Shown here piece by piece: positions 1 through 64,000 of a stretch of DNA of 64,000 bases. Every line of letters starts with the position of its first letter. Within the stretch, counting starts at the first letter, position 1. The notes beneath the pieces are model-generated. The model ran no database searches. It saw nothing but the letters and a program-made list of their open reading frames with translations, and was not told the origin of the DNA. The stretch spans positions 1,550,001 through 1,614,000 of the forward strand of contig NZ_CP114283.1 in the NCBI RefSeq assembly GCF_027107535.1, given 5' to 3'. The position numbers were made by a program, and so were the translations under genes. This stretch comes from Streptomyces aurantiacus. GTDB taxonomy: Bacteria > Actinomycetota > Actinomycetes > Streptomycetales > Streptomycetaceae.

Positions 1-43
1 AACCGCCGAGGACGGCCGCGCGCAGGAGGGTACGACGTTCCAC
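1..43 (-). CDS. 5' end of a Tat-exported protein (truncated by the window edge)
   Basis: A GTG at 43-41 reads into the left edge as VERRTLLRAAVLGG. That is the start of a twin-arginine signal peptide: two arginines followed by a hydrophobic stretch. A GGAG ribosome binding site lies about 5 nt upstream on the minus strand. Only 14 codons are visible, so the mature protein cannot be named; a secreted enzyme or binding protein is likely. The call rests on the motif plus the Shine-Dalgarno spacing. Confidence 0.55.
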   Translation of the reverse strand, partial: MERRTLLRAAVLGG

Positions 44-192
44 TGTCGCTCCAAGGGGGTGCCGGGGACGCCCCGTCCGCCGGTCGGGGACGGGGTCGCG
101 CACCGTCGGAGCCTAGGAGTGCGGGGTGGACGCGCCATGGACAGGCGATGACGTGTACGCGTCATGAGGATGGTGCCCCGTACGCCCGGGCG

Positions 193-1125
193 TCACGCCT
201 TCAGAGCGTCGTACGTGACTCCCGTCAGCCGCTCCGACTCCTCCCAGAGCCGTTGCCCCGCCGTGTCGTTGAGTGTCCACTTCGCGCGCCACGACTTCGC
301 GGGGGAACCGCGCCAGCCCAGGAACGAAGGGCCGGTGAAGGAGTCCGGGCGTACGCCGGGAGCGGTCGCCGCGTACAGCGTGGGGAGGGCGCCCGCCTCC
401 GCGGACTGCGCGAAGAAGCGGTTGCCCGTCTCCATGAACCGCTGGGAGACTCGGCGGCCCTCCATCCTCGGGCCCGCGGTCTGGAGGTTGGTGGCGGCGT
501 AACCGGGATGCGCGGCCGCCGCCACGACGTCGGAGCCGGCGGCGGCGAGCCGACGGGCCAACTCGTGCACGAACAGCAGGTTGGCCGTCTTGGATCGGCT
601 GTATGCGGTCCAACGCCCGTACTTCTGCTCGCTGTTGAGGTCGTTGATGTCGATGTTCGCCGTCGCGTGCATGGTGCTGGACAGACTCACCGCGCGTGCG
701 CCGGGCGTGGTGAGCAGGGTCGGCAGCAGCAGCCCGGTGAGCGCGAAGTGGCCGAGGTGGTTGACCCCGAACTGCGTCTCGAAGCCGTCCACCGTGCGGC
801 CCTGCGGGAGCGCCATCACGCCCGCGTTGTTGACGAGCACGTCGAGTCGGTCGTGCGCGCTGCCGTACGCCGCCGCGAACTCCCGTACGGAGTCAAGGTC
901 CCCGAGGTCCAGACGTACGAACTGCACGTCCGCGTCCGGCACTTCGTCGGTCAGGCGGTCGGCGGCCTCGGTTCCGCGGCTCTCGCTGCGGCAGGCGAGG
1001 ACGACCCGGGCGCCCCGCCGGGCCAGTTCGCGGGCGGTGACGTACCCGATCCCGCTGTTCGCCCCGGTGACGATGGCCGTGCGGCCGCTCTGCTCGGGTA
1101 TGTCGTTCGCGCTCCAGCCGGCCAT
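193..1125 (-). CDS. SDR family NAD(P)-dependent oxidoreductase
   Basis: A 310-residue short-chain dehydrogenase/reductase, probably cytosolic. The Rossmann cofactor motif TGANSGIG is at about residues 20-27, the structural NNAG motif follows (VLVNNAG), and the catalytic YSRSK (YxxxK) is in the second half. The length and the C-terminal extension fit the retinol dehydrogenase/WW-domain oxidoreductase-like SDRs, which reduce or oxidise alcohols and carbonyls. The substrate cannot be read from sequence. The start at 1125 (MAGWSAND) is chosen because GGAGGGAGCC precedes it at normal spacing; a further in-frame ATG at 1158 has no such site. The gene appears monocistronic: upstream is 132 nt that includes a dispersed intergenic repeat. 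Confidence 0.85.
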   Translation of the reverse strand: MAGWSANDIPEQSGRTAIVTGANSGIGYVTARELARRGARVVLACRSESRGTEAADRLTDEVPDADVQFVRLDLGDLDSVREFAAAYGSAHDRLDVLVNNAGVMALPQGRTVDGFETQFGVNHLGHFALTGLLLPTLLTTPGARAVSLSSTMHATANIDINDLNSEQKYGRWTAYSRSKTANLLFVHELARRLAAAGSDVVAAAAHPGYAATNLQTAGPRMEGRRVSQRFMETGNRFFAQSAEAGALPTLYAATAPGVRPDSFTGPSFLGWRGSPAKSWRAKWTLNDTAGQRLWEESERLTGVTYDALKA

Positions 1126-1182
1126 GGCTCGGCTCCCTCCACGTATGGGTGGCTCCACAGCCTAGAGGGGGCCGGCGTCACG

Positions 1183-1236
1183 GCGCCCCGCAAGGGGCGC
1201 GGGGAACTGCGCGACCAGCCACAAACATCCCGCAGG
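1183..1236. repeat. Dispersed Streptomyces intergenic repeat with hairpin
   Basis: A perfect 7-bp hairpin (GCGCCCC, loop GCAA, GGGGCGC at 1183-1200) runs into CGCGGGGAACTGCGCGACC and AGCCACAAACATCCCGC. This stretch recurs between many Streptomyces genes (recalled knowledge). A related copy lies at 25790-25861. It sits just downstream of the SulP gene and may also act as a terminator. Confidence 0.6.
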
Positions 1237-1257
1237 TACGAACGGCCCAGGCGGCGC

Positions 1258-3240
1258 TCAGCGGGAGACGTACTCCTCCGGCCGGATCGGGTACTCCTCG
1301 GGCATGGGCCGGGTGTCGAGATAGAACCACTCGGCGGTAGGGCTCGGGCCCGGAGCCGGGACCGTGGCCGGGGGCGCGTACGGCTGCCCGGGAGGCGCGT
1401 TGCCTGCCGGGTGAGCCGGTGAGGGCACATGCTCACCAACCGCCGTGTCCGCCACGCCCGTCGGCGTACCCGCAGGCTTCGCCGGACCCGGCATCAGCAG
1501 CTCCACGCGCAGCCCGAGCCCTCGTTGCTGCGCGACGAACTCCTCGACCTGGCTGCGGCAGGCGTGGTCGAGGTGGGTCACCCCCGTCAGGTCGAGCCGG
1601 ATACGCGGCCTGCCCGCCTCGGCGGCGGCCTCCAGGGCCTCGATCAGCTGGGGCAGCCGCAGGAACGTGGCGTTGCCCGCCATGACGACCTTGGCGGTGT
1701 CCTCCTCCAGATGCTGCTTGATGACGGTCTGGGACATCCGCAGCGCGGCCAGGACGATCCCCGCGGCGAGGCCGAAGAGGACACCTTCGAGCAGCGCGGT
1801 CGCCACGATGACCAGGGTGGTGAGCGTCATCACCGCGAACTCGCCCCGGTCCTGGCGCCACATCTTCGGGAACTCCGCGGGCGCGAAGAGCTTCCAGCCG
1901 CTGTGGACGAGGACGCCCGCGAGGACGGAGATCGGGATCAGGGCCAGTACCTGGGGCAGGAGCAGCGCGAAGGCGAGCAGCCACAGGCCGTGGAGTGTGC
2001 GGGAGAGGCGGGTCTTGGCGCCCGCCTGGACGTTCGCCGAACTGCGGGCCACCACCGCCGTGATGGGCAGCGCGCCGAGGAGGCCCGCCACCGTGTTTCC
2101 GGCGCCCTGGGCGATGAGTTCCGGGTTGTAGCGGGTGCGCGGCCCGCTGTGCATGCGGTCCACGGCGGCGGCCGTGAAGAGGCTCTCCGCCGAGGCGATC
2201 ACCGTGAAGGTGAGGATCGCGGTGATGATCCCGACGTCGGCGAGGCCGGCGAACTCCTTCGGGCCGGGTACGTCGACGGAGGCGAGCAGGTTGCCCACCT
2301 GGAGCGTCTGCACGTCCACGCCCGGCAGGGAGGCGACGCCGATGCCGATCCCGACGGCCACGAGCGCGGCCGGGACCTTCTTCACCGGGCCGGGCATCCC
2401 CTTCCACAGGAAGCTCAGGGCGATGGTGGCCGCACCGAGTCCCGCGGCGACGAGCGCGTCGGGGTTCGTCACCGTGTCGGCGATCAGCCCGGGGAGACCG
2501 GCCATGTTCTCGACCGGGGTGCCGGGGGCCTTGGAGTCGGACATCGGATAGAGCTGGCTGAACATCAGCGGCAGTCCGATGCCCGCGAGCATGCCCTGGA
2601 CGACGGCCAGGGAGATCGCCTGGAAGATCCGGCCGAGCCGGACCAGGCCGAGAACGATCTGCAGGATGCCGGCGCCGAGGACGATCACACCGAGCATGGC
2701 CACGCCGTACTGGAGGACGGTCTCCGCGACGAGGGCCGCCAACCCGGCCGCGGGACCGCTGACCTGGAGGGTGCTGCCACGAGCCGCGCCGACGACCAGA
2801 CCGCCGATGACACCGGAGATGATGCCCAGTTCGGCGGGGACGCCGGAGGCCACGGCGACGCCGATGCACAGAGGGAGAGCGACGAGGAAGACGACGAGCG
2901 AGGCGGTGATCTCGGTGGCCAGGTCGACCCCGGGCCTCTTGTCGCCCTGGCTTCCCTTGCTGTTCTTACCGCTCCTGCTGAGCCAACTGCTGCCCTTGCC
3001 ACCCCTGTTGCTTCCGCCGGTGCCGGTGCCGCCGGGCTCGGCGGCACCGGAAGTGCCGACGGCGTGGGTGGCAGCCGCGTGGCCTGCGTGGTGCTCGAAG
3101 CCGTCGAAGCTGCCGAAGTCGTCGAAGTCGTCGAAGTCGTCGTACGCCTGGCGGGCGCCGGGGGCGGGAGGCGGGTCCGGTGGCTGCGGCGGGATCCTGG
3201 AGTGGGCCGGTACGCGCCCGCGTGCGTGCAGGCCGCTCAC
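1258..3240 (-). CDS. SulP family inorganic anion transporter with STAS-like tail
   Basis: A 660-residue SulP/SLC26-type permease, probably carrying bicarbonate or sulfate across the membrane. Residues 1-105 are a hydrophilic tail with a DDFDDFDDF repeat, encoded by tandem 9-bp units at about 3113-3142. From about residue 106 come roughly a dozen hydrophobic segments (TASLVVFLVALPLCIGVAVA and onward). The C-terminal third contains a STAS-like domain (RLDLTGVTHLDHACRSQVEE). The start is GTG at 3240, whose GTGA overlaps the TGA stop of the carbonic anhydrase gene. The two are therefore translationally coupled, and the reading frame that continues upstream is only the shadow of that gene. Carbonic anhydrase coupling points to bicarbonate as substrate (inference). 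The C-terminus is proline-rich. Confidence 0.85.
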   Translation of the reverse strand: MSGLHARGRVPAHSRIPPQPPDPPPAPGARQAYDDFDDFDDFGSFDGFEHHAGHAAATHAVGTSGAAEPGGTGTGGSNRGGKGSSWLSRSGKNSKGSQGDKRPGVDLATEITASLVVFLVALPLCIGVAVASGVPAELGIISGVIGGLVVGAARGSTLQVSGPAAGLAALVAETVLQYGVAMLGVIVLGAGILQIVLGLVRLGRIFQAISLAVVQGMLAGIGLPLMFSQLYPMSDSKAPGTPVENMAGLPGLIADTVTNPDALVAAGLGAATIALSFLWKGMPGPVKKVPAALVAVGIGIGVASLPGVDVQTLQVGNLLASVDVPGPKEFAGLADVGIITAILTFTVIASAESLFTAAAVDRMHSGPRTRYNPELIAQGAGNTVAGLLGALPITAVVARSSANVQAGAKTRLSRTLHGLWLLAFALLLPQVLALIPISVLAGVLVHSGWKLFAPAEFPKMWRQDRGEFAVMTLTTLVIVATALLEGVLFGLAAGIVLAALRMSQTVIKQHLEEDTAKVVMAGNATFLRLPQLIEALEAAAEAGRPRIRLDLTGVTHLDHACRSQVEEFVAQQRGLGLRVELLMPGPAKPAGTPTGVADTAVGEHVPSPAHPAGNAPPGQPYAPPATVPAPGPSPTAEWFYLDTRPMPEEYPIRPEEYVSR

Positions 3241-3842
3241 AGGGCGTGCACCCGGAAGCGGCCGTCCTCGTCCAGCTCGTGCACCTGGCCCGTGTCGACC
3301 TCGTAGTACCAGCCGTGCAGCCGCAGCCTTCCCGAGTCGATCCGCTGCCGCGCTATCGGATAACTCCGCAGTGCCGCAAGCTGGTTGACGACGTTGAGCT
3401 GCGCCACGGCCGGCATCGACGGGTCTTCGAGGGCCCCGTCGAGCAGGGGTGCCAGCTCGGGGCGGGCCAGGTCCAGCCAGGCGTCCACGCCGGGCAGCGC
3501 CGACAGGTCGTCGCCGGACTTCAGCGCGCCCATCGCACCGCAGTGGGAGTGACCGCACACGATGATGTCCTGAACGCCGAGCACCTCCAGTGCGTACTCG
3601 ATGGTGGCGGCCTCGCCCGAGGCGCCCGGCCGCCCGTGCGGCGGGACGATATTCCCCGCGTTCCGCAGCTCGAATATCTCTCCGGGGCGTGCGCCCGTGA
3701 TCAGGGCGGGTATGACCCGCGAGTCCGAACAAGTAATGAACAATGCCTCCGGATATTGGCCCTCGGCCAGCTTCCGGTATTCGCCGCTCTCGAAATCGAC
3801 GCGTCGAGCGAACGAGCGGGCGCGGTCCAGCAATGCCTTCAC
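3237..3842 (-). CDS. Beta-class carbonic anhydrase
   Basis: A 201-residue cytosolic zinc enzyme that interconverts CO2 and bicarbonate. The motifs are in order: CSDSR with zinc ligand Cys38 and the Asp40/Arg42 dyad, and GHSHCGAMG with ligands His98 and Cys101. This is the complete beta-CA set. The GTG at 3842 is chosen because GGGAGG lies about 7 nt upstream; the ATG at 3857 lies before that site. The gene is first in an operon with the SulP transporter (4-nt GTGA overlap), which suggests hydration and anion transport are linked. It is divergent from the two-component operon at 4126, with 283 nt between them. Confidence 0.92.
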   Translation of the reverse strand: MKALLDRARSFARRVDFESGEYRKLAEGQYPEALFITCSDSRVIPALITGARPGEIFELRNAGNIVPPHGRPGASGEAATIEYALEVLGVQDIIVCGHSHCGAMGALKSGDDLSALPGVDAWLDLARPELAPLLDGALEDPSMPAVAQLNVVNQLAALRSYPIARQRIDSGRLRLHGWYYEVDTGQVHELDEDGRFRVHAL

Positions 3843-4125
3843 GGCACCTCCCGGCATGGGGTCCGAACAGGTATTTCCCGTCGTTCCTCCACCGTAGAGG
3901 GGTGATTGCCAGGCGAAGGTTAACGGAACACTAGAGCGGGACCAGGAATGGCCCATATTTCGTCCTGTCGGCTCGCTCCGGCGTCAACCGGCCGTCCGTG
4001 GACGGTCTTTGAGCGACCCGTCACATTACCCGGGGTTAATGCGGTGTGCCATTGTCGGCTCTTGTAGCGTGACTCCTTCACGGCACGGAATTCGTGCTGT
4101 CCGGGTTCATGGGGAGACAGGACGT

Positions 4126-5547
4126 ATGGGCGTACGAGTGCTGCTCATCGAGGACGACGACACGATCGCCGAACCTCTCGCCGAGGGTCTGGGCCACTTC
4201 GGGCTGACGGTCGACCGCGTCTCCACCGGGACCGAAGGGCTGAGAGGGCCCTACGGCGATGCCGTCCTGCTCGATCTGGGCCTGCCCGACATGGACGGCA
4301 TCGACGTCTGCCGTGGCATCCGGCAGGTCTCCGACGTGCCGATCATCATCCTCAGCGCGCGCGGTGAGGAGGCCGACCGGGTGCTGGGCCTGGAGCTCGG
4401 CGCGGACGACTACTTGGCGAAACCTTTCAGCCTGCGTGAGCTGGTGGCCCGGGTGCGGGCGGTCACACGGCGCACGCAACTGGGGCGGGGCGTGCGACAG
4501 GGCCACCCCGAGGGGGACTTCGGGACTCCTCCGGCCGGGGTGCCCCGGGTGGGGGCGCCCGTCACGGGGACGCCTCCCCGGGGGACACCGCTCGTGCGCC
4601 CGCCGGGTGCGGGCGTGCAGGGCGCCGAACCGTACGAGTCCGGCGCCCCGGAGAGCGGATGGCCGTACACGCCGGAGGCTCCGGACACCGGGCCGTCCGG
4701 TGCGCGGCCCTTCGCCCCGAGCTCACGCGGCACGGAACCCTTTCCGGACGAGGTGCGCGGCCCAGGGGCGTTCACCAGTGGGTCGGACGGCGTGGAGCTG
4801 TTCACCCGTGGGTCGGGTGGCGCGGAGCCGTTCATCCGTGGGTCGGGCGGCGCGGAGCCGTTCTCCGGTGAGGCGCGTGGCGCGGAGTCGTTCTCCGGCG
4901 GGCCGGGCGGCGGGGAGTCGTTCTCCCGTGCGTCGGACGGCCAGGAACCGTTCCCGAGCGAGGCGCGCGGCCCGGAAACGTCTCCGAGGGAGACCTCCGC
5001 GCCCCGTGGTGCGGAGACGTTCCCGAGCGGGGCGCGTGGCGCGGAGCCGTCCCCCGGCGGGCCGCGTGGTGCGAAGCCGTTCTCCGGTGAGTCGTTCGGG
5101 GGAGAGCCGTTCGGCGGGGAGCCGTTCTCTGCCCGGAGGGACGCCCCGCGGCACTTCGAACCCGTACCTCTGCCCGACGCGGATCCCGACCCGGACGAGG
5201 GTGCCGAGAGGCCGCCACCGGGGCCCCTCGTGGTCGACCGCCGGACCCGGCAGGTCTGGGTCGGCGAGACCTCCGTCGCGCTGACGCCGAAGGAGTTCGA
5301 ACTGCTCGCGCTGCTCACCGAGGACCCCGGGGCGGTCTACTCGCGGCAGCAGATCCTCGACCGGGTCTGGGACCCGCACTACCAGGGCCCGACCAAGACG
5401 CTGGACGTCCATGTCGCCACGCTGCGCCGGAAGTTGGGGCACTCGGCGTGGATCCAGACCCTGCGCGGGGTCGGCTTCCGGCTGGCGGTCCACACACAGC
5501 CGCCCGTCCCGTACCCGGCACCGGGCCGGCCGGCGGCGTACCGATGA
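4126..5547 (+). CDS. OmpR-family response regulator with a giant repeat linker
   Basis: A 473-residue DNA-binding response regulator. Residues 1-115 are the receiver domain: acidic cluster EDDD near residue 10, phospho-acceptor Asp50 in LLDLGLPD, conserved Lys in LAKPFS. Residues 366-455 are the winged-helix effector (ALTPKEFELL, VHVATLRRKLG, LRGVGFRL). Family members are about 225-240 residues. Here the domains are separated by about 245 residues of Gly/Pro/Ser/Glu-rich repeats, each about 12-14 residues around GAEPF/GAESF. Start is ATG at 4126, at the first receiver residue, with an AGGA a few nt upstream. Its stop overlaps the kinase start (ATGA), so the pair is co-translated. The regulated genes are unknown; the divergent carbonic anhydrase-SulP operon is a natural candidate. 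Confidence 0.88.
   Translation: MGVRVLLIEDDDTIAEPLAEGLGHFGLTVDRVSTGTEGLRGPYGDAVLLDLGLPDMDGIDVCRGIRQVSDVPIIILSARGEEADRVLGLELGADDYLAKPFSLRELVARVRAVTRRTQLGRGVRQGHPEGDFGTPPAGVPRVGAPVTGTPPRGTPLVRPPGAGVQGAEPYESGAPESGWPYTPEAPDTGPSGARPFAPSSRGTEPFPDEVRGPGAFTSGSDGVELFTRGSGGAEPFIRGSGGAEPFSGEARGAESFSGGPGGGESFSRASDGQEPFPSEARGPETSPRETSAPRGAETFPSGARGAEPSPGGPRGAKPFSGESFGGEPFGGEPFSARRDAPRHFEPVPLPDADPDPDEGAERPPPGPLVVDRRTRQVWVGETSVALTPKEFELLALLTEDPGAVYSRQQILDRVWDPHYQGPTKTLDVHVATLRRKLGHSAWIQTLRGVGFRLAVHTQPPVPYPAPGRPAAYR
4741..5130 (+). repeat. Imperfect in-frame tandem repeats in the regulator linker
   Basis: About ten imperfect units of 36-42 bp carry the core GCGCGGAGCCGTTC (GAEPF) and its GAESF, GAETF and GGEPF variants. 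All unit lengths keep the reading frame. They encode the disordered linker of the response regulator at 4126. The repeats are not CRISPR: there are no unique spacers and the frame is kept. Confidence 0.8.
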
Positions 5548-7007
5548 CCCGACGGCTGCTCCTCAGCTATCTCGCCCTCACCGCCCTGGTCCTGCTCTGT
5601 CTGGAGATTCCGCTGGGGTTCGTGTACTCGCGGGGTGAGCTGGAGCGGGTGATGAACGCGGCGAAGGACGAGGCGGAGTCGGTCTCGGCGTTCGCCGCGC
5701 TGTCCATCGACGCCGGACGCGCGACGCAGGACCTGCCCGGCCGGGCGGCCCACTGCGCCGAGCGCATCGGCGGCAGGGTGCTGATCGTGGACCGCTCCGG
5801 CGACCTGCTGGCCACCTCGCACGAACTGTCCGGCGCCGAGTCGGGCAACCCGGCCTCCTGGCCCGGCATCGCGGCCGCGCTCAGGGGCGACTCCACCGCG
5901 GACGTGCGCACGTCCACCATCGGCGGCGTGGAGTACATCGCGGTCGCGGCCCCGGTGACACACGGCGCCGAGAGGCTGGGCGCCGTGCGGATCACGGTGC
6001 CCAGCCGGATGGTGGCGGAGCGCGTGCAGCACGTGTGGCTGCTGCTCATCCTCGGCGGGCTCGCGGTCCTCGCGGCCGTCGCCGTCATCGGCTTCGCCAT
6101 CGCGAGCTGGACCGGCCGCCCCATCCGCGAACTGGAGCGCGCCACACACAAGTTGGCGGACGGAGGCCCCGCCACTCCCGTGGCGATCACGAACGGGCCG
6201 CCGGAGGTACGCAGTCTCGCCGCCACCTTCAACCGCACCGCCGCCCGCCTCGAACACCTCCTCGCCTCCCAGCGCGCCTTCGCGGGCGAGGCCTCGCACC
6301 AGCTCAAGACGCCCCTCGCCGCGCTGCGGCTGCGTCTGGAGAACCTGGAGTCCGACATCGCGCTGCACGCCCGGGGCAACCTCGACGCCGCGGTGACCGA
6401 GACCGACCGGCTCGCCAGAATGGTCGAAGGACTGCTGGCCATGGCGCGGCTCGACGAGAGCGCCGCCGTCCGCGAACAGGTGGACCTGGACCGGGTCTGC
6501 GCCGAACGGCACCGGGCCTGGGCGCCGATGTTCGAGCAGCACGGCGTACAGCTCGTGCTGCTCGGCGACTACGGCGGGCCCGTCCTGGCCGTGCCCGGCG
6601 CGGTGGAGCAGATCCTGGACAACCTGCTCTCCAACGCCCTGAAGGTGTCGCCGCCCCACTCCACCGTCTCCGTGGACCTGCGCAGGCCGGCGACCCACGA
6701 ACGCCGCTTCCACCACCGTCCGGCGGGCCCCGCCCGCGTCGAACTGCATGTCACGGACGAGGGGCCGGGCATGACCGAGGAGCAGCGCCGCCGGGCCTTC
6801 GACCGTTTCTGGCGGGCGCCCGGCGCCCCCAAGGGCGGTACGGGTCTGGGCCTGGCCCTGGTCCAGCGCCTCACCCACGCGAGCGGCGGCGACATCAGCC
6901 TGCGTCCGGCCGTCCACGGAGGGCTCGACGCGGTGGTCCGGCTGCCCGCGGCGGGCGACCCCACGGCCCCGGCGGCCAGACCGCTGGAGACCACCGCCTC
7001 ACCCTGA
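5544..7007 (+). CDS. HAMP-domain sensor histidine kinase
   Basis: A 487-residue membrane kinase, cognate to the regulator it overlaps by 4 nt (ATGA). TM1 is at residues 3-20 (LLLSYLALTALVLL) and TM2 near 170-190 (LLLILGGLAVLAAVAVIGFA). Between them is an extracytoplasmic sensor domain of about 145 residues. A HAMP linker follows. The H-box is EASHQLKTPLAALRL (His autophosphorylated), then the N-box NLLSNALK, DEGPGMTEEQ (G1), the FDRFWRAP F-box and GGTGLGLALV (G2). All catalytic boxes are intact. The signal is not deducible. The 3' end is 23 nt from the convergent nirD gene. Confidence 0.92.
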   Translation: MTRRLLLSYLALTALVLLCLEIPLGFVYSRGELERVMNAAKDEAESVSAFAALSIDAGRATQDLPGRAAHCAERIGGRVLIVDRSGDLLATSHELSGAESGNPASWPGIAAALRGDSTADVRTSTIGGVEYIAVAAPVTHGAERLGAVRITVPSRMVAERVQHVWLLLILGGLAVLAAVAVIGFAIASWTGRPIRELERATHKLADGGPATPVAITNGPPEVRSLAATFNRTAARLEHLLASQRAFAGEASHQLKTPLAALRLRLENLESDIALHARGNLDAAVTETDRLARMVEGLLAMARLDESAAVREQVDLDRVCAERHRAWAPMFEQHGVQLVLLGDYGGPVLAVPGAVEQILDNLLSNALKVSPPHSTVSVDLRRPATHERRFHHRPAGPARVELHVTDEGPGMTEEQRRRAFDRFWRAPGAPKGGTGLGLALVQRLTHASGGDISLRPAVHGGLDAVVRLPAAGDPTAPAARPLETTASP

Positions 7008-7030
7008 GGACCGAGGGAGGTGTCCGGACC

Positions 7031-7393
7031 TCAGCTCGTCCGCACCTCGTACGTCGTCACCGTCACCGAGTCCTCGTCCAGGCACTGCCCCGACTCCAGG
7101 TCGAAGCGCTGCTTGAGGAGGGGCGAGGCGACGAACGGGCGGCCCTGGTGGGAGCCGGTCAGGCCGCGGGAGAGGACGGCCGCGCCGGTGAACGGGTCAC
7201 GGTTGTCGATCGCGTACATCCGGCCCGTACGGTCCAGGAAGAGCGCCACCTGGCGTCCGTCCGGGAGCAGGGCCGCGACGCCGCGGCCGGGGATCAGCAC
7301 GGACAGGTCGCAGACCGTGAACCAGTCGTCGGCGGCCGGGCCGTCCAGCCGGAGCTGGATCTTGATCGTCGTGGTCTCGGGGGCGAGCGTCAT
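7031..7393 (-). CDS. nirD: Nitrite reductase small subunit
   Basis: A 120-residue NirD-type protein, the small subunit of assimilatory NADH-nitrite reductase, with a Rieske-like fold. It matches the family in length and in segments such as WFTVCDLSVLIPGRGVAALL, RMYAIDNRDPFTGAAVLSRG and a C-terminal PLLKQRFDLESGQCLDED. As in many NirD proteins, the Cys/His pairs that would ligate a Rieske cluster are missing, so it is structural rather than redox-active (family knowledge). The start at 7393 overlaps the nirB stop by 4 nt (ATGA), giving equal expression of the two subunits. Confidence 0.93.
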   Translation of the reverse strand: MTLAPETTTIKIQLRLDGPAADDWFTVCDLSVLIPGRGVAALLPDGRQVALFLDRTGRMYAIDNRDPFTGAAVLSRGLTGSHQGRPFVASPLLKQRFDLESGQCLDEDSVTVTTYEVRTS

Positions 7394-9984
7394 CGCTGGG
7401 CGCTTCCTTCCAGGGGTCGCGTGCCGATGGTCAGCAGCGGCAGGTCGGGCTTGATCTGGTCGCGCTCGGGGACGAAGCCGACGACCGGGTCCGGGGTGTC
7501 CGGCGCGTTCACGAAGGAGACGAAACGGGACAGCTTCTCCGGGTCGTTGATGGTCTCGGCCCACTCGTCGCGGTAGCCCGCGACATGCGCGGTCATCAGG
7601 GACTCCAGCTCCTCGCAGATGCCCAGCGAGTCCTCGACCACCACGTCGCGCACGTGGTCCAGGCCGCCGTCGATCCGCTCCAGCCAGGTCGAGGTGCGCT
7701 CCAGACGGTCGGCCGTGCGGATGTAGAACATCAGGAAGCGGTCGATCAGACGGATCAGTTCGGCGTCGGAGAGGTCCTGGGCGAGCAGGTCGGCGTGGCG
7801 CGGGGTGGCGCCGCCGTTGCCGCCGACGTACAGGTTCCAGCCGTTGGCGGTGGCGATGATGCCGAAGTCCTTCGACTGGGCCTCGGCGCACTCGCGGGCA
7901 CAGCCCGAGACCGCCGACTTGAGCTTGTGCGGGGACCTGAGGCCCCGGTAGCGCAGCTCCAGGTCGATGGCCATGCGCACCGAGTCCTGGACGCCGTAAC
8001 GGCACCAGGTCTGCCCGACGCACGACTTGACGGTCCGCAGCGACTTTCCGTACGCGTGCCCGGACTCGAAACCGGCGTCCACCAACCGGGCCCAGATCAG
8101 CGGCAGTTGTTCGACACGTGCGCCGAACATGTCGATCCGCTGACCGCCCGTGATCTTCGTGTAGAGGCCGAAGTCCCGGGCCACCTCACCGATCACGATG
8201 AGCTTCTCGGGCGTGATCTCGCCGCCGGGGATGCGCGGCACGATCGAGTACGAGCCGTTCTTCTGCAGGTTCGCGAGGAAGTGGTCGTTGGTGTCCTGGA
8301 GGGAGGCCTGCTCGCCGTCCAGGACATAGCCGTCCGCGCCGATGGTGGGCGCGAGCGAGGCGATGATCGAGCCGACCGTGGGCTTGCAGACCTCGCAGCC
8401 GTCACCGCCACGTGCGTTGTCACGGCCGTAGCGGTCCAGGAGCTGCTGGTACGAGGTGATGCGCAGGGCGAGGACGATCTCGTACAGCTCCTCGCGGGTC
8501 TGTGAGAAGCAGCCGCACAGGCCCTTGTCGACCTCGACGCCGCTCGCCTCCAGTTCGGAGGTGACCAGCTGGCCGAGGACCTTGACGCAACTGCCGCAGC
8601 CCGTACCGGCCTTGGTGCACTTCTTCACCTCGGGCACCGTCGTGCAACGGTGCTCGGTCACCGCGCCGCGGACCGCGCCCTTGGTGACGTTGTGGCAGGA
8701 GCAGATGATCGCCTCGTCCGGCAGCGCGGACGGGCCCAGCTGGACGGCCGCGCCCGCGCCGGCCGGAAGGACGAGCTGTTCCGGGGAGACCGGCGGTACC
8801 GAGCCGGTGAACGCCCGCAGCGTGCCGTACGCCTCGGCGTCGCCGACGAGGATGCCGCCGAGCAGCGTCCCGTCGCGGCCGATGACCAGCTTCTTGTACA
8901 GGCCCGCGCGGGAGTCGGAGTAGACGACGTCGAGGCAGTCCTCGGACGTGCCGTGCGCGTCACCGAACGAGGCCACGTCCACGCCGAGCAGCTTCAGCTT
9001 GGTGGAGAGGTCGGCGCCGGTGAACTCCGCCTCGTCCTCGGCGATGGTCGCGGCGACCGTCTCGGCCTGCTCGTAGCCGGGGGCGACCAGGCCGTACACC
9101 CGGCCGTCGGAGGCCAGCGCGCACTCGCCGATCGCGAAGACGTGCGGGTCGTTCACCGTGCGGCACTGCTCGTCGACCGAGATGCCGCCGCGCTCGCCGA
9201 CCGTCAGGCCGCAGTCGCGGGCCAGCTGGTCGCGGGGGCGTACACCGGCGGAGAACACCACCAGCTCGGTGGCGAGTTCGGAGCCGTCGGACAGCTTCAT
9301 GCCGGTGACCGCGCCGGACTCGTCGACCAGGATCTCCTGCGTGCCCACGCCCGTGTGGACGGACAGGCCCATGTCCGCGATGGTCCGCAGGAGCGCGGCG
9401 CCGCCGCCCTCGTCGACCTGGACCGGCATCAGGCGGGGTGCGAACTCCACGATGTGGGAGGTGAGCCCGAGGCCCTTCAGCGCGCCCGCGGCCTCCAGCC
9501 CGAGCAGACCGCCGCCGACCACCGCGCCCGTCGTCCTCGACCTGGCGTACTCCTCGATGGCGAGGAGGTCCTCGATCGTGCGGTAGACGAAGCAGCCCTC
9601 GGCGTCCTTGTTGGGGACGGGAGGTACGAAGGGGAACGAACCGGTGGCGAGGACCAGCGTGTCGTAGCCGAAGACCAGGCCGGAGCGGGCCGTCACCGTT
9701 TTCGCGGACCGGTCGACCGTCTCGGCGGGGTCGCCGATGTGCAGCTCGATCCCGTGGTCCTTGATGAACTCCATGTCCGTCATGGACAGTTCCTCGGGCG
9801 AGGTGCCCGAGAAGTACGAGGTCAGCTGCACGCGGTCGTAGGCGGGGCGTGGCTCCTCGCACAGCACGACCACGCGGTGCGTGGCGGTCAGGCCGCGTTC
9901 GGCGAGCGCTTCGAGGAAGCGCTGGCCGACCATGCCGTGGCCGACGAGCACGATCGTGGGGGTGGCCTCCAGGCTGGCGGACAT
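7390..9984 (-). CDS. nirB: Assimilatory NAD(P)H nitrite reductase large subunit
   Basis: An 864-residue cytosolic enzyme that reduces nitrite to ammonium with six electrons from NAD(P)H. Order: FAD/NAD(P) oxidoreductase domain (VGHGMVGQRFLEAL near residue 15, GGGLLGLEAAGAL, FAIGECAL), then BFD-like [2Fe-2S] segments (CSCHNVTKGAV with CTKAGTGCGSC; GCEVCKPTVGSI), then nitrite/sulfite reductase domains. The last carry the siroheme-[4Fe-4S] cysteines (VKSCVGQTWCRYGVQD and SGCARECAEAQ). All are intact. The gene begins immediately after the stop of the upstream FAD oxidoreductase (no intervening base) and is coupled to nirD. Siroheme is plausibly supplied with help from the chelatase at 24841. Confidence 0.95.
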   Translation of the reverse strand: MSASLEATPTIVLVGHGMVGQRFLEALAERGLTATHRVVVLCEEPRPAYDRVQLTSYFSGTSPEELSMTDMEFIKDHGIELHIGDPAETVDRSAKTVTARSGLVFGYDTLVLATGSFPFVPPVPNKDAEGCFVYRTIEDLLAIEEYARSRTTGAVVGGGLLGLEAAGALKGLGLTSHIVEFAPRLMPVQVDEGGGAALLRTIADMGLSVHTGVGTQEILVDESGAVTGMKLSDGSELATELVVFSAGVRPRDQLARDCGLTVGERGGISVDEQCRTVNDPHVFAIGECALASDGRVYGLVAPGYEQAETVAATIAEDEAEFTGADLSTKLKLLGVDVASFGDAHGTSEDCLDVVYSDSRAGLYKKLVIGRDGTLLGGILVGDAEAYGTLRAFTGSVPPVSPEQLVLPAGAGAAVQLGPSALPDEAIICSCHNVTKGAVRGAVTEHRCTTVPEVKKCTKAGTGCGSCVKVLGQLVTSELEASGVEVDKGLCGCFSQTREELYEIVLALRITSYQQLLDRYGRDNARGGDGCEVCKPTVGSIIASLAPTIGADGYVLDGEQASLQDTNDHFLANLQKNGSYSIVPRIPGGEITPEKLIVIGEVARDFGLYTKITGGQRIDMFGARVEQLPLIWARLVDAGFESGHAYGKSLRTVKSCVGQTWCRYGVQDSVRMAIDLELRYRGLRSPHKLKSAVSGCARECAEAQSKDFGIIATANGWNLYVGGNGGATPRHADLLAQDLSDAELIRLIDRFLMFYIRTADRLERTSTWLERIDGGLDHVRDVVVEDSLGICEELESLMTAHVAGYRDEWAETINDPEKLSRFVSFVNAPDTPDPVVGFVPERDQIKPDLPLLTIGTRPLEGSAQR

Positions 9985-11214
9985 TCAGGAGCCTCCATCG
10001 TTGGTGAGCAGGTGGAGCAGCGGTGCGCCGTCCGTGGGGAGCGGCTCTGCTCCCTCCCAGGCGCGGGCGAGCGCGCCGACGGTGCCGAGCTCCCCGACGA
10101 GGACCCCGCCGACCAGCCGGTCGTCGCGGACGACGACCTTGCGGTAGGTGCCGCGGGTCGCGTCGGTGAGCTGGATGACGTCGTCGCCGGGAAGCGGTGT
10201 GTGCTCCCCGAAGGCGGCGAGGTCCAGGGGGTTGCCCGAGGAGAGGGTCAGCCGGGTCAGGGCGCGGGTGCCGCTGTAACCAGCGGCACCTTCGGCGGGT
10301 GCGGTCCGGGCGAGCAGCCCGGCCAGAACCTCGGCCTGTTCGAGCGCGGGAGCGGCGAGGCCGTAGACCTGGCCGTTGTGCTGGGCGCAGTCGCCGATCG
10401 CCCGGATGTGCGGGTCGGAGGTGCGCAGTTCGTCGTCGACAATGACGCCCTTGTGCACGGCGAGGCCCGCGTCCTGGGCGAGGCCCACCCGCGGATGCAC
10501 TCCGCAGGCCAGCACCACCAGGTCGGCGTCGAGGGCGTAGCCGTCGGCCATCTCGACCGAGCGGACCGCGCCGCCGACGCAGCGCACGCCGCGTACCCGG
10601 CTCTCGATGTGCACCTCGACGCCGAGGTCCTTGAGGTGCCGGAGCACCAGCTTGGACGCCGACGGGTCGAGCTGACGTTCCATCAGTCGCTCGCCCTGCT
10701 GGGCCAGTACGACCTGCGCGCCGCGTTCGGCGAGTGCGCGGGCCGCCGAGACGCCCAGCAGGCCGCCGCCGATGACGACGGCCCTGGAGTCCTGCCGTAC
10801 GGCTTCGGACAGCCCCAGGCAGTCGTCCATCGTGCGGAACGCGTGCACGCCGTCGGGCAGTTCGTGCCGGTCGGGGGCGAACAGGCCGCGCAGGGGCGGC
10901 AGGACCGGGTTCGAGCCGGTGGCCAGGACCAGCGTGTCGTATGCGATCACCGAACCGTCGGCGAAGTGCACCTCCCGCTCCGCGCGGTCGATGCGGACGG
11001 CCCGGCCACGGGTCAGCCGCTCGGGCGTCGGGAGCGCGATGACCTCGGGGGCGTAGCGCCCGGCCAGGACCTCCGCGAGCAGAACCCGGTTGTACGGGGT
11101 GTGCTCCTCGTCGCCGACGAGCACGGCGGGCACGCCGAGCTCTCCGAGCCTGCGGGCGAGACGTACGCCCGCGAGGCCGGCGCCGATCACCACCACACGC
11201 GTATTCGAGGTCAT
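9985..11214 (-). CDS. NAD(P)/FAD-dependent oxidoreductase of the nitrite reductase operon
   Basis: A 409-residue protein resembling the N-terminal flavoprotein half of NirB. It has the FAD motif VIGAGLAGVRLARRL (residues 9-23), LVLATGSNPVLPP, the NAD-binding VIGGGLLGVSAARAL, and the second FAD motif IRAIGDCAQH. The iron-sulfur and siroheme domains are absent. It is the first gene of the operon, butted directly against nirB. It likely passes electrons from NAD(P)H to nitrite or nitrate reductase, like NasB/NasC-type subunits; nitrate reductase is an attractive partner because nasA at 21479 has no reductase of its own nearby. The role is inferred from context; the flavoprotein fold is clear. 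Confidence 0.85.
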   Translation of the reverse strand: MTSNTRVVVIGAGLAGVRLARRLGELGVPAVLVGDEEHTPYNRVLLAEVLAGRYAPEVIALPTPERLTRGRAVRIDRAEREVHFADGSVIAYDTLVLATGSNPVLPPLRGLFAPDRHELPDGVHAFRTMDDCLGLSEAVRQDSRAVVIGGGLLGVSAARALAERGAQVVLAQQGERLMERQLDPSASKLVLRHLKDLGVEVHIESRVRGVRCVGGAVRSVEMADGYALDADLVVLACGVHPRVGLAQDAGLAVHKGVIVDDELRTSDPHIRAIGDCAQHNGQVYGLAAPALEQAEVLAGLLARTAPAEGAAGYSGTRALTRLTLSSGNPLDLAAFGEHTPLPGDDVIQLTDATRGTYRKVVVRDDRLVGGVLVGELGTVGALARAWEGAEPLPTDGAPLLHLLTNDGGS

Positions 11215-11237
11215 GTACGGCAGCGTGCGGTGCCGGT

Positions 11238-11275
11238 GTTACCCGGCCGCATCACGACTGTTTCCCGCGGGGAAC
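11238..11275 (-). promoter_or_regulatory. Candidate GlnR binding boxes upstream of the nitrite reductase operon
   Basis: On the plus strand there are four 5-mers, each separated by exactly 6 nt: GTTAC (11238-11242), GCATC (11249-11253), GTTTC (11260-11264), GGAAC (11271-11275). On the minus strand the array contains GAAAC-n6-GATGC-n6-GTAAC, matching the alternating GTnAC/GAAAC-n6 architecture known for Streptomyces GlnR. It lies 24-61 nt upstream of the first operon gene, a normal position for nitrogen control. Confidence 0.5.
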
Positions 11276-11475
11276 GCTGCCCTCAGCGGAGCCCGGAGGG
11301 GGATGTGAGGGTTCTCGGCGGCCGGGGAGAGGGCCTGGTGAGGCGGGCCGTACCCGGCCGGGGCGCCCTCGGGGGTGAGGTTAACCGAACCCCCGAAATC
11401 CGTGCGGGCACCATCGGTCTTGGGGCCGGGACGCGGAAACCTTGCGGTGTCGGGCCACCCGCGCGGCGGTCCGCG

Positions 11476-11524
11476 CCGCCACGGAACACGCGGACCCGGC
11501 CGCCACGGAACACGCGGACCCGGC
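11476..11524. repeat. 24-bp tandem duplication
   Basis: Two adjacent copies of a 24-bp unit containing CCACGGAACACGCGGACCCGG lie in the 340-nt divergent region between the nitrite operon and the sensor-domain gene at 11555. No gene is recognisable between 11276 and 11554. Confidence 0.75.
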
Positions 11525-11554
11525 CCCGCGGACACGCGTACACAGGGAGCGAGC

Positions 11555-12058
11555 ATGGACACCGCCCGGAAGCCGTACACCCGGGACGCCGCCGCCGTAC
11601 GGGCCTGGCGGCTCGTGCGCGAGCCGTTCACCGCACGGACCTGGCGGCGGGTCGCGTACGCCCTGCTCGCCGTGCCGGTCGGGCTGGTCAGCCTGCCGGT
11701 GGCGCTGCTCGGCGGCCGCCGGGCGGGCCGGTGGCAGCGGGGCCTAGTCCGGCGCTTCCTCGGTGTGGAGCTGCCCGGCTCCTCACGGGGCGCGCTCCAC
11801 GCCCTGCTCTCCCTGCCGCCGAACCTGGTGGTGGCGGTCGTCACGCTCTACGGCTGGTCGGTCGTCCCCATGAACATCGGCTGGCCCCTGCGCGGCGGCG
11901 ACCCGGCCACGGCCTGGGGCGGGCCGACCCTCGCCGGCGCGTGGGCCTTCCACGCGGTGGTGGGCGGAGTCGGGTTCCTGCTGCTCATGCCGTGGCTCGG
12001 CCGCGCCCTCGGCGCGCTCCAGCTGCGTCTCGCGACAGCGCTCCTCGCCCGCCCGTAG
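11555..12058 (+). CDS. Sensor-domain integral membrane protein
   Basis: A 167-residue protein with three to four hydrophobic segments (YALLAVPVGLVSLPVALLGG, ALLSLPPNLVVAVVTLYGW, FHAVVGGVGFLLLMPW). The arrangement resembles the membrane sensor module found at the N-terminus of many Streptomyces NarL-type kinases, including the kinase encoded 32 nt downstream, but here it stands alone. Start is ATG at 11555 with GGGAGC upstream; an earlier in-frame ATG at 11375 would prepend a basic low-complexity stretch encoded by the 24-bp repeat and is rejected. It probably belongs to the same operon as the kinase and regulator and may modulate signal input (inference). Confidence 0.7.
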   Translation: MDTARKPYTRDAAAVRAWRLVREPFTARTWRRVAYALLAVPVGLVSLPVALLGGRRAGRWQRGLVRRFLGVELPGSSRGALHALLSLPPNLVVAVVTLYGWSVVPMNIGWPLRGGDPATAWGGPTLAGAWAFHAVVGGVGFLLLMPWLGRALGALQLRLATALLARP

Positions 12059-12090
12059 GTTGACGGGATGCCCGACCCCAGGCCCACGCC

Positions 12091-13425
12091 ATGCTCCGAC
12101 TGACCGCCCCTGCCCCCGGCGGGGGCACGCGCCACCCGGTCACCGCCTTCGCGGCCACGGCCGCGGGCCGTGTGCTCGCCGCCTTCACGCCACGGGCCCT
12201 GGCCGCCCTGCTCTACGCGGTGATCACCCTGCCGCTCGCCCTCCTGGGCTGCCTGCTGACGCTCGCGGGGCTGCTCGTCGGCGGCGTTCTGTCCGTGACC
12301 ACGCTGGGGCTGTGGGTCCTCGCGCTGACCGTGCGGGGCGCGCTCGCGCTCGGCGCGCTCCAGAGGACGCTGGCGCGCCGGCTGCTGCGCCTGGACATCG
12401 AGGAGCCGCCGACACCCCGGGCCGACGGAGTGCTCGGCCGGCGGCGGGCCCTGCTCCTCGGCCGTACGGGATGGCGTGCCGTCGGCTGCGCGCTGGGCGT
12501 GCCCGTCACGGCCGTGATCGCGTACGTGACGGTCCTGGGCGCGTACGCCTACGGGACCCAGCTGAGCCTGCACCCCCTGCTCGGACGGTGGAACCACCAC
12601 ACCGTCCGCGAAGGCGACTCCGTGCGGCACGTGTCCCTGGAAGTCCTCGGCGTCCAGCTGGACACCTGGCCACGCTGGCTGCTCCCGGTGGCCGTGGGAC
12701 TCCTCCTCCTGTCGGCCGCGCCCTGGCTGACGCGCCACGGCCTCGCCCCGCACCGCCTGCTGCTCGCCGCCACGCTCGGCCCGAGCGCCGCGGACCGCCG
12801 CATCCGCACCCTGGAGGAGACCCGCGCCCAGGCGGTGGACGACGCGGCGGCCACTCTCCGCCGGATCGAGCGCGACCTGCACGACGGGACGCAGGCCCGG
12901 CTCGTCGGGCTCGCGATGCATCTGACGATGATCCGGGAACTGATCGGCGCGGACGCCGGCCGCGAACGGCTCCTCACCGTCGTCGACACCGCCCAGGGCA
13001 ACGCCAAGCAGGCCATCGCCGACCTGCGCCACCTCGTCAAGGGCATCCATCCGCCCGTACTGGACCAGGGCCTGGACACGGCCCTCGCCACCCTCGCGGC
13101 GGACGTCGCACTGCCCGTCGAGGTCGTCACGGACATCGGGGCCCGCCCCGCGCCCGCAGTCGAGTCCATCGCCTACTTCTGCGCCGCCGAGCTCCTCGCC
13201 AACGCGGCCAAACACAGCGGGGCGGCCGGCGCCACGGTGACGGTGAGCGCGCACTCCGGGCTGCTCAGGCTCGCCGTCGGGGACGAGGGCCGCGGCGGGG
13301 CCGCGATCGGCGCGGGCTCGGGGCTCACCGGCCTGCTCGCCCGGGTACGGGCCGTCGACGGCACGCTCACCTGCGAGAGCCCGCCGGGAGGGCCTACGGT
13401 GGTCACGGTCGAGCTGCCGTACTGA
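12091..13425 (+). CDS. Sensor-domain NarL-type histidine kinase
   Basis: A 444-residue membrane kinase. Residues 30-230 hold the putative sensor domain with hydrophobic segments (LLYAVITLPLALLGCLLTLA, LPVAVGLLLLSAAPWL). The HisKA_3 dimerisation box is ERDLHDGTQARLVGLAMHL, with the phosphorylated His in the HDG motif. The ATPase part has LLANAAKHSGA (N-box), VGDEGRGGA and GSGLTGLLARV (G-box), so it is complete. It sits between the stand-alone sensor-like gene (32 nt gap) and its response regulator (41 nt gap). The LHDG type phosphorylates NarL/LuxR regulators. Confidence 0.9.
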   Translation: MLRLTAPAPGGGTRHPVTAFAATAAGRVLAAFTPRALAALLYAVITLPLALLGCLLTLAGLLVGGVLSVTTLGLWVLALTVRGALALGALQRTLARRLLRLDIEEPPTPRADGVLGRRRALLLGRTGWRAVGCALGVPVTAVIAYVTVLGAYAYGTQLSLHPLLGRWNHHTVREGDSVRHVSLEVLGVQLDTWPRWLLPVAVGLLLLSAAPWLTRHGLAPHRLLLAATLGPSAADRRIRTLEETRAQAVDDAAATLRRIERDLHDGTQARLVGLAMHLTMIRELIGADAGRERLLTVVDTAQGNAKQAIADLRHLVKGIHPPVLDQGLDTALATLAADVALPVEVVTDIGARPAPAVESIAYFCAAELLANAAKHSGAAGATVTVSAHSGLLRLAVGDEGRGGAAIGAGSGLTGLLARVRAVDGTLTCESPPGGPTVVTVELPY

Positions 13426-13466
13426 AATTCGCCGCCGCAACCCGGCTCACTGATCACGAGGGGCAC

Positions 13467-14117
13467 ATGCGCGTTGTCATCGCCGAGGACTCCGCCCTCC
13501 TGCGCGACGGACTGGCCCAGCTCCTCCAGCTGCGGGGCGTGGTGGTCGCCGCCGCCGTCGGGGACGCCGACGCGCTGCTGACGGCCGTGGCCGAGCACCG
13601 CCCGGACGCCGCCGTCGTCGACATCCGGCTGCCGCCGACCCAGACGGACGAGGGGCTCCGCGCCGCCGTACGGCTGCGCGCCGACCACCCGGCCACCGGG
13701 GTGCTGATCTTCTCGCAGTACGTCGAGACGAAGTACGCCGCGCAGCTCCTGGGCACCAACCCGGGCGGCGTCGGCTACCTCCTCAAGGAACGGGTCGTCG
13801 ACATCGGCGAGTTCGTGGACGCACTGGAGCGGATCGCCGCCGGCGGCACCGCCCTCGACCCGGAGGTCGTCGCGCAGCTCTTCGGCGCGAGCCGCCGCGC
13901 CACCGCCCTGGACGCCCTCACGCCCCGCGAGCGGGAGGTGCTCGCGCTGATGGCCGAGGGGCGTACGAACCACGCGATCGCCGCCTCCTTCACCGTCTCG
14001 GAACGGGCCGTGGAGAAGCACATCGCCAACATCTTCGCCAAGCTCGGCCTGCCGCCCTCCGACACGGAGAACCGGCGGGTGCTCGCGGTGCTGCGTCACC
14101 TGGAGACGACGGGCTGA
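13467..14117 (+). CDS. NarL/LuxR-family response regulator
   Basis: A 216-residue transcription factor, partner of the kinase at 12091. The receiver domain has the acidic pair ED (7-8), phospho-acceptor Asp52 (AVVDIRLPP) and Lys in YLLKERV. The C-terminal LuxR helix-turn-helix covers about residues 150-210 (LTPREREVLALMAEGRTNHA, ERAVEKHIANIFAKLGL). Start is ATG at 13467, where the protein enters the receiver fold at once. The target is unknown. Confidence 0.92.
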   Translation: MRVVIAEDSALLRDGLAQLLQLRGVVVAAAVGDADALLTAVAEHRPDAAVVDIRLPPTQTDEGLRAAVRLRADHPATGVLIFSQYVETKYAAQLLGTNPGGVGYLLKERVVDIGEFVDALERIAAGGTALDPEVVAQLFGASRRATALDALTPREREVLALMAEGRTNHAIAASFTVSERAVEKHIANIFAKLGLPPSDTENRRVLAVLRHLETTG

Positions 14118-14187
14118 AGCTCAGAAGACTCTCAAGCTTCACAGGACTCATGGACGGCACATCTACCTCGTCCATAGAGTCGCGATC

Positions 14188-14970
14188 ATGCCCGACATAT
14201 CGCTGACCATGGTCGTCGTCCTGTGCCTCGCCGCGCTCGCCGCCGGGTGGATCGACGCGGTCGTGGGCGGCGGCGGACTGCTCCTCCTGCCGATGCTGCT
14301 GCTCGGGCTGCCCAACTCGGGATCGGCGGCCCAGTACGCGCTCGGCACCAACAAGGCCGTGGCGATCGTCGGGACGACGGGCGCGGCGGTGACGTACGCG
14401 CGCAGGGCGCCCGTGGACGTCCGCACGGCGGTACGGATCGGTCTGGCGGCGCTCGCCGGGTCCACGGGCGGGGCCTTCGTCGCCGCCGGGATGAGCACCG
14501 ACGTGCTCAAACCGGTGGTCATGGTCGTCCTGCTCGGCGTCGGCACCTTCGTGATCATGCGGCCCGCCTTCGGCACGGCCCCCTCGGCCGAGCCCGTCAC
14601 ACCGCGCCGCGTCCTCGCCGCGATCGGGCTCGCGGGCCTCGGCATCGGCTTCTACGACGGGCTCGTCGGGCCCGGCACGGGTACGTTCCTGGTGCTCGCC
14701 CTGACCGCGCTGCTCCACCTCGACCTGGTGACCGCCTCCGCCACCGCGAAGATCGTCAACTGCTGCACCAACGCGGGAGCGCTCGCGATGTTCGCCTGGC
14801 AGGGCACGGTGTACTGGCAGCTGGCCGCCCTGATGGCCGTCTTCAACCTCGTCGGCGGAACGGTCGGGGCGCACACCGCGCTCAAGAAGGGCAGCGGGTT
14901 CGTACGGGGCGTGCTGCTGACGGTGGTGTTCGCGCTGGTGGCGAAGCTCGCGTACGACTTCTGGCTCTGA
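14188..14970 (+). CDS. TSUP (TauE/SafE) family membrane permease
   Basis: A 260-residue integral membrane protein with about eight hydrophobic segments in two repeats. The family hallmark GWIDAVVGGGGLLLLPMLL at residues 20-38 is echoed by GFYDGLVGPGTGTFLVLAL in the second half. TSUP proteins export sulfite, sulfonates or other small organosulfur anions (family knowledge); the substrate here cannot be read. The start ATG at 14188 has no strong ribosome site, but nothing upstream is better. Probably monocistronic. Confidence 0.88.
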   Translation: MPDISLTMVVVLCLAALAAGWIDAVVGGGGLLLLPMLLLGLPNSGSAAQYALGTNKAVAIVGTTGAAVTYARRAPVDVRTAVRIGLAALAGSTGGAFVAAGMSTDVLKPVVMVVLLGVGTFVIMRPAFGTAPSAEPVTPRRVLAAIGLAGLGIGFYDGLVGPGTGTFLVLALTALLHLDLVTASATAKIVNCCTNAGALAMFAWQGTVYWQLAALMAVFNLVGGTVGAHTALKKGSGFVRGVLLTVVFALVAKLAYDFWL

Positions 14971-14974
14971 CGGC

Positions 14975-15030
14975 CGCCGCCGTGTCCAGCGGCTGCCGAT
15001 GACACCGCCGTGTCTAGCGGCTGCCGGTGA
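14975..15030. repeat. 28-bp tandem repeat spanning the sortase stop codon
   Basis: Two adjacent 28-bp copies (14975-15002 and 15003-15030) differ at only a few bases. The second contains the last codons and TAG stop of the sortase gene; in the first the stop has become TGG. The sortase C-terminus has thus been duplicated into the gap before the convergent TSUP gene. Confidence 0.75.
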
Positions 15031-15634
15031 GATGGGCGAAGACGACCACGTTGCCCCGGTAGCCGGTGGCCGGGGAGTAGCCGCCCCCGCAGGTGATCAC
15101 GCGCAGCTCCGGACGCCGCGCGGCCCCGTAGACCTTCTCGTCGGGGAAGGCGCGGGCGTCGTACACCTCGACCGCGTCGACGGAGAAGAGGGCGACCCTG
15201 CCGTCCCGGCGCCCGACCTCGATCGTGCTGCCCTTCTCCAGGGCGCCGAGGCGGAAGAAGACGGCGGGGCCCTCGGTGTTGTCGACATGGCCGGCGACGA
15301 TCGCGGTGCCCGTCGCGCCGGGCGCGGTACCGGCCTCGTACCAGCCGGCGAGGTTCTTCCTGGCGGCGGGCGGCACGTCGAGGCTGCCCCGCGGGGAGAG
15401 GCCCAGGCCCATCAGAGGGGCGTCCACCCCGATGGAGGGGATGCGGATCCGCTCGGGCGGCGAGGACGGCAGCGCGGCGGCCGCGGGCCGGTCCACATGG
15501 GCGCCCGCGCGGGCCTGCGCGGGCGACGGCTGGGGCGGCGCGTGCGTCTGCGCGCCGCGGTGCAGCAGCAGGGCCCCGCACAGGAGGGCGACGAGGGTGA
15601 CGGCGGCTATGGAGATGTTGCTGAACGGGCGCAC
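15014..15634 (-). CDS. Class F sortase
   Basis: A 206-residue cell-surface transpeptidase. It has an N-terminal membrane anchor (IAAVTLVALLCGALLLH, residues 9-25), a Pro/Ala linker, then the sortase barrel. The catalytic triad is visible: His116 in AGHVDN, Cys182 in VITCGGG, Arg193 in GYRGNVVVFAHL. The compact size is typical of class F enzymes in actinomycetes. The secreted protein gene 247 nt upstream on the same strand is a likely substrate or partner. Start is ATG at 15634. Confidence 0.9.
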   Translation of the reverse strand: MRPFSNISIAAVTLVALLCGALLLHRGAQTHAPPQPSPAQARAGAHVDRPAAAALPSSPPERIRIPSIGVDAPLMGLGLSPRGSLDVPPAARKNLAGWYEAGTAPGATGTAIVAGHVDNTEGPAVFFRLGALEKGSTIEVGRRDGRVALFSVDAVEVYDARAFPDEKVYGAARRPELRVITCGGGYSPATGYRGNVVVFAHLTGSR

Positions 15635-15680
15635 GTCAGCCCCCTCTCTCGGGTCGTTCGGTCACGGACTTCTCGGTGTT

Positions 15681-15707
15681 CCGGGTGTTCCGGGTGTTCC
15701 GGGTGTT
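15681..15707. repeat. 9-bp tandem repeat upstream of the sortase
   Basis: Three exact copies of CCGGGTGTT follow a partial fourth. They lie in the 247-nt spacer between the secreted protein gene and the sortase gene. The spacer (15635-15881) holds no convincing gene. Confidence 0.8.
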
Positions 15708-15881
15708 CTGGAAGTTCTTGGCACCCACGGCGTTTCCGGTGCTCGTGGAGCGCCCGGTTCCCGCGGCTCCCGGACCGGCCGGATCGGCTCTGTGGGTCCC
15801 GCGTCCCCCTCCGGGCCGCGAGGGGCGTCGGGTCCGGAGGGGGAGGGGACGGCGGTACCGGTGGACAGCGGAGGGTGTCCG

Positions 15882-16406
15882 TCAGATCCCGTCGCCTCTC
15901 GCCCGGCGATGCAGGAGCCAGGTACCGCCCGCGGCGGCGACGGCCAGGGCCGCCACTCCCGCCGCGGTCTGCACGGGGTCGGGACCGAGTGCGCCGCCGA
16001 CCCCCGTCTTCACACTTCCTCGCGGGTGGACCTGCTGTCCGCGCTCCTGGGTGGACGTGAGGGTGACCACCAGGTCGCTCGTCATCCGCAAGCCGCTCGA
16101 ACAGCGCGCGACGATCTCGTACGTGCCCGGCTGGGCGGACGGCGGCACGGTGAACTGCCCGACCGCGTGACCCTCGTGCGCGCTGGGCATCAGCGTGAAG
16201 TCACCCGCGCCGACGGCCCCGGCGTCACCCGACACCGCGTCGCTCGCCCCGCACGCCGCCGTGTTCACCGTGACCTCGGTGCCGGGCGCGACGGAGGCCG
16301 GGTACAACTCGATGGACCCCGCGCCGACACCGTGAGCGGGCGCCGCACCGAGGCCCGCCGCGACGACGGCGAGCGCGGTACCGGTCAGCAGACGGGCTGT
16401 GCGCAT
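15882..16406 (-). CDS. Secreted, C-terminally membrane-anchored protein (candidate sortase substrate)
   Basis: A 174-residue protein. It has a Sec signal peptide (LLTGTALAVVAAGLGAAPAHG, cleavage near residue 25), then an Ig/MG-like beta domain (IELYPASVAPGTEVTVNTAA and PSAQPGTYEIVARC) with a cysteine pair. The C-terminal hydrophobic helix (TAAGVAALAVAAAGGTWLLH) ends in RRARGDGI. This signal-domain-TM-basic tail layout is that of a sortase substrate, but the sorting motif is degenerate (SVKTG rather than LPxTG or LAxTG). Start is ATG at 16406 with GGAGGAG 9 nt upstream. It lies upstream of the class F sortase on the same strand. The function is not recognised beyond the layout. Confidence 0.75.
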   Translation of the reverse strand: MRTARLLTGTALAVVAAGLGAAPAHGVGAGSIELYPASVAPGTEVTVNTAACGASDAVSGDAGAVGAGDFTLMPSAHEGHAVGQFTVPPSAQPGTYEIVARCSSGLRMTSDLVVTLTSTQERGQQVHPRGSVKTGVGGALGPDPVQTAAGVAALAVAAAGGTWLLHRRARGDGI

Positions 16407-16513
16407 CGTGCTCGCTCCTCCGAGGGGGCGCGGCCCGCGGCACCTGCGAGTGCCGCTGCGTCGGTCACGCCCCTGCCCTACCGAGGTAAGTGGCAGTCGA
16501 GGCCCCACGCCTC

Positions 16514-16538
16514 CTGATGGCACATCAGAAACGATGTG
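16514..16538. promoter_or_regulatory. Overlapping perfect inverted repeats (candidate operator)
   Basis: CTGATG-GCA-CATCAG (16514-16528) is a perfect 15-bp palindrome. It overlaps a second perfect inverted repeat CACATC-n6-GATGTG (16521-16538). They lie 108-132 nt upstream of the secreted protein gene, in a 313-nt gene-free region shared with the FMN reductase promoter. Such nested dyads suggest a protein binding site; the binder is unknown. Confidence 0.5.
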
Positions 16539-16683
16539 AACGGGTGTCAGGCGAGGGAGCCCCGTGTCGCATCCCGCGGCGTTTCGGCTGGTCACCGGCG
16601 TGTCGTCGGCGCGTGGGCGAAAAGAACCCGAAGGGAGTGGACAGCGCGTGTGAACGGGTGACCGGCTCGCCGCGCCGCACGCT

Positions 16684-16713
16684 TGACCTCAACTTTGGTC
16701 GAGGTATGAGGCT
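16684..16713 (+). promoter_or_regulatory. SoxR-type operator within an elongated promoter
   Basis: The dyad ACCTCAAC-TTTG-GTCGAGGT (16686-16705; arms match at 7 of 8) overlaps a -35 TTGACC (16684-16689). A weak -10 (GAGGCT, 16708-16713) follows at 18-19 bp spacing, the stretched spacing typical of MerR-family promoters. The dyad matches the SoxR box (CCTCAA...TTGAGG). Transcription would begin at or next to the ATG at 16720, implying a leaderless mRNA. In S. coelicolor an NADPH-dependent FMN reductase, SCO2478, is a known SoxR target (recalled). Confidence 0.75.
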
Positions 16714-16719
16714 GGGCTC

Positions 16720-17343
16720 ATGAACCCCACCACCGACGTATCCGTCCCCCCTCCCGTCCAGCACCCCGCGCCCCTCAAGGTCGCCGTCATCGTCGGCAGC
16801 AACCGGGAGGGCCGCTTCGGCCCCGTGGTCGCGGACTGGCTGCTGGGCCGCTTCCTCGACCGGGCCGACCTCTCGGTCGACGTCGTCGACACCGCCGACC
16901 TGCGCCTGCCGACGGCCCTGTCCTACTCCCCGTCCCCGGAGGTGGCCTCAGAGCTGGCGAAGGTCACCCCCAGGCTGGCCGAGGCGGACGCCTTCGTCGT
17001 CCTGACCCCCGAGTACAACCACTCCTTCCCCGCCTCGCTCAAGGCCCTCATCGACTGGCACTACGAGGAGTGGCGCGCCAAGCCCGTCGGCTTCGTCTCG
17101 TACGGCGGTGTCTCGGGCGGCCTGCGCGCCGTCGAGCAGCTCCGCCAGGTCTTCGCCGAGCTGCACGCCGTCACCGTCCGCGACACGGTGTCCTTCCACA
17201 ACGCGGGCGCGTCCTTCGACGACCGGGGCCGGCACAAGGACCCCGCGGCGCCGGACGCCGCCGCGAAGGTGATGCTGGACCAGCTGGCGTGGTGGGCGTC
17301 GGTACTGAAGGAGGCCAAGGCGGTTCGCCCGTACGGGAGTTGA
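16720..17343 (+). CDS. NADPH-dependent FMN reductase (SoxR regulon type)
   Basis: A 207-residue flavodoxin-like protein that reduces FMN or quinones with NAD(P)H. Residues 20-40 hold the phosphate-binding loop (VAVIVGSNREGRFGPVVADW), and LTPEYNHSFPASLKALIDW is the family signature. A further VSYGGVSGG loop contacts flavin. The SoxR-like operator directly upstream implies induction by redox-cycling compounds such as the organism's own quinone antibiotics. The operator leaves almost no leader, so translation is probably leaderless from ATG 16720. Confidence 0.9.
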   Translation: MNPTTDVSVPPPVQHPAPLKVAVIVGSNREGRFGPVVADWLLGRFLDRADLSVDVVDTADLRLPTALSYSPSPEVASELAKVTPRLAEADAFVVLTPEYNHSFPASLKALIDWHYEEWRAKPVGFVSYGGVSGGLRAVEQLRQVFAELHAVTVRDTVSFHNAGASFDDRGRHKDPAAPDAAAKVMLDQLAWWASVLKEAKAVRPYGS

Positions 17344-17371
17344 GGAGACCGGGCGGAGACTCGGCCCGGAC

Positions 17372-18292
17372 TCAGGCTCCGGCCCCGTGGTCGGTGAGGG
17401 CCTCGGCCACCGCCCGGCGCCCCACCGCCGCGAGGACGGGATTGGTGACCCGGTAGTGGTGATCCGCCACCAGACCGAAGTGCAGGGCCCAGCCCCGCCC
17501 GCGGGCCCAGGTCGCGTCGTCGACCTCGGCCGCCTCACGGAACAGGGGGCGGGTCCCGGAGGTGAACACGGCCCAGGCGGCGAGTACGTCGGCCGCGGGG
17601 TCGCCGGTACCGAGGCCCCCGAAGTCGATGACCGCGCTGAGCCGGCCTTCCCGGGCCAGCAGATTGCCCGGCAGGAGGTCGCCGTGCAGCCAGACGGGCG
17701 CGCCGGCCCATTGCGGAAGCCGCAGGGCGTCCTCCCAGACGGCCGCCACGGTGTCCCCGTCCACCGTGCCGTCCGCGCTCAGGTCGCGGATCGCCGCGCG
17801 CATCTCGTCGTCGTCGGTGAGCGGACCGCCGCGCCACGACGGGGGCCCGCCGACCGCGTCGACCTTCCGCAGCGCCGCGACGAATCGGCCCAGCTCGACC
17901 GCCGCGTCCGCGAGACCGGCCCGGCCGCCGAGGGGCGCGTCGTGGACGGTGTCGCCGTCCAGCCAGCGGAACACGCCCCACGGCAGCGCGTACCCCTGTC
18001 CGGGTGCCCCCTTCGCGAGCGGCACGGGAACGGCCAGCGGGAGATGCGGAGCGAGCCGTGGCAGCCACCGCTGTTCCTTGTCCACCTCCCGCGCCCCGCG
18101 GGGCAGCCGCGGCAGCCGTACGACCATGTCGTCGCCGAGCCGGTACATGGCGTTCTCCGTCCCGGCGGACACCACCTGCTTCACCGGCAGCCCGGCCCAC
18201 TCGGGGAACTGCTCCGCGACCAGCCGCCCGACGAGCGCCTCGTCGATGTCGAGCTCGTCAGGGTGCATCTTCGGGTTCGGGCCGGACGGCAT
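17372..18292 (-). CDS. Aminoglycoside phosphotransferase-fold kinase
   Basis: A 306-residue APH/choline kinase-fold protein. It shows the Brenner catalytic loop WLHGDLLPGNLL and the metal-binding VIDFGGLGTGDPAAD. The N-lobe contains AGTENAMYRLGDDMVVRLPR. The family includes antibiotic kinases but mostly small-molecule kinases of unknown substrate, so resistance should not be assumed. Start is ATG at 18292 with CGGAG 5 nt upstream; the ORF open to 18379 lacks such a site. Single gene between the convergent FMN reductase and the VOC gene. Confidence 0.85.
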   Translation of the reverse strand: MPSGPNPKMHPDELDIDEALVGRLVAEQFPEWAGLPVKQVVSAGTENAMYRLGDDMVVRLPRLPRGAREVDKEQRWLPRLAPHLPLAVPVPLAKGAPGQGYALPWGVFRWLDGDTVHDAPLGGRAGLADAAVELGRFVAALRKVDAVGGPPSWRGGPLTDDDEMRAAIRDLSADGTVDGDTVAAVWEDALRLPQWAGAPVWLHGDLLPGNLLAREGRLSAVIDFGGLGTGDPAADVLAAWAVFTSGTRPLFREAAEVDDATWARGRGWALHFGLVADHHYRVTNPVLAAVGRRAVAEALTDHGAGA

Positions 18293-18461
18293 GGTTCTCC
18301 GGGGGATCGGCGGCGGGAGGGGCGGTGGCCGCGAGCGGGACAGCCGCTCGGTGGCGACGGGACGGCAGAGCGTATCCACATGGGCCGATCCGCCACCATC
18401 ACTTTTCGCCGCCCCGCCCCGCCCCGCCGCCGCGCCGCCGTGTCTCTCCTCGTCCGACCGG

Positions 18462-18890
18462 TCAGGGGCGGGCGTAGGGCCGGGTCATGATCTCCATGTT
18501 GTGGCCGTCCGGGTCGTCGAAGTAGGCGCCTCGGCCGCCGAACAGGTCGTTGGTCCGCCCTGGTTCGGTGTGGCTCGGGTCCGCGTAGTACGTGACCCCG
18601 ACCGCCTCCAGACGGGACACCATGGCGTCGAAACGGGCCTCGGGCACGAGGAACGCGTAGTGCTGGGGCTGGACCGGCCCGTCCCTGAACTCGTAGTAGT
18701 CGAGGGTGACGCCGTTGCCGAGGTCGATGGGCAGGAAGGGGCCGAAGGGAGCGCCCACCTTCAGCTCCAGGATCGCGGCGAGGAACTCCGCCGACAGGAG
18801 CCGGTCCGTCGCGTAGACGGCGATGTGGTTCAACTGGACCGTGGTCGTGGGAGGTTCGGCGGGGTTCGGGTGCTGCTGGTCGTAACGCAT
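18462..18890 (-). CDS. VOC (glyoxalase/extradiol dioxygenase) superfamily protein
   Basis: A 142-residue protein of two beta-alpha-beta-beta-beta halves. LNHIAVYATDRLLSAEFLAA begins the first half, and GRGAYFDDPDGHNMEIMTRP is the usual C-terminal VOC signature with the metal-binding Glu. The N-terminal His of NHIAVY is the other likely ligand. The substrate is unknown; it could be a lyase or a binding protein. Start is ATG at 18890 with GGAGACAG upstream. Confidence 0.85.
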   Translation of the reverse strand: MRYDQQHPNPAEPPTTTVQLNHIAVYATDRLLSAEFLAAILELKVGAPFGPFLPIDLGNGVTLDYYEFRDGPVQPQHYAFLVPEARFDAMVSRLEAVGVTYYADPSHTEPGRTNDLFGGRGAYFDDPDGHNMEIMTRPYARP

Positions 18891-18973
18891 GGGTGATCTG
18901 TCTCCGGGTCTGCGGGGCCTGCTGGGGCAAGGCGCCACGGACGGGCGCCTGTCGCAAGGACACGGAGAAGGGG

Positions 18974-19009
18974 GCGGGCCTCTCGCCCGCCTCGGCCTCA
19001 CGCCGAGGC
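18974..19009. terminator. Two consecutive hairpins downstream of the metalloprotease gene
   Basis: GCGGGC-n5-GCCCGC (18974-18990) and GCCTCGGC-n5-GCCGAGGC (18989-19009) are perfect GC-rich stems without a U tract, as is usual for Streptomyces terminators. They separate the protease gene (ending at 19135) from the VOC gene. Confidence 0.5.
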
Positions 19010-19134
19010 CGGGCGACCCGTTCGTGTATGGCCCAAGGCCGACCCGGCAGTCACCCGACGGACCTTAGTGGCCGGCACGGGCAGGGGCAACGCAGTTTCC
19101 GGCAGCGCGCCCCCGCCCTCGCCCTCGCGCGGTC

Positions 19135-20778
19135 TCAGTTCACGGACACCGCGGACCAGGCCGCGCCCACCGCCGCGTACTCGGTGCTTTTGGCCCCGTA
19201 CAGGTCCTTCGCCGCGCTCAGCGTGGCCGTGCGCGCGCCCGCGTACTTCGTCGACGAGGTCATGTAGACCGTCAGCGCCCGGTACCAGACCGCGCCCAGT
19301 TTGGTCTTCCCGATGCCCGTCACCTTCGTGCCGTCGCAGGTCGTGCCGTTGTGGGCGACGCCGCCGATGGTCTTCGGCCCGCTGCCCTCGGCGAGGAGGT
19401 ACGCGAAGTGGTTGGCGACGCCCGAGGAGTAGTGGACGTCGAGGTCGCCGACCTTGGAGGTCCAGCAGTCCGCGGAGCTGCCGTCCTTGGAGGGCCGGTC
19501 CATGTAGCGCAGGGCGGAGCGGCCGAAGCCGGACTTCACGATCTTCTCGCCGATCAGCCAGTCGCCGGGATCGGCGGGATTCTTCGCGTAGAACTCCACC
19601 AGGGCGCCGAAGATGTCGGAGGTCGCCTCGTTCAGGCCGCCGGGCTCGCCGGAGTACGTCAGGGCCGCCGTCTTCGAGGTCACGCCGTGGGACATCTCGT
19701 GGCCGGTCACGTCCAGGGACACCAGCGGTCCGAACGTCGTCCCGTCACCGTCGCCGTACGTCATGCAGAAGCAGCCGTCGTCCCAGAAGGCGTTGTTGTA
19801 GGCGCTGCCGTAGTGCACGCGGTTGAACGAGCCCTTGCCGTCACCCGCGATACCGCTGCGACCGTGGACGTTCTTGTAGTAGTCCCAGGTGGTGTCGGTG
19901 CCGTACTGCGCGTCGACCGCCGCCGAGGCACGGTCGGAAGCGGCACCGGTTCCCCAGTGGTTGTCGGCGTCCGTGAGGACGGGCGCGGCGGCACGCTTGT
20001 AACAGAGCACCAGGATGCAGGAGTCGGTCTTGTTCCCGGTGTCGCCCGTGTAGGTGTTTCCCCTTGTGGGGTCGGACAGTTGGTACGTCGAACCGGACCG
20101 TGTCGTCTGCAGCGGGACCTTTCCGCCGTAGAGGGACCGGCCGTCGCCGGCCGCCGTCTCGATGCTGTCCCAGGCGTCGATCTCTGTGCCGGTGACGGCG
20201 TCCGTGAGGACGACCCGGGCCATCGGGTTGCCCAGCGAGTCCTTGCCGGCGGCCTCGGTGCGCCAGGCCAGCCGGGGCTCCCCGTGCAGTGCGTCGACGA
20301 CCAGCCGGGGCTCGGCGGTTATCCCGCGGAGCGTCTCGCCGACGTTCGCGAGGCGCAGGGCCGCGGTGGCGAGATCGGCGGCCTTCGGGGCGGGCACCGA
20401 CGGTTCGACGCTCGTGAGGGAGAGCGGACGCGTGGTGGCCCGGTCGGCACCGCGGTAGTCACCACCGGACGTCAGGTGGACCACGAAGTCGCCGCCCAGG
20501 ACCGGAAGCTGACGGTACGTCCGGTCGTACCGCACGTGCTTCGTGCCGTCCGCGTCGACGATCACGTCGCGGGCCTTCGTCCCCTGCGCGGAGGTGAGGC
20601 CCAGGCGCGCGGCCTGGTCGGCGATCACCGCCGCCGCGTCGTTCAGTACGGTGTCCCGGGCCGGCTCGTCGGCCGCTCCCGCGCCGGGGGACAGTGCGCC
20701 CGCCAACAAGGTGGTGGCCGCCGCGGATATGCCGACGGTGGCGAGGCGTGAGCCTCGGATGTGCCGTGTCCGACTCAT
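19135..20778 (-). CDS. Secreted M4 (thermolysin/neutral) metalloprotease
   Basis: A 547-residue preproenzyme. A signal peptide (about residues 1-36, VGISAAATTLLAGALSPGAGA) is followed by an FTP/PepSY-like propeptide to about residue 200. The catalytic domain has VTGHEMSHG (HExxH zinc site) and NEATSDIFG, which supplies the third zinc ligand Glu. Catalytic His lies toward the C-terminus near VGDLDVHYSSGVANHF. It would digest extracellular protein. Start is ATG at 20778 (MSRTRHIRGSRL), giving the normal n-region; frames open further upstream add an unlikely proline-rich leader. Monocistronic, with paired hairpins downstream. Confidence 0.93.
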   Translation of the reverse strand: MSRTRHIRGSRLATVGISAAATTLLAGALSPGAGAADEPARDTVLNDAAAVIADQAARLGLTSAQGTKARDVIVDADGTKHVRYDRTYRQLPVLGGDFVVHLTSGGDYRGADRATTRPLSLTSVEPSVPAPKAADLATAALRLANVGETLRGITAEPRLVVDALHGEPRLAWRTEAAGKDSLGNPMARVVLTDAVTGTEIDAWDSIETAAGDGRSLYGGKVPLQTTRSGSTYQLSDPTRGNTYTGDTGNKTDSCILVLCYKRAAAPVLTDADNHWGTGAASDRASAAVDAQYGTDTTWDYYKNVHGRSGIAGDGKGSFNRVHYGSAYNNAFWDDGCFCMTYGDGDGTTFGPLVSLDVTGHEMSHGVTSKTAALTYSGEPGGLNEATSDIFGALVEFYAKNPADPGDWLIGEKIVKSGFGRSALRYMDRPSKDGSSADCWTSKVGDLDVHYSSGVANHFAYLLAEGSGPKTIGGVAHNGTTCDGTKVTGIGKTKLGAVWYRALTVYMTSSTKYAGARTATLSAAKDLYGAKSTEYAAVGAAWSAVSVN

Positions 20779-20963
20779 CGAACTCCTTGCGAAGGCACGC
20801 GAAACGCGTGGTGGGGGGGTGGGGGGACGCGGATGTCCGCTCAGTTCTAGGCGGCCGGACGGTGTCATGTCCATAGCTGATCACCGGGGGGCGTGTGAGG
20901 GGTGAGAATCGTTTCTGCAAAGGATTGGGAACGCCCCGCGAAGCTCCGGGAGGAGACCGTCGG

Positions 20964-21374
20964 ATGAGCCGGCTGCCCTTCTTCGTCTACGGGACCCTGC
21001 TTCCCGGCGAGGAGAACCACGACGTCTTCCTGCGGGGCCGCACGCTCTTCGAGGCCCCGGCACGACTCACGGGTGCAGTGCTGTACGAGGGGCCCGGCTA
21101 CCCGTACGCGGTCGAGGAGCCCGCCGGTGTTGTGTGCGGGGAACTCGTCACCGCCGAGCCCCGTCTGTACGTCCGACTCCTGGGCGCCCTCGACCGGTTG
21201 GAGGAGTACGCGCCGGGCGACCCCGCCAACCTCTACGAGCGCGTGGCCCGAGAGGTGACCCGCGCGGACGGGACGCGTACGTGGGCCTGGGTGTACGTGG
21301 CGGCGCCCGCTGTGGCGGCGGGGCTGCGGGCGAGCGGCAAGCTCATCGAGGGGGGCGACTGGCGGGCCAGGTGA
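20964..21374 (+). CDS. Gamma-glutamylcyclotransferase-like (AIG2) family protein
   Basis: A 136-residue protein beginning MSRLPFFVYGTLLPGEENHD. The YGTL motif at residues 9-12 is the substrate-binding loop of the GGCT/AIG2 fold. A glutamate in the family's catalytic position is plausible in LDRLEEYAPGD. Members release 5-oxoproline from gamma-glutamylamines or are uncharacterised. Start is ATG at 20964 with GGGAGGAG 8 nt upstream. It is convergent with nasA, 104 nt apart, with nothing recognisable between. Confidence 0.85.
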   Translation: MSRLPFFVYGTLLPGEENHDVFLRGRTLFEAPARLTGAVLYEGPGYPYAVEEPAGVVCGELVTAEPRLYVRLLGALDRLEEYAPGDPANLYERVAREVTRADGTRTWAWVYVAAPAVAAGLRASGKLIEGGDWRAR

Positions 21375-21478
21375 GGACACCGCGAAGGGACGCGGGGCCG
21401 CGAGAAGGGACGCGGGCGCCGCCAGGAGGGCGCGGGGCGCGTGGTCGGCCCACGACGGCCCGCAGCGTCCGTTCCACC

Positions 21479-23803
21479 TCAGCCCGTCCGCTCGGGCTCG
21501 GCCGGCTCGGCGTGCTCCACCCGCTCCACCCGCACCGCGCAGGCCTTGAACTCCGGCATCCGCGAGGTGGGGTCGAGGGCCGGGTTGGTCAGCGTGTTGG
21601 CGCGCCCCTCGCCCGGCCAGTGGAACGGCATGAACACGGTGTCGGGCCGGATCGTGGTGGTGATCCGCGCGGGCGCGACCGCCCGCCCCCGCCGGGACAC
21701 GACGGCCAGCGGCTCCCCCTCCACGGCCCCCAGCCGCTCGGCCAGCCGGGGATGCAGCTCCACGAAGGGGCCGGGCGCGGCGGCGTTCAGCTCGTCGACG
21801 CGGCGGGTCTGGGCACCCGACTGGTACTGGGAGACCACCCGTCCCGTGGTGAGCAGCACCGGGTACTCGTCGTCGGGTTCCTCCGCCAGTGGCCGATGGC
21901 TCACCGCGACGAAACGGGCGCGGCCGTCAGGGGTCGCGAAACGGTCGAGGAAGAGACGCGGCGTACCGGGGTGCGCCCCGGCGGGAGCGGCCCCGGACCC
22001 GGCGGGCCCCGCGTCGATCCCGGCGAGTCCCGCACCGGCCACCACGTCGGCCGCACCGTCCGTCCCGGCGCCCGACCGACCGCCGGAAGCGGCGTCCCCC
22101 GCCGGGCGGCCGGTCGCGACAGCGCCCGACGCGACCCCCTCGCCCGCTTCTCCCGCTCGCTCCGCCTCCTGCGCGGCGGAGCCGTCCGGCTCCAGCGGGC
22201 ACGGCCAGAACACCCCGTTCTCCTCCGCGAGGCGGCGGTACGTGATGCCCGAGTAGTCGGCGGGCCCGCCCGCGCTGGCCCGGCGCAGCTCCTCGAAGAC
22301 CTCTTCCGGATCCGTGGGGAAGCCCTTCTCCACGCCCAGGCGCGCCGCCAGTTCGTGCATCACGTGCAGATCGCTGCGGATGCCGTCCGGAGGTGTGATC
22401 GCCTGCCTGCGCAGCAGCACACGGCCCTCCAGGTTGGTCGTCGTGCCCGTCTCCTCGGCCCACTGGGTGACGGGGAGGACGACGTCCGCGAGCTCCGCGG
22501 TCTCGGACAGCACCACGTCGGCGACGGCCAGGAAGTCGAGCGACCGCAGACGCTCCTCGATGTGGGCGGCCCGGGGTGCGGACACCACCGGGTTCGAGGC
22601 CATCAGCAGCAGTGCGCGGATGTCCGTGCCCATGGCGTCGAGCAGCTCGTACGCGCTGCGGCCGGGCCCCGGCAGCGAATCGGGGTCGACGCCCCAGACC
22701 TCGGCGACGTGACGCCGGGCCGCGGGATCGTCGAGCTTGCGGTATCCGGGCAACTGGTCGGCCTTCTGGCCGTGTTCCCGTCCGCCCTGCCCGTTGCCCT
22801 GTCCGGTGAGACAGCCGTACCCCGAGAAGGGCCGCCCCGCCCGCCCGGTCGCCAGGCAGAGGTTGATCCACGCCCCGACGGTGTCCGTGCCCTTGGACTG
22901 CTGCTCGGGGCCGCGCGCGGTGAGCACCATCGCCGACTCCGGCTCGCAGAACAGCCGTACGGTCTCCCGGAGTTGGGGAACGGACACTCCCGTGATCCGT
23001 TCCACGTACTCCGGCCAGTGCGCCATCGCTGCGGCCCGCGCCTCCTCCCAGCCGCTCGTCCGCTCCTGGATGTACGCCTCGTCCGTACGCCCTTCCGCCA
23101 CCACCAGGTGCAACAGCCCGAGGGCCAGGGCGAGGTCGGTGCCGGGGCGCGGCGCCAGATGCAGGTCCGCCTGCTCGGCCGTGCGCGTGCGGCGCGGGTC
23201 GATGACGATCAACTTTCCGCCGTTCTCCCGGAGTTCGGTGAGATAGCGGAGGGCGGGCGGCATGGTCTCGACGAGGTTGGAGCCGACGAGGATCACGCAG
23301 CCCGTCTTCGGGATGTCCTCCAGCGGGAAGGGCAGACCCCGGTCCAGGCCGAAGGCCTTGATGCCGCCTGCCGCCGCGGACGACATGCAGAAGCGGCCGT
23401 TGTAGTCGATCTGCGAGGTGCCGAGCGCGACCCGGGCGAATTTGCCGAGCGTGTACGCCTTCTCGTTGGTCAGTCCGCCCCCGCCGAACACCCCGCACGC
23501 GTCCGGGCCATGCTCCGTACGCGTGCGGGACAGCCCTTCGGCGATCCGGTCGAGCGCCTCGTCCCAGCCGGCCGGTTCCAGCACGCCCGCCCTGCGGACC
23601 AGGGGCGAGGTCAGCCGCACCGCGGACGAGAGCAGCGCGGGCGCCGTGCGGCCCTTGCCGCACAGGGCGCCCCGGTTCACCGGGAAGTCCGCGCGTTCCG
23701 TCACCTCGACCGAACTGCCGCCGCCGTCCGGCACCGGCGTCAGGTTCATGCCGCACTGCAGCGCGCAGTACGGGCAGTGGGTGGGCGTCACGGAGGTCTG
23801 CAT
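21479..23803 (-). CDS. nasA: Assimilatory nitrate reductase catalytic subunit (molybdopterin)
   Basis: A 774-residue cytosolic Mo-bis-MGD enzyme reducing nitrate to nitrite. The N-terminal [4Fe-4S] site is Cys10-x2-Cys13-x3-Cys17 with Cys48 (GALCGKGR). The molybdenum ligand Cys is in GRFCMSSAAAG. The MGD-binding C-terminal domain starts at PVLLTTGRVVSQYQSG and includes FMPFHWPGEGRAN. No signal peptide, so assimilatory rather than periplasmic. About 75 residues of Ala/Gly-rich low-complexity sequence (about 21965-22195) are inserted before the C-terminal domain. Single gene; the electron donor is probably the FAD protein at 9985. GlnR-like boxes lie just upstream. Confidence 0.9.
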   Translation of the reverse strand: MQTSVTPTHCPYCALQCGMNLTPVPDGGGSSVEVTERADFPVNRGALCGKGRTAPALLSSAVRLTSPLVRRAGVLEPAGWDEALDRIAEGLSRTRTEHGPDACGVFGGGGLTNEKAYTLGKFARVALGTSQIDYNGRFCMSSAAAGGIKAFGLDRGLPFPLEDIPKTGCVILVGSNLVETMPPALRYLTELRENGGKLIVIDPRRTRTAEQADLHLAPRPGTDLALALGLLHLVVAEGRTDEAYIQERTSGWEEARAAAMAHWPEYVERITGVSVPQLRETVRLFCEPESAMVLTARGPEQQSKGTDTVGAWINLCLATGRAGRPFSGYGCLTGQGNGQGGREHGQKADQLPGYRKLDDPAARRHVAEVWGVDPDSLPGPGRSAYELLDAMGTDIRALLLMASNPVVSAPRAAHIEERLRSLDFLAVADVVLSETAELADVVLPVTQWAEETGTTTNLEGRVLLRRQAITPPDGIRSDLHVMHELAARLGVEKGFPTDPEEVFEELRRASAGGPADYSGITYRRLAEENGVFWPCPLEPDGSAAQEAERAGEAGEGVASGAVATGRPAGDAASGGRSGAGTDGAADVVAGAGLAGIDAGPAGSGAAPAGAHPGTPRLFLDRFATPDGRARFVAVSHRPLAEEPDDEYPVLLTTGRVVSQYQSGAQTRRVDELNAAAPGPFVELHPRLAERLGAVEGEPLAVVSRRGRAVAPARITTTIRPDTVFMPFHWPGEGRANTLTNPALDPTSRMPEFKACAVRVERVEHAEPAEPERTG

Positions 23804-23826
23804 ACCGTTCAGCGTGCGTCGGGCGT

Positions 23827-23853
23827 GTTACGCGGTGCAACGCACCCCGTTAC
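23827..23853 (-). promoter_or_regulatory. Candidate GlnR boxes upstream of nasA
   Basis: Two GTTAC boxes (23827-23831 and 23849-23853; GTAAC on the minus strand) lie exactly 22 nt apart start to start, two turns of the n6-spaced GlnR pattern. The intermediate box is not well conserved. They are 24-50 nt upstream of the nasA start. Confidence 0.4.
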
Positions 23854-23924
23854 GCGGCAGGCACGGGGACCTCCCCGCGCGCCCCGGACGGCCGTGAGGG
23901 CGGCCATCGGGGCGGCGCCGTCGT

Positions 23925-24629
23925 CTACCGGCCGGCCGCCAGCGCCCGCTCCACGCCCGGCTCCCGGGGGCCGAGGAACACCGGGTCCGGCTCGAACACG
24001 GCGTCCAGGAGCGCCTTCCCCGCCGCGACCACCTCGCGCGCCCCGCCGTAGTACCAGGTCGCGTCGTGCACGGCGTCCACCCCGACGCCGTACGACTCGA
24101 CGCCCGCCTCCTGGCACAGGGCGACCGCACGCCGGATGTGGAAGCCCTGGCTGATCAGCACGGCCTCGTCCACGCCGAAGATCTTCTTGGCCCGCACGCA
24201 GGAGTCCCAGGTGTCGAAACCGGCGTAGTCGCTGACGATCCGCCCGTCGGGCACGCCCCGCTTCGTGAGGTAGGTGCGCATGGCGTCCGGCTCGTCGTAG
24301 TCCTCGCGGCTGTTGTCGCCGGTGACCAGGACCACCTGGATACGGCCGGACCGGTACAGCCCGGCCGCCGCGTCCAGCCGGTGCGCCAGGTACGGAGACG
24401 GCTCGCCCTGCCACAGGCCGGCCCCGAAGACCACCGCGACCTCGGTGCGCGGCACGTCCGCCGCCGTCCGCAGCCGGTCGCCCGCGACCGTGAACATCCA
24501 GGTCGACGGCAGCAGCGCGAGCACACAGCCGGCCATCACGGCCTGCACGGCCCGGCGCTGTCCGGTACGCGTGCGCGGCAGTCGCGGTCTCGGCAGCTTC
24601 GGCGGTTTCGGCAGTTTCGGACGACGCAT
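23925..24629 (-). CDS. DUF218 / YdcF-SanA family membrane-anchored protein
   Basis: A 234-residue protein. A basic proline-rich N-terminus (residues 1-28) precedes one membrane segment (VMAGCVLALLPSTWMFTV). The DUF218 domain has VVFGAGLWQGEPSPYLAHRL, VLVTGDNSREDYDE and ISQGFHIRRAVALC. Members such as SanA act at the cell envelope, and loss affects permeability to vancomycin in enterics; the reaction is unknown. Start is ATG at 24629 with GGAGGG 8 nt upstream. The N-terminal PKLPKPPKLPRPRLP repeat is unusual. Confidence 0.82.
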   Translation of the reverse strand: MRRPKLPKPPKLPRPRLPRTRTGQRRAVQAVMAGCVLALLPSTWMFTVAGDRLRTAADVPRTEVAVVFGAGLWQGEPSPYLAHRLDAAAGLYRSGRIQVVLVTGDNSREDYDEPDAMRTYLTKRGVPDGRIVSDYAGFDTWDSCVRAKKIFGVDEAVLISQGFHIRRAVALCQEAGVESYGVGVDAVHDATWYYGGAREVVAAGKALLDAVFEPDPVFLGPREPGVERALAAGR

Positions 24630-24840
24630 GGGACGGTCCCTCCGGGGGTGGCCTTGACCCTCAAGGACGCCGGGCACGGTGATCCGGTTCACCCCGCACC
24701 ACGTGACCAGCTTCACTCGAAGTGACGTAATCCCAGGTCACGACACCTCACAGACCCCCTGTGCCCCACCGTGAACCCCCGGAAAACACCTGTCATTCCC
24801 ACGCAACGGGGAGGCAACCTCCGACCGGCACCATCGGTGC

Positions 24841-25740
24841 ATGACGGCGTCGAACCCTCCTCGCGACGAGCCCAGGACCCGCCCCGGCGGCCAGCCGCTC
24901 CATGGCGGTCACCTCGACAGTACGGCGCAACTCATGAACCGGATCAGCAGTCAGCTCGGCAGTCGGCTCGCCCTCGTCTCCCTCGACGGCACCCGGCGCC
25001 ACACCCCGCCCGCGCTCGTCCTCGTGGGCCACGGCAGCCGTGACCCGCGCGCCCTGAGCACCATCCGGACCCTCATGGACCGGATCCGTGAGCTGCGCCC
25101 CGGTCTGCCCGTGCACCTCGGGCACATCGAACTGAACGAGCCCCTGCTGTCCGACACGCTCGCGGACCTCGGCACCGGTGACGCGGTCCTCGTACCGCTG
25201 CTGCTGAGCCGCGGCTACCACGTCAAGCAGGACATCCCGGAGGCGGCGGCCGCCTCGTCGGCGCGCACCCGGACCGCCGCACCGCTCGGCCCGCACCCGC
25301 TGCTCGTGGAGACGCTCCACGAGCGCCTCGTGGAAGCCGGCTGGCGGGCGCCCCTGGACGACGCGGAGCGCCGGGCGAGCGGGGTCGTGCTCGCCGCCGC
25401 CGGCTCCCGCGACCCCGACGCGGCCGTCGACACCCGCCGCACCGCGGCTCTCCTCGCCGAGCGGCTCGGCGTCCCCGTCGTACCCGCGTACGCCTCCGCC
25501 GCCGCGCCCACCGTCCCCGACGCCGTACGCGCCCTCGCCGCCCGCGGCCGCCACCGCGTCGCCGTCGCCTCGTACTTCACCGCTCCCGGCCGCTTCTCCA
25601 CCGAATGCGCGGCCGCAGCCCCCTGGATCGCCGCGGCCCCGCTCGGTGCCCACCCGGTGATGGCCCGCCTGGTCCTGCACCGCTACGACCAGGCCCTCGC
25701 CGCCCCGGCGAACAGGGCACGAGAACTGGCTACGGCCTGA
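24841..25740 (+). CDS. Sirohydrochlorin chelatase-like (CbiX) protein
   Basis: A 299-residue two-domain CbiX/SirB-type class II chelatase. The N-terminal half has PALVLVGHGSRDPRALSTI with the catalytic His, and PLLLSRGYHVKQDIPEA with the second His. The C-terminal half repeats the fold (VVLAAAGSRDPDAAVD) but has lost the first histidine. The enzyme inserts iron or cobalt into sirohydrochlorin, making siroheme for NirB or a precobalamin. Its position near nasA suggests siroheme. About 45 N-terminal residues precede the domain, so a later start is possible, but ATG 24841 is the only one with the normal frame spacing to the promoter region. Confidence 0.82.
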   Translation: MTASNPPRDEPRTRPGGQPLHGGHLDSTAQLMNRISSQLGSRLALVSLDGTRRHTPPALVLVGHGSRDPRALSTIRTLMDRIRELRPGLPVHLGHIELNEPLLSDTLADLGTGDAVLVPLLLSRGYHVKQDIPEAAAASSARTRTAAPLGPHPLLVETLHERLVEAGWRAPLDDAERRASGVVLAAAGSRDPDAAVDTRRTAALLAERLGVPVVPAYASAAAPTVPDAVRALAARGRHRVAVASYFTAPGRFSTECAAAAPWIAAAPLGAHPVMARLVLHRYDQALAAPANRARELATA

Positions 25741-25789
25741 GCCCTCCGCCGGGCCCGGCGCGCCGGCCGCAGGGCCGTCGTGGCCGGCC

Positions 25790-25861
25790 GCGCAGTTCCC
25801 CGCGCCCCTGAAAACGTCGGCGCAGGCCCGTGCCCCGAAGGGGGCGCGGGGAGGCGCGACC
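25790..25861. repeat. Dispersed intergenic repeat, second copy (inverted arms)
   Basis: GCGCAGTTCCCCGCGCCCC (25790-25808) is mirrored by GGGGGCGCGGGGAGGCGCG (25840-25858), making a long imperfect stem. The left arm is the reverse complement of the core at 1195-1216. The remaining intergenic sequence up to 25962 shows no gene. Confidence 0.65.
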
Positions 25862-25962
25862 CGCCACGGAGCACCCGCAGCCGCGGCACGGCAGAACCCT
25901 GCGGACGCCCAGGCGCACAACACAGCGCCCCAATTGTCAGCAGCTCCGCTTACTGTCGAGGC

Positions 25963-27291
25963 ATGGAAGGCACCAGCACAGACACCACCCCACAGGCATA
26001 CGAGCACCACGTCTCACCCCCCGGTTACGACCCCACGTCGGTGGACCGCTGGGCCGCGGAGCCCGACAAACGCCCAGGCCGTACCGCCTTCCAGCGCGAC
26101 CGGGCACGCGTCCTGCACTCCTCGGCCCTGCGCCGCCTCGCCGGCAAGACGCAGGTCGTCACGCCCGGCACCCGCAGCCAGGTCTGGGACGCCAGCCCCC
26201 GCACCCGCCTGACCCACTCCCTGGAGTGCGCCCAGGTCGGCCGCGAGCTGGGGGCCGCCCTCGGCTGCGACCCCGACCTCGTCGAGGCGGCCTGTCTCTC
26301 CCACGACCTCGGCCACCCGCCCTTCGGGCACAACGGAGAGCAGGCACTGAACGAGTTCGCCGAGGACTGCGGCGGCTTCGAGGGCAACGCCCAGTCGCTC
26401 AGACTGCTGACCCGCATCGAGCCCAAGCGCTTCGTGCGGAGCCGGGAGAGCGGCGACCTCGTCAGCGTCGGCCTGAACCTCACCCGTGCCACCCTCGACG
26501 CCGCCACCAAGTACCCCTGGCCGCGCGGCGCCCACCCGACCGACCCCGGGTCCCCGAAGTTCGGGGTCTACGAGGACGACCTCCCCGTCTTCGAATGGGT
26601 CCGCAAGGGCGCCCCCGGCACCCGCACCACCTTCGAGGCCCAGGTCATGGACTGGTCCGACGACGTGGCGTACTCGGTGCACGACGTCGAGGACGGCCTC
26701 CACGCGGGCCACGTCGACCCCAACTGCCTGCACGCGGAGCCCGAGCGGCAGGAGATCTTCCAGGTCGCCGTCGGGCGGTACGTCCCCGCGGACACCGACC
26801 CCGCCGAGCTGGCCGAGGCGCTCGACCGGCTCCTCGCCCAGGAGTGGTGGCCGCACGGCTACGACGGCTCGGCCGTCGCCCAGGCCCGCCTGAAGGACGC
26901 CACGAGCCAGCTCATCGGCCGGTTCTGCCTCGCGGCGGAGAGCGCCACGCGCGCGACGTACGGCAGGGGACGGCTCACGCGCTACGAGGCCGAGCTGGTC
27001 GTCCCGCGCGCGGCGCGCCTGGAGTGCGCGGTGCTCAAGGCCGTCGCCGACCGGTACGTCATGCAGCGCGCCGAGCAGGAGCGGCTCCGCGCGGACCAGC
27101 GGATCGTCGTCGCCGAGCTGGCCGAGGTGCTCACCGCGCGGGCGCCGGACGGTCTCGACCCGCAGTTTCGAGCCTTGTTCGACCAGGCGACGGGCGACCG
27201 CGCCCGCAAGCGGGTGATCGTCGACCAGATCTCCTCACTGACGGACGCCGCCGCGCGATCACTGCACGCGAGGCTCAGGGGGCAAGTGTGA
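25963..27291 (+). CDS. dgt: Deoxyguanosinetriphosphate triphosphohydrolase-like HD protein
   Basis: A 442-residue HD-superfamily dNTPase that cleaves dGTP to deoxyguanosine and triphosphate. Metal ligands are in [16 protein letters not shown] and [15 protein letters not shown] (the HD pair). The distal Asp is in [17 protein letters not shown]. The N-terminal [27 protein letters not shown] is typical of actinobacterial dgt. Start is ATG at 25963, with GTCGAGG upstream. It stands upstream of dnaG in the same direction, a common actinobacterial arrangement linking dNTP pools and replication. Confidence 0.93.
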
Positions 27292-27406
27292 CGTCGGGAC
27301 CCCACAAGCGTGACCCTGCGTGGCCTGATCGGGCCACTCCCTCTTCCCCCATCACGCTGCGTGCGGGACGCTCGCATGTGGCGACATCCGTACGAGGAGG
27401 CATCAA

Positions 27407-28672
27407 GTGGTCGACGCAGATCAGACATTCGTCATCGTCGGAGGAGGCCTGTCCGGCGCCAAGGCGGCCGAGACGCTCCGGGCGGAGGGCTTCACCGGCC
27501 GCGTGATACTGATCTGCGACGAGCGCGACCACCCGTACGAACGCCCTCCGCTGTCCAAGGGCTACCTGCTCGGCAAGGAGGAGCGCGACAGCGTCTTCGT
27601 CCACGAGCCCGCCTGGTACGCGCGCAACGACGTCGAGCTGCACCTCGGCCAGACCGTCGACGCGATCGACCGCACCGCGAAGACCGTCCGCTTCGGCGAC
27701 GACGGCACGCTCGTCCACTACGACAAGCTGCTGCTCGTCACCGGCGCCGAACCGCGCCGCCTGGACATCCCGGGCACCGACCTCGCCGGAGTCCACCACC
27801 TGCGGCGCCTCGCCCACGCGGAGCGCCTCAAGCACGTCCTGGCCGCCCTCGGCCGTGACAACGGCCATCTGGTCATCGCCGGCGCCGGCTGGATCGGGCT
27901 GGAGATCGCCGCGGCCGCCCGCGAGTACGGCGCCGAGGTCACCGTCGTCGAGCCCGAGGCGACCCCGCTGCACTCGGTCCTCGGCCCCGAGCTCGGCCAG
28001 CTCTTCGCCGAACTGCACCGCGAGCACGGCGTCCGCTTCCACTTCGGCGCCCGGCTCACCGAGATCACCGGCCAGGACGGCATGGTCCTGGCGGCCCGCA
28101 CCGACGACGGCGAGGAGCACCCCGCGCACGACGTCCTCGCCGCGATCGGCGCCGCACCGCGCACCGCGCTCGCCGAGGCGGCGGGCCTGGAGATCGCCGA
28201 CCGCGCGCACGGCGGCGGTATCGCGGTCGACGAGCAGCTGCGCACCTCCGACCCGGACATCTACGCCGCCGGTGACGTGGCCGCCTTCCCGCACACCCTG
28301 TTCGGCACCCGGCTGCGCGTCGAGCACTGGGCGAACGCGCTCAACGGCGGCCCGGCGGCGGCCCGAGCGATGCTGGGCCGCGAAACGACGTACGACAGGG
28401 TGCCCTATTTCTTCTCCGACCAGTACGACGTGGGGCTCGAGTACTCGGGCTGGGCACCCCCGGGGACGTACGACCAAGTGGTGATCCGGGGAGACGCGGC
28501 CAAGCGGGAGTTCATCGCCTTCTGGGTGAAGGAGGGCCGTGTGCTGGCCGGGATGAACGTGAATGTGTGGGACGTCACAGAACCGATCCAACAGCTGATC
28601 CGGTCGGGGGCACAGGTGGACACGGAGGCACTCGCGGACCCGCACGTCGCGCTCGACAGTCTGGTCCCGTGA
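27407..28672 (+). CDS. Ferredoxin reductase-type FAD/NAD(P) oxidoreductase
   Basis: A 421-residue flavoprotein like rhodocoxin/putidaredoxin reductases. It has FAD motif FVIVGGGLSGAKAAETL (residues 7-23), LLVTGAEPRRLDIPG, NAD motif LVIAGAGWIGLEIAAAA, the second FAD motif DIYAAGDVAAFP, and a C-terminal Reductase_C domain (YFFSDQYDVGLEYSGW). It passes electrons from NAD(P)H to a ferredoxin, often for a P450 or dioxygenase; neither is next to it. Start is GTG at 27407 with GAGGAGG 7 nt upstream. It is followed by dnaG after 46 nt. Confidence 0.9.
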   Translation: MVDADQTFVIVGGGLSGAKAAETLRAEGFTGRVILICDERDHPYERPPLSKGYLLGKEERDSVFVHEPAWYARNDVELHLGQTVDAIDRTAKTVRFGDDGTLVHYDKLLLVTGAEPRRLDIPGTDLAGVHHLRRLAHAERLKHVLAALGRDNGHLVIAGAGWIGLEIAAAAREYGAEVTVVEPEATPLHSVLGPELGQLFAELHREHGVRFHFGARLTEITGQDGMVLAARTDDGEEHPAHDVLAAIGAAPRTALAEAAGLEIADRAHGGGIAVDEQLRTSDPDIYAAGDVAAFPHTLFGTRLRVEHWANALNGGPAAARAMLGRETTYDRVPYFFSDQYDVGLEYSGWAPPGTYDQVVIRGDAAKREFIAFWVKEGRVLAGMNVNVWDVTEPIQQLIRSGAQVDTEALADPHVALDSLVP

Positions 28673-28718
28673 CCGACGGCGGCACTCGACTGTCACACCG
28701 TCCCCGTAGACTCGGCGC

Positions 28719-30626
28719 GTGGCTGGAAGGATCAACGACGAGGACGTGAAGGCTGTTCGGGACGGGGTCCCGATCGACGCCGTGGTGTCCGAGTACCTCC
28801 AGCTGCGCAGCGCGGGCGGCGGAAACCTCAAGGGTCTGTGCCCGTTCCACGACGAGAAGTCGCCCTCCTTCCAGGTCAGCCCGAGCAAGGGGCTCTTCCA
28901 CTGCTTCGGCTGCCAGGAGGGCGGCGACACCATCACGTTCGTGATGAAGGTCGACCACCTCTCCTTCTCGGAGGCGGTCGAGCGCCTCGCCGGCCAGGCG
29001 GGCATCACCCTCCGTTACGAGGAGGGCGGGTACAACCCCTCCCACCAGCGCGGCGAGCGCATCCGGCTGGTCGAGGCCCACAAGGCCGCCGCCCAGTTCT
29101 ACATCGAGCAGCTGGACAACGGCTCCGAGGCGGACACCGGCCGCAAGTTCCTCGCCGAGCGCGGCTTCGACCAGTCGGCCGCCACGCACTTCGGCGTCGG
29201 CTACAGCCCCCAGGGCTGGGACCACCTCGTCCGCTACCTCCGCGGCAAGGGCTTCACCGACAAGGAGCTGCTGCTCTCCGGCCTCGCCCAGGAGGGCCGC
29301 CGCGGACCCATCGACCGCTTCCGCGGCCGCCTGATGTGGCCGATCCGCGACATCGGCGGCGAGGTCGTCGGCTTCGGCGCCCGCAAGCTGTACGAGTCGG
29401 ACAACGGCCCGAAGTACCTGAACACCCCGGACACGCCGATCTACCGCAAGTCCCAGGTGCTGTACGGCATCGACCTCGCCAAGAAGGACATCGCCAAGAG
29501 CAGCCGGGCGGTCGTGGTCGAGGGCTACACCGACGTCATGGCCTGCCATCTCGCCGGCATCACGACCGCCATCGCGACCTGCGGCACGGCCTTCGGCAGC
29601 GACCACATCAAGATCCTGCGCCGGCTCCTGATGGACAACGGCTCGGCGCGGGTGATCTTCACGTTCGACGGCGACGCGGCCGGTCAGAAGGCCGCCCTGC
29701 GCGCCTTCGAGGACGACCAGAAGTTCGCCGCCGAGACGTACATCGCGATCGCCCCGGACGGCATGGACCCCTGCGAGCTGCGCCTCGCCAAGGGCGACGC
29801 GGCCGTCGCCGACCTGGTCGAACCACGCACACCTCTCTTCGAGTTCGCCCTGCGCCAGATCGTCGCCCGCTACGACCTGGAGACACCCGCGGGCCGCGCC
29901 GCCGCTCTCGACGAGTCCGCGCCGGTCGTGGCCCGCATCAAGAACACCGGTGCCCAGCACGAGGTGGCCGTCCAGCTCGCGGGCATGCTCGGCATCCTCG
30001 ACACGCAGTTCGTCGTCAAGCGGGTCGCCCAGCTCGCCCGCTGGGCCCGCGACCGCGGCGGCAAGGGCCCCGCCCCGACGAGCACCGGCCGCCCGCCGCA
30101 GCAGTACGAGAACAGCGGTCCCCGGCCCTCCTCGGGCCCCGCCCTGACCCTGCGCAACCCGGTGTTCGCCACCGAGCGGGAGCTCCTCAAACTCGCCCTC
30201 CAGCGCCCCGACCTGGTCTCCCCGGCCTTCGACGCGTACGGGGTGGACGAGTTCACCGCCCCGCCGTACGCGGCCGTCCGCGAGACGATCATCGAGGCGG
30301 GCGGCGCGGAGAACGGCACACAGGACCCGCAGGAGTACCTGGTCCGCGTCCGCGAGGCCGCCCCGGACGACGTGGTCCGCGCCATGGTCACGGAGCTGGC
30401 CGTCGAGGCCATCATGCGCAAGACGGTCGACGAGCACTACGCGGGCGAGCAGCTGGTCACCGTCCGCCGCCGCGCCGTCGAGCGCCGGGTCCGCGACGTC
30501 CAGGGCGCCCTCGCCCGCGCCAGCGCCCACGGGGACCCGGCCCAGCTGGCCGCCGTGCAGAACGAGTTGTGGGTGCTCCAGCAGTACGACCAGGCCCTGC
30601 GCGAGAAGGGCCCCTCCGCGCTCTGA
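28719..30626 (+). CDS. dnaG: DNA primase
   Basis: A 635-residue primase that makes RNA primers for replication. The N-terminal zinc finger is CPFHDEKSPSF with CFGC (CHC2 type, residues 38-65). The catalytic core has the TOPRIM motifs VVVEGYTDVMACH and FTFDGDAAGQKAALRAF. The C-terminal helicase-binding domain starts near residue 490 (ERELLKLALQRPDLVSPAF). The linker around residues 440-480 is Pro/Gly-rich. Start is GTG at 28719. All expected motifs are present and the length is normal for actinobacteria. Confidence 0.97.
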   Translation: MAGRINDEDVKAVRDGVPIDAVVSEYLQLRSAGGGNLKGLCPFHDEKSPSFQVSPSKGLFHCFGCQEGGDTITFVMKVDHLSFSEAVERLAGQAGITLRYEEGGYNPSHQRGERIRLVEAHKAAAQFYIEQLDNGSEADTGRKFLAERGFDQSAATHFGVGYSPQGWDHLVRYLRGKGFTDKELLLSGLAQEGRRGPIDRFRGRLMWPIRDIGGEVVGFGARKLYESDNGPKYLNTPDTPIYRKSQVLYGIDLAKKDIAKSSRAVVVEGYTDVMACHLAGITTAIATCGTAFGSDHIKILRRLLMDNGSARVIFTFDGDAAGQKAALRAFEDDQKFAAETYIAIAPDGMDPCELRLAKGDAAVADLVEPRTPLFEFALRQIVARYDLETPAGRAAALDESAPVVARIKNTGAQHEVAVQLAGMLGILDTQFVVKRVAQLARWARDRGGKGPAPTSTGRPPQQYENSGPRPSSGPALTLRNPVFATERELLKLALQRPDLVSPAFDAYGVDEFTAPPYAAVRETIIEAGGAENGTQDPQEYLVRVREAAPDDVVRAMVTELAVEAIMRKTVDEHYAGEQLVTVRRRAVERRVRDVQGALARASAHGDPAQLAAVQNELWVLQQYDQALREKGPSAL

Positions 30627-30638
30627 GCCGGGCCGGGG

Positions 30639-31664
30639 TCAGCCGTGCCGGTGCGGGCCGGGCCGCCGCCCCTCGAACGCCGGCGTCATCGCCCGTACCA
30701 GCCGGTCGACGAACTCCCGCTCATGAGCCGCGAACCGCGGATACTCCGTGACGAAGTGCTCCCATTCCACGTACTGCAGGGATTGCGCCAGGTCTTCGAG
30801 GAAGACCCCCTCCCGGTCATGGCGGGGCCACTCGCCCGACAGCCGGAAGACCTCGTGCAACAGCTCGTACGGCAGTGGATGCCGCTCCGCCAGCAGCACG
30901 GCGTCGTACAGATCCTTGCCCTGCGAGTGCATGTCGTTGATCAGCCACATCAGCTTCCAGGCCAGCGACAGACCGGGAGTGGCGGCCCACACGACCGAGC
31001 CGCCCGGCAGTTCGACCGGCTCGGGCTCCTCGGGCAGTCGCTCGTTGAAGACGAAGTCGAGCTGCACGTGCCCGCCGGGAAGGCCGGGGGCGTCCCAGGG
31101 CAGCACCATACGGCGGCCCGGCACCCGGTCGTACGTCCAGATGTCCTCGACGACAGCGCCCCGCGCCGAGACACCCACGTCCGGCCCGCGCTCCCGGCGG
31201 CGCTCTTCGGCCAGCGCCTGCGAGGCGGCGGCGATCCCGTCGAGCATCCGGCCGGTGCGCCCCTCGTCGATCCGCCAGGTGCGCGGAACGACGACGAAGT
31301 CCAGGTCACCGGGCTCACGAGCGGCGTCCCCGAACCACGCCGACATCAGCACGCTGCCGCGCAGCACCAGCGAGTCCACCCACTCCGATCCGGCGATCGC
31401 GGCGAGTACGAGATCCAGGGCGCGGCGCCGGGCGGTCCGCCAGGCCGCACCCCTGGCCGGGTCGGCGAAGCCGGGGTCGGTGGCGCGGTAGGCGTTGTGA
31501 TGGTGCTTCATGGAGGGATCGAAGACCGGGTACTGCACCGCGTCGTCCGCCTCCACCCAGGTCAGCGTCCGTGGCAGGTCCCGCTCCCGGCGGGTGGTGT
31601 CGTCGAGCGCCTCCCGGGGTATCTCGGCGCTCCGCCATCCGAAGTCCTGCCAGGCCCCGCTCAT
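30639..31664 (-). CDS. AbiEii-like nucleotidyltransferase
   Basis: A 341-residue protein of the nucleotidyl transferase AbiEii/AbiGii toxin-type family. The polymerase-beta motif is SLVLRGSVLMSAWFGD then EPGDLDFVV (GS...DxD). A third acidic residue is in HVQLDFVFNE, and a Lys-containing segment SLAWKLMWLINDMHSQGKDL matches the family's second conserved block. Known AbiEii enzymes add nucleotides to tRNA and are toxins paired with AbiEi; no AbiEi-like repressor is present. Its partner is instead the unknown protein whose stop overlaps its start (ATGA, 31661-31664). Core-genome position between dnaG and a sigma factor argues for a housekeeping role (inference). Confidence 0.75.
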   Translation of the reverse strand: MSGAWQDFGWRSAEIPREALDDTTRRERDLPRTLTWVEADDAVQYPVFDPSMKHHHNAYRATDPGFADPARGAAWRTARRRALDLVLAAIAGSEWVDSLVLRGSVLMSAWFGDAAREPGDLDFVVVPRTWRIDEGRTGRMLDGIAAASQALAEERRRERGPDVGVSARGAVVEDIWTYDRVPGRRMVLPWDAPGLPGGHVQLDFVFNERLPEEPEPVELPGGSVVWAATPGLSLAWKLMWLINDMHSQGKDLYDAVLLAERHPLPYELLHEVFRLSGEWPRHDREGVFLEDLAQSLQYVEWEHFVTEYPRFAAHEREFVDRLVRAMTPAFEGRRPGPHRHG

Positions 31665-32389
31665 GTCCGAACCTCCTGGGGCGCTCTCGGCACGAGTGAC
31701 CCGCGCCGCCGTGCGTCCGCGCCTTCCTCGACGCCTTCCTCGATCCACCCGTCGTCGAGGGAGACGTCACTGTCGTGGAGCACGAACTCCCGCTCCACAT
31801 CGACCACTTCGATCCCGTTCAGCTCCGACAGCAGCCGCTCCAGTTTCCGCCCGGCACCCTGCGCGTCCACACCCCGGCACCGCTGTGTCACGAACCGCTC
31901 GTGCCGTCCGCCCGCGCCGTGGCCGTCACGCACCCGCCGGGCGTTCCACGAGAGGTGGGCGCCGTGCGGGACGACCCTCGCGGCCAGGGCGTGGAGGTCG
32001 GTACCGGCGTCCAGCAGCAGCTTCACATGGTGCTCGAAGTACTGCTGGTCTTCGTGTGGTTGGCCTTCGCGTGGCACCTCCGGGGCCCACGGGGACGACT
32101 CGATCTTGACGCGCAGGGGCACGAAGCCGTCCGCCCGCAGAAGAGCGGTCACTTCCTGTGCCCGGGCCGATTCGACGGCGTAGGACGGGGAACCCGCCAA
32201 GGTGACCATCGGCTGCGACGGCACACGGCCGCGGGCCAGCACGATGTGCGTCAGCTTGAGACCCGCCCCGGCCGCCCAGCACCGCAGCCGTTCCGATTCG
32301 ACGGCGCCCGCGCAGCGGACCGTCACATGAGTTTCGTAAAGGGAACCGGACACTCGGGGATCGTGCCAGATCAGGATACGAACGAGCAC
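31661..32389 (-). CDS. Uncharacterised protein with an internally duplicated domain
   Basis: A 242-residue protein I do not recognise. It appears to contain two copies of one fold: repeat 1 from YETHVTVRC and repeat 2 from YFEHHVKLLL. Each has an HV motif, a basic strand (LARGRVPSQPMVT; NARRVRDG...RFVTQRC) and a closing helix-strand (TALLRADGFVPLRVKIES; ERLLSELNGIEVVDVERE). The C-terminus is acidic. It is translationally coupled to the AbiEii-like gene. GTG 32389 is preferred because AGGA lies about 9 nt upstream; a GTG at 32422 would add 11 residues. It could bind RNA or the partner enzyme; no function is assigned. Confidence 0.65.
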   Translation of the reverse strand: MLVRILIWHDPRVSGSLYETHVTVRCAGAVESERLRCWAAGAGLKLTHIVLARGRVPSQPMVTLAGSPSYAVESARAQEVTALLRADGFVPLRVKIESSPWAPEVPREGQPHEDQQYFEHHVKLLLDAGTDLHALAARVVPHGAHLSWNARRVRDGHGAGGRHERFVTQRCRGVDAQGAGRKLERLLSELNGIEVVDVEREFVLHDSDVSLDDGWIEEGVEEGADARRRGSLVPRAPQEVRT

Positions 32390-32491
32390 GTGAGTTTTCC
32401 TGGACGGTAACCACGCGGTCACGGACCGGACTCAAAAAGTCACCGCACGCCCCTCGTGGCGGTGATGTGTCGTACTCCACACTGGGTTCCG

Positions 32492-33805
32492 GTGCCTGAG
32501 TCCTCGGAGCGCGGCCGACCCGAACGCGACGGGTCCGAAGTCCCCGCGGTTCCGCTCAATGACTTCGGGATGGACAGCGGCAAGGCCGCCGACCCCATCC
32601 CCGACGTACCGCTGCCGCACGCCTCAGCAGCGACATTCATGGAGGTCGCCCCCGTGCAGACCCAGACCCTGACCCAGAACCAGACGCAAGCCGACAACAC
32701 CACGGACACGGACGCGGACACGGCCCCGGACGCAGACGTCCTCGCGGCCGTACCGGCGCAGAACCGTGCCGCGCACCACCCCGAGACGACACCGGAGCCC
32801 CAGGGCCCGCCCGAGCGGCCCGCCGTCCTCGTGGAGAGCGAGACCGAGGCGCCGGAACCGGTGGAAATGCCCCGCGGGCGGGCGGACACCGGCGGACCCT
32901 CGTCCGACCTGTTCCGCCAGTACCTGCGGGAGATCGGCCGGATCCCCCTCCTGACCGCGGCGGAGGAGGTGGAGCTCGCCCGGCGGGTCGAGGCGGGCCT
33001 CTTCGCCGAGGAGAAGCTGCGGCGGACCCCCGACCTCGACAGCCAACTCGCCCTTGACCTCGACAAGTTGGTGGTCATGGGCCGGATGGCCAAGCGCCGC
33101 CTCATCGAGGCGAACCTGCGGCTGGTCGTCTCCGTCGCCAAGCGGTACGTGGGGCGCGGACTGACCATGCTCGACCTGGTCCAGGAAGGGAACCTGGGCC
33201 TGATCAGGGCGGTCGAGAAGTTCGACTACGCCCGCGGGTACAAGTTCTCGACGTACGCGACCTGGTGGATCCGCCAGGCCATGTCCCGGGCCCTCGCCGA
33301 CCAGGCCCGCACGATCCGGGTCCCCGTCCACGTGGTCGAGCTGATCAACCGGGTCGTGCGCGTCCAGCGCCGCATGCTGCAGGAACAGGGGTACGAGCCG
33401 ACGCCCGAGGAGGTCGCCGCGCACCTCGACCTGACGGGTGAGCGGGTCAGCGAGGTCCTGCGGCTGGCCCAGGAGCCGGTGTCCCTCCACGCCCCGGTGG
33501 GGGAGGAGGACGACGTGGCCCTCGGCGACCTGATCGAGGACGGCGACGCGACGAGCCCCGTCGAGTCGGCGGCCTTCCTGCTCCTGCGCGAGCACCTGGA
33601 GGCGGTCCTGTCCACGCTCGGCGAGCGCGAGCGCAAGGTGGTGCAGCTGCGGTACGGGCTGGCGGACGGCCGCCCCCGCACGCTGGAGGAGATAGGGCGG
33701 ATCTTCGGCGTGACGCGCGAACGCATCCGCCAGATCGAGTCCAAGACCCTCAACAAACTCCGCGACCACGCGTTCGCGGACCAGCTGCGGGGTTACCTGG
33801 ACTAG
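32492..33805 (+). CDS. hrdA: Sigma-70 family RNA polymerase sigma factor (HrdA-like)
   Basis: A primary-type (group 1/2) sigma factor of about 437 residues. An acidic Thr/Gln-rich N-terminus (to about residue 135) precedes region 1.2 ([17 protein letters not shown]), 2.1-2.4 ([40 protein letters not shown]), region 3 and region 4.2 ([17 protein letters not shown]). Streptomyces have four Hrd proteins. Location near dnaG and the two ABC exporter genes matches hrdA as I recall, and the non-essential Hrds have such variable N-termini. The start is uncertain: GTG 32492 reads [16 protein letters not shown] codons at 32456-32465 and 32570 are alternatives. Confidence 0.8.
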
Positions 33806-33842
33806 CGGGCGTTCCCGGGGGCCTCCGCCCCCGGACCCCCGG

Positions 33843-33892
33843 TCCTCGGACGCCGGACGGGCTGGGAACTCAGCCCGTCCGGCGTCCGAGGA
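33843..33892. terminator. Bidirectional terminator: perfect 22-bp inverted repeat
   Basis: Arms at 33843-33864 and 33871-33892 are exactly complementary over 22 bp with a 6-nt loop (GGAACT). It lies between convergent genes (sigma factor and ABC exporter) and would terminate both. A smaller GC hairpin (GGGGGC/GCCCCC) precedes it at about 33817-33834. Confidence 0.85.
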
Positions 33893-33904
33893 CGAGAAAC
33901 TCCC

Positions 33905-35833
33905 TCAGTCCACCTCCACCGCCGCCTGGGCGAACTGCGCCTGGTAGAGGCGCGCGTACGCACCGCCCGCCGCCAGCAGCTCCCCGTGCGCCCCCTGCTC
34001 CACGATCGCCCCGTCCTCCATCACCAGAATCGTGTCGGCATCCCGGATCGTCGACAGACGATGCGCGATGACGAACGACGTCCTCCCGTGCGCGAGCTTC
34101 GCCATGGCCTTCTGGATGAGCACCTCGGTCCGGGTGTCCACGGAACTCGTCGCCTCGTCCAGCACCAGGATCACCGGATCGGACAGGAACGCCCGGGCGA
34201 TCGTGATGAGCTGCTTCTCACCCGCGCTGACCCCCGACCCCTCGTCGTCGATGACGGTGTCGTACCCGTCGGGCAGCGTACGGACGAACCGGTCGGCGTG
34301 CGCGGCCCGCGCCGCCTCCTCGATCTCCCCCCGGGTGACCTCCCGGGAGGCCCCGTACGCGATGTTCTCCGCGATCGTCCCTCCGAACAGCCACGTGTCC
34401 TGCAGCACCATGCCGATACCGGCCCGCAGTTCGTCCCGGGACATCCCGGCGACGTCGACGCCGTCGAGGGTGATCCGCCCGCCCGTCGTCTCGTAGAACC
34501 GCATCAGCAGGTTCACCAGCGTCGTCTTGCCGGCGCCCGTCGGCCCCACGATCGCCACGGTGTGCCCCGGCTCCACCTTCAGCGAGAGGTCCTCGATGAG
34601 CGGCTTCTCCGGGTCGTACCGGAAGGAGACCCCCTCCAGCGCCACCCGGCCCCGGAGCTCCTCGGGACGCACGCCGGTCACCGGGTCGGCCTTCTGTTCC
34701 TCCGCGTCCAGCAGCTCGAAGACCCGCTCCGCCGACGCGACCCCGGACTGCACGAGGTTCGCCATGGACGCGACCTGCGTGAGCGGCATGGAGAACTGCC
34801 GGGAGTACTGGATGAAGGCCTGCACGTCACCGATGGACAGCGAGCCGGACGCGACCCGCAGACCGCCGACCACCGCCACCAGCACGTAGTTGAGGTTCGA
34901 CACGAACATCATCAGCGGCTGCATGACCCCGCTGTTGAACTGCGCCCGGAACCCGGCCTCGTAGAGCTGGTCGTTCTCCTCGGCGAACCGCGCCGCCGAC
35001 TCGTCCTGCCGCCCGAAGACCTTCACCAGGGTGTGCCCGGTGTACATCTCCTCGATGTGGGCGTTCAGTTTGCCGGTGGTCCGCCACTGCTGCACGAAGT
35101 GCGGCTGCGACCGCTTGCCCACCCGGGTGGCGACGAAGAACGACAGCGGCACGGTGACCAGCGCGACGAGCGCGAGGAGCGGAGAGACCCAGAACATCAT
35201 CGCGAGCACCCCGATGATGGTCAGCAGCGAGTTGATCAGCTGGCCCATCGACTGCTGGAGGGTCTGCCCGATGTTGTCGATGTCGTTCGTGGCGCGGCTG
35301 AGCACCTCACCGCGCTGCCGCTTGTCGAAGTACGAGAGCGGCAGCCGCGACAGCTTCGTCTGGACGTCCTCGCGCATCTTGTACATGGTCAGGTTGACGG
35401 CCCGGTTCACCAGCCGCGTCGCCACGGTCATCAGCAGCCCGGCCACCAGGAACGCCACGAGCGCGATCCCCAGCACCTCGCCGACCGCCCCGAAGTCGAT
35501 GCCCTCGCCCGGTGTGAAGTCGGTCCCGGAGAGCATGTCGGCCGTACCGCCGTCGCCGCGCTCCCGCATCGCCGCGAGGGCCTCGGCCTTCGTCTGCCCG
35601 GCGGGCATGTCCCGCCCGACGATCCCCGCGAAGACCAGGTCGGTGGCCCGGCCCAGGATCTTCGGGCCCACGACCGACAGGCCCACGCTGAGGACCACGG
35701 CGGCCAGCATCACGTACAACGTGGTGCGCTCCGGCCTGAACTGCGCCAGCAGCCGCTTCCCGGACCCCTTGAAATCCATCGAGTGCTGGTCGGGACCGCC
35801 TCCGGCCATCATCCGCCCCATGGGCCCGGCCAT
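33905..35833 (-). CDS. ABC exporter half-transporter with canonical ATPase site
   Basis: A 642-residue protein with an N-terminal type IV exporter membrane domain of about six helices (LYVMLAAVVLSVGLSVVGP, LGIALVAFLVAGLLMTVATR, LLTIIGVLAMMFWVSPLLAL). The nucleotide-binding domain has Walker A GPTGAGKTTL, signature VSAGEKQL and Walker B ILVLDEATSSVD with the catalytic Glu. It overlaps the stop of the upstream half-transporter by ATGA and surely pairs with it as a heterodimeric multidrug or peptide/lipid exporter. Met-rich N-terminus (MAGPMGRMMAGGG). The substrate is unknown. It ends at the strong inverted-repeat terminator. Confidence 0.93.
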   Translation of the reverse strand: MAGPMGRMMAGGGPDQHSMDFKGSGKRLLAQFRPERTTLYVMLAAVVLSVGLSVVGPKILGRATDLVFAGIVGRDMPAGQTKAEALAAMRERGDGGTADMLSGTDFTPGEGIDFGAVGEVLGIALVAFLVAGLLMTVATRLVNRAVNLTMYKMREDVQTKLSRLPLSYFDKRQRGEVLSRATNDIDNIGQTLQQSMGQLINSLLTIIGVLAMMFWVSPLLALVALVTVPLSFFVATRVGKRSQPHFVQQWRTTGKLNAHIEEMYTGHTLVKVFGRQDESAARFAEENDQLYEAGFRAQFNSGVMQPLMMFVSNLNYVLVAVVGGLRVASGSLSIGDVQAFIQYSRQFSMPLTQVASMANLVQSGVASAERVFELLDAEEQKADPVTGVRPEELRGRVALEGVSFRYDPEKPLIEDLSLKVEPGHTVAIVGPTGAGKTTLVNLLMRFYETTGGRITLDGVDVAGMSRDELRAGIGMVLQDTWLFGGTIAENIAYGASREVTRGEIEEAARAAHADRFVRTLPDGYDTVIDDEGSGVSAGEKQLITIARAFLSDPVILVLDEATSSVDTRTEVLIQKAMAKLAHGRTSFVIAHRLSTIRDADTILVMEDGAIVEQGAHGELLAAGGAYARLYQAQFAQAAVEVD

Positions 35834-37566
35834 CAGGCTGCCTCCGCTTCCGTCAGCTGGGAGAGCACGATCTCCCGGTAGGTCTCGTTGTCCGCCATCA
35901 GCTCGTGATGGCGGCCGGTCCCGACGACCCGGCCCTCGTCGAGGACCACGATCCGGTCGGCGTCCCTGATGGTCGACACCCGCTGGGCGACGATCACGAC
36001 GGTCGCCTCCGCGGTCTCCCGCGCGAGCGCCGTACGCAGCGCCGCGTCCGTCGCGTAGTCGAGCGCGGAGAAGGAGTCGTCGAACAGATAGATCTCGGGA
36101 CGCTGCACGAGGGTCCGGGCGATGGCGAGCCGCTGCCGCTGACCGCCCGACACGTTCGTCCCGCCCTGCGCGATCGGGGCGTCCAGACCGTTCTCCAGCC
36201 CTTCGACGAACCCCTTGGCCTGCGCCACCTCCAGCGCGTGCCACAGCTCCTCGTCCGTCGCGTCCGGATTCCCGTACCGCAGGTTGGTGGCCACGGTGCC
36301 CGCGAACAGATACGGCTTCTGCGGTACGAGGCCCACCGTGCGCGCCAGCAGCCGCGGCTCGACCGTCCGTACGTCGACGCCGTCCACCAGCACCTGACCG
36401 TCGGTGGCGTCGAACAGCCGGGGGACCAGCCCGAGCAGGGTCGACTTGCCGCTGCCCGTCGAACCGATGACGGCGGTCGTCTCACCCGGCAGCGCCACCA
36501 GGTCGACGGCCCTCAGCACCGGCTCCTCGGCGCCCGGGAAGCGGAACCCGGCCCCGCGGACCTCCAGATGACCGTGCCGCCGCAGCTCCAGCACGGGCGC
36601 CTTCGGCGGCACCACACTGCTGGAGGTGTCCAGGACCTCCTGGATGCGCTCGGCGCAGACCTCCGCGCGCGGCACCATCATGAACATGAAGGTGGCCATC
36701 ATCACGGACATCACGATCTGCATGAGATAGGCGAGGAACGCGGTCAGGGCGCCGATCTCCATGCCGCCGCTGTCGATCCGGTGGGCACCGAACCACACCA
36801 CCGCGATCGACGAGACGTTCACCACTGTCATGACGATGGGGAACATCAGCGCCAGCATCCGCCCGGTCCCCAGCGACACCTCGGTGAGGTCGGCGTTCGC
36901 CTTCCGGAAGCGCTCCTCCTCGTACGCGTCCCGCACGAAGGCCCGGATGACGCGGTTTCCGGTGATCTGCTCGCGCAGCACCCGGTTCACCGTGTCGAGC
37001 CGCACCTGCATGGTGCGAAACAGCGGCCGCAGCCGGCGCACGATGAGACTGACGGAGATCCCGAGCACCGGCACCACGGCCAGCAGCACCCCCGACAGCG
37101 GAACGTCCAGGCCGAGCGCCAGCACGATCCCGCCCACGCACATGATCGGCGCCGACACCAGCAGGGTGAACGTCATCAGCGCGAGCATCTGCACCTGCTG
37201 CACGTCGTTCGTCGTGCGGGTGATCAGGGACGGCGCCCCGAAGTGGCCGACCTCACGCGCGGAGAACGACTGCACCCGGTCGAAGACCCCGGCCCGGATG
37301 TCCCGGCCGACCGCCGCGGCCGTGCGGGCGCCGTAGTAGACGGCACCGATGTTGCAGACGACCTGCGCCAGCGAGATGCCGATCATCAGGGCACCGAAGG
37401 ACAGGATGTAGCCCGTGTCCCCCGTCACGACACCGTTGTCGATGATGTCGGCGTTCAGCGTGGGCAGGTAGAGCGTGGCGCAGGTCTGCAGGAACTGCAG
37501 CAGTACGAGCAGGCCGATGGGTTTCTTGTAGGGCGTGAGATAGGTACGCAGGAGTCGTATGAGCAC
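35833..37566 (-). CDS. ABC exporter half-transporter with degenerate ATPase site
   Basis: A 577-residue partner of the preceding protein. The membrane domain covers residues 15-310 (KPIGLLVLLQFLQTCATLYL; ISFLAYLMQIVMSVMMATF-like helices). The NBD has Walker A GSTGSGKSTL and signature VSGGQRQR, but Walker B reads IYLFDDSFSALD: the catalytic Glu after the Walker B Asp is replaced by Asp. Such asymmetric sites define heterodimeric exporters like BmrCD or TM287/288. Start is GTG at 37566. First gene of the operon; a palindrome lies about 72 nt upstream. Confidence 0.93.
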   Translation of the reverse strand: MLIRLLRTYLTPYKKPIGLLVLLQFLQTCATLYLPTLNADIIDNGVVTGDTGYILSFGALMIGISLAQVVCNIGAVYYGARTAAAVGRDIRAGVFDRVQSFSAREVGHFGAPSLITRTTNDVQQVQMLALMTFTLLVSAPIMCVGGIVLALGLDVPLSGVLLAVVPVLGISVSLIVRRLRPLFRTMQVRLDTVNRVLREQITGNRVIRAFVRDAYEEERFRKANADLTEVSLGTGRMLALMFPIVMTVVNVSSIAVVWFGAHRIDSGGMEIGALTAFLAYLMQIVMSVMMATFMFMMVPRAEVCAERIQEVLDTSSSVVPPKAPVLELRRHGHLEVRGAGFRFPGAEEPVLRAVDLVALPGETTAVIGSTGSGKSTLLGLVPRLFDATDGQVLVDGVDVRTVEPRLLARTVGLVPQKPYLFAGTVATNLRYGNPDATDEELWHALEVAQAKGFVEGLENGLDAPIAQGGTNVSGGQRQRLAIARTLVQRPEIYLFDDSFSALDYATDAALRTALARETAEATVVIVAQRVSTIRDADRIVVLDEGRVVGTGRHHELMADNETYREIVLSQLTEAEAA

Positions 37567-37637
37567 GCTGGGTCTCTCGGGGTCGGCGGCGGGGCGGTTG
37601 GTTGCCCTTGGCCCCTATCGTCGAACACTCCACCCGT

Positions 37638-37656
37638 GTTACCTCAACTGATTAAC
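37638..37656 (-). promoter_or_regulatory. Candidate operator upstream of the ABC exporter operon
   Basis: GTTA (37638-37641) and TAAC (37653-37656) flank an AT-richer 19-bp block, GTTACCTCAACTGATTAAC, that stands out from its GC-rich surroundings. On the minus strand it reads GTTAATCAGTTGAGGTAAC and overlaps a possible -35 (TTGAGG). MarR/TetR-type control of such exporters is common, but no regulator gene is adjacent. Confidence 0.3.
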
Positions 37657-37733
37657 CCAAGAGAGGTCCAAGAGGGGACCACGTGCCGGCCCGGAGCCGT
37701 AGGCCGACCGAGTGGCCGGGACCCTCGGAGGGC

Positions 37734-39188
37734 TCAGGACCGGAAGGCCCCCGGGTGGGTCTGGTCCCGCACCGAGACGTACTGCTGCCGCACGGCCTGC
37801 CCCACCGCCAGCTCCTCGCCGGGCTCCAGGACCTGCGCGGCCGCCCCCTGCCAGACCGGGGGCAGACCCGGCTGGATCGTGCCCTGCTGGACACCGAGCG
37901 CCCAGGCCGCCTGCCGGGCCGCGCCGATCGCCGCGTAGTCCGCGGGCTGCGGCACCACGATCTGCGTACCGAGCAGCGCAGGCGCGCACGCCTGCACCGC
38001 GCTCAGCTCGGCGGCCTGGCCCAGCAGGAAGATCCGCCGCACCTCCACACCCCGCTTGCGCAGCACGTCCAGGGCGTCCGCGAGCCCGCACAGCATGCCC
38101 TCGAAGGCGGCCCGCGCCAGATGCTCGGGCTTCATCGACTCCCGCCGCAGCCCGGCCAGCGTCCCCGCGGTGTGCGGCAGGTTGGGCGTCCGCTCGCCCT
38201 CCAGATACGGCAGCATCACGAGCCCGTGGGAGCCCGGGGTGGACTTCATCGCGAGGTCCGACAGGGCCTCCAGATCGGGTACGCCGAGCAGTTCGGCGGC
38301 CCCGCGCAGTGCCCGTACGGCGTTGAGGGTGGTGACGACCGGCAGGTGCATCCCGGTCGCGTCCGCGAGCGAGGTGATCATCCCGGAGGAGTCGACCAGC
38401 GCCTCCTGGTGAACGGCCATCACGGAACCGGAGGCGCCGAGCGACACCACCGCGTCCCCGAGGCCGATGCCCAGGCCGAAGGCCGCCGCCATCGTCTCGC
38501 CCGTGCCGGCGGAGATCAGCAGCCCCTCGGGCGTCGTCCCCGCCGCCTCCCACGGTCCGAGCACATCGGGCAGCAACGCCTGGTGGCCGAGCGCCAGCTC
38601 CACGAGATCGGGCCGGTACGCACCGGTGGCCGCCGACCAGTAGCCGGTGCCGGAGGCTCCGCCCCGGTCCGTGGTCCGGCGCGCCGGACGGCCGAGCAGC
38701 TGCCACACCAGCCAGTCGTGCGCCTGGAGCAGCACCGTGGTGCGCATGGCCGCCTCGGGTTCGTTCTTCGCGAGCCAGCGCAGCTTCGTCACGGGCTGCG
38801 CCGCCTGCGGCACGCACCCCACGGCCTGCGCCCAGGCCTCCCGCCCGCCGAGCGCGTCGACGAGGTCGGCGGCGGCGACCTGCGCCCGCTTGTCCCCGCC
38901 GACCATCGCCGGGCGGATCGTGTTGCCCTGGGCGTCCACCGGGACGAGCCCGTTCTGCTGCGCGGACACACCGATGGCCTGCACGCCCTCCAGGAGCCCG
39001 CCGCCCGCGGCCTCGCCCAGGGACAGCAGCCAGGCCTGCGGGTCGACGTCCGAGGGCCGCCCGCCGTCCGCCGAGCCGTCCAGCGGATGCGGGGCATACC
39101 CCTGCCTGAGCACGGCTCCGCTGTCCGCGTCACAGACGACGATGCGTGTGAAATCGGGCGAACTGTCCAGCCCGGCGACTATCCCCAT
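37734..39188 (-). CDS. FGGY-family carbohydrate kinase (xylulokinase-like)
   Basis: A 484-residue two-domain sugar kinase. N-terminal ATPase-fold motif IVAGLDSSPDFTRIVVCDAD, then IGVSAQQNGLVPVD (substrate loop like the GxxxQxHG motif of xylulokinase). The second domain has VVSLGASGSVMAV and MLPYLEGERTPNLP, the FGGY signature region, and a C-terminal IFLLGQAAELSAV. It would phosphorylate a ketose such as xylulose. The replacement of usual H by N in SAQQNG is slightly atypical, so the sugar is uncertain. Not linked to xylose genes here. Confidence 0.85.
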   Translation of the reverse strand: MGIVAGLDSSPDFTRIVVCDADSGAVLRQGYAPHPLDGSADGGRPSDVDPQAWLLSLGEAAGGGLLEGVQAIGVSAQQNGLVPVDAQGNTIRPAMVGGDKRAQVAAADLVDALGGREAWAQAVGCVPQAAQPVTKLRWLAKNEPEAAMRTTVLLQAHDWLVWQLLGRPARRTTDRGGASGTGYWSAATGAYRPDLVELALGHQALLPDVLGPWEAAGTTPEGLLISAGTGETMAAAFGLGIGLGDAVVSLGASGSVMAVHQEALVDSSGMITSLADATGMHLPVVTTLNAVRALRGAAELLGVPDLEALSDLAMKSTPGSHGLVMLPYLEGERTPNLPHTAGTLAGLRRESMKPEHLARAAFEGMLCGLADALDVLRKRGVEVRRIFLLGQAAELSAVQACAPALLGTQIVVPQPADYAAIGAARQAAWALGVQQGTIQPGLPPVWQGAAAQVLEPGEELAVGQAVRQQYVSVRDQTHPGAFRS

Positions 39189-39251
39189 GGCGGAAATTCT
39201 GCCGTACGACCGGAGCCGGCCGTACCGGCGCGGCGGAGGCTCTCGTACCGG

Positions 39252-39560
39252 TTACGTGTTGCTGGTGCCCCAGTCGTCCTCGGTACGGGTGCCGTTCGGG
39301 CTGCGCTCGCGCAGGGAGCGGACCCTCTCGGTGACCGAGTCGGGGACCTTGTCACCGACTTTCTCACTCACCACGTGGTACGCCTTCCCGGCGAACTGCC
39401 GCCCCTGCTGGGCCGCGGACTCGGCGGTGTTGCGCACCGCCGGATTCTGCGCGACCTGCTGGGCGGTCTTCCTCAGCTGCTCGTACCGCTCGCGCCCGGC
39501 ACGTGAGCCGAGCACGTATCCCAGGGTCAGTCCGACGACGAACGTGAGCCGGTAGCGCAT
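39252..39560 (-). CDS. YtxH-like small membrane protein
   Basis: A 102-residue protein with one N-terminal transmembrane segment (RLTFVVGLTLGYVLGSRAG), followed by the conserved GSRAGRERYEQLRKTAQQV and an amphipathic Ala/Gln-rich helical tail. This is the YtxH/apolipophorin-like layout common in actinobacteria; function unknown. ATG 39560 is favoured over the GTG three codons upstream because AGGAAGG then has normal spacing. Confidence 0.75.
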   Translation of the reverse strand: MRYRLTFVVGLTLGYVLGSRAGRERYEQLRKTAQQVAQNPAVRNTAESAAQQGRQFAGKAYHVVSEKVGDKVPDSVTERVRSLRERSPNGTRTEDDWGTSNT

Positions 39561-39724
39561 GGGGGCCACCCTTCCTCTTGTGAGTCGGTCATTGCGGCGG
39601 CGTCGGTCGCAGGCGGGTTACCGATTGGCGGAGCACCCCCCTGCTTGCGCTAATGTATGTGTCGCAGCGAGCGCACGCCCCCTGGCGAATACCCAGGGAG
39701 ATACGTTCGATGCAAGCGAGGCAA

Positions 39725-39797
39725 TCCCCTGTAGCTCAATTGGCAGAGCAGCCGGCTGTTAACCGGCAGGTTACTGGTTCGAGTCCAGTCGGGGGAG
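39725..39797 (+). tRNA. tRNA-Asn (GTT), copy 1
   Basis: A 73-nt cloverleaf. The acceptor stem is TCCCCTG (39725-39731) with CGGGGGA (39790-39796) and discriminator G. The D arm is GCTCAATTGGCAGAGC. The anticodon arm is GCCGG-CTGTTAA-CCGGC with anticodon GTT. The T arm contains CTGGTTCGAGTCCAG. CCA is not encoded. A TAATGT at 39651-39656 may be the -10 of its promoter. Confidence 0.97.
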
Positions 39798-39803
39798 CTT
39801 CGA

Positions 39804-39876
39804 TCTTCCGTAGCTCAATTGGCAGAGCAGCCGGCTGTTAACCGGCAGGTTACTGGTTCGAGTCCAGTCGGGAGAG
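39804..39876 (+). tRNA. tRNA-Asn (GTT), copy 2
   Basis: 73 nt, only 6 nt after copy 1. The body from TAGCTC to the T arm is identical to copy 1; only the acceptor stem differs (TCTTCCG at 39804-39810 with CGGGAGA at 39869-39875), still fully paired with one T-G wobble. Anticodon GTT. Clearly a tandem duplication, co-transcribed and closed by the terminator at 39888. Confidence 0.97.
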
Positions 39877-39887
39877 CAACCAGAACG

Positions 39888-39910
39888 AGGACCCCGATGG
39901 GGTCCTTTTT
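39888..39910 (+). terminator. Canonical rho-independent terminator of the tRNA-Asn unit
   Basis: AGGACCCC (39888-39895), loop GAT, GGGGTCCT (39899-39906), then a T tract to 39910. A stem followed by five Ts is rare in this GC-rich genome and gives a sharp end for the tRNA-Asn pair. Confidence 0.92.
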
Positions 39911-40044
39911 CATGTGTGCGGGAACCGCTGCGCCCCAGGTGAGGTCCTTGAGGGCAGGCGAAGTCGACCATCCGAAGCAGGAGATCGTATGAGCGGCTAT
40001 GCTGCGGCAGACGGCGCGCACACATGTGCGCGACGCGCCGTAAT

Positions 40045-40118
40045 GGGGCGGTAGCTCAGCCGGTTAGAGCAGCGGACTCATAATCCGCCGGCCGTGGGTT
40101 CGAGTCCCACCCGCCCCA
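40045..40118 (+). tRNA. tRNA with CAT anticodon (Ile2 or elongator Met)
   Basis: A 74-nt cloverleaf: acceptor GGGGCGG (40045-40051) with CCGCCCC (40111-40117), discriminator A. The D arm is GCTCAGCCGGTTAGAGC, the anticodon arm GCGGA-CTCATAA-TCCGC, the T arm GTGGGTTCGAGTCCCAC. CCA is not encoded. A CAT anticodon in this loop context occurs in both elongator tRNA-Met and lysidine-modified tRNA-Ile2; sequence alone does not settle it and I lean to Ile2. Not initiator: the acceptor has a paired first base and no GGG/CCC anticodon stem. Confidence 0.93.
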
Positions 40119-40460
40119 CTGTGCACGTTTGTAACCTGCGGAAACGTCTCAGCAGGAGTGCGTATTCAGGATCCTGGGCGAACGGACCGAATCCGCTGCG
40201 CATGAGTTCAACCTCGTTGCCGGGGTTGCTGGTTCAAGCGGCTTTGACCTGCGCGGATGTGCCCGTTCGTAGACGTTGGGCCGACCGTACGGGCTCCCTT
40301 CGGTCGCAGCACTGCTGCTGATCCAGGGCAGCCCGGACTGCCCCCGCCGCACCGCACCGACTCACGAAACCGGTTGCCCCGTGCGGTCTGCGGTGGCGGG
40401 CTCCGCGGCGGCGTCCGCGGGTAGGCTGGCCCGGTCGGGCAAAGTCGGCGGGGACGGTGC
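40119..40460. other. 342-nt gene-free region
   Basis: No convincing gene, tRNA attachment-site duplicate or integrase remnant is seen here between the CAT tRNA and the LacI gene. The composition is somewhat less GC-rich near 40119-40300. It must hold the lacI-type gene's promoter, but no clear -35/-10 pair stands out. Confidence 0.5.
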
Positions 40461-41525
40461 ATGGGCGGGGTCGAGAAGACGCGGGGTGGCGGAGCCGAGC
40501 GGGCGACCTCGAAGGATGTCGCCCGGCTTGCCGGGGTCTCGCACACGGCCGTGTCCTTCGTCTTCAACGGGCGTGCCCAGGGCAACCTCTCCGCCGAGAC
40601 GCAGGAGAAGATCCGCAAGGCGGCCGCACAGCTCGGCTACCGGCCGCACGCGGTCGCCCGTGGACTGCGCCGGCGTCGTACCGCCGTGATCGGTCTGGTC
40701 ACGGACGAGATCGCCACCTCGCCGTTCGCCGGGCGGCTGCTGCGCGGGGCCATGGACATGGCGTGGAACAGTGAGCATCTGGTGCTCACCGTCGATTCCG
40801 GGCAGGACCCGGTCGCCGAGGACGCGGCCGTGGCCGAACTGCTCGACCGGAGGGTCGACGGGATCATCTACGCCGCGCTGTCGCTGCGCCGCGCCCACGT
40901 CCCGGAAGGGCTGCACCGCACCTTCGCCGTGCTTGCCAACTGTCTCGCCGAGGACGGTTCCCTCCCGGCCGTCATCCCCGCCGAGCGGGCCGGTGGCCGC
41001 AGCGCCGCGCGCGTCCTCCTCGACGCGGGTCACCGCCGTGTCGCCCTGGTGGGCGGTCTGGACGACATCGCGACCGCGGAGCGGCTGCGCGGCTTCCGGG
41101 ACGCGCTGCGGGCGGTGGGGCTGACCGCCGAGAAGGACTGGATCACGCGGACGGGAGGGGAGATCGCCGCCGGGTACGAGGGAGCGTTGCGGCTGCTGGA
41201 CGGTGTTCCCGCCCACCGGCGGCCCACGGGGATCGTCTGTTACAACGACCGGGTCGCCGCGGGTGTCCTCCACGCCGCCGCGCGCCTGGGCCTCGACGTG
41301 CCCGCCGACCTGTCCGTCGTCGGCTACGACGACCAGGAACACATGGCGGCTTTCCTCAGCCCGCCCCTCACCACGGTCGCTCTGCCCCATCGCGCGATGG
41401 GGGAGACGGCCGTCCGCCTCCTCCTGGACGCCATCGACAGCGGGACCGCGCCGCCGGTCACCACCCGGCGGCTGGAGTGCCCCGTCGTCATGCGGGGTTC
41501 GGTGGGACCAGCTCCCAGCCCGTGA
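40461..41525 (+). CDS. LacI-family transcriptional regulator of the fructan locus
   Basis: A 354-residue repressor. Residues 16-37 form the helix-turn-helix (SKDVARLAGVSHTAVSFVFN), then the hinge LGYRPHAVARGLRRRRT, then the periplasmic-binding-like effector domain (VIGLVTDEIATSPFAGRLLRG; DVPADLSVVGYDDQEHMAAF). It is convergent with the intracellular GH32 gene and overlaps it tail to tail by 38 bp (41488-41525). Likely effector: fructose or a fructo-oligosaccharide. Candidate operators with half-site CTAACT lie in the divergent promoter region at 46200-46328. Confidence 0.92.
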   Translation: MGGVEKTRGGGAERATSKDVARLAGVSHTAVSFVFNGRAQGNLSAETQEKIRKAAAQLGYRPHAVARGLRRRRTAVIGLVTDEIATSPFAGRLLRGAMDMAWNSEHLVLTVDSGQDPVAEDAAVAELLDRRVDGIIYAALSLRRAHVPEGLHRTFAVLANCLAEDGSLPAVIPAERAGGRSAARVLLDAGHRRVALVGGLDDIATAERLRGFRDALRAVGLTAEKDWITRTGGEIAAGYEGALRLLDGVPAHRRPTGIVCYNDRVAAGVLHAAARLGLDVPADLSVVGYDDQEHMAAFLSPPLTTVALPHRAMGETAVRLLLDAIDSGTAPPVTTRRLECPVVMRGSVGPAPSP

Positions 41526-42897
41526 CCTCGACGTCCGCGCCCGACGCGGCCAGCTCCGCGACATCGTCGTCCCGCCGGTAGACCCGTTCCGTGGCTGTCG
41601 CCCGGTCGCCCGCGAACAGTTCCAGCAGGGAGCCGTCCATGAGGATCCGTACGGCGAGGGTCTCGCCCGGTGGGGTCGGCAGGACCAGGGGGGCCGCGCC
41701 GTCCGGGCGGGAGCGTGGCCAGGCCGTGCGGTCCAGGGTCACCGTGCCGGACGCCGGATCGAGCCGTACGGTCAGTTCGGCCCCGGACGCGGCCCGCAGC
41801 AGACTCACGGTCGCCGCTGAACGGGCGGTCACCAGCAGGTCGTACGCGTGGGGGAGTGGCCGGTGCGGTCCTGGCGCGGCCGTGAACGGGACGGCCGCTC
41901 GCAGGAGTTCGAGCTCCGCGGCCGGTACGACCCGGAGCGTGCCGTCCTCGTGGGTGTCCATCACCCGGGGTGCCGTGAGGACGCCGGACCAGCCCGCGCG
42001 GTCCACCTCCTCGGGCGGGCGTGACTCCCAGGACCAGCCCCAGAGCAGGGCGCGGCCGGACTCCGTGTCCTGGAGGACGGAGGGGGCGTAGAAGTCACGG
42101 CCGAGATCCAGGGGGCCGCCGCCCGTACCGGCCGCGAACCTCAATCCACCGTCCGGCTCCTCCACCAGATGCCCCGTCAGGTACGCGGTGCTCAGCGGGT
42201 CGCCGTCCCACAGCGCCACCGCAAGTACCCAGTCGCCCCCGGCGGTCTCCCACAGCTGCGGGCACTCCCAGCCGATCGCCCGCGTACCGAAGGCGCGGGC
42301 CGCCGCCGCGTCCCGGCCGTCCAGCAGGACCCCGGCGAACCGCCACGCGTACAGGTCCTCGCAGTCGTACACCAGGACGGACGGGGTGCCGTCGGCGTGG
42401 CCGGCGCCCATCAGCGCCCAGCGGCGGCCGGCGAAGCGGAAGACGAACGGGTCCCGGAACATCGTCACGTCCAGGCCTGCCGGCGGGCCGGCGACCACCG
42501 GCAGTGGCAGTTGCTTCCAGTCCTGAAGGCCGTCGTCCTCGGCCACGGCGAGACAGATCGCGCTCAGGCCCTGGTGGTCGTGGCCGATCCCGGAGTACAC
42601 CGCTGTCGGTACACCACCGTCGTCCACCACGCAGCCGGACCAGCAGCCCGCCTCGTCCGGGCCGCCGGGCATCGGTCGCAGAGCGATCCCGTGGTCGTCC
42701 CAGTGGGCGAGGTCGGGGCTGGAGGCGTGGCCCCAGTGGACGTTCGCATGGACGGGAGCGTCGGGGTTGTGCTGGTAGAAGAGGTGGTATCGACCGCCCC
42801 AGCGCACCGGCCCGTTCGGGTCGTTCATCCAGTTGGACGGCGGCCGGACCCGGAAGCGCGGGCTGTGGGCGTCGGTCGACCGGCTCACGGAACTCAA
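41488..42897 (-). CDS. Intracellular glycoside hydrolase family 32 (fructosidase/sucrase)
   Basis: A 469-residue GH32 enzyme cleaving beta-fructosyl bonds of sucrose or imported fructo-oligosaccharides. No signal peptide. Motifs: PPSNWMNDPNGPV with nucleophile Asp (about residue 20), FRDPFVF with transition-state Asp, and WECPQLW with the acid/base Glu. A C-terminal beta-sandwich follows. The start is probably TTG at 42897: AGGAG sits 7 nt upstream, and the TTGA overlaps the stop of the permease gene, so the two are coupled. GTG 42888 is an alternative but is too far from the ribosome site. Last gene of the sugar uptake operon. Confidence 0.9.
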   Translation of the reverse strand: MSSVSRSTDAHSPRFRVRPPSNWMNDPNGPVRWGGRYHLFYQHNPDAPVHANVHWGHASSPDLAHWDDHGIALRPMPGGPDEAGCWSGCVVDDGGVPTAVYSGIGHDHQGLSAICLAVAEDDGLQDWKQLPLPVVAGPPAGLDVTMFRDPFVFRFAGRRWALMGAGHADGTPSVLVYDCEDLYAWRFAGVLLDGRDAAAARAFGTRAIGWECPQLWETAGGDWVLAVALWDGDPLSTAYLTGHLVEEPDGGLRFAAGTGGGPLDLGRDFYAPSVLQDTESGRALLWGWSWESRPPEEVDRAGWSGVLTAPRVMDTHEDGTLRVVPAAELELLRAAVPFTAAPGPHRPLPHAYDLLVTARSAATVSLLRAASGAELTVRLDPASGTVTLDRTAWPRSRPDGAAPLVLPTPPGETLAVRILMDGSLLELFAGDRATATERVYRRDDDVAELAASGADVEVTGWELVPPNPA

Positions 42898-43805
42898 CGA
42901 TTGACTCCTGCGGATGTGATGCCCTCGCGCAGAGGGCGCTGGCCGACGACGAAGACGAGGACGGCGGGGAGCATGGAGAGGACGACTCCGGCGAGGACCA
43001 CGGAGATCGATCCGGTGCCGAGGTTGCCCTGGAGGGAGACCAGGCCCAGGGGCAGCGTGAGGTTCTCGGTGGAGGTTTCGAGGATCAGCGGCCGGAAGAA
43101 CTCGTTCCAGTGGTAGTTGAAGGCCAGGACGCCGACGATGGCGAGACCGGGGGCCGCCAAGGGGGCGTACACGGACCGGAAGACGCGCCACGGGCCCGCG
43201 CCGTCGATCATCGCCGCCTCGCCGAGGTCCTTCGGCATGCCCAGGAAGTACTGGCGCATCAGGAAGGTGCCGAAGGCCGTCGGGAAGGCGGGGATGATGA
43301 GGCCGAGGAGGGTGTCGGTCAGGCCCATCGTCTTCAGTTCCAGGAAGACCGGGACCATCGTGACCTGCAACGGCACCATCATCGTGGCCAGGACCAGCGC
43401 GAACAGCGACTTCTTGAAGCGGAATTCGAGGCGGGCGAAGGCGTAGCCCGCCAGGCCCGCGGTGATCATCTGGCCGGCCGCGATCAGCGCGGTCACCAGG
43501 GTGGAGTTCAGCGCGTACAGCCAGACGTCGATCTGGTCGAAGACCTCGCTGTAGGCACCGACGGTGGGGTTCGTGGGGATGATCTCCGGCGGCAGGTCGA
43601 AGGACTCCGCCGGTGTGCGCAGTGATGTCGACACCGTCCAGATGACCGGGCCGAGCGTCAACAGGGCGCACAGCGCCAGGCCGGTGATCCGGCCCCAGGG
43701 CGCCAGGCCGTGCCGTACGCGTGACGCGGTGGGGCTCGTGCGGGGACCCGGCATCGAACCCGACGCCGAACCCGGCAGGGATTTCGAGAGGGAACTCGTA
43801 CTCAT
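42894..43805 (-). CDS. Sugar ABC transporter permease (MalG type)
   Basis: A 303-residue inner membrane component with about six helices (GLALCALLTLGPVIWTVSTS at 38-57; LVLATMMVPLQVTMVPVFLE). The EAA loop is MPKDLGEAAMIDGAGPWRVF, which contacts the ATPase. It forms the channel with the MalF-type protein encoded 14 nt upstream, and its stop overlaps the GH32 start. The Ser/Pro-rich N-terminus is ordinary. No ATPase gene is present: such carbohydrate importers in Streptomyces share the MsiK ATPase (known). Confidence 0.93.
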   Translation of the reverse strand: MSTSSLSKSLPGSASGSMPGPRTSPTASRVRHGLAPWGRITGLALCALLTLGPVIWTVSTSLRTPAESFDLPPEIIPTNPTVGAYSEVFDQIDVWLYALNSTLVTALIAAGQMITAGLAGYAFARLEFRFKKSLFALVLATMMVPLQVTMVPVFLELKTMGLTDTLLGLIIPAFPTAFGTFLMRQYFLGMPKDLGEAAMIDGAGPWRVFRSVYAPLAAPGLAIVGVLAFNYHWNEFFRPLILETSTENLTLPLGLVSLQGNLGTGSISVVLAGVVLSMLPAVLVFVVGQRPLREGITSAGVNR

Positions 43806-43819
43806 CTGACTCACCCGGC

Positions 43820-44785
43820 TCACTGGTAGTGGACGTAACGCCGGCTGAGCCGGAACTGGAGTGCGGTGACCGCCATGATCAGGGCGAAGAGCAGGACGCC
43901 CACGGCGGACGCCTCGCCGAAGCGGAGCTGCTCGAAGGCCGTCTCGTAGATGACCATCACGACCGTGCGGGTGGAGTCGCCGGGGCCGCCGGCCGTGAGG
44001 ACGTAGGGCTGCTCGAAGACCTGGAGGGCGTTGATGATGCCGACCACGGACGCCACCAGCAGCGTGGGCGACAGCAGCGGCAGGGTGATGGCGAGGTGTT
44101 TGCGCACCCCGCTCGCGCCGTCCAGCGCGGCCGCCTCGTGCACCTCCTTCGGGATGTTGTTCAGGCCGCCGACGAACAGCAGGAACGAGAAGCCGAACTG
44201 CTGCCAGACGTACGCCAGGACCACGGCCGCCATCGCCCCGTTCTCCGAGGTCAGCCAGGGGACCGAGGGGATACCGACCGTGCCCAGGAGCCAGTTCACG
44301 GGGCCGAAGTCCTGGTTGAACAGGTACTTCATCACCACCGAGATGGACGCGGCGGACAGCACCAGCGGGAAGAAGAAGGCTGAACGGAACACCGAGCGAA
44401 GCCACTTGGGCATGCGGCCGTTCACCGCGATCGCCAGCACGAGCGCGATCAGCAGCTGCAGCGCGACCGCGAGCACCATGAAGACGAGCGTGTTGCGGAA
44501 GGAGACGAGAACCGTCGAATCGGTCAGGATCTCCCGGTAGTTGGCCGCTCCGGCCCACCGCGGGTCGTCGATCACGTCCCACTGGAAGAGGCTGAGGACG
44601 ACCGAGCCGACGATCGGTACGACCGTGAAGACGACGATACCGACGACGGTGGGCGCGAGGAACAGCACGGCGAGCAGACGGGTGCCCCGGGTGCGGGCGG
44701 TCGTGGCCGCGGGCTCGGACGCCTTACGGGCCCTGCGGGGACGGGTGGGCTCCGGCCGGACAGGCCTGATCTCGGTGTTCGTCAC
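43820..44785 (-). CDS. Sugar ABC transporter permease (MalF type)
   Basis: A 321-residue permease with helices such as LLAVLFLAPTVVGIVVFTVV and VASVVGIINALQVFEQPYVL. The EAA loop is IPKEVHEAAALDGASGVRKH. A basic N-terminal tail of about 35 residues faces the cytoplasm. Start is GTG at 44785, overlapping the stop of the binding protein gene by GTGA. Pairs with the MalG-type protein downstream. Confidence 0.93.
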   Translation of the reverse strand: MTNTEIRPVRPEPTRPRRARKASEPAATTARTRGTRLLAVLFLAPTVVGIVVFTVVPIVGSVVLSLFQWDVIDDPRWAGAANYREILTDSTVLVSFRNTLVFMVLAVALQLLIALVLAIAVNGRMPKWLRSVFRSAFFFPLVLSAASISVVMKYLFNQDFGPVNWLLGTVGIPSVPWLTSENGAMAAVVLAYVWQQFGFSFLLFVGGLNNIPKEVHEAAALDGASGVRKHLAITLPLLSPTLLVASVVGIINALQVFEQPYVLTAGGPGDSTRTVVMVIYETAFEQLRFGEASAVGVLLFALIMAVTALQFRLSRRYVHYQ

Positions 44786-46191
44786 ACTTCACGCTCCATG
44801 GCCTTCTCCAGGTCCCCCTGCAGCCGGCGCAGCGCGGGGCGCACCGCGCCGGGGCTCGCGAGGGCGGTTCCGGTGTGCTTGATCAGCAGCTGCTCGACTT
44901 CGTTGACCTGCGGCGGGGCCGGGATCGGGCCGGTGGAGGGGATCTTGTCGAGGGTGTCGTAGAAGACCTGCCAGTGGGCCGGTCCTGTCTCCCGGTAGCG
45001 GGCCGCGTCGACCATGGAGCGGCGGGCCGGAGTGGTCTGGTTGGCTGCGAAGAGCTGGGTCATCACGTCCTTGCGGGCGGCGTACTTGATGAACTCCCAG
45101 GCCTCGTCCCGCATCTTCGACGTGCGCAGCATCGCGTACCCGGCAGCGCCGAACTGGTGACGCCGTGTGTGCCGGCGCGGGAAATACCGGACGTCGTAGT
45201 CGGTCGGTTTCATGCCCGCCTCATGCAGGCCGCCCGCCCAGAAGCCGCCCGCGGGTGTCACACCGACGCGGCCGGTGGAGAACACGCCGACCAGGTTCCG
45301 GCCGTCGCCGCCCTCCGGCCGGGTGCACAGGTCCTCCTGGATGAGGGAGGCGAGATAGTCGTAGACCTCCGCGACGCGGTCGGAGTCGGCCAGGGGTGTC
45401 GTCCACCGGTAGCCGCCGCCCCGGCCGCGCCGCTGTGCCTCGGGGTAGAAGGAGTTCCAGAGCCAGTCGCCCCCGGGGGCCTTGGACTCGGCGAGGAGGT
45501 TGGTGCCGCCCGCGAACAGCCAGGGGACCACTCCGCCCCACAGACGGTTGGTCCAGAAGTACGGGGTGAATCCGGCGCCGTTGCTGCGTTTCATCGCGCG
45601 CAGCAGCGTCGTGAAGTCGTCGTGGGTCCAGTCGTTGTCGGGGAGGTCGGCGCCGGCGCGCTCCAGGACCCGGGTGTTGAGGTACATGTCGGCCGCGTTG
45701 AACTCGACCGGCAGCTGGTAGAGGCTCCCCTCGTACATCATCGACTCGACCAGTGAGGGATGGACGTCGGCGAAGTAGGAGCGCAGCTCGGCCGCGTCCC
45801 GCTTCGCCCACCGGTCCAGCGGTACGCCGAGCCGCTGGGCGAAGAGCTGCACGCCCTCGGTGGCGACGTACACGAGGTCGGGTGCCGTGCCCGCGGCGAT
45901 CTGGGTGAGGATCTTGGAGAAGAAGTCCGACCAGTCGTAGGCCTGTACGGGGTTGATACGGATCTTGATGTCGGGGTGGACCTCGCGGAACCCGTCGCGC
46001 AGGGCGCGTTGGGCGTCGAGGTTGAAGGCGGAGCCGAGGGTGGCGATGACGAGCGAGCCGTCGTCGCGACCGGGGATGTCGGCGGCGATGAGGCGGTCCC
46101 AGCCGGCCGCGACACCGGCGACAGCGGCGGCTCCGGCGCCGTACGCGCCGTAGCGCATCAGGCCCCGGCGGGAGAGGAGCGAGTCGGTCAT
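44782..46191 (-). CDS. Extracellular sugar-binding protein of the ABC importer
   Basis: A 469-residue family 1 solute-binding protein. The N-terminus LLSRRGLMRYGAYGAGAAAV is a Tat-type signal (twin Arg then hydrophobic run). No lipobox cysteine is visible in the first 60 residues, which is odd for a Gram-positive binding protein; it may stay anchored by an uncleaved signal. The domain includes LNTRVLERAGADLPDNDWTH and YFPRRHTRRHQFGAAGYAML. It would capture fructans or oligosaccharides released by the divergent secreted GH32 enzyme. First gene of the four-gene operon; ATG at 46191. Confidence 0.9.
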   Translation of the reverse strand: MTDSLLSRRGLMRYGAYGAGAAAVAGVAAGWDRLIAADIPGRDDGSLVIATLGSAFNLDAQRALRDGFREVHPDIKIRINPVQAYDWSDFFSKILTQIAAGTAPDLVYVATEGVQLFAQRLGVPLDRWAKRDAAELRSYFADVHPSLVESMMYEGSLYQLPVEFNAADMYLNTRVLERAGADLPDNDWTHDDFTTLLRAMKRSNGAGFTPYFWTNRLWGGVVPWLFAGGTNLLAESKAPGGDWLWNSFYPEAQRRGRGGGYRWTTPLADSDRVAEVYDYLASLIQEDLCTRPEGGDGRNLVGVFSTGRVGVTPAGGFWAGGLHEAGMKPTDYDVRYFPRRHTRRHQFGAAGYAMLRTSKMRDEAWEFIKYAARKDVMTQLFAANQTTPARRSMVDAARYRETGPAHWQVFYDTLDKIPSTGPIPAPPQVNEVEQLLIKHTGTALASPGAVRPALRRLQGDLEKAMEREV

Positions 46192-46199
46192 CGGCGAGC

Positions 46200-46213
46200 C
46201 TAACTCGTGTTAG
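46200..46213 (-). promoter_or_regulatory. Candidate LacI operator 1 (importer operon)
   Basis: CTAACT-CG-TGTTAG: a 14-bp dyad with the central CG typical of LacI-family operators (outer arms CTAAC/GTTAG are exact). It lies 9-22 nt before the binding protein start, just downstream of the predicted transcription start, so binding would block elongation. Its left part CCTAACTCG recurs in reverse complement at 46320-46328. Confidence 0.65.
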
Positions 46214-46230
46214 TCGAAGGTGATTCCCCG

Positions 46231-46260
46231 ATGATGAGAACCCCGTTGTGGCTCTGTCAA
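46231..46260 (-). promoter_or_regulatory. Promoter of the sugar importer operon
   Basis: On the minus strand TTGACA (46260-46255) and CATCAT (46236-46231) are separated by 18 bp, a good housekeeping promoter. Transcription would start near 46224, running into the operator at 46213-46200. Confidence 0.6.
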
Positions 46261-46308
46261 GGGATGGGCACCAATGGGCAGTCACGTGAACGGAATGTGT
46301 GCGAAGGG

Positions 46309-46336
46309 TTGACCTTTAACGAGTTAGGTATACGGT
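46309..46336 (+). promoter_or_regulatory. Promoter and operator 2 of the secreted GH32 gene
   Basis: TTGACC (46309-46314) and TACGGT (46331-46336) lie 16 bp apart. The spacer contains CTTTAACGAGTTAGG, whose CGAGTTAGG (46320-46328) is the exact reverse complement of CCTAACTCG in operator 1. An operator between -35 and -10 is classic repression. The ATG follows at 46399. Confidence 0.65.
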
Positions 46337-46398
46337 TCCGGCCACCTGAGTCACACGAGCCGCGTCCCGACGACGACGTCGGGGAAGGGAGCCGCACA

Positions 46399-47991
46399 AT
46401 GCGTGGCATGTCGAGGAGTTCGCTGAGTCCAGCGGGGACTCTGTCCAGGAGGTCGCTGCTGGTGGTCTCGGCCGCCGGTGCCGCCGGTGCTCTGCTTCCG
46501 GACTTCGTGAGACCGGCGGTGGCGGCGCCCGTCGAGGCCACGGCGGCCGCGTGCACGGGCAGCTACCGCGCCGAGTACCACTTCACGGTCCCCGACCAGT
46601 GGATGAACGACCCGCAGCGCCCGGTCTGGATCGACGGCGAGTACCACTACTACTACCTCTACAACCCCGACTACCTGACGGGCGGCACCACCGCGGGCAC
46701 CGCCTGGCGCCTGGCCACGAGCACCGACCTCGTCTCCTTCACCGACCGGGGCGTCGCCGTGCCGAAGGACGCGACCCCCAACGGCGATGTCTGGTCCGGC
46801 TCGGCGGTCATCGACACGGACGACACGGCGGGCTTCGGCGCGGGCGCGGTGATCGTCATCGCCACCATGGCGCCCGACGACGTCACCCAGGCCCAGTACC
46901 TGTACTACTCGACCGATGGCGGCCGCACCTTCACGAACCACGGCACGGCTCCGGTCCTCGCCAATCCGGGCGTACGGGACTTCCGCGACCCCAAGGTGAT
47001 CCGCGACGAGGAGCGCGGGCGGTGGGTGATGCTGCTCGCGGAGAACGACAAGGTGGGTTTCTACCACTCCGCCGACCTCACGTCGTGGACGTACGTCGGC
47101 GGCTTCATCAAGGGCGGCATCGGCGTCCTGGAGTGCCCCGACCTGTTCCGCATCAGGGCGGAGGACGGGACCTGGCAGTGGGTCCTGGGCGTCAGTGCCA
47201 ACGGCAAGGGCTCCGGGCTGCCGAGCACGTTCGCCTACTGGACGGGTTCCTTCGACGGCACGACCTTCACCGCCGACGCGTCCGATCCCCAGTGGCTGGA
47301 CCACGGCTGGGACTGGTACGCGGCGGTCACCTTCGACAAGCGCGACGCGAACGGGGCCCTGGACCCGGCCGCACGGTACGCGATCGGGTGGATGAACCAC
47401 TGGGACTACGCGAACACCACGCCCACGGTCGAGTGCGACGGTTTCAACGGCACCGACTCGATCGTCCGCGAGGTGCGGCTGCGGCGCTCGTCGTCGGGTA
47501 CGTACTACCTGGCGTCCCGGCCGGTGGCGGCCCTGGACGACCATGTGTCGCGCACGGTGGACCTCGGCGACATCACGGTCGACGGCACGCGAACGCTCGA
47601 CTACACGGGTACCGCGTACGAGCTGACCTGTGACATCACCTGGGACCAACTGGCCGGTGCCGGGCTCCAGTTGCGGCGCTCGGCGGACGGCGGGCGGCAC
47701 ATCGACGCGGGAGTCCACGGCGACTACGCCTTCGTCAACCGCGGTTACACCGTGAGCCCCGACACCTCCGGCCGCTGGCAGGAGAGCCGGACGCCCTTCG
47801 ACCTGTCCGCCGGCACGGTCCGCCTGCGGATCCTCGTCGACCGCACGTCCGTCGAGATGTTCGTCGGCGACGGCCGGTACGTGCACTCGACCGAGGCCTT
47901 CCCCGACCCGTCCGACACGGGGCTGGCACTGTTCACCATCGACGGGCAGGCGGTGTTCCGGAACACGGTGATCCGGGAGTTCACGGTCTGA
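46399..47991 (+). CDS. Secreted glycoside hydrolase family 32 (levanase/fructanase)
   Basis: A 530-residue exported enzyme. The signal is Tat-type (LSRRSLLVVSAAGAAGALL, residues 15-33; cleavage near residue 45). The GH32 propeller has QWMNDPQRPVWI (nucleophile Asp), RDFRDPKVI and VLECPDLFRI (acid/base Glu). The C-terminal sandwich ends DRTSVEMFVGDGRYVHSTEAF. It would degrade levan or inulin outside the cell and feed the divergent importer. Start is ATG 46399 with GGGAAGGGAG upstream; the frame runs open from 46207, but the promoter lies inside that part. Confidence 0.92.
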   Translation: MRGMSRSSLSPAGTLSRRSLLVVSAAGAAGALLPDFVRPAVAAPVEATAAACTGSYRAEYHFTVPDQWMNDPQRPVWIDGEYHYYYLYNPDYLTGGTTAGTAWRLATSTDLVSFTDRGVAVPKDATPNGDVWSGSAVIDTDDTAGFGAGAVIVIATMAPDDVTQAQYLYYSTDGGRTFTNHGTAPVLANPGVRDFRDPKVIRDEERGRWVMLLAENDKVGFYHSADLTSWTYVGGFIKGGIGVLECPDLFRIRAEDGTWQWVLGVSANGKGSGLPSTFAYWTGSFDGTTFTADASDPQWLDHGWDWYAAVTFDKRDANGALDPAARYAIGWMNHWDYANTTPTVECDGFNGTDSIVREVRLRRSSSGTYYLASRPVAALDDHVSRTVDLGDITVDGTRTLDYTGTAYELTCDITWDQLAGAGLQLRRSADGGRHIDAGVHGDYAFVNRGYTVSPDTSGRWQESRTPFDLSAGTVRLRILVDRTSVEMFVGDGRYVHSTEAFPDPSDTGLALFTIDGQAVFRNTVIREFTV

Positions 47992-48101
47992 TCCGACGTG
48001 AGGCGGGTGGGCGTACAAGGCCGTCGGCGACGCCCGGCGCGCCAGGGCTCTCCAACGCGAGGCAGGCGGGACGTCTGCACCGCGGAAACAGGCACGAGGC
48101 T

Positions 48102-49760
48102 TCACCCCGGGACTTGTGGTGGAGCCTCGCCCGTCCAGAGGGGGGACACCCACGTCATCGTGTCCTTGGCCCGGTCGTCGCCGTCCGGGCTCTCGATGTC
48201 GGACACGGTGAGCCGCACGCCGGGACGGCCGTCCGGGAGCGTCACCGTCGCGTCGACCGTGACCCCGACCCGCGTCGTGCCGGGGCGCCGGGACACGGCG
48301 GTGAGGGCGCCCCGGAGGGCGGTGAGGAGGTGCCCGGCCACCGTGTCCGTCACACGGGTGTCGACGGGACCGGTGAATTGGACCGACGGCTGGGCGCCGA
48401 GGACCGGCGCGGCGCCCGCCGTCTCGCGGAGCACCCTGCCCCTGAAACTGGTCGGGGCGTCGGCGGGCGGCTGCTGCAGGGCGAAGATCGCCGTACGGAC
48501 CTCCTGGACGGTCGACCGGAGTTCGTCGACGGCCCGGCCGAGCGTCGCGTGGACCCCGGCGTCCTGCTCCTCCGCGGCCGCGCGGCGCAGCGTGGACTCC
48601 AGCATCATGCCGGTGGCGAAGAGCCGCTGGACGACCAGATCGTGCAGGTCACGGGCGATCCGGTCGCGGTCCTCGAAGACGGCGAGCCGCTCCCGGCCCT
48701 GCTGGGCGTCGGCCAGCACCAGTGCCAGCGCGGCCTGTGAGGCGAACTGCGTGGCCAGCAGCTTCTCGGCGGAGGTGTAGGGGCGGTCACCGCGCCGACG
48801 CGGCAGGGCGAGGGTGCCGATGAGCCGGCCCCCGGCCTGCAACGGCAGCAGCATGCTCGGTCCGAAGCGGTGCCGTACGGGGGTCGTCATACGCGGGTCG
48901 GTCGCCGAGTCCTCGACGAACACCGGTTCCCCGCCGAGGAGTTGTTCCAGCACGGAGCTGCCGGGCGCGATGGTGGTGCCGACCAGGCCATCGGGACCGT
49001 CCAGTGCCGACGCCGTGACGATCTCCATACCGCCTTCGTCCGTGGGCTGGAGGATCACCCCGGCCGCCGCGCCGGCGAGGACACGGGCACGCTCGGCGAC
49101 CGTCATCAGCGCGTCGGCCGCCGCCTCGCCGGTGAGCAACGCCGTCGTCACGGCCGCCGCACCCTCGATCCAGCGTTCCCGCCGGCGGGCCGTCTCGTAC
49201 AGGCGGGCGTTGCCGATGGCGATGCCCGCCTGGGTGGCGAGCAGGCGTGCCACCTGCTCGTCCTCGGCAGTGAACGGGCCGCCGCGCTTCTCGGTGAGAT
49301 AGAGGTTGCCGTACACCTCGTCCTCCACGCGCACCGGAACGCCGAGGAAGCTGTGCATCTCCGGGTGCCCGGAGGGCATGCCGCACGAGCGCGGGTCGGC
49401 GGCCAGGTCGGTGAGCCTGAGCGGAGCGGGCTCGCGGACGAGCACGCCGAGCAGGCCCCGGCGTCCGTCGGGCGGATGCCCGATGCGTGCCCGCTCGGCC
49501 TCCGGCAGCCCGGTCGTGCAGAACTCCGCCAGGCCGTGGTCGCCGGGGGCGAGTACCCCCAGTGCCGCGTACCGGGCGTCGGTCAGCCCGGCCGCGTTGT
49601 CGACGATGCGCTGGAGCGTGGCACGCAGCTCCAGATCGCTGCCGACACCGAGGACGGCTTCGAGGAGGCGGGGGAGGGCGAGGGAGGGGCGGGGAGCCGG
49701 CTCCGGGACGGGGCGCTCGGCGGACTGCGCGGGCTCGGCGGGGCCGGTGGGTTCCGTCAT
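48102..49760 (-). CDS. GAF-domain DevS-type histidine kinase with eroded ATPase domain
   Basis: A 552-residue protein. Two GAF domains (about residues 50-195, including FLGVPVRVEDEVYGNLYLTE, and 210-350, LLPLQAGGRLIGTLALP) precede HisKA_3 (RDRIARDLHDLVVQRLFATG) with the phospho-acceptor His. The ATPase part is abnormal: the N-box position reads ALRGALTAVSRRPG instead of ExxxNAxxHA, and no GxGL G-box follows before the end (KDTMTWVSPLWTGE). It may therefore bind no ATP and act as a sensor or phosphatase/adaptor. Start is ATG 49760. It follows mbl by 47 nt on the same strand. Confidence 0.8.
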   Translation of the reverse strand: MTEPTGPAEPAQSAERPVPEPAPRPSLALPRLLEAVLGVGSDLELRATLQRIVDNAAGLTDARYAALGVLAPGDHGLAEFCTTGLPEAERARIGHPPDGRRGLLGVLVREPAPLRLTDLAADPRSCGMPSGHPEMHSFLGVPVRVEDEVYGNLYLTEKRGGPFTAEDEQVARLLATQAGIAIGNARLYETARRRERWIEGAAAVTTALLTGEAAADALMTVAERARVLAGAAAGVILQPTDEGGMEIVTASALDGPDGLVGTTIAPGSSVLEQLLGGEPVFVEDSATDPRMTTPVRHRFGPSMLLPLQAGGRLIGTLALPRRRGDRPYTSAEKLLATQFASQAALALVLADAQQGRERLAVFEDRDRIARDLHDLVVQRLFATGMMLESTLRRAAAEEQDAGVHATLGRAVDELRSTVQEVRTAIFALQQPPADAPTSFRGRVLRETAGAAPVLGAQPSVQFTGPVDTRVTDTVAGHLLTALRGALTAVSRRPGTTRVGVTVDATVTLPDGRPGVRLTVSDIESPDGDDRAKDTMTWVSPLWTGEAPPQVPG

Positions 49761-49807
49761 GCGGGGCGGCGGGGGCGGGCTCTGCGCGTACGGATCCGTA
49801 CGGGCGC

Positions 49808-50845
49808 TCAGGTGGCCGTCGAGTCGAGGACCAGCGGCTCGATCCTGCCCTCCAGCATCGCGCCCAGGCCGAGGACCGCGCACACGTCGGGCCGTTCGGC
49901 GATGTTCACCGGCATGCCCGTCGCGTGCCGCAGCATCTGGTCGAGGCCCGGCAGCAGGGCGCTGCCGCCGACCATCATGATCCCGCGGTCGGCGAGGTCG
50001 GCCACCAGGTCCGGCGGGCAGACGCGCAGCACCTTGCCGATGCCGTCGAGTACGGCGGTCAGCGGGGTCTGGATCGCGTCGCGCACGGCGGCCGTGTCGA
50101 CCTGCACGGAACGGGCGAGGCCGGTGGCCACGTCCCGGCCGTGGATCTCGGTGGAGGCGGGGCCGTGCGGGGTGAGGCCGTTCCCGGAGAGGGCGAGCTG
50201 CAGCGGCCGTACGGACTGTGACGGGAGCATCAACTCGTGCTGGTGGCGCAGGTGTTGGACGATGGCGTGGTCGATGGCCTCGCCGCCGACGGGGATGCGT
50301 GCGGCGGTCACGATCGAGCCGAGGGACAGCACCGCGACCTGGGTGGCGGCGGCCCCGCACACCATGATCATGGTGGCCTCGGGCCGTTCCACGGGCAGCC
50401 CGCAGCCCACACCGGCGGCGATGAGCGTGTCGACGAGTTCGACGCGCCGCGCCCCGAGTCCGACGAGCGTCTCGACGGCGGCGCGCTCCGCGAGCGGGTC
50501 GGCGTCGTGCGGGGTGCAGATGGCGGCCCGCAGCCGGGGCTTGCGGCGCAGGGCGCGGCGGACCTTGTCGCCGAGCAGCTGGCGCAGCATGCGCTGGGCC
50601 ATCTCGATGTCGACGACCGTGCCGCCGGAGACGGGCCGTACGACGCGGATGTAGTCGGGCGTACGGCCCGTCATCTTCTCCGCGAACTCGCCGACGGCGA
50701 TCAGGGCGCCGGTCTTCGTGTTCACGGCGGCGACGCTCGGCTGGTCCACGACGAGCCCGGCGCCCTTCACGAAGACACGTGTCCTCGCCGCCCCCATGTC
50801 GACGGCGAAATGGCAGCGGCGCAACTGCTCCAGGCTGGCGGTCAT
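49808..50845 (-). CDS. mbl: Actin-like MreB/Mbl cell-shape protein
   Basis: A 345-residue actin-fold protein. Phosphate-1 loop is FAVDMGAARTRVFVKG and the adenosine region is MMVGGSALLPGLDQML. The phosphate-2 segment reads MIMVCGAAATQVAVLSLG in place of the usual DIGGGTTEVAV, so nucleotide handling is probably changed. Streptomyces have a normal mreB in the mre cluster and a divergent Mbl elsewhere (SCO2451 as recalled) that protects the spore wall; this gene fits the latter. Start is ATG at 50845 with GGGAGGA 8 nt upstream, rather than the GTG/ATG 7 codons earlier. Confidence 0.88.
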   Translation of the reverse strand: MTASLEQLRRCHFAVDMGAARTRVFVKGAGLVVDQPSVAAVNTKTGALIAVGEFAEKMTGRTPDYIRVVRPVSGGTVVDIEMAQRMLRQLLGDKVRRALRRKPRLRAAICTPHDADPLAERAAVETLVGLGARRVELVDTLIAAGVGCGLPVERPEATMIMVCGAAATQVAVLSLGSIVTAARIPVGGEAIDHAIVQHLRHQHELMLPSQSVRPLQLALSGNGLTPHGPASTEIHGRDVATGLARSVQVDTAAVRDAIQTPLTAVLDGIGKVLRVCPPDLVADLADRGIMMVGGSALLPGLDQMLRHATGMPVNIAERPDVCAVLGLGAMLEGRIEPLVLDSTAT

Positions 50846-51112
50846 CGCGGGTCCTCCCGAGAGCACGGACGGTGGGACTCGGCCGGGCGGCGGTCCTCCT
50901 ACGCATCGTGCGGGACCTGACGGGGTGTCGCCTTTCGGGGTGGGCCGGGCGGGGTGCCGCTGGATGGGTGATCTTCGAGGGCGACGGGCGATCAGGTGAC
51001 GGGCCGGCCCGGGTGGTGGTGGTCGGGAGCCGGGCGGAGGGCTGGAGCCCGGGTGGTGCGGAGACCCGGGTGGTGGCTGGTGGCCGGGGCGGCCGGCGTC
51101 GCCCCCGACCGA

Positions 51113-52471
51113 CTACTCGGGGTGCCTTGCCGGTTGCACGATGCCGCGTACGACGCCGAGGTCCACCAGGTCCTGTGGGCGGATGCGGAGCTGGTCCGCG
51201 GTGGCGCGCACCTCCTGCGGCGGTCGCTTGAGGATGGCGGCCGCCAGCTCCGGTGCGATGACGGAGAAGTAGCTGTCCGGCGTGGCCCACGTGTTGTCCG
51301 GTGCCGCGAGGGCCAGCGCGCCGCCCGAGCCGCCCTCGCCGATCAGCAACGTGGTGACGGGGGTCTCCGCGGCCGCCACGGCCCCGAACAGGTCGGCGAT
51401 GGCCGCGCCGGCGCCCTGCCGCTCCGCCTCCGCGTCGTTGGCGGCCCCCGGAGTGTCCACCAGCGTCAGGACGGGGATGCGGAGCCGGTCCGCGAGCCGG
51501 ATCAGCCGGGCGGCGGTGCGGTAGCCGGCGGGGCGGGTCGCGGTGCCCGTCTGGGCGGCGTAGGCGACCACCCGGCCGTCCTCCGCCCGTACGCCGACAC
51601 CGCAGAGCATGCCGTCGTCGGTGCCGCCGCAGCGGTCGCCGCTGATCGGAGCACGCTCGGCGAAGCAGACGTCCAAGTAGGCCTGTGCGCGGGGTCGTTG
51701 GGGGGACCGCGCGTTGTGCACCGCTTCCCAGCCGGTGTCGGGGAGTGCGGTGCCGGCCAGGGCCGGGGGAGGGGGGACGGGGTCGGTCGACGGGTGGCTC
51801 AGCAGGCGCAGCCAGAGCGCCAGCGTCCCCGGCAGCTCTTGCTCGGGCACCACCGCGTCGACCGCTCCTGCCGCCAGTTGCGCCTGCGCGGTGTACGCCG
51901 CCGGGTCCGCGTCGGGCGGGCGGACCCGCGAGCCCGCGAAACCCACCTGTGCTCCGGGCAGCGCGAGGATCACGTCGGCTCCCGCGCCCAGGGTGGCCCA
52001 GCCACCGCCCGTCGTCGGGTCGCGCAGGACGGCGACCTGGGACAGGCGGGCCGCCCGGGTGAGCGCCGACTGACGTGCCACGCGCTGGAGTTGGACCAGG
52101 GCGCGCATGCCCTCCTGCATACGGCTGCCGCCCGTCGCGACGAGGGAGACGACCGGCAGGCGGTGTGCACGCGCGTACGTGTACGCGGCCTCCAGGCGGT
52201 CGCCCGTCCGCTCGCCCAGCGAGCCGCCGAGGAAGCCGAACTCGAAGGAGATCAGCACGGCGGGAGTCGTACCGAGGGTGCCGGTACCGCAGACGACGGA
52301 CTCCTCCTCGCCGGTGCGGTCCGCGGCCCGGGCGCGCGAGGCGTCGTACCCCTGCCAGGACAGCGGGCCGTCCGGCCGGTGCACGCCCGAGGGGACGGGC
52401 AGCTCGGTGAAGTCGGCGGTGAGGAGACCGATCGCCTCTCGGGCCGTGAACCGCCGGGACGCCTCAGTCAT
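51113..52471 (-). CDS. Fused acyl-CoA carboxyltransferase (AccD/AccA-type) of the malonate locus
   Basis: A 452-residue crotonase-fold protein with both halves of a biotin-dependent carboxyltransferase. The AccD-like half (PAVLISFEFGFLGGSLGE, VSLVATGGSRMQEGMRALVQ) is followed by the AccA-like half (VLTLVDTPGAANDAEAERQG, LIGEGGSGGALALAAPD). The start ATG lies 8 nt inside the end of matB, so the genes are coupled. Malonate clusters normally need a malonyl-CoA decarboxylase (MatA), which is absent; this protein could fill that step or use malonyl-CoA for carboxyl transfer (inference). The AccD zinc finger is missing. Confidence 0.85.
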   Translation of the reverse strand: MTEASRRFTAREAIGLLTADFTELPVPSGVHRPDGPLSWQGYDASRARAADRTGEEESVVCGTGTLGTTPAVLISFEFGFLGGSLGERTGDRLEAAYTYARAHRLPVVSLVATGGSRMQEGMRALVQLQRVARQSALTRAARLSQVAVLRDPTTGGGWATLGAGADVILALPGAQVGFAGSRVRPPDADPAAYTAQAQLAAGAVDAVVPEQELPGTLALWLRLLSHPSTDPVPPPPALAGTALPDTGWEAVHNARSPQRPRAQAYLDVCFAERAPISGDRCGGTDDGMLCGVGVRAEDGRVVAYAAQTGTATRPAGYRTAARLIRLADRLRIPVLTLVDTPGAANDAEAERQGAGAAIADLFGAVAAAETPVTTLLIGEGGSGGALALAAPDNTWATPDSYFSVIAPELAAAILKRPPQEVRATADQLRIRPQDLVDLGVVRGIVQPARHPE

Positions 52472-53960
52472 GAGTCAGCGCACGCTTCATGATCTTGCCC
52501 ATGTCGTTGCGGGGCAGGGCGCCGAGACAATGGACGACCCGGGGCCGTTTGTGGGGCGCGAGACGGACTGCCACGTGGTCGGCCAACTCCGCGAGCCGCG
52601 GTGGGTTCTCGGCGTCGGCGGGCACGATCCACGCCACGATCCGCTCCCCGAGGTCGGGGTCCGGCTCGCCCGTGACCGCGGCCTCCCGCACGCCGGGGTG
52701 TTCCAGGAGGGCGTTCTCGATCTCGCCCGCCCCGATCTTGTATCCGCCGCTCTTGATGAGGTCGGTGGCCTTGCGGCCGACGATGCGCACGTACCCGTCG
52801 GGGTCGCGCACCGCCATGTCGCCGGTGCGGAACCAGCCGTCCTCGGTGAAGGCCGCCGCCGTCGCGTCGGGCCGGTTCAGGTACTCGGTGAAGAGGTTCG
52901 GCCCGCGGACCTGGATCTCGCCCACGGTCTCCCCGTCGTACGCCGCCAGGGCCGTCGTTCCGTCCTCCTCCGTCAGCCGCAGTTCGACGCCGGGCAGCGG
53001 GACGCCGACCGTGCCGGCCCGGGGCTCGCCGTCCGCGCGGACGCTGGTGTTCATCAGCGTCTCCGTCATCCCGTACCGCTCGATGACCCGCCGGCCCGTC
53101 GCCTCCGCGATCCGCTCGTGGTCGTGCACCGGGAGGGCCGCCGATCCCGACACGAGCAGCCGCGCCCGCGCCAGCGCCTTCGCGAGAGCCGGGTCGTCGG
53201 GCAGGGTCTCGGCGATCCGGTGGTACATGGTCGGGACCCCGAACAGCATCGTGGCGCCCGCGCTCAACTCCCTTGTCACGCCCGTGACGTCGAAACGTCC
53301 CAGATGCCGTACGGATCCGCCGCGGCGCAACGGGCCGAGGATGCCCAGGATCAGTCCGTGCACATGGAAGAGGGGAAGGCCGTGTACGAGGACGTCGTCG
53401 CCGGTCCACCGCCAGGCGTCCGCGAGGGCGTCCAGGGTGGTGGCGACGGCCCGGCGGGGGATGACGGCACCCTTCGGAGGGCCGGTGGTGCCGGAGGTGT
53501 AGACGACGAGGGCGGGGGCCTCCGGGGAGAGGCCGGAGGCGAGGGCCTCGGCGGCGGGGGCTGCCGTCGCCGGTGCGGCACGTACGTCGACGTCCACGTC
53601 GACGCGCTCCAACGCCGAGAGGGCGGGCGGCAGTTGGTCGCCCGCCGATGCGAGCACCAGCGTCGGCGCGCTGTCCGCCACGATGTGTCCCAGCTCGCTC
53701 CCGCCCGACTTCGGGTTGAGCGGCACGGCGGGGACACCGGCCAGCAGCGCGGCGACCACGCCGACCGCCGTCTCCAGGGTGGGAGTGGCCCAGACGGCGA
53801 TCCGGCCCGCCTCCCCGATACGGGCGGCCAGCGGGGCGGCGGCCGTCGCGAGTTCGCCGTAGGTCAGGGAGCGGTCGCCGAAGCGCAGGGCCGACCGGTG
53901 CGCGGCGGTGCCGTCCGGGTCCGCCAGTGCCTCGGTCAGGGCCGGGAAGAGAGGGGACAC
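52464..53960 (-). CDS. matB: Malonyl/methylmalonyl-CoA synthetase
   Basis: A 498-residue ANL-superfamily enzyme making malonyl-CoA from malonate, ATP and CoA. The sequence closely matches S. coelicolor MatB (SCO2444) as I recall it. Motifs: VVYTSGTTGPPKGAVI (P-loop), VIERYGMTETLMNTS, GDMAVRDPDGYVRIVGR, and the acyl-adenylate Lys in RNDMGKIMKRAL. Start is GTG 53960 (VSPLFPAL) with AAGGAG 9 nt upstream; the longer frame to 54017 lacks such a site. Between the MatC-like transporter (139 nt upstream) and the carboxyltransferase (8-nt overlap). It also supplies extender units for polyketides (known use). Confidence 0.96.
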   Translation of the reverse strand: MSPLFPALTEALADPDGTAAHRSALRFGDRSLTYGELATAAAPLAARIGEAGRIAVWATPTLETAVGVVAALLAGVPAVPLNPKSGGSELGHIVADSAPTLVLASAGDQLPPALSALERVDVDVDVRAAPATAAPAAEALASGLSPEAPALVVYTSGTTGPPKGAVIPRRAVATTLDALADAWRWTGDDVLVHGLPLFHVHGLILGILGPLRRGGSVRHLGRFDVTGVTRELSAGATMLFGVPTMYHRIAETLPDDPALAKALARARLLVSGSAALPVHDHERIAEATGRRVIERYGMTETLMNTSVRADGEPRAGTVGVPLPGVELRLTEEDGTTALAAYDGETVGEIQVRGPNLFTEYLNRPDATAAAFTEDGWFRTGDMAVRDPDGYVRIVGRKATDLIKSGGYKIGAGEIENALLEHPGVREAAVTGEPDPDLGERIVAWIVPADAENPPRLAELADHVAVRLAPHKRPRVVHCLGALPRNDMGKIMKRALTHD

Positions 53961-54099
53961 GCGAGCGTACTCCTTGGTCGTCGGTCGTGTTGGTCGGTCG
54001 TCGGCTGTCAGTTTCACTGGTCGTCGGGCGGCGGCGGGCGCCCGGGGCGGGGTGTCGGGGCGGGGCGCCGTGCCGGGGGCCGGGCCGCGGGCGTCGGTG

Positions 54100-55470
54100 T
54101 CACCCCCAGCCGGGTACCACCAGGGCGAGCCACACCACGGCCGGGACCACGGCCACCACGACCCCTCCGTACATCATCAGCTGCCGGAAGAAGCGCTCCC
54201 GGTCGACGTCGGGCGCCGCCGCCAGGACCAGGGCCCCGTTCGTCGAGAACGGGCTCACGTCCACCACGGTCGCCGACACCGCGAGCGCCGCCACCATGCC
54301 GACCGCCCCGATCTCACCCTGCGCGAGGAACGGCACGGCCAGCGGGATCAGCGCCCCCATGATGCCGACCGAGGAGGCGAACGCGGAGACCAGCGCGCCG
54401 ATGTAGCAGAGCAGCACGGCGGAGAGCAGGGGGACGCCGATGTCGCTGACCCCCTCACCCGCCCAGTCGATCGTGCCCATCTGGTCGAGGACGCCGACGT
54501 ACGTCAGCACACCGCAGATCAGCAGGACCGTCGGCCAGGCGATCTGGGTGACGGCGTTGCGGCTGTCCTCGGGCCAGCAGGTGCTGAGCAGGACGGCGAG
54601 GGTGATGGAGGTGAGCCCGGCGTCCAGGTCGAAGGCGAGTACGGCGACGACGAGGGCGACGAGCGCGGCGAGGGTGGCCGTGCGGGCCGGATTGAGACGG
54701 GAGGTGTCCTCGTCGGCCTCCTCGGACGCGCCCTCCCCGTGCTCCCGCTCGCGCGCGTTCTCATCGGTGCCGGTGCCGGTGCCGGAACCAGCTCGGGCGC
54801 CGGCGCTGTTTGCGACCTTGCCCGCCTTCCCCGATGTCGTGGCCGCCTCCACGAGGACGCCGTCACCCCTCAGCTTCAGCCCTCCGAACAGGACGAACAC
54901 CACCCCCGCGATCACGAGATTGACGATGAGCGAGGCGAGGAAGAGGGCGACCTCGTTGCCGGGCAGGCCCTCGCGCTCGACGATGCCGTTGACGATCGAC
55001 CCGTAGATGCTGATGGGGGAGAAGCCGCCGCCCTGTGCGCCGTGCACCACCATGGCGCCCATCAGCAGTGGGCTGATGGAGTACCGCGCGGCGAAGCTCA
55101 GGGCGATCGGCGCCACGATGGCGACGGCGGCCGGGCTGACCGCACCGATCGCGGTCAACGCGCCGGTCAGTACGAACATCACCCACGGGATCAGCACCAC
55201 CCGTCCGCGCACGAGCCGGATGGAGGCGTGCACCAGCCAGTCGGTCGTGCCGTTGGCGCGGGCGATCGCGAACAGGTACGTCACGCCGACGAGCACGACG
55301 AAGAGGTCCCCGGGGAAACCGGCGAAGATCTTGTCGGCGTCGAGGTCCGCGACGAGCTCGCCGACTCCGAAGGCTGCGGCGAAGGCGAGGGCGCCCATGT
55401 TGATGGAGCGGGTGGTGGCGATCACGAACACCACGACGAGCACGAGGATCGATATCAGTTCGGCGGACAT
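54100..55470 (-). CDS. MatC-like malonate/dicarboxylate transporter
   Basis: A 456-residue ion transporter-superfamily permease. About 11 hydrophobic helices are split by a charged cytoplasmic loop (about residues 205-260, rich in Gly/Thr/Glu with a GTGTGT repeat). The N-terminus SAELISILVLVVVFVIATTR and helix pairs such as AVSPAAVAIVAPIALSFAAR fit the MatC/SLC13 group; DVSPFSTNGALVLAAAPD is the C-terminal signature. It would bring in malonate for MatB. First gene of the operon matC-matB-carboxyltransferase. ATG 55470 is chosen because helix 1 begins there. Confidence 0.85.
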   Translation of the reverse strand: MSAELISILVLVVVFVIATTRSINMGALAFAAAFGVGELVADLDADKIFAGFPGDLFVVLVGVTYLFAIARANGTTDWLVHASIRLVRGRVVLIPWVMFVLTGALTAIGAVSPAAVAIVAPIALSFAARYSISPLLMGAMVVHGAQGGGFSPISIYGSIVNGIVEREGLPGNEVALFLASLIVNLVIAGVVFVLFGGLKLRGDGVLVEAATTSGKAGKVANSAGARAGSGTGTGTDENAREREHGEGASEEADEDTSRLNPARTATLAALVALVVAVLAFDLDAGLTSITLAVLLSTCWPEDSRNAVTQIAWPTVLLICGVLTYVGVLDQMGTIDWAGEGVSDIGVPLLSAVLLCYIGALVSAFASSVGIMGALIPLAVPFLAQGEIGAVGMVAALAVSATVVDVSPFSTNGALVLAAAPDVDRERFFRQLMMYGGVVVAVVPAVVWLALVVPGWG

Positions 55471-55549
55471 GCGGGCTCCCGTCTTTGGGTCCCTTGTCGA
55501 GCGGGCGGGCGGGCGGATGGGCAGGCGGTGGGGACGGACAGGAGTGGCT

Positions 55550-55685
55550 GAGTGGCCGAGCCACTCGGAGCCGGGTCGTGGATTGGCCAAGTGGCTGAAC
55601 CACATTGGGTCGCAGGGGTGGAGAGCGTCAAGGGATCGGGCGTAAATTGGCTCAGCCACTTGTCCACTGGGCCACGTGTCCACTG
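55550..55685. promoter_or_regulatory. Array of GntR-type palindromes between matC and its regulator
   Basis: Three dyads of pattern GTGGC-n3-GCCAC occur. 55550-55566: GAGTGGC-CGA-GCCACTC, perfect. 55589-55605: AAGTGGC-TGA-ACCACAT. 55645-55661: AATTGGC-TCA-GCCACTT. In addition TGTCCACTG is repeated at 55661-55669 and 55677-55685, 16 bp apart. FadR-subfamily repressors bind short dyads with a 3-nt centre, so the divergent MatR-like protein is the obvious binder. Confidence 0.65.
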
Positions 55686-55767
55686 ATCGGACGGCTCGGG
55701 CGTCCCCGGTGTTACGCTGCGGCGGCGGGGGACGAACACCGCGCAAGAGGGGACAAGGGGGACGGGC

Positions 55768-56490
55768 ATGAGCGACGCGCTGCGCCCGATGGCGGCCAAG
55801 CCCCGCCTGTACGAGCAGGTCCTCGACCGGCTGCGCAGTTACGCGGCCGAGGGCGGCCTGGGCGCGGGCGACCGGCTCCCGCCCGAGCGCGACCTGGCGG
55901 CCCGACTCGGCGTCAGCCGCGCCTCCGTGAAGCAGGCCATAGTGGTCCTGGAGGTCCAGGGTCTGGTCGAGGTCCGCCACGGCGGCGGCACCTACCTGGT
56001 CCGCGACACCCTCGACGCCGAACCGGTGGAGCAGCTCGTCGAGCGCCGCCGCAGGCTGCCCGACGTGCTCGACGCCCGCGAGGCCCTGGAGACCAAGCTC
56101 GCCGAACTGGCCGCCGAGCGGCGCACCGACGAGGACGTGGCGGCCATGGACTCGGCCCTCGTCCGGATGCAGGCCGAGATCGCGGAGGGCGGGCACGGTG
56201 TGGAGGGCGACCGCCTCTTCCACGCGGCGGTCACGGCGGCGGCCCACAGCACCATCCTCGCCGAGTTCATGCGTTCCATCGCCGACCAGATCACCGAGAG
56301 CCGCCACGAGTCGCTGCGCCAGCCGAGCCGCCCCACCCGCTCCCTGACACAGCACCGCGCGATCTTCGACGCGATCGTCGCCCGGCAGCCGGGCCGGGCC
56401 GCCGCCGCGATGCGCAGGCACGTACAGACGGTGGCGAAGGTACGGCTGCTGGCCTGGGACCCGGACGGGAACGACGAACAGGGCGTGTGA
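55768..56490 (+). CDS. GntR/FadR-family regulator of the malonate locus (MatR-like)
   Basis: A 240-residue repressor. The winged helix (residues 12-75) has YEQVLDRLRSYAAEGGLGAG, LPPERDLAARLGVSRASVKQ and GLVEVRHGGGTYL. The C-terminal FCD domain has VLDAREALETKLAEL and metal-site residues (FHAAVTAAAHSTILAE; QHRAIFDAIVARQP), suited to bind a small carboxylate such as malonate. It is divergent from matC with operator-like dyads between. Start is ATG 55768. The peptidase E-like gene follows after 23 nt. Confidence 0.9.
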   Translation: MSDALRPMAAKPRLYEQVLDRLRSYAAEGGLGAGDRLPPERDLAARLGVSRASVKQAIVVLEVQGLVEVRHGGGTYLVRDTLDAEPVEQLVERRRRLPDVLDAREALETKLAELAAERRTDEDVAAMDSALVRMQAEIAEGGHGVEGDRLFHAAVTAAAHSTILAEFMRSIADQITESRHESLRQPSRPTRSLTQHRAIFDAIVARQPGRAAAAMRRHVQTVAKVRLLAWDPDGNDEQGV

Positions 56491-56513
56491 CAGGGCTCGT
56501 TAGGATCCCTGCC

Positions 56514-57320
56514 ATGAGCCTGCACACCCCCGCGCCGACCACGTCCCCGCCGCCGGGCCCGTCCCCGTCGGCCGGGCGGTCCCCGACGGGCGGGCGCGAG
56601 CCGACCGTGCTCGCCACCTCCGGCGGTCACCGTGCCGGAGGCCGGACCATGGTGATGTTCGACGCCCTCGTGCACCACGCGGTCGAGCTGTCCGGTGCCC
56701 ACGGCCGCCGCCCCCGCGTGATGTACGTGGGCACGGCGATAGGCGACGCGGAACACTTCACGGCACGTATGGGCGAGGCCGCCCGCGTGGCGGGTTTCGA
56801 CCTCACGCCCCTCCAGCTCTTCCCGATGCCCAACCTCGAGGACATCGAGGGCAGCGTCCTCGACCAGGACGTCGTCTGGGTCATGGGCGGCTCGGTGGCC
56901 AACCTCCTCGCGGTCTGGCGGGTCCACGGCCTCGACGACATCTTCCGCAGGGCCTGGCACTCCGGGGTGGTCCTCAGCGGTGTCAGCGCGGGCTCGATCT
57001 GCTGGTTCCAGGGCGGCACCACGGACTCCTTCGGCCCCGAACTGCGGCCCGTGACCAATGCGTTGGGCCTTCTCCCCTACGGCAACGGAGTCCACTACGA
57101 CACCGATGCGGGCCGTCGCCCCCTGATCCACGACCTCGTGGCCGACGGCACCCTCCCCACCACCCACTGCACGGACGACGGGGTGGGCCTCGTCTACCGC
57201 GGCACCGACCTCGTCGAGGCCGTCACCGAGATCCCGGGCAAGGGCGCGTACATCGTGACCCGCGACGGCGACGCGGCCACGGAGGAACGCGTGGAGCCAC
57301 GCCGCCTGCCGGGGATCTAG
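56514..57320 (+). CDS. Peptidase E / cyanophycinase-like S51 hydrolase
   Basis: A 268-residue protein. The nucleophile elbow is VVLSGVSAGSICWFQGG with Ser in SAGS, and VVWVMGGSVANLLAVW is the preceding conserved strand. The N-terminal 30 residues are Pro/Ser-rich. The family cleaves dipeptides with N-terminal Asp, or cyanophycin; the substrate here is unknown. It probably shares a transcript with the GntR gene. The stop TAG (57318-57320) interlocks with the stop of the convergent MerR-PP2C gene in CTAG. Confidence 0.85.
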   Translation: MSLHTPAPTTSPPPGPSPSAGRSPTGGREPTVLATSGGHRAGGRTMVMFDALVHHAVELSGAHGRRPRVMYVGTAIGDAEHFTARMGEAARVAGFDLTPLQLFPMPNLEDIEGSVLDQDVVWVMGGSVANLLAVWRVHGLDDIFRRAWHSGVVLSGVSAGSICWFQGGTTDSFGPELRPVTNALGLLPYGNGVHYDTDAGRRPLIHDLVADGTLPTTHCTDDGVGLVYRGTDLVEAVTEIPGKGAYIVTRDGDAATEERVEPRRLPGI

Positions 57321-58399
57321 CGCGCGCCTTCCGCCGGCCCCGCTCCCACCACGTCCGCCACCACGCAGCTCACGTTGTCCGGGCCGCCGGAGTCGTTCGC
57401 CGCCGCCACCAGGGCCCGTACTGCCTCGGCCGGTTCGCAGGTGGCGGACAGGAGGTGCCCGACGGTGTCCTCGGGCACGACCGCGGACAGACCGTCGGAG
57501 CACAGGAGATAGCGGTCGCCGGCGCGGGCGTCGTGGAGGCGCAGGTCGGGGGCCGTACCGGGGCCGTCGCCCGGCAACGCCTTGAGGAGAAGGGCGCGTT
57601 GGGGGTGGGCGGTGGCCTCCTCCGGTGTCAGGCGGCCCTCGTCGAGCATCGACTGGACCATCGTGTGGTCGTGGGTGATCCGGAAGAGCTCACCGTCGCG
57701 GAGCAGATAGGCGCGGGAGTCCCCGATGTGGACCAGGGCCAGTTGGGAGCCGGTCCACACCATCGCGGTGAGGGTCGTGCCGATGTCGTCCGTCGGGCCG
57801 GCCACCTCCCGGACGGCCGCGGTGGCGCCCTGGACCGCGTCCTCCAGGAGGTTGAGGACGCTGCCGGCGGGGAGCGGCTCGTCGTCCAGGAACTTCAGGG
57901 CCTCGACGGCGGCGACGCTCGCGGGGGCGCCCCCGGATCCGAAGCCGTCCGCGACGGCCAGGACGCGGGTGCCCGCGTACGCCGTGTCCTGGTTGACGGG
58001 GCGGACGAGGCCGGTGTCGGAGAGTGCGGCATATCGGAGTTCCAGCATGGTGGTCTCCCTGCTCGGGGTGGATCTCGTGAGGTGGTCGACGAGGAAGGCC
58101 GCCAGGTCACGGCGGGACGCGGTCTCCGCCTCGACCCGCGACCAGAAGGCGCGGATCTCCCGCGCTGCGGCCTGAGGACCGAGTGCGCGGACCGCGCGGA
58201 TCTCGGCCAGCGGCATGCCCAGCCGACGCAGCCACGCCACCAGGCGCGCCTGCTCCAGCTGCCCGGACGCGTAGTAGCGGTAGCCCGTCTCCGGGTCCAC
58301 CCGCGCGGGGCGCAGCAGCTCCAGCTCGTCGTACAGCCGAAGTGCCTTCGGTGAGAGCCGGCACGCCTTCGAGAAGGCTCCGATCGTCAGCATCTCCAT
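57317..58399 (-). CDS. MerR-type DNA-binding domain fused to a PP2C protein phosphatase
   Basis: A 360-residue fusion. Residues 1-110 are a MerR-family N-terminus (LTIGAFSKACRLSPKALRLY, LLRPARVDPETGYRYY) with the dimerisation helix. Residues 120-350 are a PP2C phosphatase: the start TGLVRPVNQDTAYA, metal-binding LAVADGFGSGG, LVHIGDSRAYLLRDGEL, LLCSDGLSAVV and GGPDNVSCVVADV. All metal ligands are present. It could be a Ser/Thr phosphatase that binds DNA, or a regulator that senses phosphorylation. The ATG at 58399 is used; MLTIG two codons later is possible. Monocistronic. Confidence 0.88.
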   Translation of the reverse strand: MEMLTIGAFSKACRLSPKALRLYDELELLRPARVDPETGYRYYASGQLEQARLVAWLRRLGMPLAEIRAVRALGPQAAAREIRAFWSRVEAETASRRDLAAFLVDHLTRSTPSRETTMLELRYAALSDTGLVRPVNQDTAYAGTRVLAVADGFGSGGAPASVAAVEALKFLDDEPLPAGSVLNLLEDAVQGATAAVREVAGPTDDIGTTLTAMVWTGSQLALVHIGDSRAYLLRDGELFRITHDHTMVQSMLDEGRLTPEEATAHPQRALLLKALPGDGPGTAPDLRLHDARAGDRYLLCSDGLSAVVPEDTVGHLLSATCEPAEAVRALVAAANDSGGPDNVSCVVADVVGAGPAEGAR

Positions 58400-58570
58400 G
58401 CGCGCACCCCCGTGAGCGGCCGGTCGGCCGGTCGGTCTGCCGTTCCTTGTCGTGCCACCGATGCTGTGGCCTCACCGAAGGTGAAGGTCAAGCGGCCCGT
58501 TCCGGTTCCCGGGCCGGTTGTTAACCTGCGAGCGGGACCACCGGAGCCGACACACCTCGAGGAGCCTGCC

Positions 58571-59455
58571 GTGGCACGCACCACCGCCCGCATCGCACTG
58601 GTCACCTGCCGGGAGGTGCGGGAGTCCGGCTACGACCGTGACCTGCCCGTCCTCGCGGACGCGGTGCGGCGGGCGGGCGCGGACACCTCCGTCGTGTGCT
58701 GGGACGACCCCGACGTCGAGTGGGGCGGCTTCGACCTCGCCGTGATCCGGTCCACCTGGGACTACAGCTGGCGGGCCGCCGAGTTCCTGGCGTGGGCCGA
58801 CCGCTGCGGGGCCGCGACGACGCTGGCCAACCCGCCGGCGGTCGTGCGGTGGAACGCGGACAAGCGGTACCTGGGCGACCTGGCGGCCGCCGGGGTGCCC
58901 GTCGTCGAGACCCGGTACCTCGTTCCGGGTGACCCGGCCGAGCTGCCCGCCGACGGCGAGTACGTCGTCAAGCCGACCTCGGGGGCCGGCGCCCGGTACG
59001 CGGCCCGCTACACGTCCGAGGACCACGAGGGCGCCGTACGGCACCTGGAGCGGATGCACGCCGAAGGGCTGACCGCGATGGTGCAGCCGTACGTACGGAG
59101 CATCGACACGGCGGGCGAACGGGCCCTCCAGTTCTTCGGCGGGCGCTTCCTCCACGCCATCCGCAAGGGCGCCGTCCTCGAACCCGGCACCGCGTACGAC
59201 GACGACAAGGTCCCGCACCCGAACCTGCGGACCTGGGAGCCGAGCGCCGCCGAACTCGCCGTCGCCGAGCGGGCGTTGGCCGCCGTACCGGGTGCGCCGG
59301 AGCTGCTCTACGCCCGCGTGGACCTGGTGGACGGCGACGACGGGGCACCGCGCGTCATGGAGCTGGAACTCGTCGAGCCCAACCTCTTCCTCTTCCTGCA
59401 CGAGGCCTCCGTGCCGGTCGTCGCCGAGACGGTCGTCAAAGCCGGCGCCCGGTGA
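58571..59455 (+). CDS. ATP-grasp family ligase
   Basis: A 294-residue carboxylate-amine/thiol ligase-fold enzyme. The N-terminal domain has IALVTCREVRESGYDRDLPV and LAVIRSTWDYSWRAAEFLAW, a segment characteristic of the RimK/DcsG-like ATP-grasps. The core has YVVKPTSGAGARYAARY (ATP phosphate loop Lys) and a metal-binding RVMELELVEPNLFLFLHE. It would activate a carboxylate as acyl phosphate and join it to an amine; the substrate is not known. Start is GTG 58571 with GAGGAG 7 nt upstream. Alone on the plus strand, tail to tail with the operon at 59466. Confidence 0.82.
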   Translation: MARTTARIALVTCREVRESGYDRDLPVLADAVRRAGADTSVVCWDDPDVEWGGFDLAVIRSTWDYSWRAAEFLAWADRCGAATTLANPPAVVRWNADKRYLGDLAAAGVPVVETRYLVPGDPAELPADGEYVVKPTSGAGARYAARYTSEDHEGAVRHLERMHAEGLTAMVQPYVRSIDTAGERALQFFGGRFLHAIRKGAVLEPGTAYDDDKVPHPNLRTWEPSAAELAVAERALAAVPGAPELLYARVDLVDGDDGAPRVMELELVEPNLFLFLHEASVPVVAETVVKAGAR

Positions 59456-59465
59456 CGGTCCGGGG

Positions 59466-60074
59466 TCACGGCCCGGCGACGGCCACCCGCTGAAGCAGCC
59501 CCCAGGTGAACTCCGCCACGCAGTCCCGCCGTACGTCCGAACCGTCCGGCGCCGTGAACGCCAGCCCCCACCGCGTCGGCGCCGTCCCCTCCATCGGCCG
59601 CGCCGGTGCGAAGGCGCGGGCGGCCTCGTCGACCGTGCAGGACCAGGGCGTCAGGTCCTCCAGCGTGCGCGGCGCGGGGGAGGGGGCGTCCGGGGCGCGG
59701 ACCAGCCACTCGTTCCAGGCGACGCCGCCCGGGGCCACCAGCACCTCGAAGCGCAGGTCCGGCCAGAGGGGCACCGGCCACAGGAACGCCTCGCAGGACA
59801 GGTCGCCGATCCGCCGGGGCACCACCGACTCCGCCTCGCCCAGGATCGAGCGGTACCGGGAGACCGCGCCCCGGCTCCGCGGCGCGTGCCGCATGGCCTG
59901 CCAACGACGGTTGGCCTCACGCATCTGCGCCACGGAGACGCCCAGTGCGTGACGGGCGTCCTCCACGAGGTCGGGGTTGTGGTCGGCCATGCGGCGCAGC
60001 AGGACGAGCTGGAAGTCGAGCGGGGTGAACGGGCCAGGGCTAGCCGGTCGCTTCGCGGGAGGCATGCGTCCCAT
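59466..60074 (-). CDS. Uncharacterised protein, last gene of the right-edge operon
   Basis: A 202-residue cytosolic protein I do not recognise. It opens with a basic Pro-rich stretch, then LDFQLVLLRRMADHNPDLVE, WQAMRHAP and a tryptophan-rich C-terminal half (WPVPLWPDLRFEVLVAPG, WNEWLVRAP, EFTWGLLQRV). No signal peptide or membrane segment. It overlaps the end of the FkbM gene by 35 nt (60040-60074), or by 26 nt if the start is the ATG at 60065, so it is probably co-translated. Role unknown. Confidence 0.65.
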   Translation of the reverse strand: MGRMPPAKRPASPGPFTPLDFQLVLLRRMADHNPDLVEDARHALGVSVAQMREANRRWQAMRHAPRSRGAVSRYRSILGEAESVVPRRIGDLSCEAFLWPVPLWPDLRFEVLVAPGGVAWNEWLVRAPDAPSPAPRTLEDLTPWSCTVDEAARAFAPARPMEGTAPTRWGLAFTAPDGSDVRRDCVAEFTWGLLQRVAVAGP

Positions 60075-60873
60075 CGTGTCGTACCCGCTGTGCGTGCTGC
60101 TCGCCCGGGCGCCGGCCGTCCGGGAGGAACAGCACCGAGTTCACGTACCGGACGTACCCGGAGCCCCGGAAGGGCCGCACCCGGCGCAGCAGGCCCTGCG
60201 CGGCCACGTGCGAGGTACGCGCCTGGTGGGCCTCCAGGTCGAAGGAGGACAGCGGCACCCAGGTGTCGCCGGGCAGCACCCAGCCCTCGTATCCCCGCTC
60301 GGCGAGATGGGACACCACCGTGTCGACGGGCTGGATGCGCGCCTCCAGCTCGACGAACAGGGCCGGGCGGTCGCGGGTGAGCAGGGTTTTTGCCCCGTGC
60401 AGCACCGCCAGCTCGTTGCCGTCCACATCGATCTTGACGAAGCCGACGTCGTGGAGGTTCAGGCTGTCCAGGGTCAGGCAGGGGACGTCCACGGACTGGG
60501 CGTGGATGTCCCGCCGGACGAGGGACGAGACGCCCCGGTCGCCCTTGTCGCCGGCCGGCAGCCACAGGTGGGCCGTGCCGGACCGGTCGCTCGCGGCCGC
60601 GTGGACGACCCGGACGTTCCCGGGGGTCGTGGCGGCGAGCAGCCGGGCCAGGTGCGGGACCGGCTCGACCGTCACCACGCGGCGTGCCCGGTCCGACAGG
60701 CGGCGTGTCCAGGGGCCGTACCAGCCGCCCACGTCCACCGCGGTGCCGCAGTCGGGCGGGCAGAGGTCGCCGAGCCGGGCCAGCTCGGGCTCGAAGCGCG
60801 GATAGACGAAGCGGGCGGCCGCGGCGACCAGGCGCACCGGCACGAGGGGGGCCAGACGGGCTGCCAGGGTCAT
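60040..60873 (-). CDS. FkbM-family SAM-dependent methyltransferase
   Basis: A 277-residue class I methyltransferase of the FkbM group, which O-methylates sugars or natural products. SAM-binding motif I is AVDVGGWYGPWTRRL, motif II VVTVEPVPHLARLL, and the hallmark segment is VGFVKIDVDGNELAVLHGAK. The C-terminal 40 residues are basic. Its ATG overlaps the stop of the Trm112-like gene (ATGA). It belongs to the six-gene overlapping operon, which suggests methylation of a hydroxyl on the operon's product. Confidence 0.88.
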   Translation of the reverse strand: MTLAARLAPLVPVRLVAAAARFVYPRFEPELARLGDLCPPDCGTAVDVGGWYGPWTRRLSDRARRVVTVEPVPHLARLLAATTPGNVRVVHAAASDRSGTAHLWLPAGDKGDRGVSSLVRRDIHAQSVDVPCLTLDSLNLHDVGFVKIDVDGNELAVLHGAKTLLTRDRPALFVELEARIQPVDTVVSHLAERGYEGWVLPGDTWVPLSSFDLEAHQARTSHVAAQGLLRRVRPFRGSGYVRYVNSVLFLPDGRRPGEQHAQRVRHDGTHASREATG

Positions 60874-61169
60874 GAGGTCATCATCCCGGGGCTCTGGGGG
60901 CCGCGGGCGGAGCCGTTGACGTCGCCGTCCCCGTTGATGCGCAGCAGCAGTGCCTCGTGTTCGGTGTCCGTCACCTGCTCTCCGGAGGACGGGAGCAGTT
61001 GAGGGATGCCGTCCACGATCGGGTAACGGCGGCGCAGACGCGGGTTGTAGAGGGCGCCCTCAGTGCTCTCGGCGCCCTCAGTGCTCACCGTCTCCTTCTC
61101 GAGGAGATGCAGCGGCCCCTTGTCCAGCGGGCACGCCAGTATCCTCAGCAGCGGGTCGTCCGGATTCAT
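60870..61169 (-). CDS. Trm112-like protein
   Basis: A 99-residue protein with the Trm112 N-terminus DDPLLRILACPLDKGPLHLL and YPIVDGIPQLLP. Trm112 proteins act as stabilising partners of methyltransferases and also occur alone in actinobacteria. Only one zinc-type Cys (ACP) is present where CPxCxxxL would be expected. An STEGA repeat and a Gly-rich tail are added. The start ATG 61169 (GGGAG upstream) lies 92 nt inside the upstream transporter gene. Neighbouring methyltransferases on both sides make a partner role plausible. Confidence 0.78.
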   Translation of the reverse strand: MNPDDPLLRILACPLDKGPLHLLEKETVSTEGAESTEGALYNPRLRRRYPIVDGIPQLLPSSGEQVTDTEHEALLLRINGDGDVNGSARGPQSPGMMTS

Positions 61170-62088
61170 CACTGATCAACTCCCTTTTGGGTTGCGGGGG
61201 TTGCGGCTTGGCCGGTGGGTCGTGCTTGGGCATCGCGAGGAGCACGGAGACCGCCAGCGCCGTACCGCCGATGCGCAGCGCCAGCCGCAGCGGGTCCTCC
61301 GGCAGCGCCTCGCCGAACGCGAGGGTGCCGAGCACCGCCGTGAACAGACACGTCACCGTCGTGCAGACCGGAACGATCAGCGAGGCCCGGCAGCGCTGCA
61401 GCGCCGCCTGCGACATGATCAGGCCGAACACGCCGGTGAAGAGCAGGAGATACGGGTACGGGGAGCGCAGCAGAGCGAGCACCGCGCCGCCGAACCCGCT
61501 CGCGGTGAGATGGCTCGACACGCCCTTGATGGCCAGTGAGCTGACCCCGTACAGCAGGCCCACCGCCACGCCGTACTCGACGCCCGTCGTCGGCATGCGG
61601 TGCCGGTGGCGGGCGCGGCGCTCGGCCGATCCGTACAGCCAGACACCCAGCGCGAGCGACGGGACGCAGACGAGCAGGATCAGCGGGGCGGGGGCGCTGT
61701 GGCTGACCGTGTCGGAGCCCTCCTTCAGGGAGAGCACCACCATGAGGAGCGCCAGGAGGATCGCGCCGAGCGCGTACCGCTCGCGGCCCGAGGTCTCCTC
61801 GCCGAGCAGCACGGACGAGAGCAGGACGAGGATGACGAGGCCGGAGACGAAGATGCCCTGCGCGGCGGCGATCGGCAGGGTGCGGTAGACGACGAGCTGC
61901 GCGCCGAAGCCCGAGGCCAGGGAGAGGGACCCGCCGATCCACAACGGGCTGCCGAGGACCAGCCGCAGGAGGCGGGCGGGCTGTCGCACACTCACCTCGG
62001 GCAGTGCCGCCAACGCCCGTTTCTCCAGCACGAATCCGGCGCTGTACAACAGGTTCGCCAGCAGGGCCGCGGCCACTCCCCACCACAT
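61078..62088 (-). CDS. EamA/DMT-family transporter
   Basis: A 336-residue membrane protein with about ten hydrophobic helices in two EamA-like halves (ALLANLLYSAGFVLEKRALA; VAVGLLYGVSSLAIKGVSSH; VPVCTTVTCLFTAVLGTLAF). It would export a small molecule or metabolite. The last helix ends near 61225. The remaining tail (about 50 residues, Pro/Ala/Gly-rich) reads through the start of the Trm112-like gene, a 92-nt same-strand overlap in another frame. Its ATG lies 3 nt after the methyltransferase stop. Confidence 0.85.
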   Translation of the reverse strand: MWWGVAAALLANLLYSAGFVLEKRALAALPEVSVRQPARLLRLVLGSPLWIGGSLSLASGFGAQLVVYRTLPIAAAQGIFVSGLVILVLLSSVLLGEETSGRERYALGAILLALLMVVLSLKEGSDTVSHSAPAPLILLVCVPSLALGVWLYGSAERRARHRHRMPTTGVEYGVAVGLLYGVSSLAIKGVSSHLTASGFGGAVLALLRSPYPYLLLFTGVFGLIMSQAALQRCRASLIVPVCTTVTCLFTAVLGTLAFGEALPEDPLRLALRIGGTALAVSVLLAMPKHDPPAKPQPPQPKRELISDESGRPAAEDTGVPAGQGAAASPREGDGEH

Positions 62089-62091
62089 GGT

Positions 62092-62832
62092 CTACGTCCT
62101 TCGCGCGTGCAGCAGAAGGATCGAGGACATCGACGGGGCGCGGCACGCCAGCCGGTCCAGTGGGCGCAGCGGCCGCGGCACGCCGTGGAAGGGCGCGCCC
62201 CGCAGCGCCGCGACCTCGAAGCCCGACGCGCTCACGAACTCCCGCAGTGCGCGGGCCGTGTAGAGCCGCAGATGGCCCACCACCTCCGAGCCGGGGCGGC
62301 CGTGGATCGCGCGCAGGCTCACCTCGGAGAAGACGGGCTGGACACCGGCGAGGAGCAGGGCGCGGTTGTACCAGGCGGCCAGATTCGGGGTGGAGAGCAT
62401 GAGATGACCTCCCGGGCGCAGGATCCGGTGGATCTCGTCGAGTGCCGCGTCCGGGTCGACGAGGTGCTCGATCACCTCGCTGAACAGGACGGCGTCGGCG
62501 GAGGCGGACCTGAACGGCAGCCCGCCGTCGGTGAGTTCACCGCGTACCGCGTACGGGAGATGGGCGTGGGCGCGTCTGAGGGCGTCCTGGGACCAGTCGA
62601 CGCCGATGATGCGGTGGCCGGCGAGGAGCGGTGCGGCCGTCGCGGCCGCGGTGCCGTCGCCGCAGCCGATGTCGATGACCGTGCGCGGACCGGACGTTGC
62701 CGGGCCGAGCGCGTCGGCGAGCATCCGGGCCTGGCGCAGGCTCCGGGGCGTGCCGGAGGCGACCGGGACGGCCGGATCCTCGTAGAAGTCCCGCAGGCCG
62801 TGCGGGGGCCGGCGGGGCGGGGCCGTGGTCAT
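62092..62832 (-). CDS. Class I SAM-dependent methyltransferase
   Basis: A 246-residue Methyltransf_11/UbiE-like enzyme. Motif I is TVIDIGCGDGTAAATAA, motif II GVDWSQDALRRA, and post-motif ADAVLFSEVIEHLVDPDAAL with LRPGGHLMLSTPN. The C-terminal region has a hydrophobic helix. The substrate is unknown. Its start overlaps the stop of the condensation-like gene (ATGA). Confidence 0.87.
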   Translation of the reverse strand: MTTAPPRRPPHGLRDFYEDPAVPVASGTPRSLRQARMLADALGPATSGPRTVIDIGCGDGTAAATAAPLLAGHRIIGVDWSQDALRRAHAHLPYAVRGELTDGGLPFRSASADAVLFSEVIEHLVDPDAALDEIHRILRPGGHLMLSTPNLAAWYNRALLLAGVQPVFSEVSLRAIHGRPGSEVVGHLRLYTARALREFVSASGFEVAALRGAPFHGVPRPLRPLDRLACRAPSMSSILLLHARRT

Positions 62833-64000
62833 GGGGCACTCTCCGTGGCGTGTTCCGTCGCGTGCAGATAGTGCTCGAAGAGGTCACGCAGGTGGCAGCC
62901 GTCACCGTGGCTCAGCAGGGCGCGGGACCAGCGCAGCGCCACGTGCAGGCGGCCCGCCGTGGAGGCCGTCGTCACCGTCAGGCCCCGCGGCATGCGGGCC
63001 GGCGCCGAGAACCAGACGGCGTGCGCCCGCCCCGCCTCCTCGCCGAAGTCGAGGGCGTACGGAACGCGGCCGATGTTGCTGAGCAGGGTGGTGGACGTCC
63101 AGGGCCCGGCGGCTCTCCGCAGCCCTCTGGTGAACGCGGCCCGCCAGGCCACCGGGACCACCGGAGCCGTCAAGAGGGAAGCCCCGTGGCCCAGTTGCGG
63201 CCGCGGCTGGGCCTTGAGCGCGCGGGTGCGGTCCGCCGTACGACACAGCAGCGCGGTCATGTCCGAGGCGTCCAGCTCCTCGGGGGCGAAGGAGACCTCC
63301 ACCAGACGGGTGCCGTTGCCGATCGGCATGTCCGTGCCGCGCGGGCGGTCGTCGACCGGCATCGTGATGCGCAGCGGGCGCGGGCGGGCGCCGTGCTCCC
63401 GGTTCCAGTGGGCGATCATCAGGGCGGTGGCGACCATGAGCTGGTCGTTCACGGTGTACGGGGAGCCCTTGGGCCGGTGCGGGACGTTGAACTCGGCGAC
63501 GAGCAGCCCGTTTCCGGGGGACGGCTCGGGGGCGCCGTGCGCCACCCGGGCGGGCGGCGCCCAGGTGGAGGGGGTGTCGACGGCGCTCGGGGTCTCGGCC
63601 GTCGTGCGCTTCGGGGGCGCCGCCGGGGAGTTGTCGCGGCCGCCGTACAGCTCCGCCGCGGTCGCCAGGACCCGCAGACACGCCGGACCGTCCAGGGCGG
63701 TGTGGTTGATGGTGAGGAACAGGACCGTGTCGTCGGCCTGCGGATCGCGGACGACCTCCAGGCGGATCGGCGGCGACGCCGAGAGCGGCGGGGCGTCGCG
63801 CAGTGCCCGGTCCCGGGCGTGCTTCAGCGCGTCCCGGTCCGGCTCCGGGAACAGCACGGCCTCCACGTCGGCGTCGGGGGTGAGCTCCCACTCGTACCGC
63901 CGCCCGTACCAGGGGCGCGCCGCCTCGCGCATCAGGATCCGGGGGTGGCGGTGCAGGGCCCCGGCGAACGCCCTGCGCAGGCGGTCCGGGTCGAGGCGCC
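62829..64000 (-). CDS. Condensation-domain-like acyltransferase (5' end beyond the window)
   Basis: Partial: 390 codons visible, and the frame continues open to the right edge (LDPDRLRRAFAGALHRHPRI precedes an internal ATG at 63932), so the true start is outside. The fold is that of the chloramphenicol acetyltransferase/condensation superfamily, like PapA or NRPS C domains. The active site reads LTINHTALDGPACLRVL: HxxxDG is kept but the preceding His of HHxxxDG is Asn. A downstream DFGEEAGRAH may correspond to the DFGWG motif. It would make an ester or amide bond. First visible gene of the six-gene operon. Confidence 0.8.
   Translation of the reverse strand, partial: RLDPDRLRRAFAGALHRHPRILMREAARPWYGRRYEWELTPDADVEAVLFPEPDRDALKHARDRALRDAPPLSASPPIRLEVVRDPQADDTVLFLTINHTALDGPACLRVLATAAELYGGRDNSPAAPPKRTTAETPSAVDTPSTWAPPARVAHGAPEPSPGNGLLVAEFNVPHRPKGSPYTVNDQLMVATALMIAHWNREHGARPRPLRITMPVDDRPRGTDMPIGNGTRLVEVSFAPEELDASDMTALLCRTADRTRALKAQPRPQLGHGASLLTAPVVPVAWRAAFTRGLRRAAGPWTSTTLLSNIGRVPYALDFGEEAGRAHAVWFSAPARMPRGLTVTTASTAGRLHVALRWSRALLSHGDGCHLRDLFEHYLHATEHATESAP

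Follow-up and report, generated by a model that had tools for sequence, protein, structure and literature searches.

Five of the six open reading frames lying against the right edge of the window (the whole stretch of 64,000 nucleotides analysed here) form the 3' portion of a module of nine genes, namely PgfA, GT4, an MtrP-like methyltransferase (MT1), AftD, the acyltransferase AT, the methyltransferase MT2, a DMT protein, a Trm112-like protein and FkbM (Table 1). We give somewhat more than an even chance to the reading that this is an envelope module whose product is an acylated, methylated and probably arabinofuranosylated glycolipid or lipoglycan. Since the larger block probably makes and exports a modified surface sugar-lipid with core genes that also serve the mycobacterial wall, it probably represents a novel form of an envelope system already known, not a new antibiotic-type pathway. 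Direct observations are the gene content, the domains, the synteny, the shared inheritance of AT with AftD, the flanks and the presence of a DPA-type cluster in the genome.

Table 1. Genes of the module and its flanks, in window positions or, where marked, in L008 positions (window position = L008 position + 56999).
Gene	Position	Strand	Basis and remarks
Hypothetical protein, 202 aa	59466..60074	-	flanking gene, outside module
FkbM-family methyltransferase (FkbM)	60040..60873	-	PF05050 57.9 bits (cut-off 22.7), TIGR01444 72.4 bits (cut-off 37.7)
Trm112-like small protein	60870..61172	-	PF03966 47.2 bits (cut-off 22); start GTG 61172 or ATG 61169
DMT/EamA-like membrane protein	61078..62088	-	under cut-off: PF05653 24.6 (26.2), NF038012 (NCBIfam DMT_1) 32.6 (50)
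Class I SAM methyltransferase (MT2)	62092..62832	-	PF13489 79.6 bits; also PF08241
Condensation/CAT-fold acyltransferase (AT)	62829-64151 (L008:5830-7152); in window 62829..64000	-	fold match of predicted model
AftD-type GT-C	L008:7149-11660	-	PF11847 750 bits (cut-off 26), PF24607 CBM 56.5 (cut-off 27), PDB 6wbx/6w98
MtrP-like methyltransferase (MT1)	L008 about 11651-12418	-	PF08241 60.8 bits; start picked by eye
GT4 glycosyltransferase	L008 about 12415-13566	-	PF13692 93.1 bits; start picked by eye
PgfA/LmcA-type protein	L008:14071-15048	-	NF053601 322.9 bits (curated cut-off 160); LmcA structure 7n3v E 8e-5
PucR regulator, divergent	L008:15528-16769	+	PF13556; in 74/80 Streptomyces loci
IclR, flanking	L008:16967-17773	+	PF01614 163 bits

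ORF reading and a Pfam scan place the six ORFs of 59466-64000 on the minus strand, with the tight spacing that had been described from the letters alone: AT and MT2 overlap by 4 nt, MT2 and the DMT gene are 3 nt apart, Trm112 and FkbM overlap by 4 nt, and FkbM overlaps the 202-aa gene by 35 nt. The largest overlap, DMT/Trm112, is 92 or 95 nt depending on the Trm112 start; the range of 4 to 92 nt given earlier is thus right for this genome, but its upper end is a local feature, the median in 78 relatives being 4 nt. The expected continuation of the operon past the right edge is borne out, as AT starts at 64151, beyond the edge at 64000, a full-length AftD gene overlaps it by 4 nt, and four co-oriented genes in all lie upstream of AT. 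Scanning the locus for promoters and terminators returned none, which carries little weight for Streptomyces.

Synteny of the six genes is conserved, as the sequence-only reading required, in the 80 Streptomyces loci gathered with AT as query (AT 80/80 by construction, MT2 80, DMT 79, Trm112 79, FkbM 78, the 202-aa gene 78). As a unit, however, the six were cut by the window edge; five belong to the larger block, and the sixth is not specific to it. The 202-aa gene is present in 178/200 Streptomyces genomes and adjoins IclR in 14/16 genomes without AftD, the same IclR that flanks the block here, and for these reasons it was rejected as a module member. Its predicted model (pLDDT 83) gave no useful fold match (one at E <= 0.001, TM 0.27-0.33), and its profile retrieved no solved sequence (best E 0.87). 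We also considered an exact, scarless insertion of the module next to IclR. Of the AftD-bearing Streptomyces loci, 67 extend 1.2 kb or more past PucR; IclR is found within 1.5 kb in 24 of these, and in the rest it is farther off, cut by the locus end or outside the fetched stretch. The clean arrangement is thus seen in the present genome and in some of the others.

The centre of the block is AftD, a member of the GT-C_AftD and AftD CBM families that is homologous to PDB 6wbx/6w98 over residues 29-1372 of 1503 (E about 1e-141). Of 200 Streptomyces genomes, an identical set of 85 has AT and has AftD, and at E 1e-15 AT was not found in any genome without AftD, a co-presence uncorrected for kinship and accounted for in part by linkage alone. 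Gene content was counted in those Streptomyces AftD loci, 71 in number, that offer sufficient sequence: AT and MT2 are found in all 71, Trm112 in 70, the DMT gene in 69 and FkbM in 58. In Streptomyces modules FkbM, and occasionally PgfA or the DMT gene, may be missing. The S. lincolnensis locus has all ten genes, and the AT protein was also seen in S. avermitilis. Presence of the module in the genus is patchy (85/200).

The acyl- and methyl-transfer enzyme types named earlier are present, the methyltransferases by Pfam and AT by its fold on a weak model. AT scores under the cut-offs of all matched Pfam and NCBIfam families (PF00668 12.6 against 30.6, PF16911 13.2 against 30, TIGR02946 36.2 against 310), and its profile found nothing below E 0.1 among PDB sequences. 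The predicted model has 247 PDB matches at E <= 0.001 (best 1.3e-13, TM 0.48), including condensation domains, WS/DGAT and SgcC5; as its pLDDT is only 59, the assignment to the condensation/CAT fold is taken with caution. With the stand-alone acyltransferases PapA, WS/DGAT and SgcC5, AT would share the fold and has the catalytic-type His and Asp (H150 and D154, invariant in 32/32 aligned Streptomyces proteins). It differs from them in its low family scores and in the first residue of HHxxxDG, the motif of condensation-fold acyltransferases, which is Asn in all 32 (NHxxxDG).

FkbM belongs to its family by both models, and its protein has no PDB match at E 0.01. Trm112 carries the PF03966 domain, as do the bacterial Trm112 proteins YcaR and SCO3027, but differs from these in that its operon also encodes three methyltransferases. 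The suggestion that it serves one of the methyltransferases agrees with its retention in 13/13 Streptomyces loci lacking FkbM, a co-occurrence which favours MT2, and not FkbM, as the predicted partner. Bacterial Trm112 would thereby gain a concrete candidate partner in MT2; it belongs to a family whose function was called unknown in the consulted portion of a 2017 review (PMC5372719). MT1 is a class I methyltransferase of the MtrP-like type by its position in the PgfA/LmcA neighbourhood.

For the DMT protein a simple hydropathy scan gives 6 hydrophobic segments; the former label of EamA transporter holds as far as a DMT-like membrane protein is concerned, but is weak as to EamA, both family models being under cut-off. 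Beside AftD and PgfA, a flippase for lipid-linked sugars may be at least as good a reading as a small-molecule exporter. From these elements we infer the substrate, the sugar, the order of steps and every catalytic step of the following scheme. In the cytosol GT4 would build the sugar head on a lipid, which the MtrP-like enzyme, MT2 (with Trm112) and usually FkbM would methylate and which AT, with its catalytic-type His and Asp, would acylate from CoA or ACP. Passage of the lipid-linked product or donor across the membrane may be aided by the DMT protein; outside, AftD would add a furanosyl branch and PgfA would carry the lipid product onward.

The sugar added by AftD is most likely D-arabinofuranose from decaprenyl-phospho-arabinose. 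This genome contains a GtrA-UbiA-PAP2-DprE1-DprE2 cluster (DPA type, arabinose donor), and in 200 genomes AftD and DprE1 co-occur above expectation (both 57, AftD only 28, DprE1 only 50, neither 65; odds ratio 2.65, p 0.001, uncorrected for kinship). These two observations speak against the best of the alternatives, the same envelope module with an AftD that uses another polyprenyl-phosphate sugar, e.g. mannose or ribose, on a lipid or wall polymer, which we regard as unlikely, if well worth keeping in mind. In its favour, DprE1 was not found in 28/85 AftD-bearing Streptomyces genomes (E 1e-60), although misses are possible as only 8 candidates were scored per genome, and three genomes from other families that bear AftD (G020, G046, G075) have neither Emb nor a full-length DprE1 relative (best partial E 1e-12 to 1e-15). 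With 50/115 AftD-less genomes positive for DprE1, AftD and DPA do not go strictly together, and in view of the 28 genomes arabinose is a probable, not a certain, sugar of AftD. That this genome has no Emb gene likewise counts against the preferred reading.

It appears distinctly improbable that the methyl, acyl and furanosyl groups are instead put on a wall polymer (teichoic acid or a glycan bound to peptidoglycan). AftD does have carbohydrate-binding modules, and excerpts of PMC3196553 describe LTA and teichoic acids in Streptomyces; but Pfam and NCBIfam scans recognised no teichoic-acid gene in the block, and the sections consulted of PMC9678360 and PMC8972800 connect PgfA/LmcA relatives with lipids or lipoglycans. 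The same excerpts of PMC3196553 describe LTA of the glycerol-phosphate type for S. hygroscopicus and S. coelicolor, find S. verticillus to have no macroamphiphile and report no lipoglycan for Streptomyces, which counts against the preferred reading. The original proposal, that the six genes make and export a small metabolite, acylated and doubly methylated, was rejected as very improbable: in spite of the patchy presence, the likeness of the AT fold to NRPS condensation domains and SgcC5, and a MatB-type AMP-ligase 5.4 kb downstream of the six genes, AT is strictly co-inherited with AftD in the 200 genomes and the 5' half of the block (AftD, MtrP-like methyltransferase, GT4, PgfA) is related to a partly characterised envelope locus. 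The AMP-ligase belongs to a malonate-use group outside the module, and of the enzymes sought to the right GT4 and AftD were found. The absence of an NRPS/PKS carrier noted before extends to the coding-like ORFs read by eye as far as 31 kb past the right edge of the window; these were filtered by codon-position GC, and scans of ten of them and of six ORFs on the left found neither a scaffold enzyme nor a carrier protein near the module.

The closest known system is the tmaT-lmcA-mmpA-...-mtrP locus of Corynebacterineae (NCgl2759-2765; Rv0224c-Rv0228). Both arrangements have a PgfA/LmcA-type protein, a class I methyltransferase and an acyltransferase in one neighbourhood, and probably share an envelope role. 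In the Streptomyces module, however, AftD is within the operon, which also gains MT2, DMT, Trm112 and FkbM; its acyltransferase would be soluble and of the condensation fold, where TmaT is a membrane acetyltransferase, and the genome has no Emb gene. Mycobacterial AftD, an alpha-(1->3)-arabinofuranosyltransferase (6w98, 6wbx), shares the GT-C and carbohydrate-binding parts; the Streptomyces AftD differs from it in its Emb-less genome and in the company of AT and MT2 in 71/71 loci. According to the parts consulted of PMC8698533 the C. glutamicum locus serves two separate pathways, tmaT, mtrP and mmpA helping to acetylate and transport a trehalose glycolipid and lmcA acting in LM/LAM synthesis (also PMC8972800, in part), and PMC9678360, likewise in part, argues that PgfA and LmcA differ in function, so that function is not simply transferable to Streptomyces.

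So far PgfA, MtrP and AftD have been studied within the mycolate and arabinan envelope. In the open-licence literature no paper was found on PgfA or DUF3068 with Streptomyces, nor, by title, on AftD or an arabinofuranosyltransferase of Streptomyces at this locus. The same core in an Emb-less genome, with AftD and AT co-present or co-absent and MT2 alongside in 71/71 loci, raises the question of its original role. A tentative and on balance doubtful answer is that a Streptomyces lacking Emb makes a surface acylated, O-methylated, D-arabinofuranosyl glycolipid via AftD and a cytosolic AT, exported through PgfA; in that case the mycobacterial trehalose-mycolate/LAM locus would be a more recent, specialised offshoot of an older actinobacterial sugar-lipid system, and TmaT and AT independent solutions to acylation before export.

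Outside Streptomycetaceae, GT4, MT1 and PgfA are all found in the AftD stretch in 20/55 regions, from 9 families, which favours the preferred reading; fewer than two of them are found in 25/55, which counts against it, some stretches being cut by contig ends. In the f15 regions an AT relative (41-76 bits) lies downstream of AftD in 6/17, with FkbM next to it in one of the six, and HHxxxDG is kept in 6/6 of these relatives. Also in favour, 139/139 AftD ORFs with a match beginning close to the N-terminus have an acidic (D/E)T(K/R) triplet by the first TM; the pattern is three residues long and was searched for over about 110.

The six open reading frames that the sequence-only reading took for an undescribed biosynthetic operon are present where it placed them in the window (G000:C2:1550001-1614000 of a genome of 9.9 Mb), all on the minus strand and spaced by overlaps or a 3-nt gap. 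The operon runs past the right edge, as had been claimed, and the DNA to the right, where glycosyltransferases were to be looked for, encodes an AftD-type GT-C enzyme and a GT4 glycosyltransferase.

Features beyond the right edge (window numbering) and the distant decaprenyl-phospho-arabinose type cluster
Feature	Position	Strand	Remarks
Acyltransferase (AT)	start 64151	-	overlaps AftD by 4 nt
AftD-type GT-C, 1503 aa	64148-68659	-	PF11847 750 bits; AftD CBM; PDB 6wbx/6w98
MT1, class I methyltransferase	about 68650-69417	-	domain scan
GT4 glycosyltransferase	about 69414-70565	-	domain scan
PgfA/LmcA-type protein	71070-72047	-	NF053601 322.9 bits vs cut-off 160; LmcA 7n3v E 8e-5
PucR-type regulator	72527-73768	+	divergent from module
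IclR gene	73966-74772	+	just past PucR
GtrA-UbiA-PAP2-DprE1-DprE2	G000:C2:8595337-8600495 (L231:6337-11495)		BrkB-like membrane protein alongside

The module is a variant of an already known system. According to the accessible text of PMC8698533 and PMC8972800, acetylation and transport of trehalose monocorynomycolate in C. glutamicum need tmaT, mtrP and mmpA, LM/LAM requires lmcA, and the authors regard the locus as two pathways within one. PgfA of M. smegmatis is linked to TMM transport in the accessible text of PMC9678360, whose authors doubt a single common function of PgfA and LmcA. The Streptomyces macroamphiphiles described in the portion available of PMC3196553 are LTA. By analogy, the Streptomyces module probably adds acyl and methyl groups to an envelope glycolipid or lipoglycan and exports it, and furanosylation would take place outside the cell.

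Domain scans bore out three labels of the sequence-only reading, namely the SAM methyltransferase (MT2), Trm112-like and FkbM proteins, all above cut-off; the EamA-type label is weak, the membrane protein (DMT) matching PF05653 and DMT_1 below cut-off. The condensation-like label of AT agrees with its fold and not with family models, since Pfam and NCBIfam matches are below cut-off only, while Foldseek with a weak AlphaFold model (pLDDT 59) matched condensation domains, WS/DGAT and SgcC5 along the length (best E 1.3e-13, TM about 0.5, rmsd >9 A among the 50 matches listed). Across 32 aligned proteins the motif His and Asp are invariant and the first His is replaced by Asn; the donor would be acyl-CoA or acyl-ACP.

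Conserved synteny, proposed earlier as a check, was found with AT as query: one scan yielded 251 stretches and 207 relatives, and 80 loci were kept, all Streptomyces and several ending at contig edges. The genes recur (PgfA 73, GT4 77, MT1 77, AftD 79, MT2 80, DMT 79, Trm112 79, FkbM 78, PucR 74 and the 202-aa hypothetical protein 78); the closest named locus in the scan is that of Streptomyces sp. BV286 (AT 99% identical), and an Embleya replicon carries every surveyed gene except the hypothetical one. A gap separates PgfA from GT4 in the present genome, and since its median in relatives is 225 nt (-10 to +3 nt from GT4 through FkbM), PgfA may be transcribed separately.

PF11847 is carried by 85 of the 200 genus genomes. 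AT searched alone (E 1e-15) is found in exactly these 85 and 0/115 others, as raw counts ignoring kinship; part of this shared distribution would be expected from linkage alone. The AftD-based sample comprised 84 loci (80 further stretches and 4 earlier ones, without the AftD loci of genomes G164, G273 and G262). In the 71 with at least 6.5 kb after AftD, counting genes at 30 bits or more, AT and MT2 were each present in 71, Trm112 in 70, DMT in 69, FkbM in 58 and the hypothetical protein in 48, with all six in 43. As all 13 loci lacking FkbM (10 + 3) keep Trm112 and MT2, MT2 is a likelier Trm112 partner than FkbM; MT1 is also a candidate. The DMT gene was not found in three otherwise near-complete modules (L077, L217, L224), which suggests that it is replaceable. 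Two genomes, G190 (L172/L210) and G143 (L188/L223), have two AftD modules each, of which the second has diverged further and gave no match to FkbM or the hypothetical protein.

This hypothetical protein, without a match in domain scans and counted earlier as an operon member, is rather a flank. It occurs in 178/200 genus genomes, and in 14 of 16 AftD-less genomes, chosen from its listed matches (none AftD-positive; 1.5-kb flanks), no more than 400 bp separate it from an IclR match; 10 of the 16 have the ATP-grasp-like gene. Since IclR lies past PucR here, the block sits between IclR and the hypothetical gene. This clean arrangement is not universal, because of 67 AftD-bearing genus loci with room, 24 have IclR at most 1.5 kb from PucR. 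Downstream of the module are malonate-use type genes (52464-56490; AMP-ligase, MatC carrier, GntR regulator), and by eye GntR and MatC relatives adjoin the hypothetical gene in the AftD-less locus L244. A protein with MerR DNA-binding and PP2C phosphatase domains (57317-58399) has a relative in 36/80 Streptomyces loci.

In the class, PF11847 occurs in 50/98 genomes. The 66 listed places, less the own genome and any second copies or fragments, gave 58 AftD regions. Of these, 55 are from outside Streptomycetaceae (12 families, 46 genomes), several ending at contig edges. All three of GT4, MT1 and PgfA fall inside the AftD stretch in 20/55 (9 families) and at least two of them in 30/55. With profiles built from Streptomyces, which may miss distant relatives in other families, MT2, Trm112 and the hypothetical protein were found in 0/55 at the thresholds used, DMT in 3, AT in 6 and FkbM in 2, the last two all in family f15. 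The six AT relatives (41-76 bits), which retain HHxxxDG, lie within about 2 kb downstream of AftD; in L126 the frame that follows AT is FkbM.

The core is independent of Emb-made arabinan, because Emb (PF04602) was not found in the present genome, G020, G046, G075 or G054; it is present in all three f4 genomes tried. A DprE1 query from an Emb-bearing genome has a full-length 45% relative in the present genome, within a cluster which, from its gene content, looks complete, holding the genes needed for decaprenyl-phospho-arabinose synthesis. The same cluster occurs in AftD-bearing G045 and G056 and in AftD-less G067. DprE1 relatives (E 1e-60) are in 107/200 genus genomes (both DprE1 and AftD 57, AftD alone 28, DprE1 alone 50, neither 65). 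Close to the first membrane segment, a (D/E)T(K/R) triplet whose acidic residue would be catalytic is present in 139/139 distinct AftD ORFs with a profile match beginning in the first 60 positions. Near the AftD module, beyond the right edge at 75822-88126, lie components of a sugar ABC transporter, two GH43 proteins and an alpha-L-arabinofuranosidase, perhaps for plant-arabinan use and close by coincidence.
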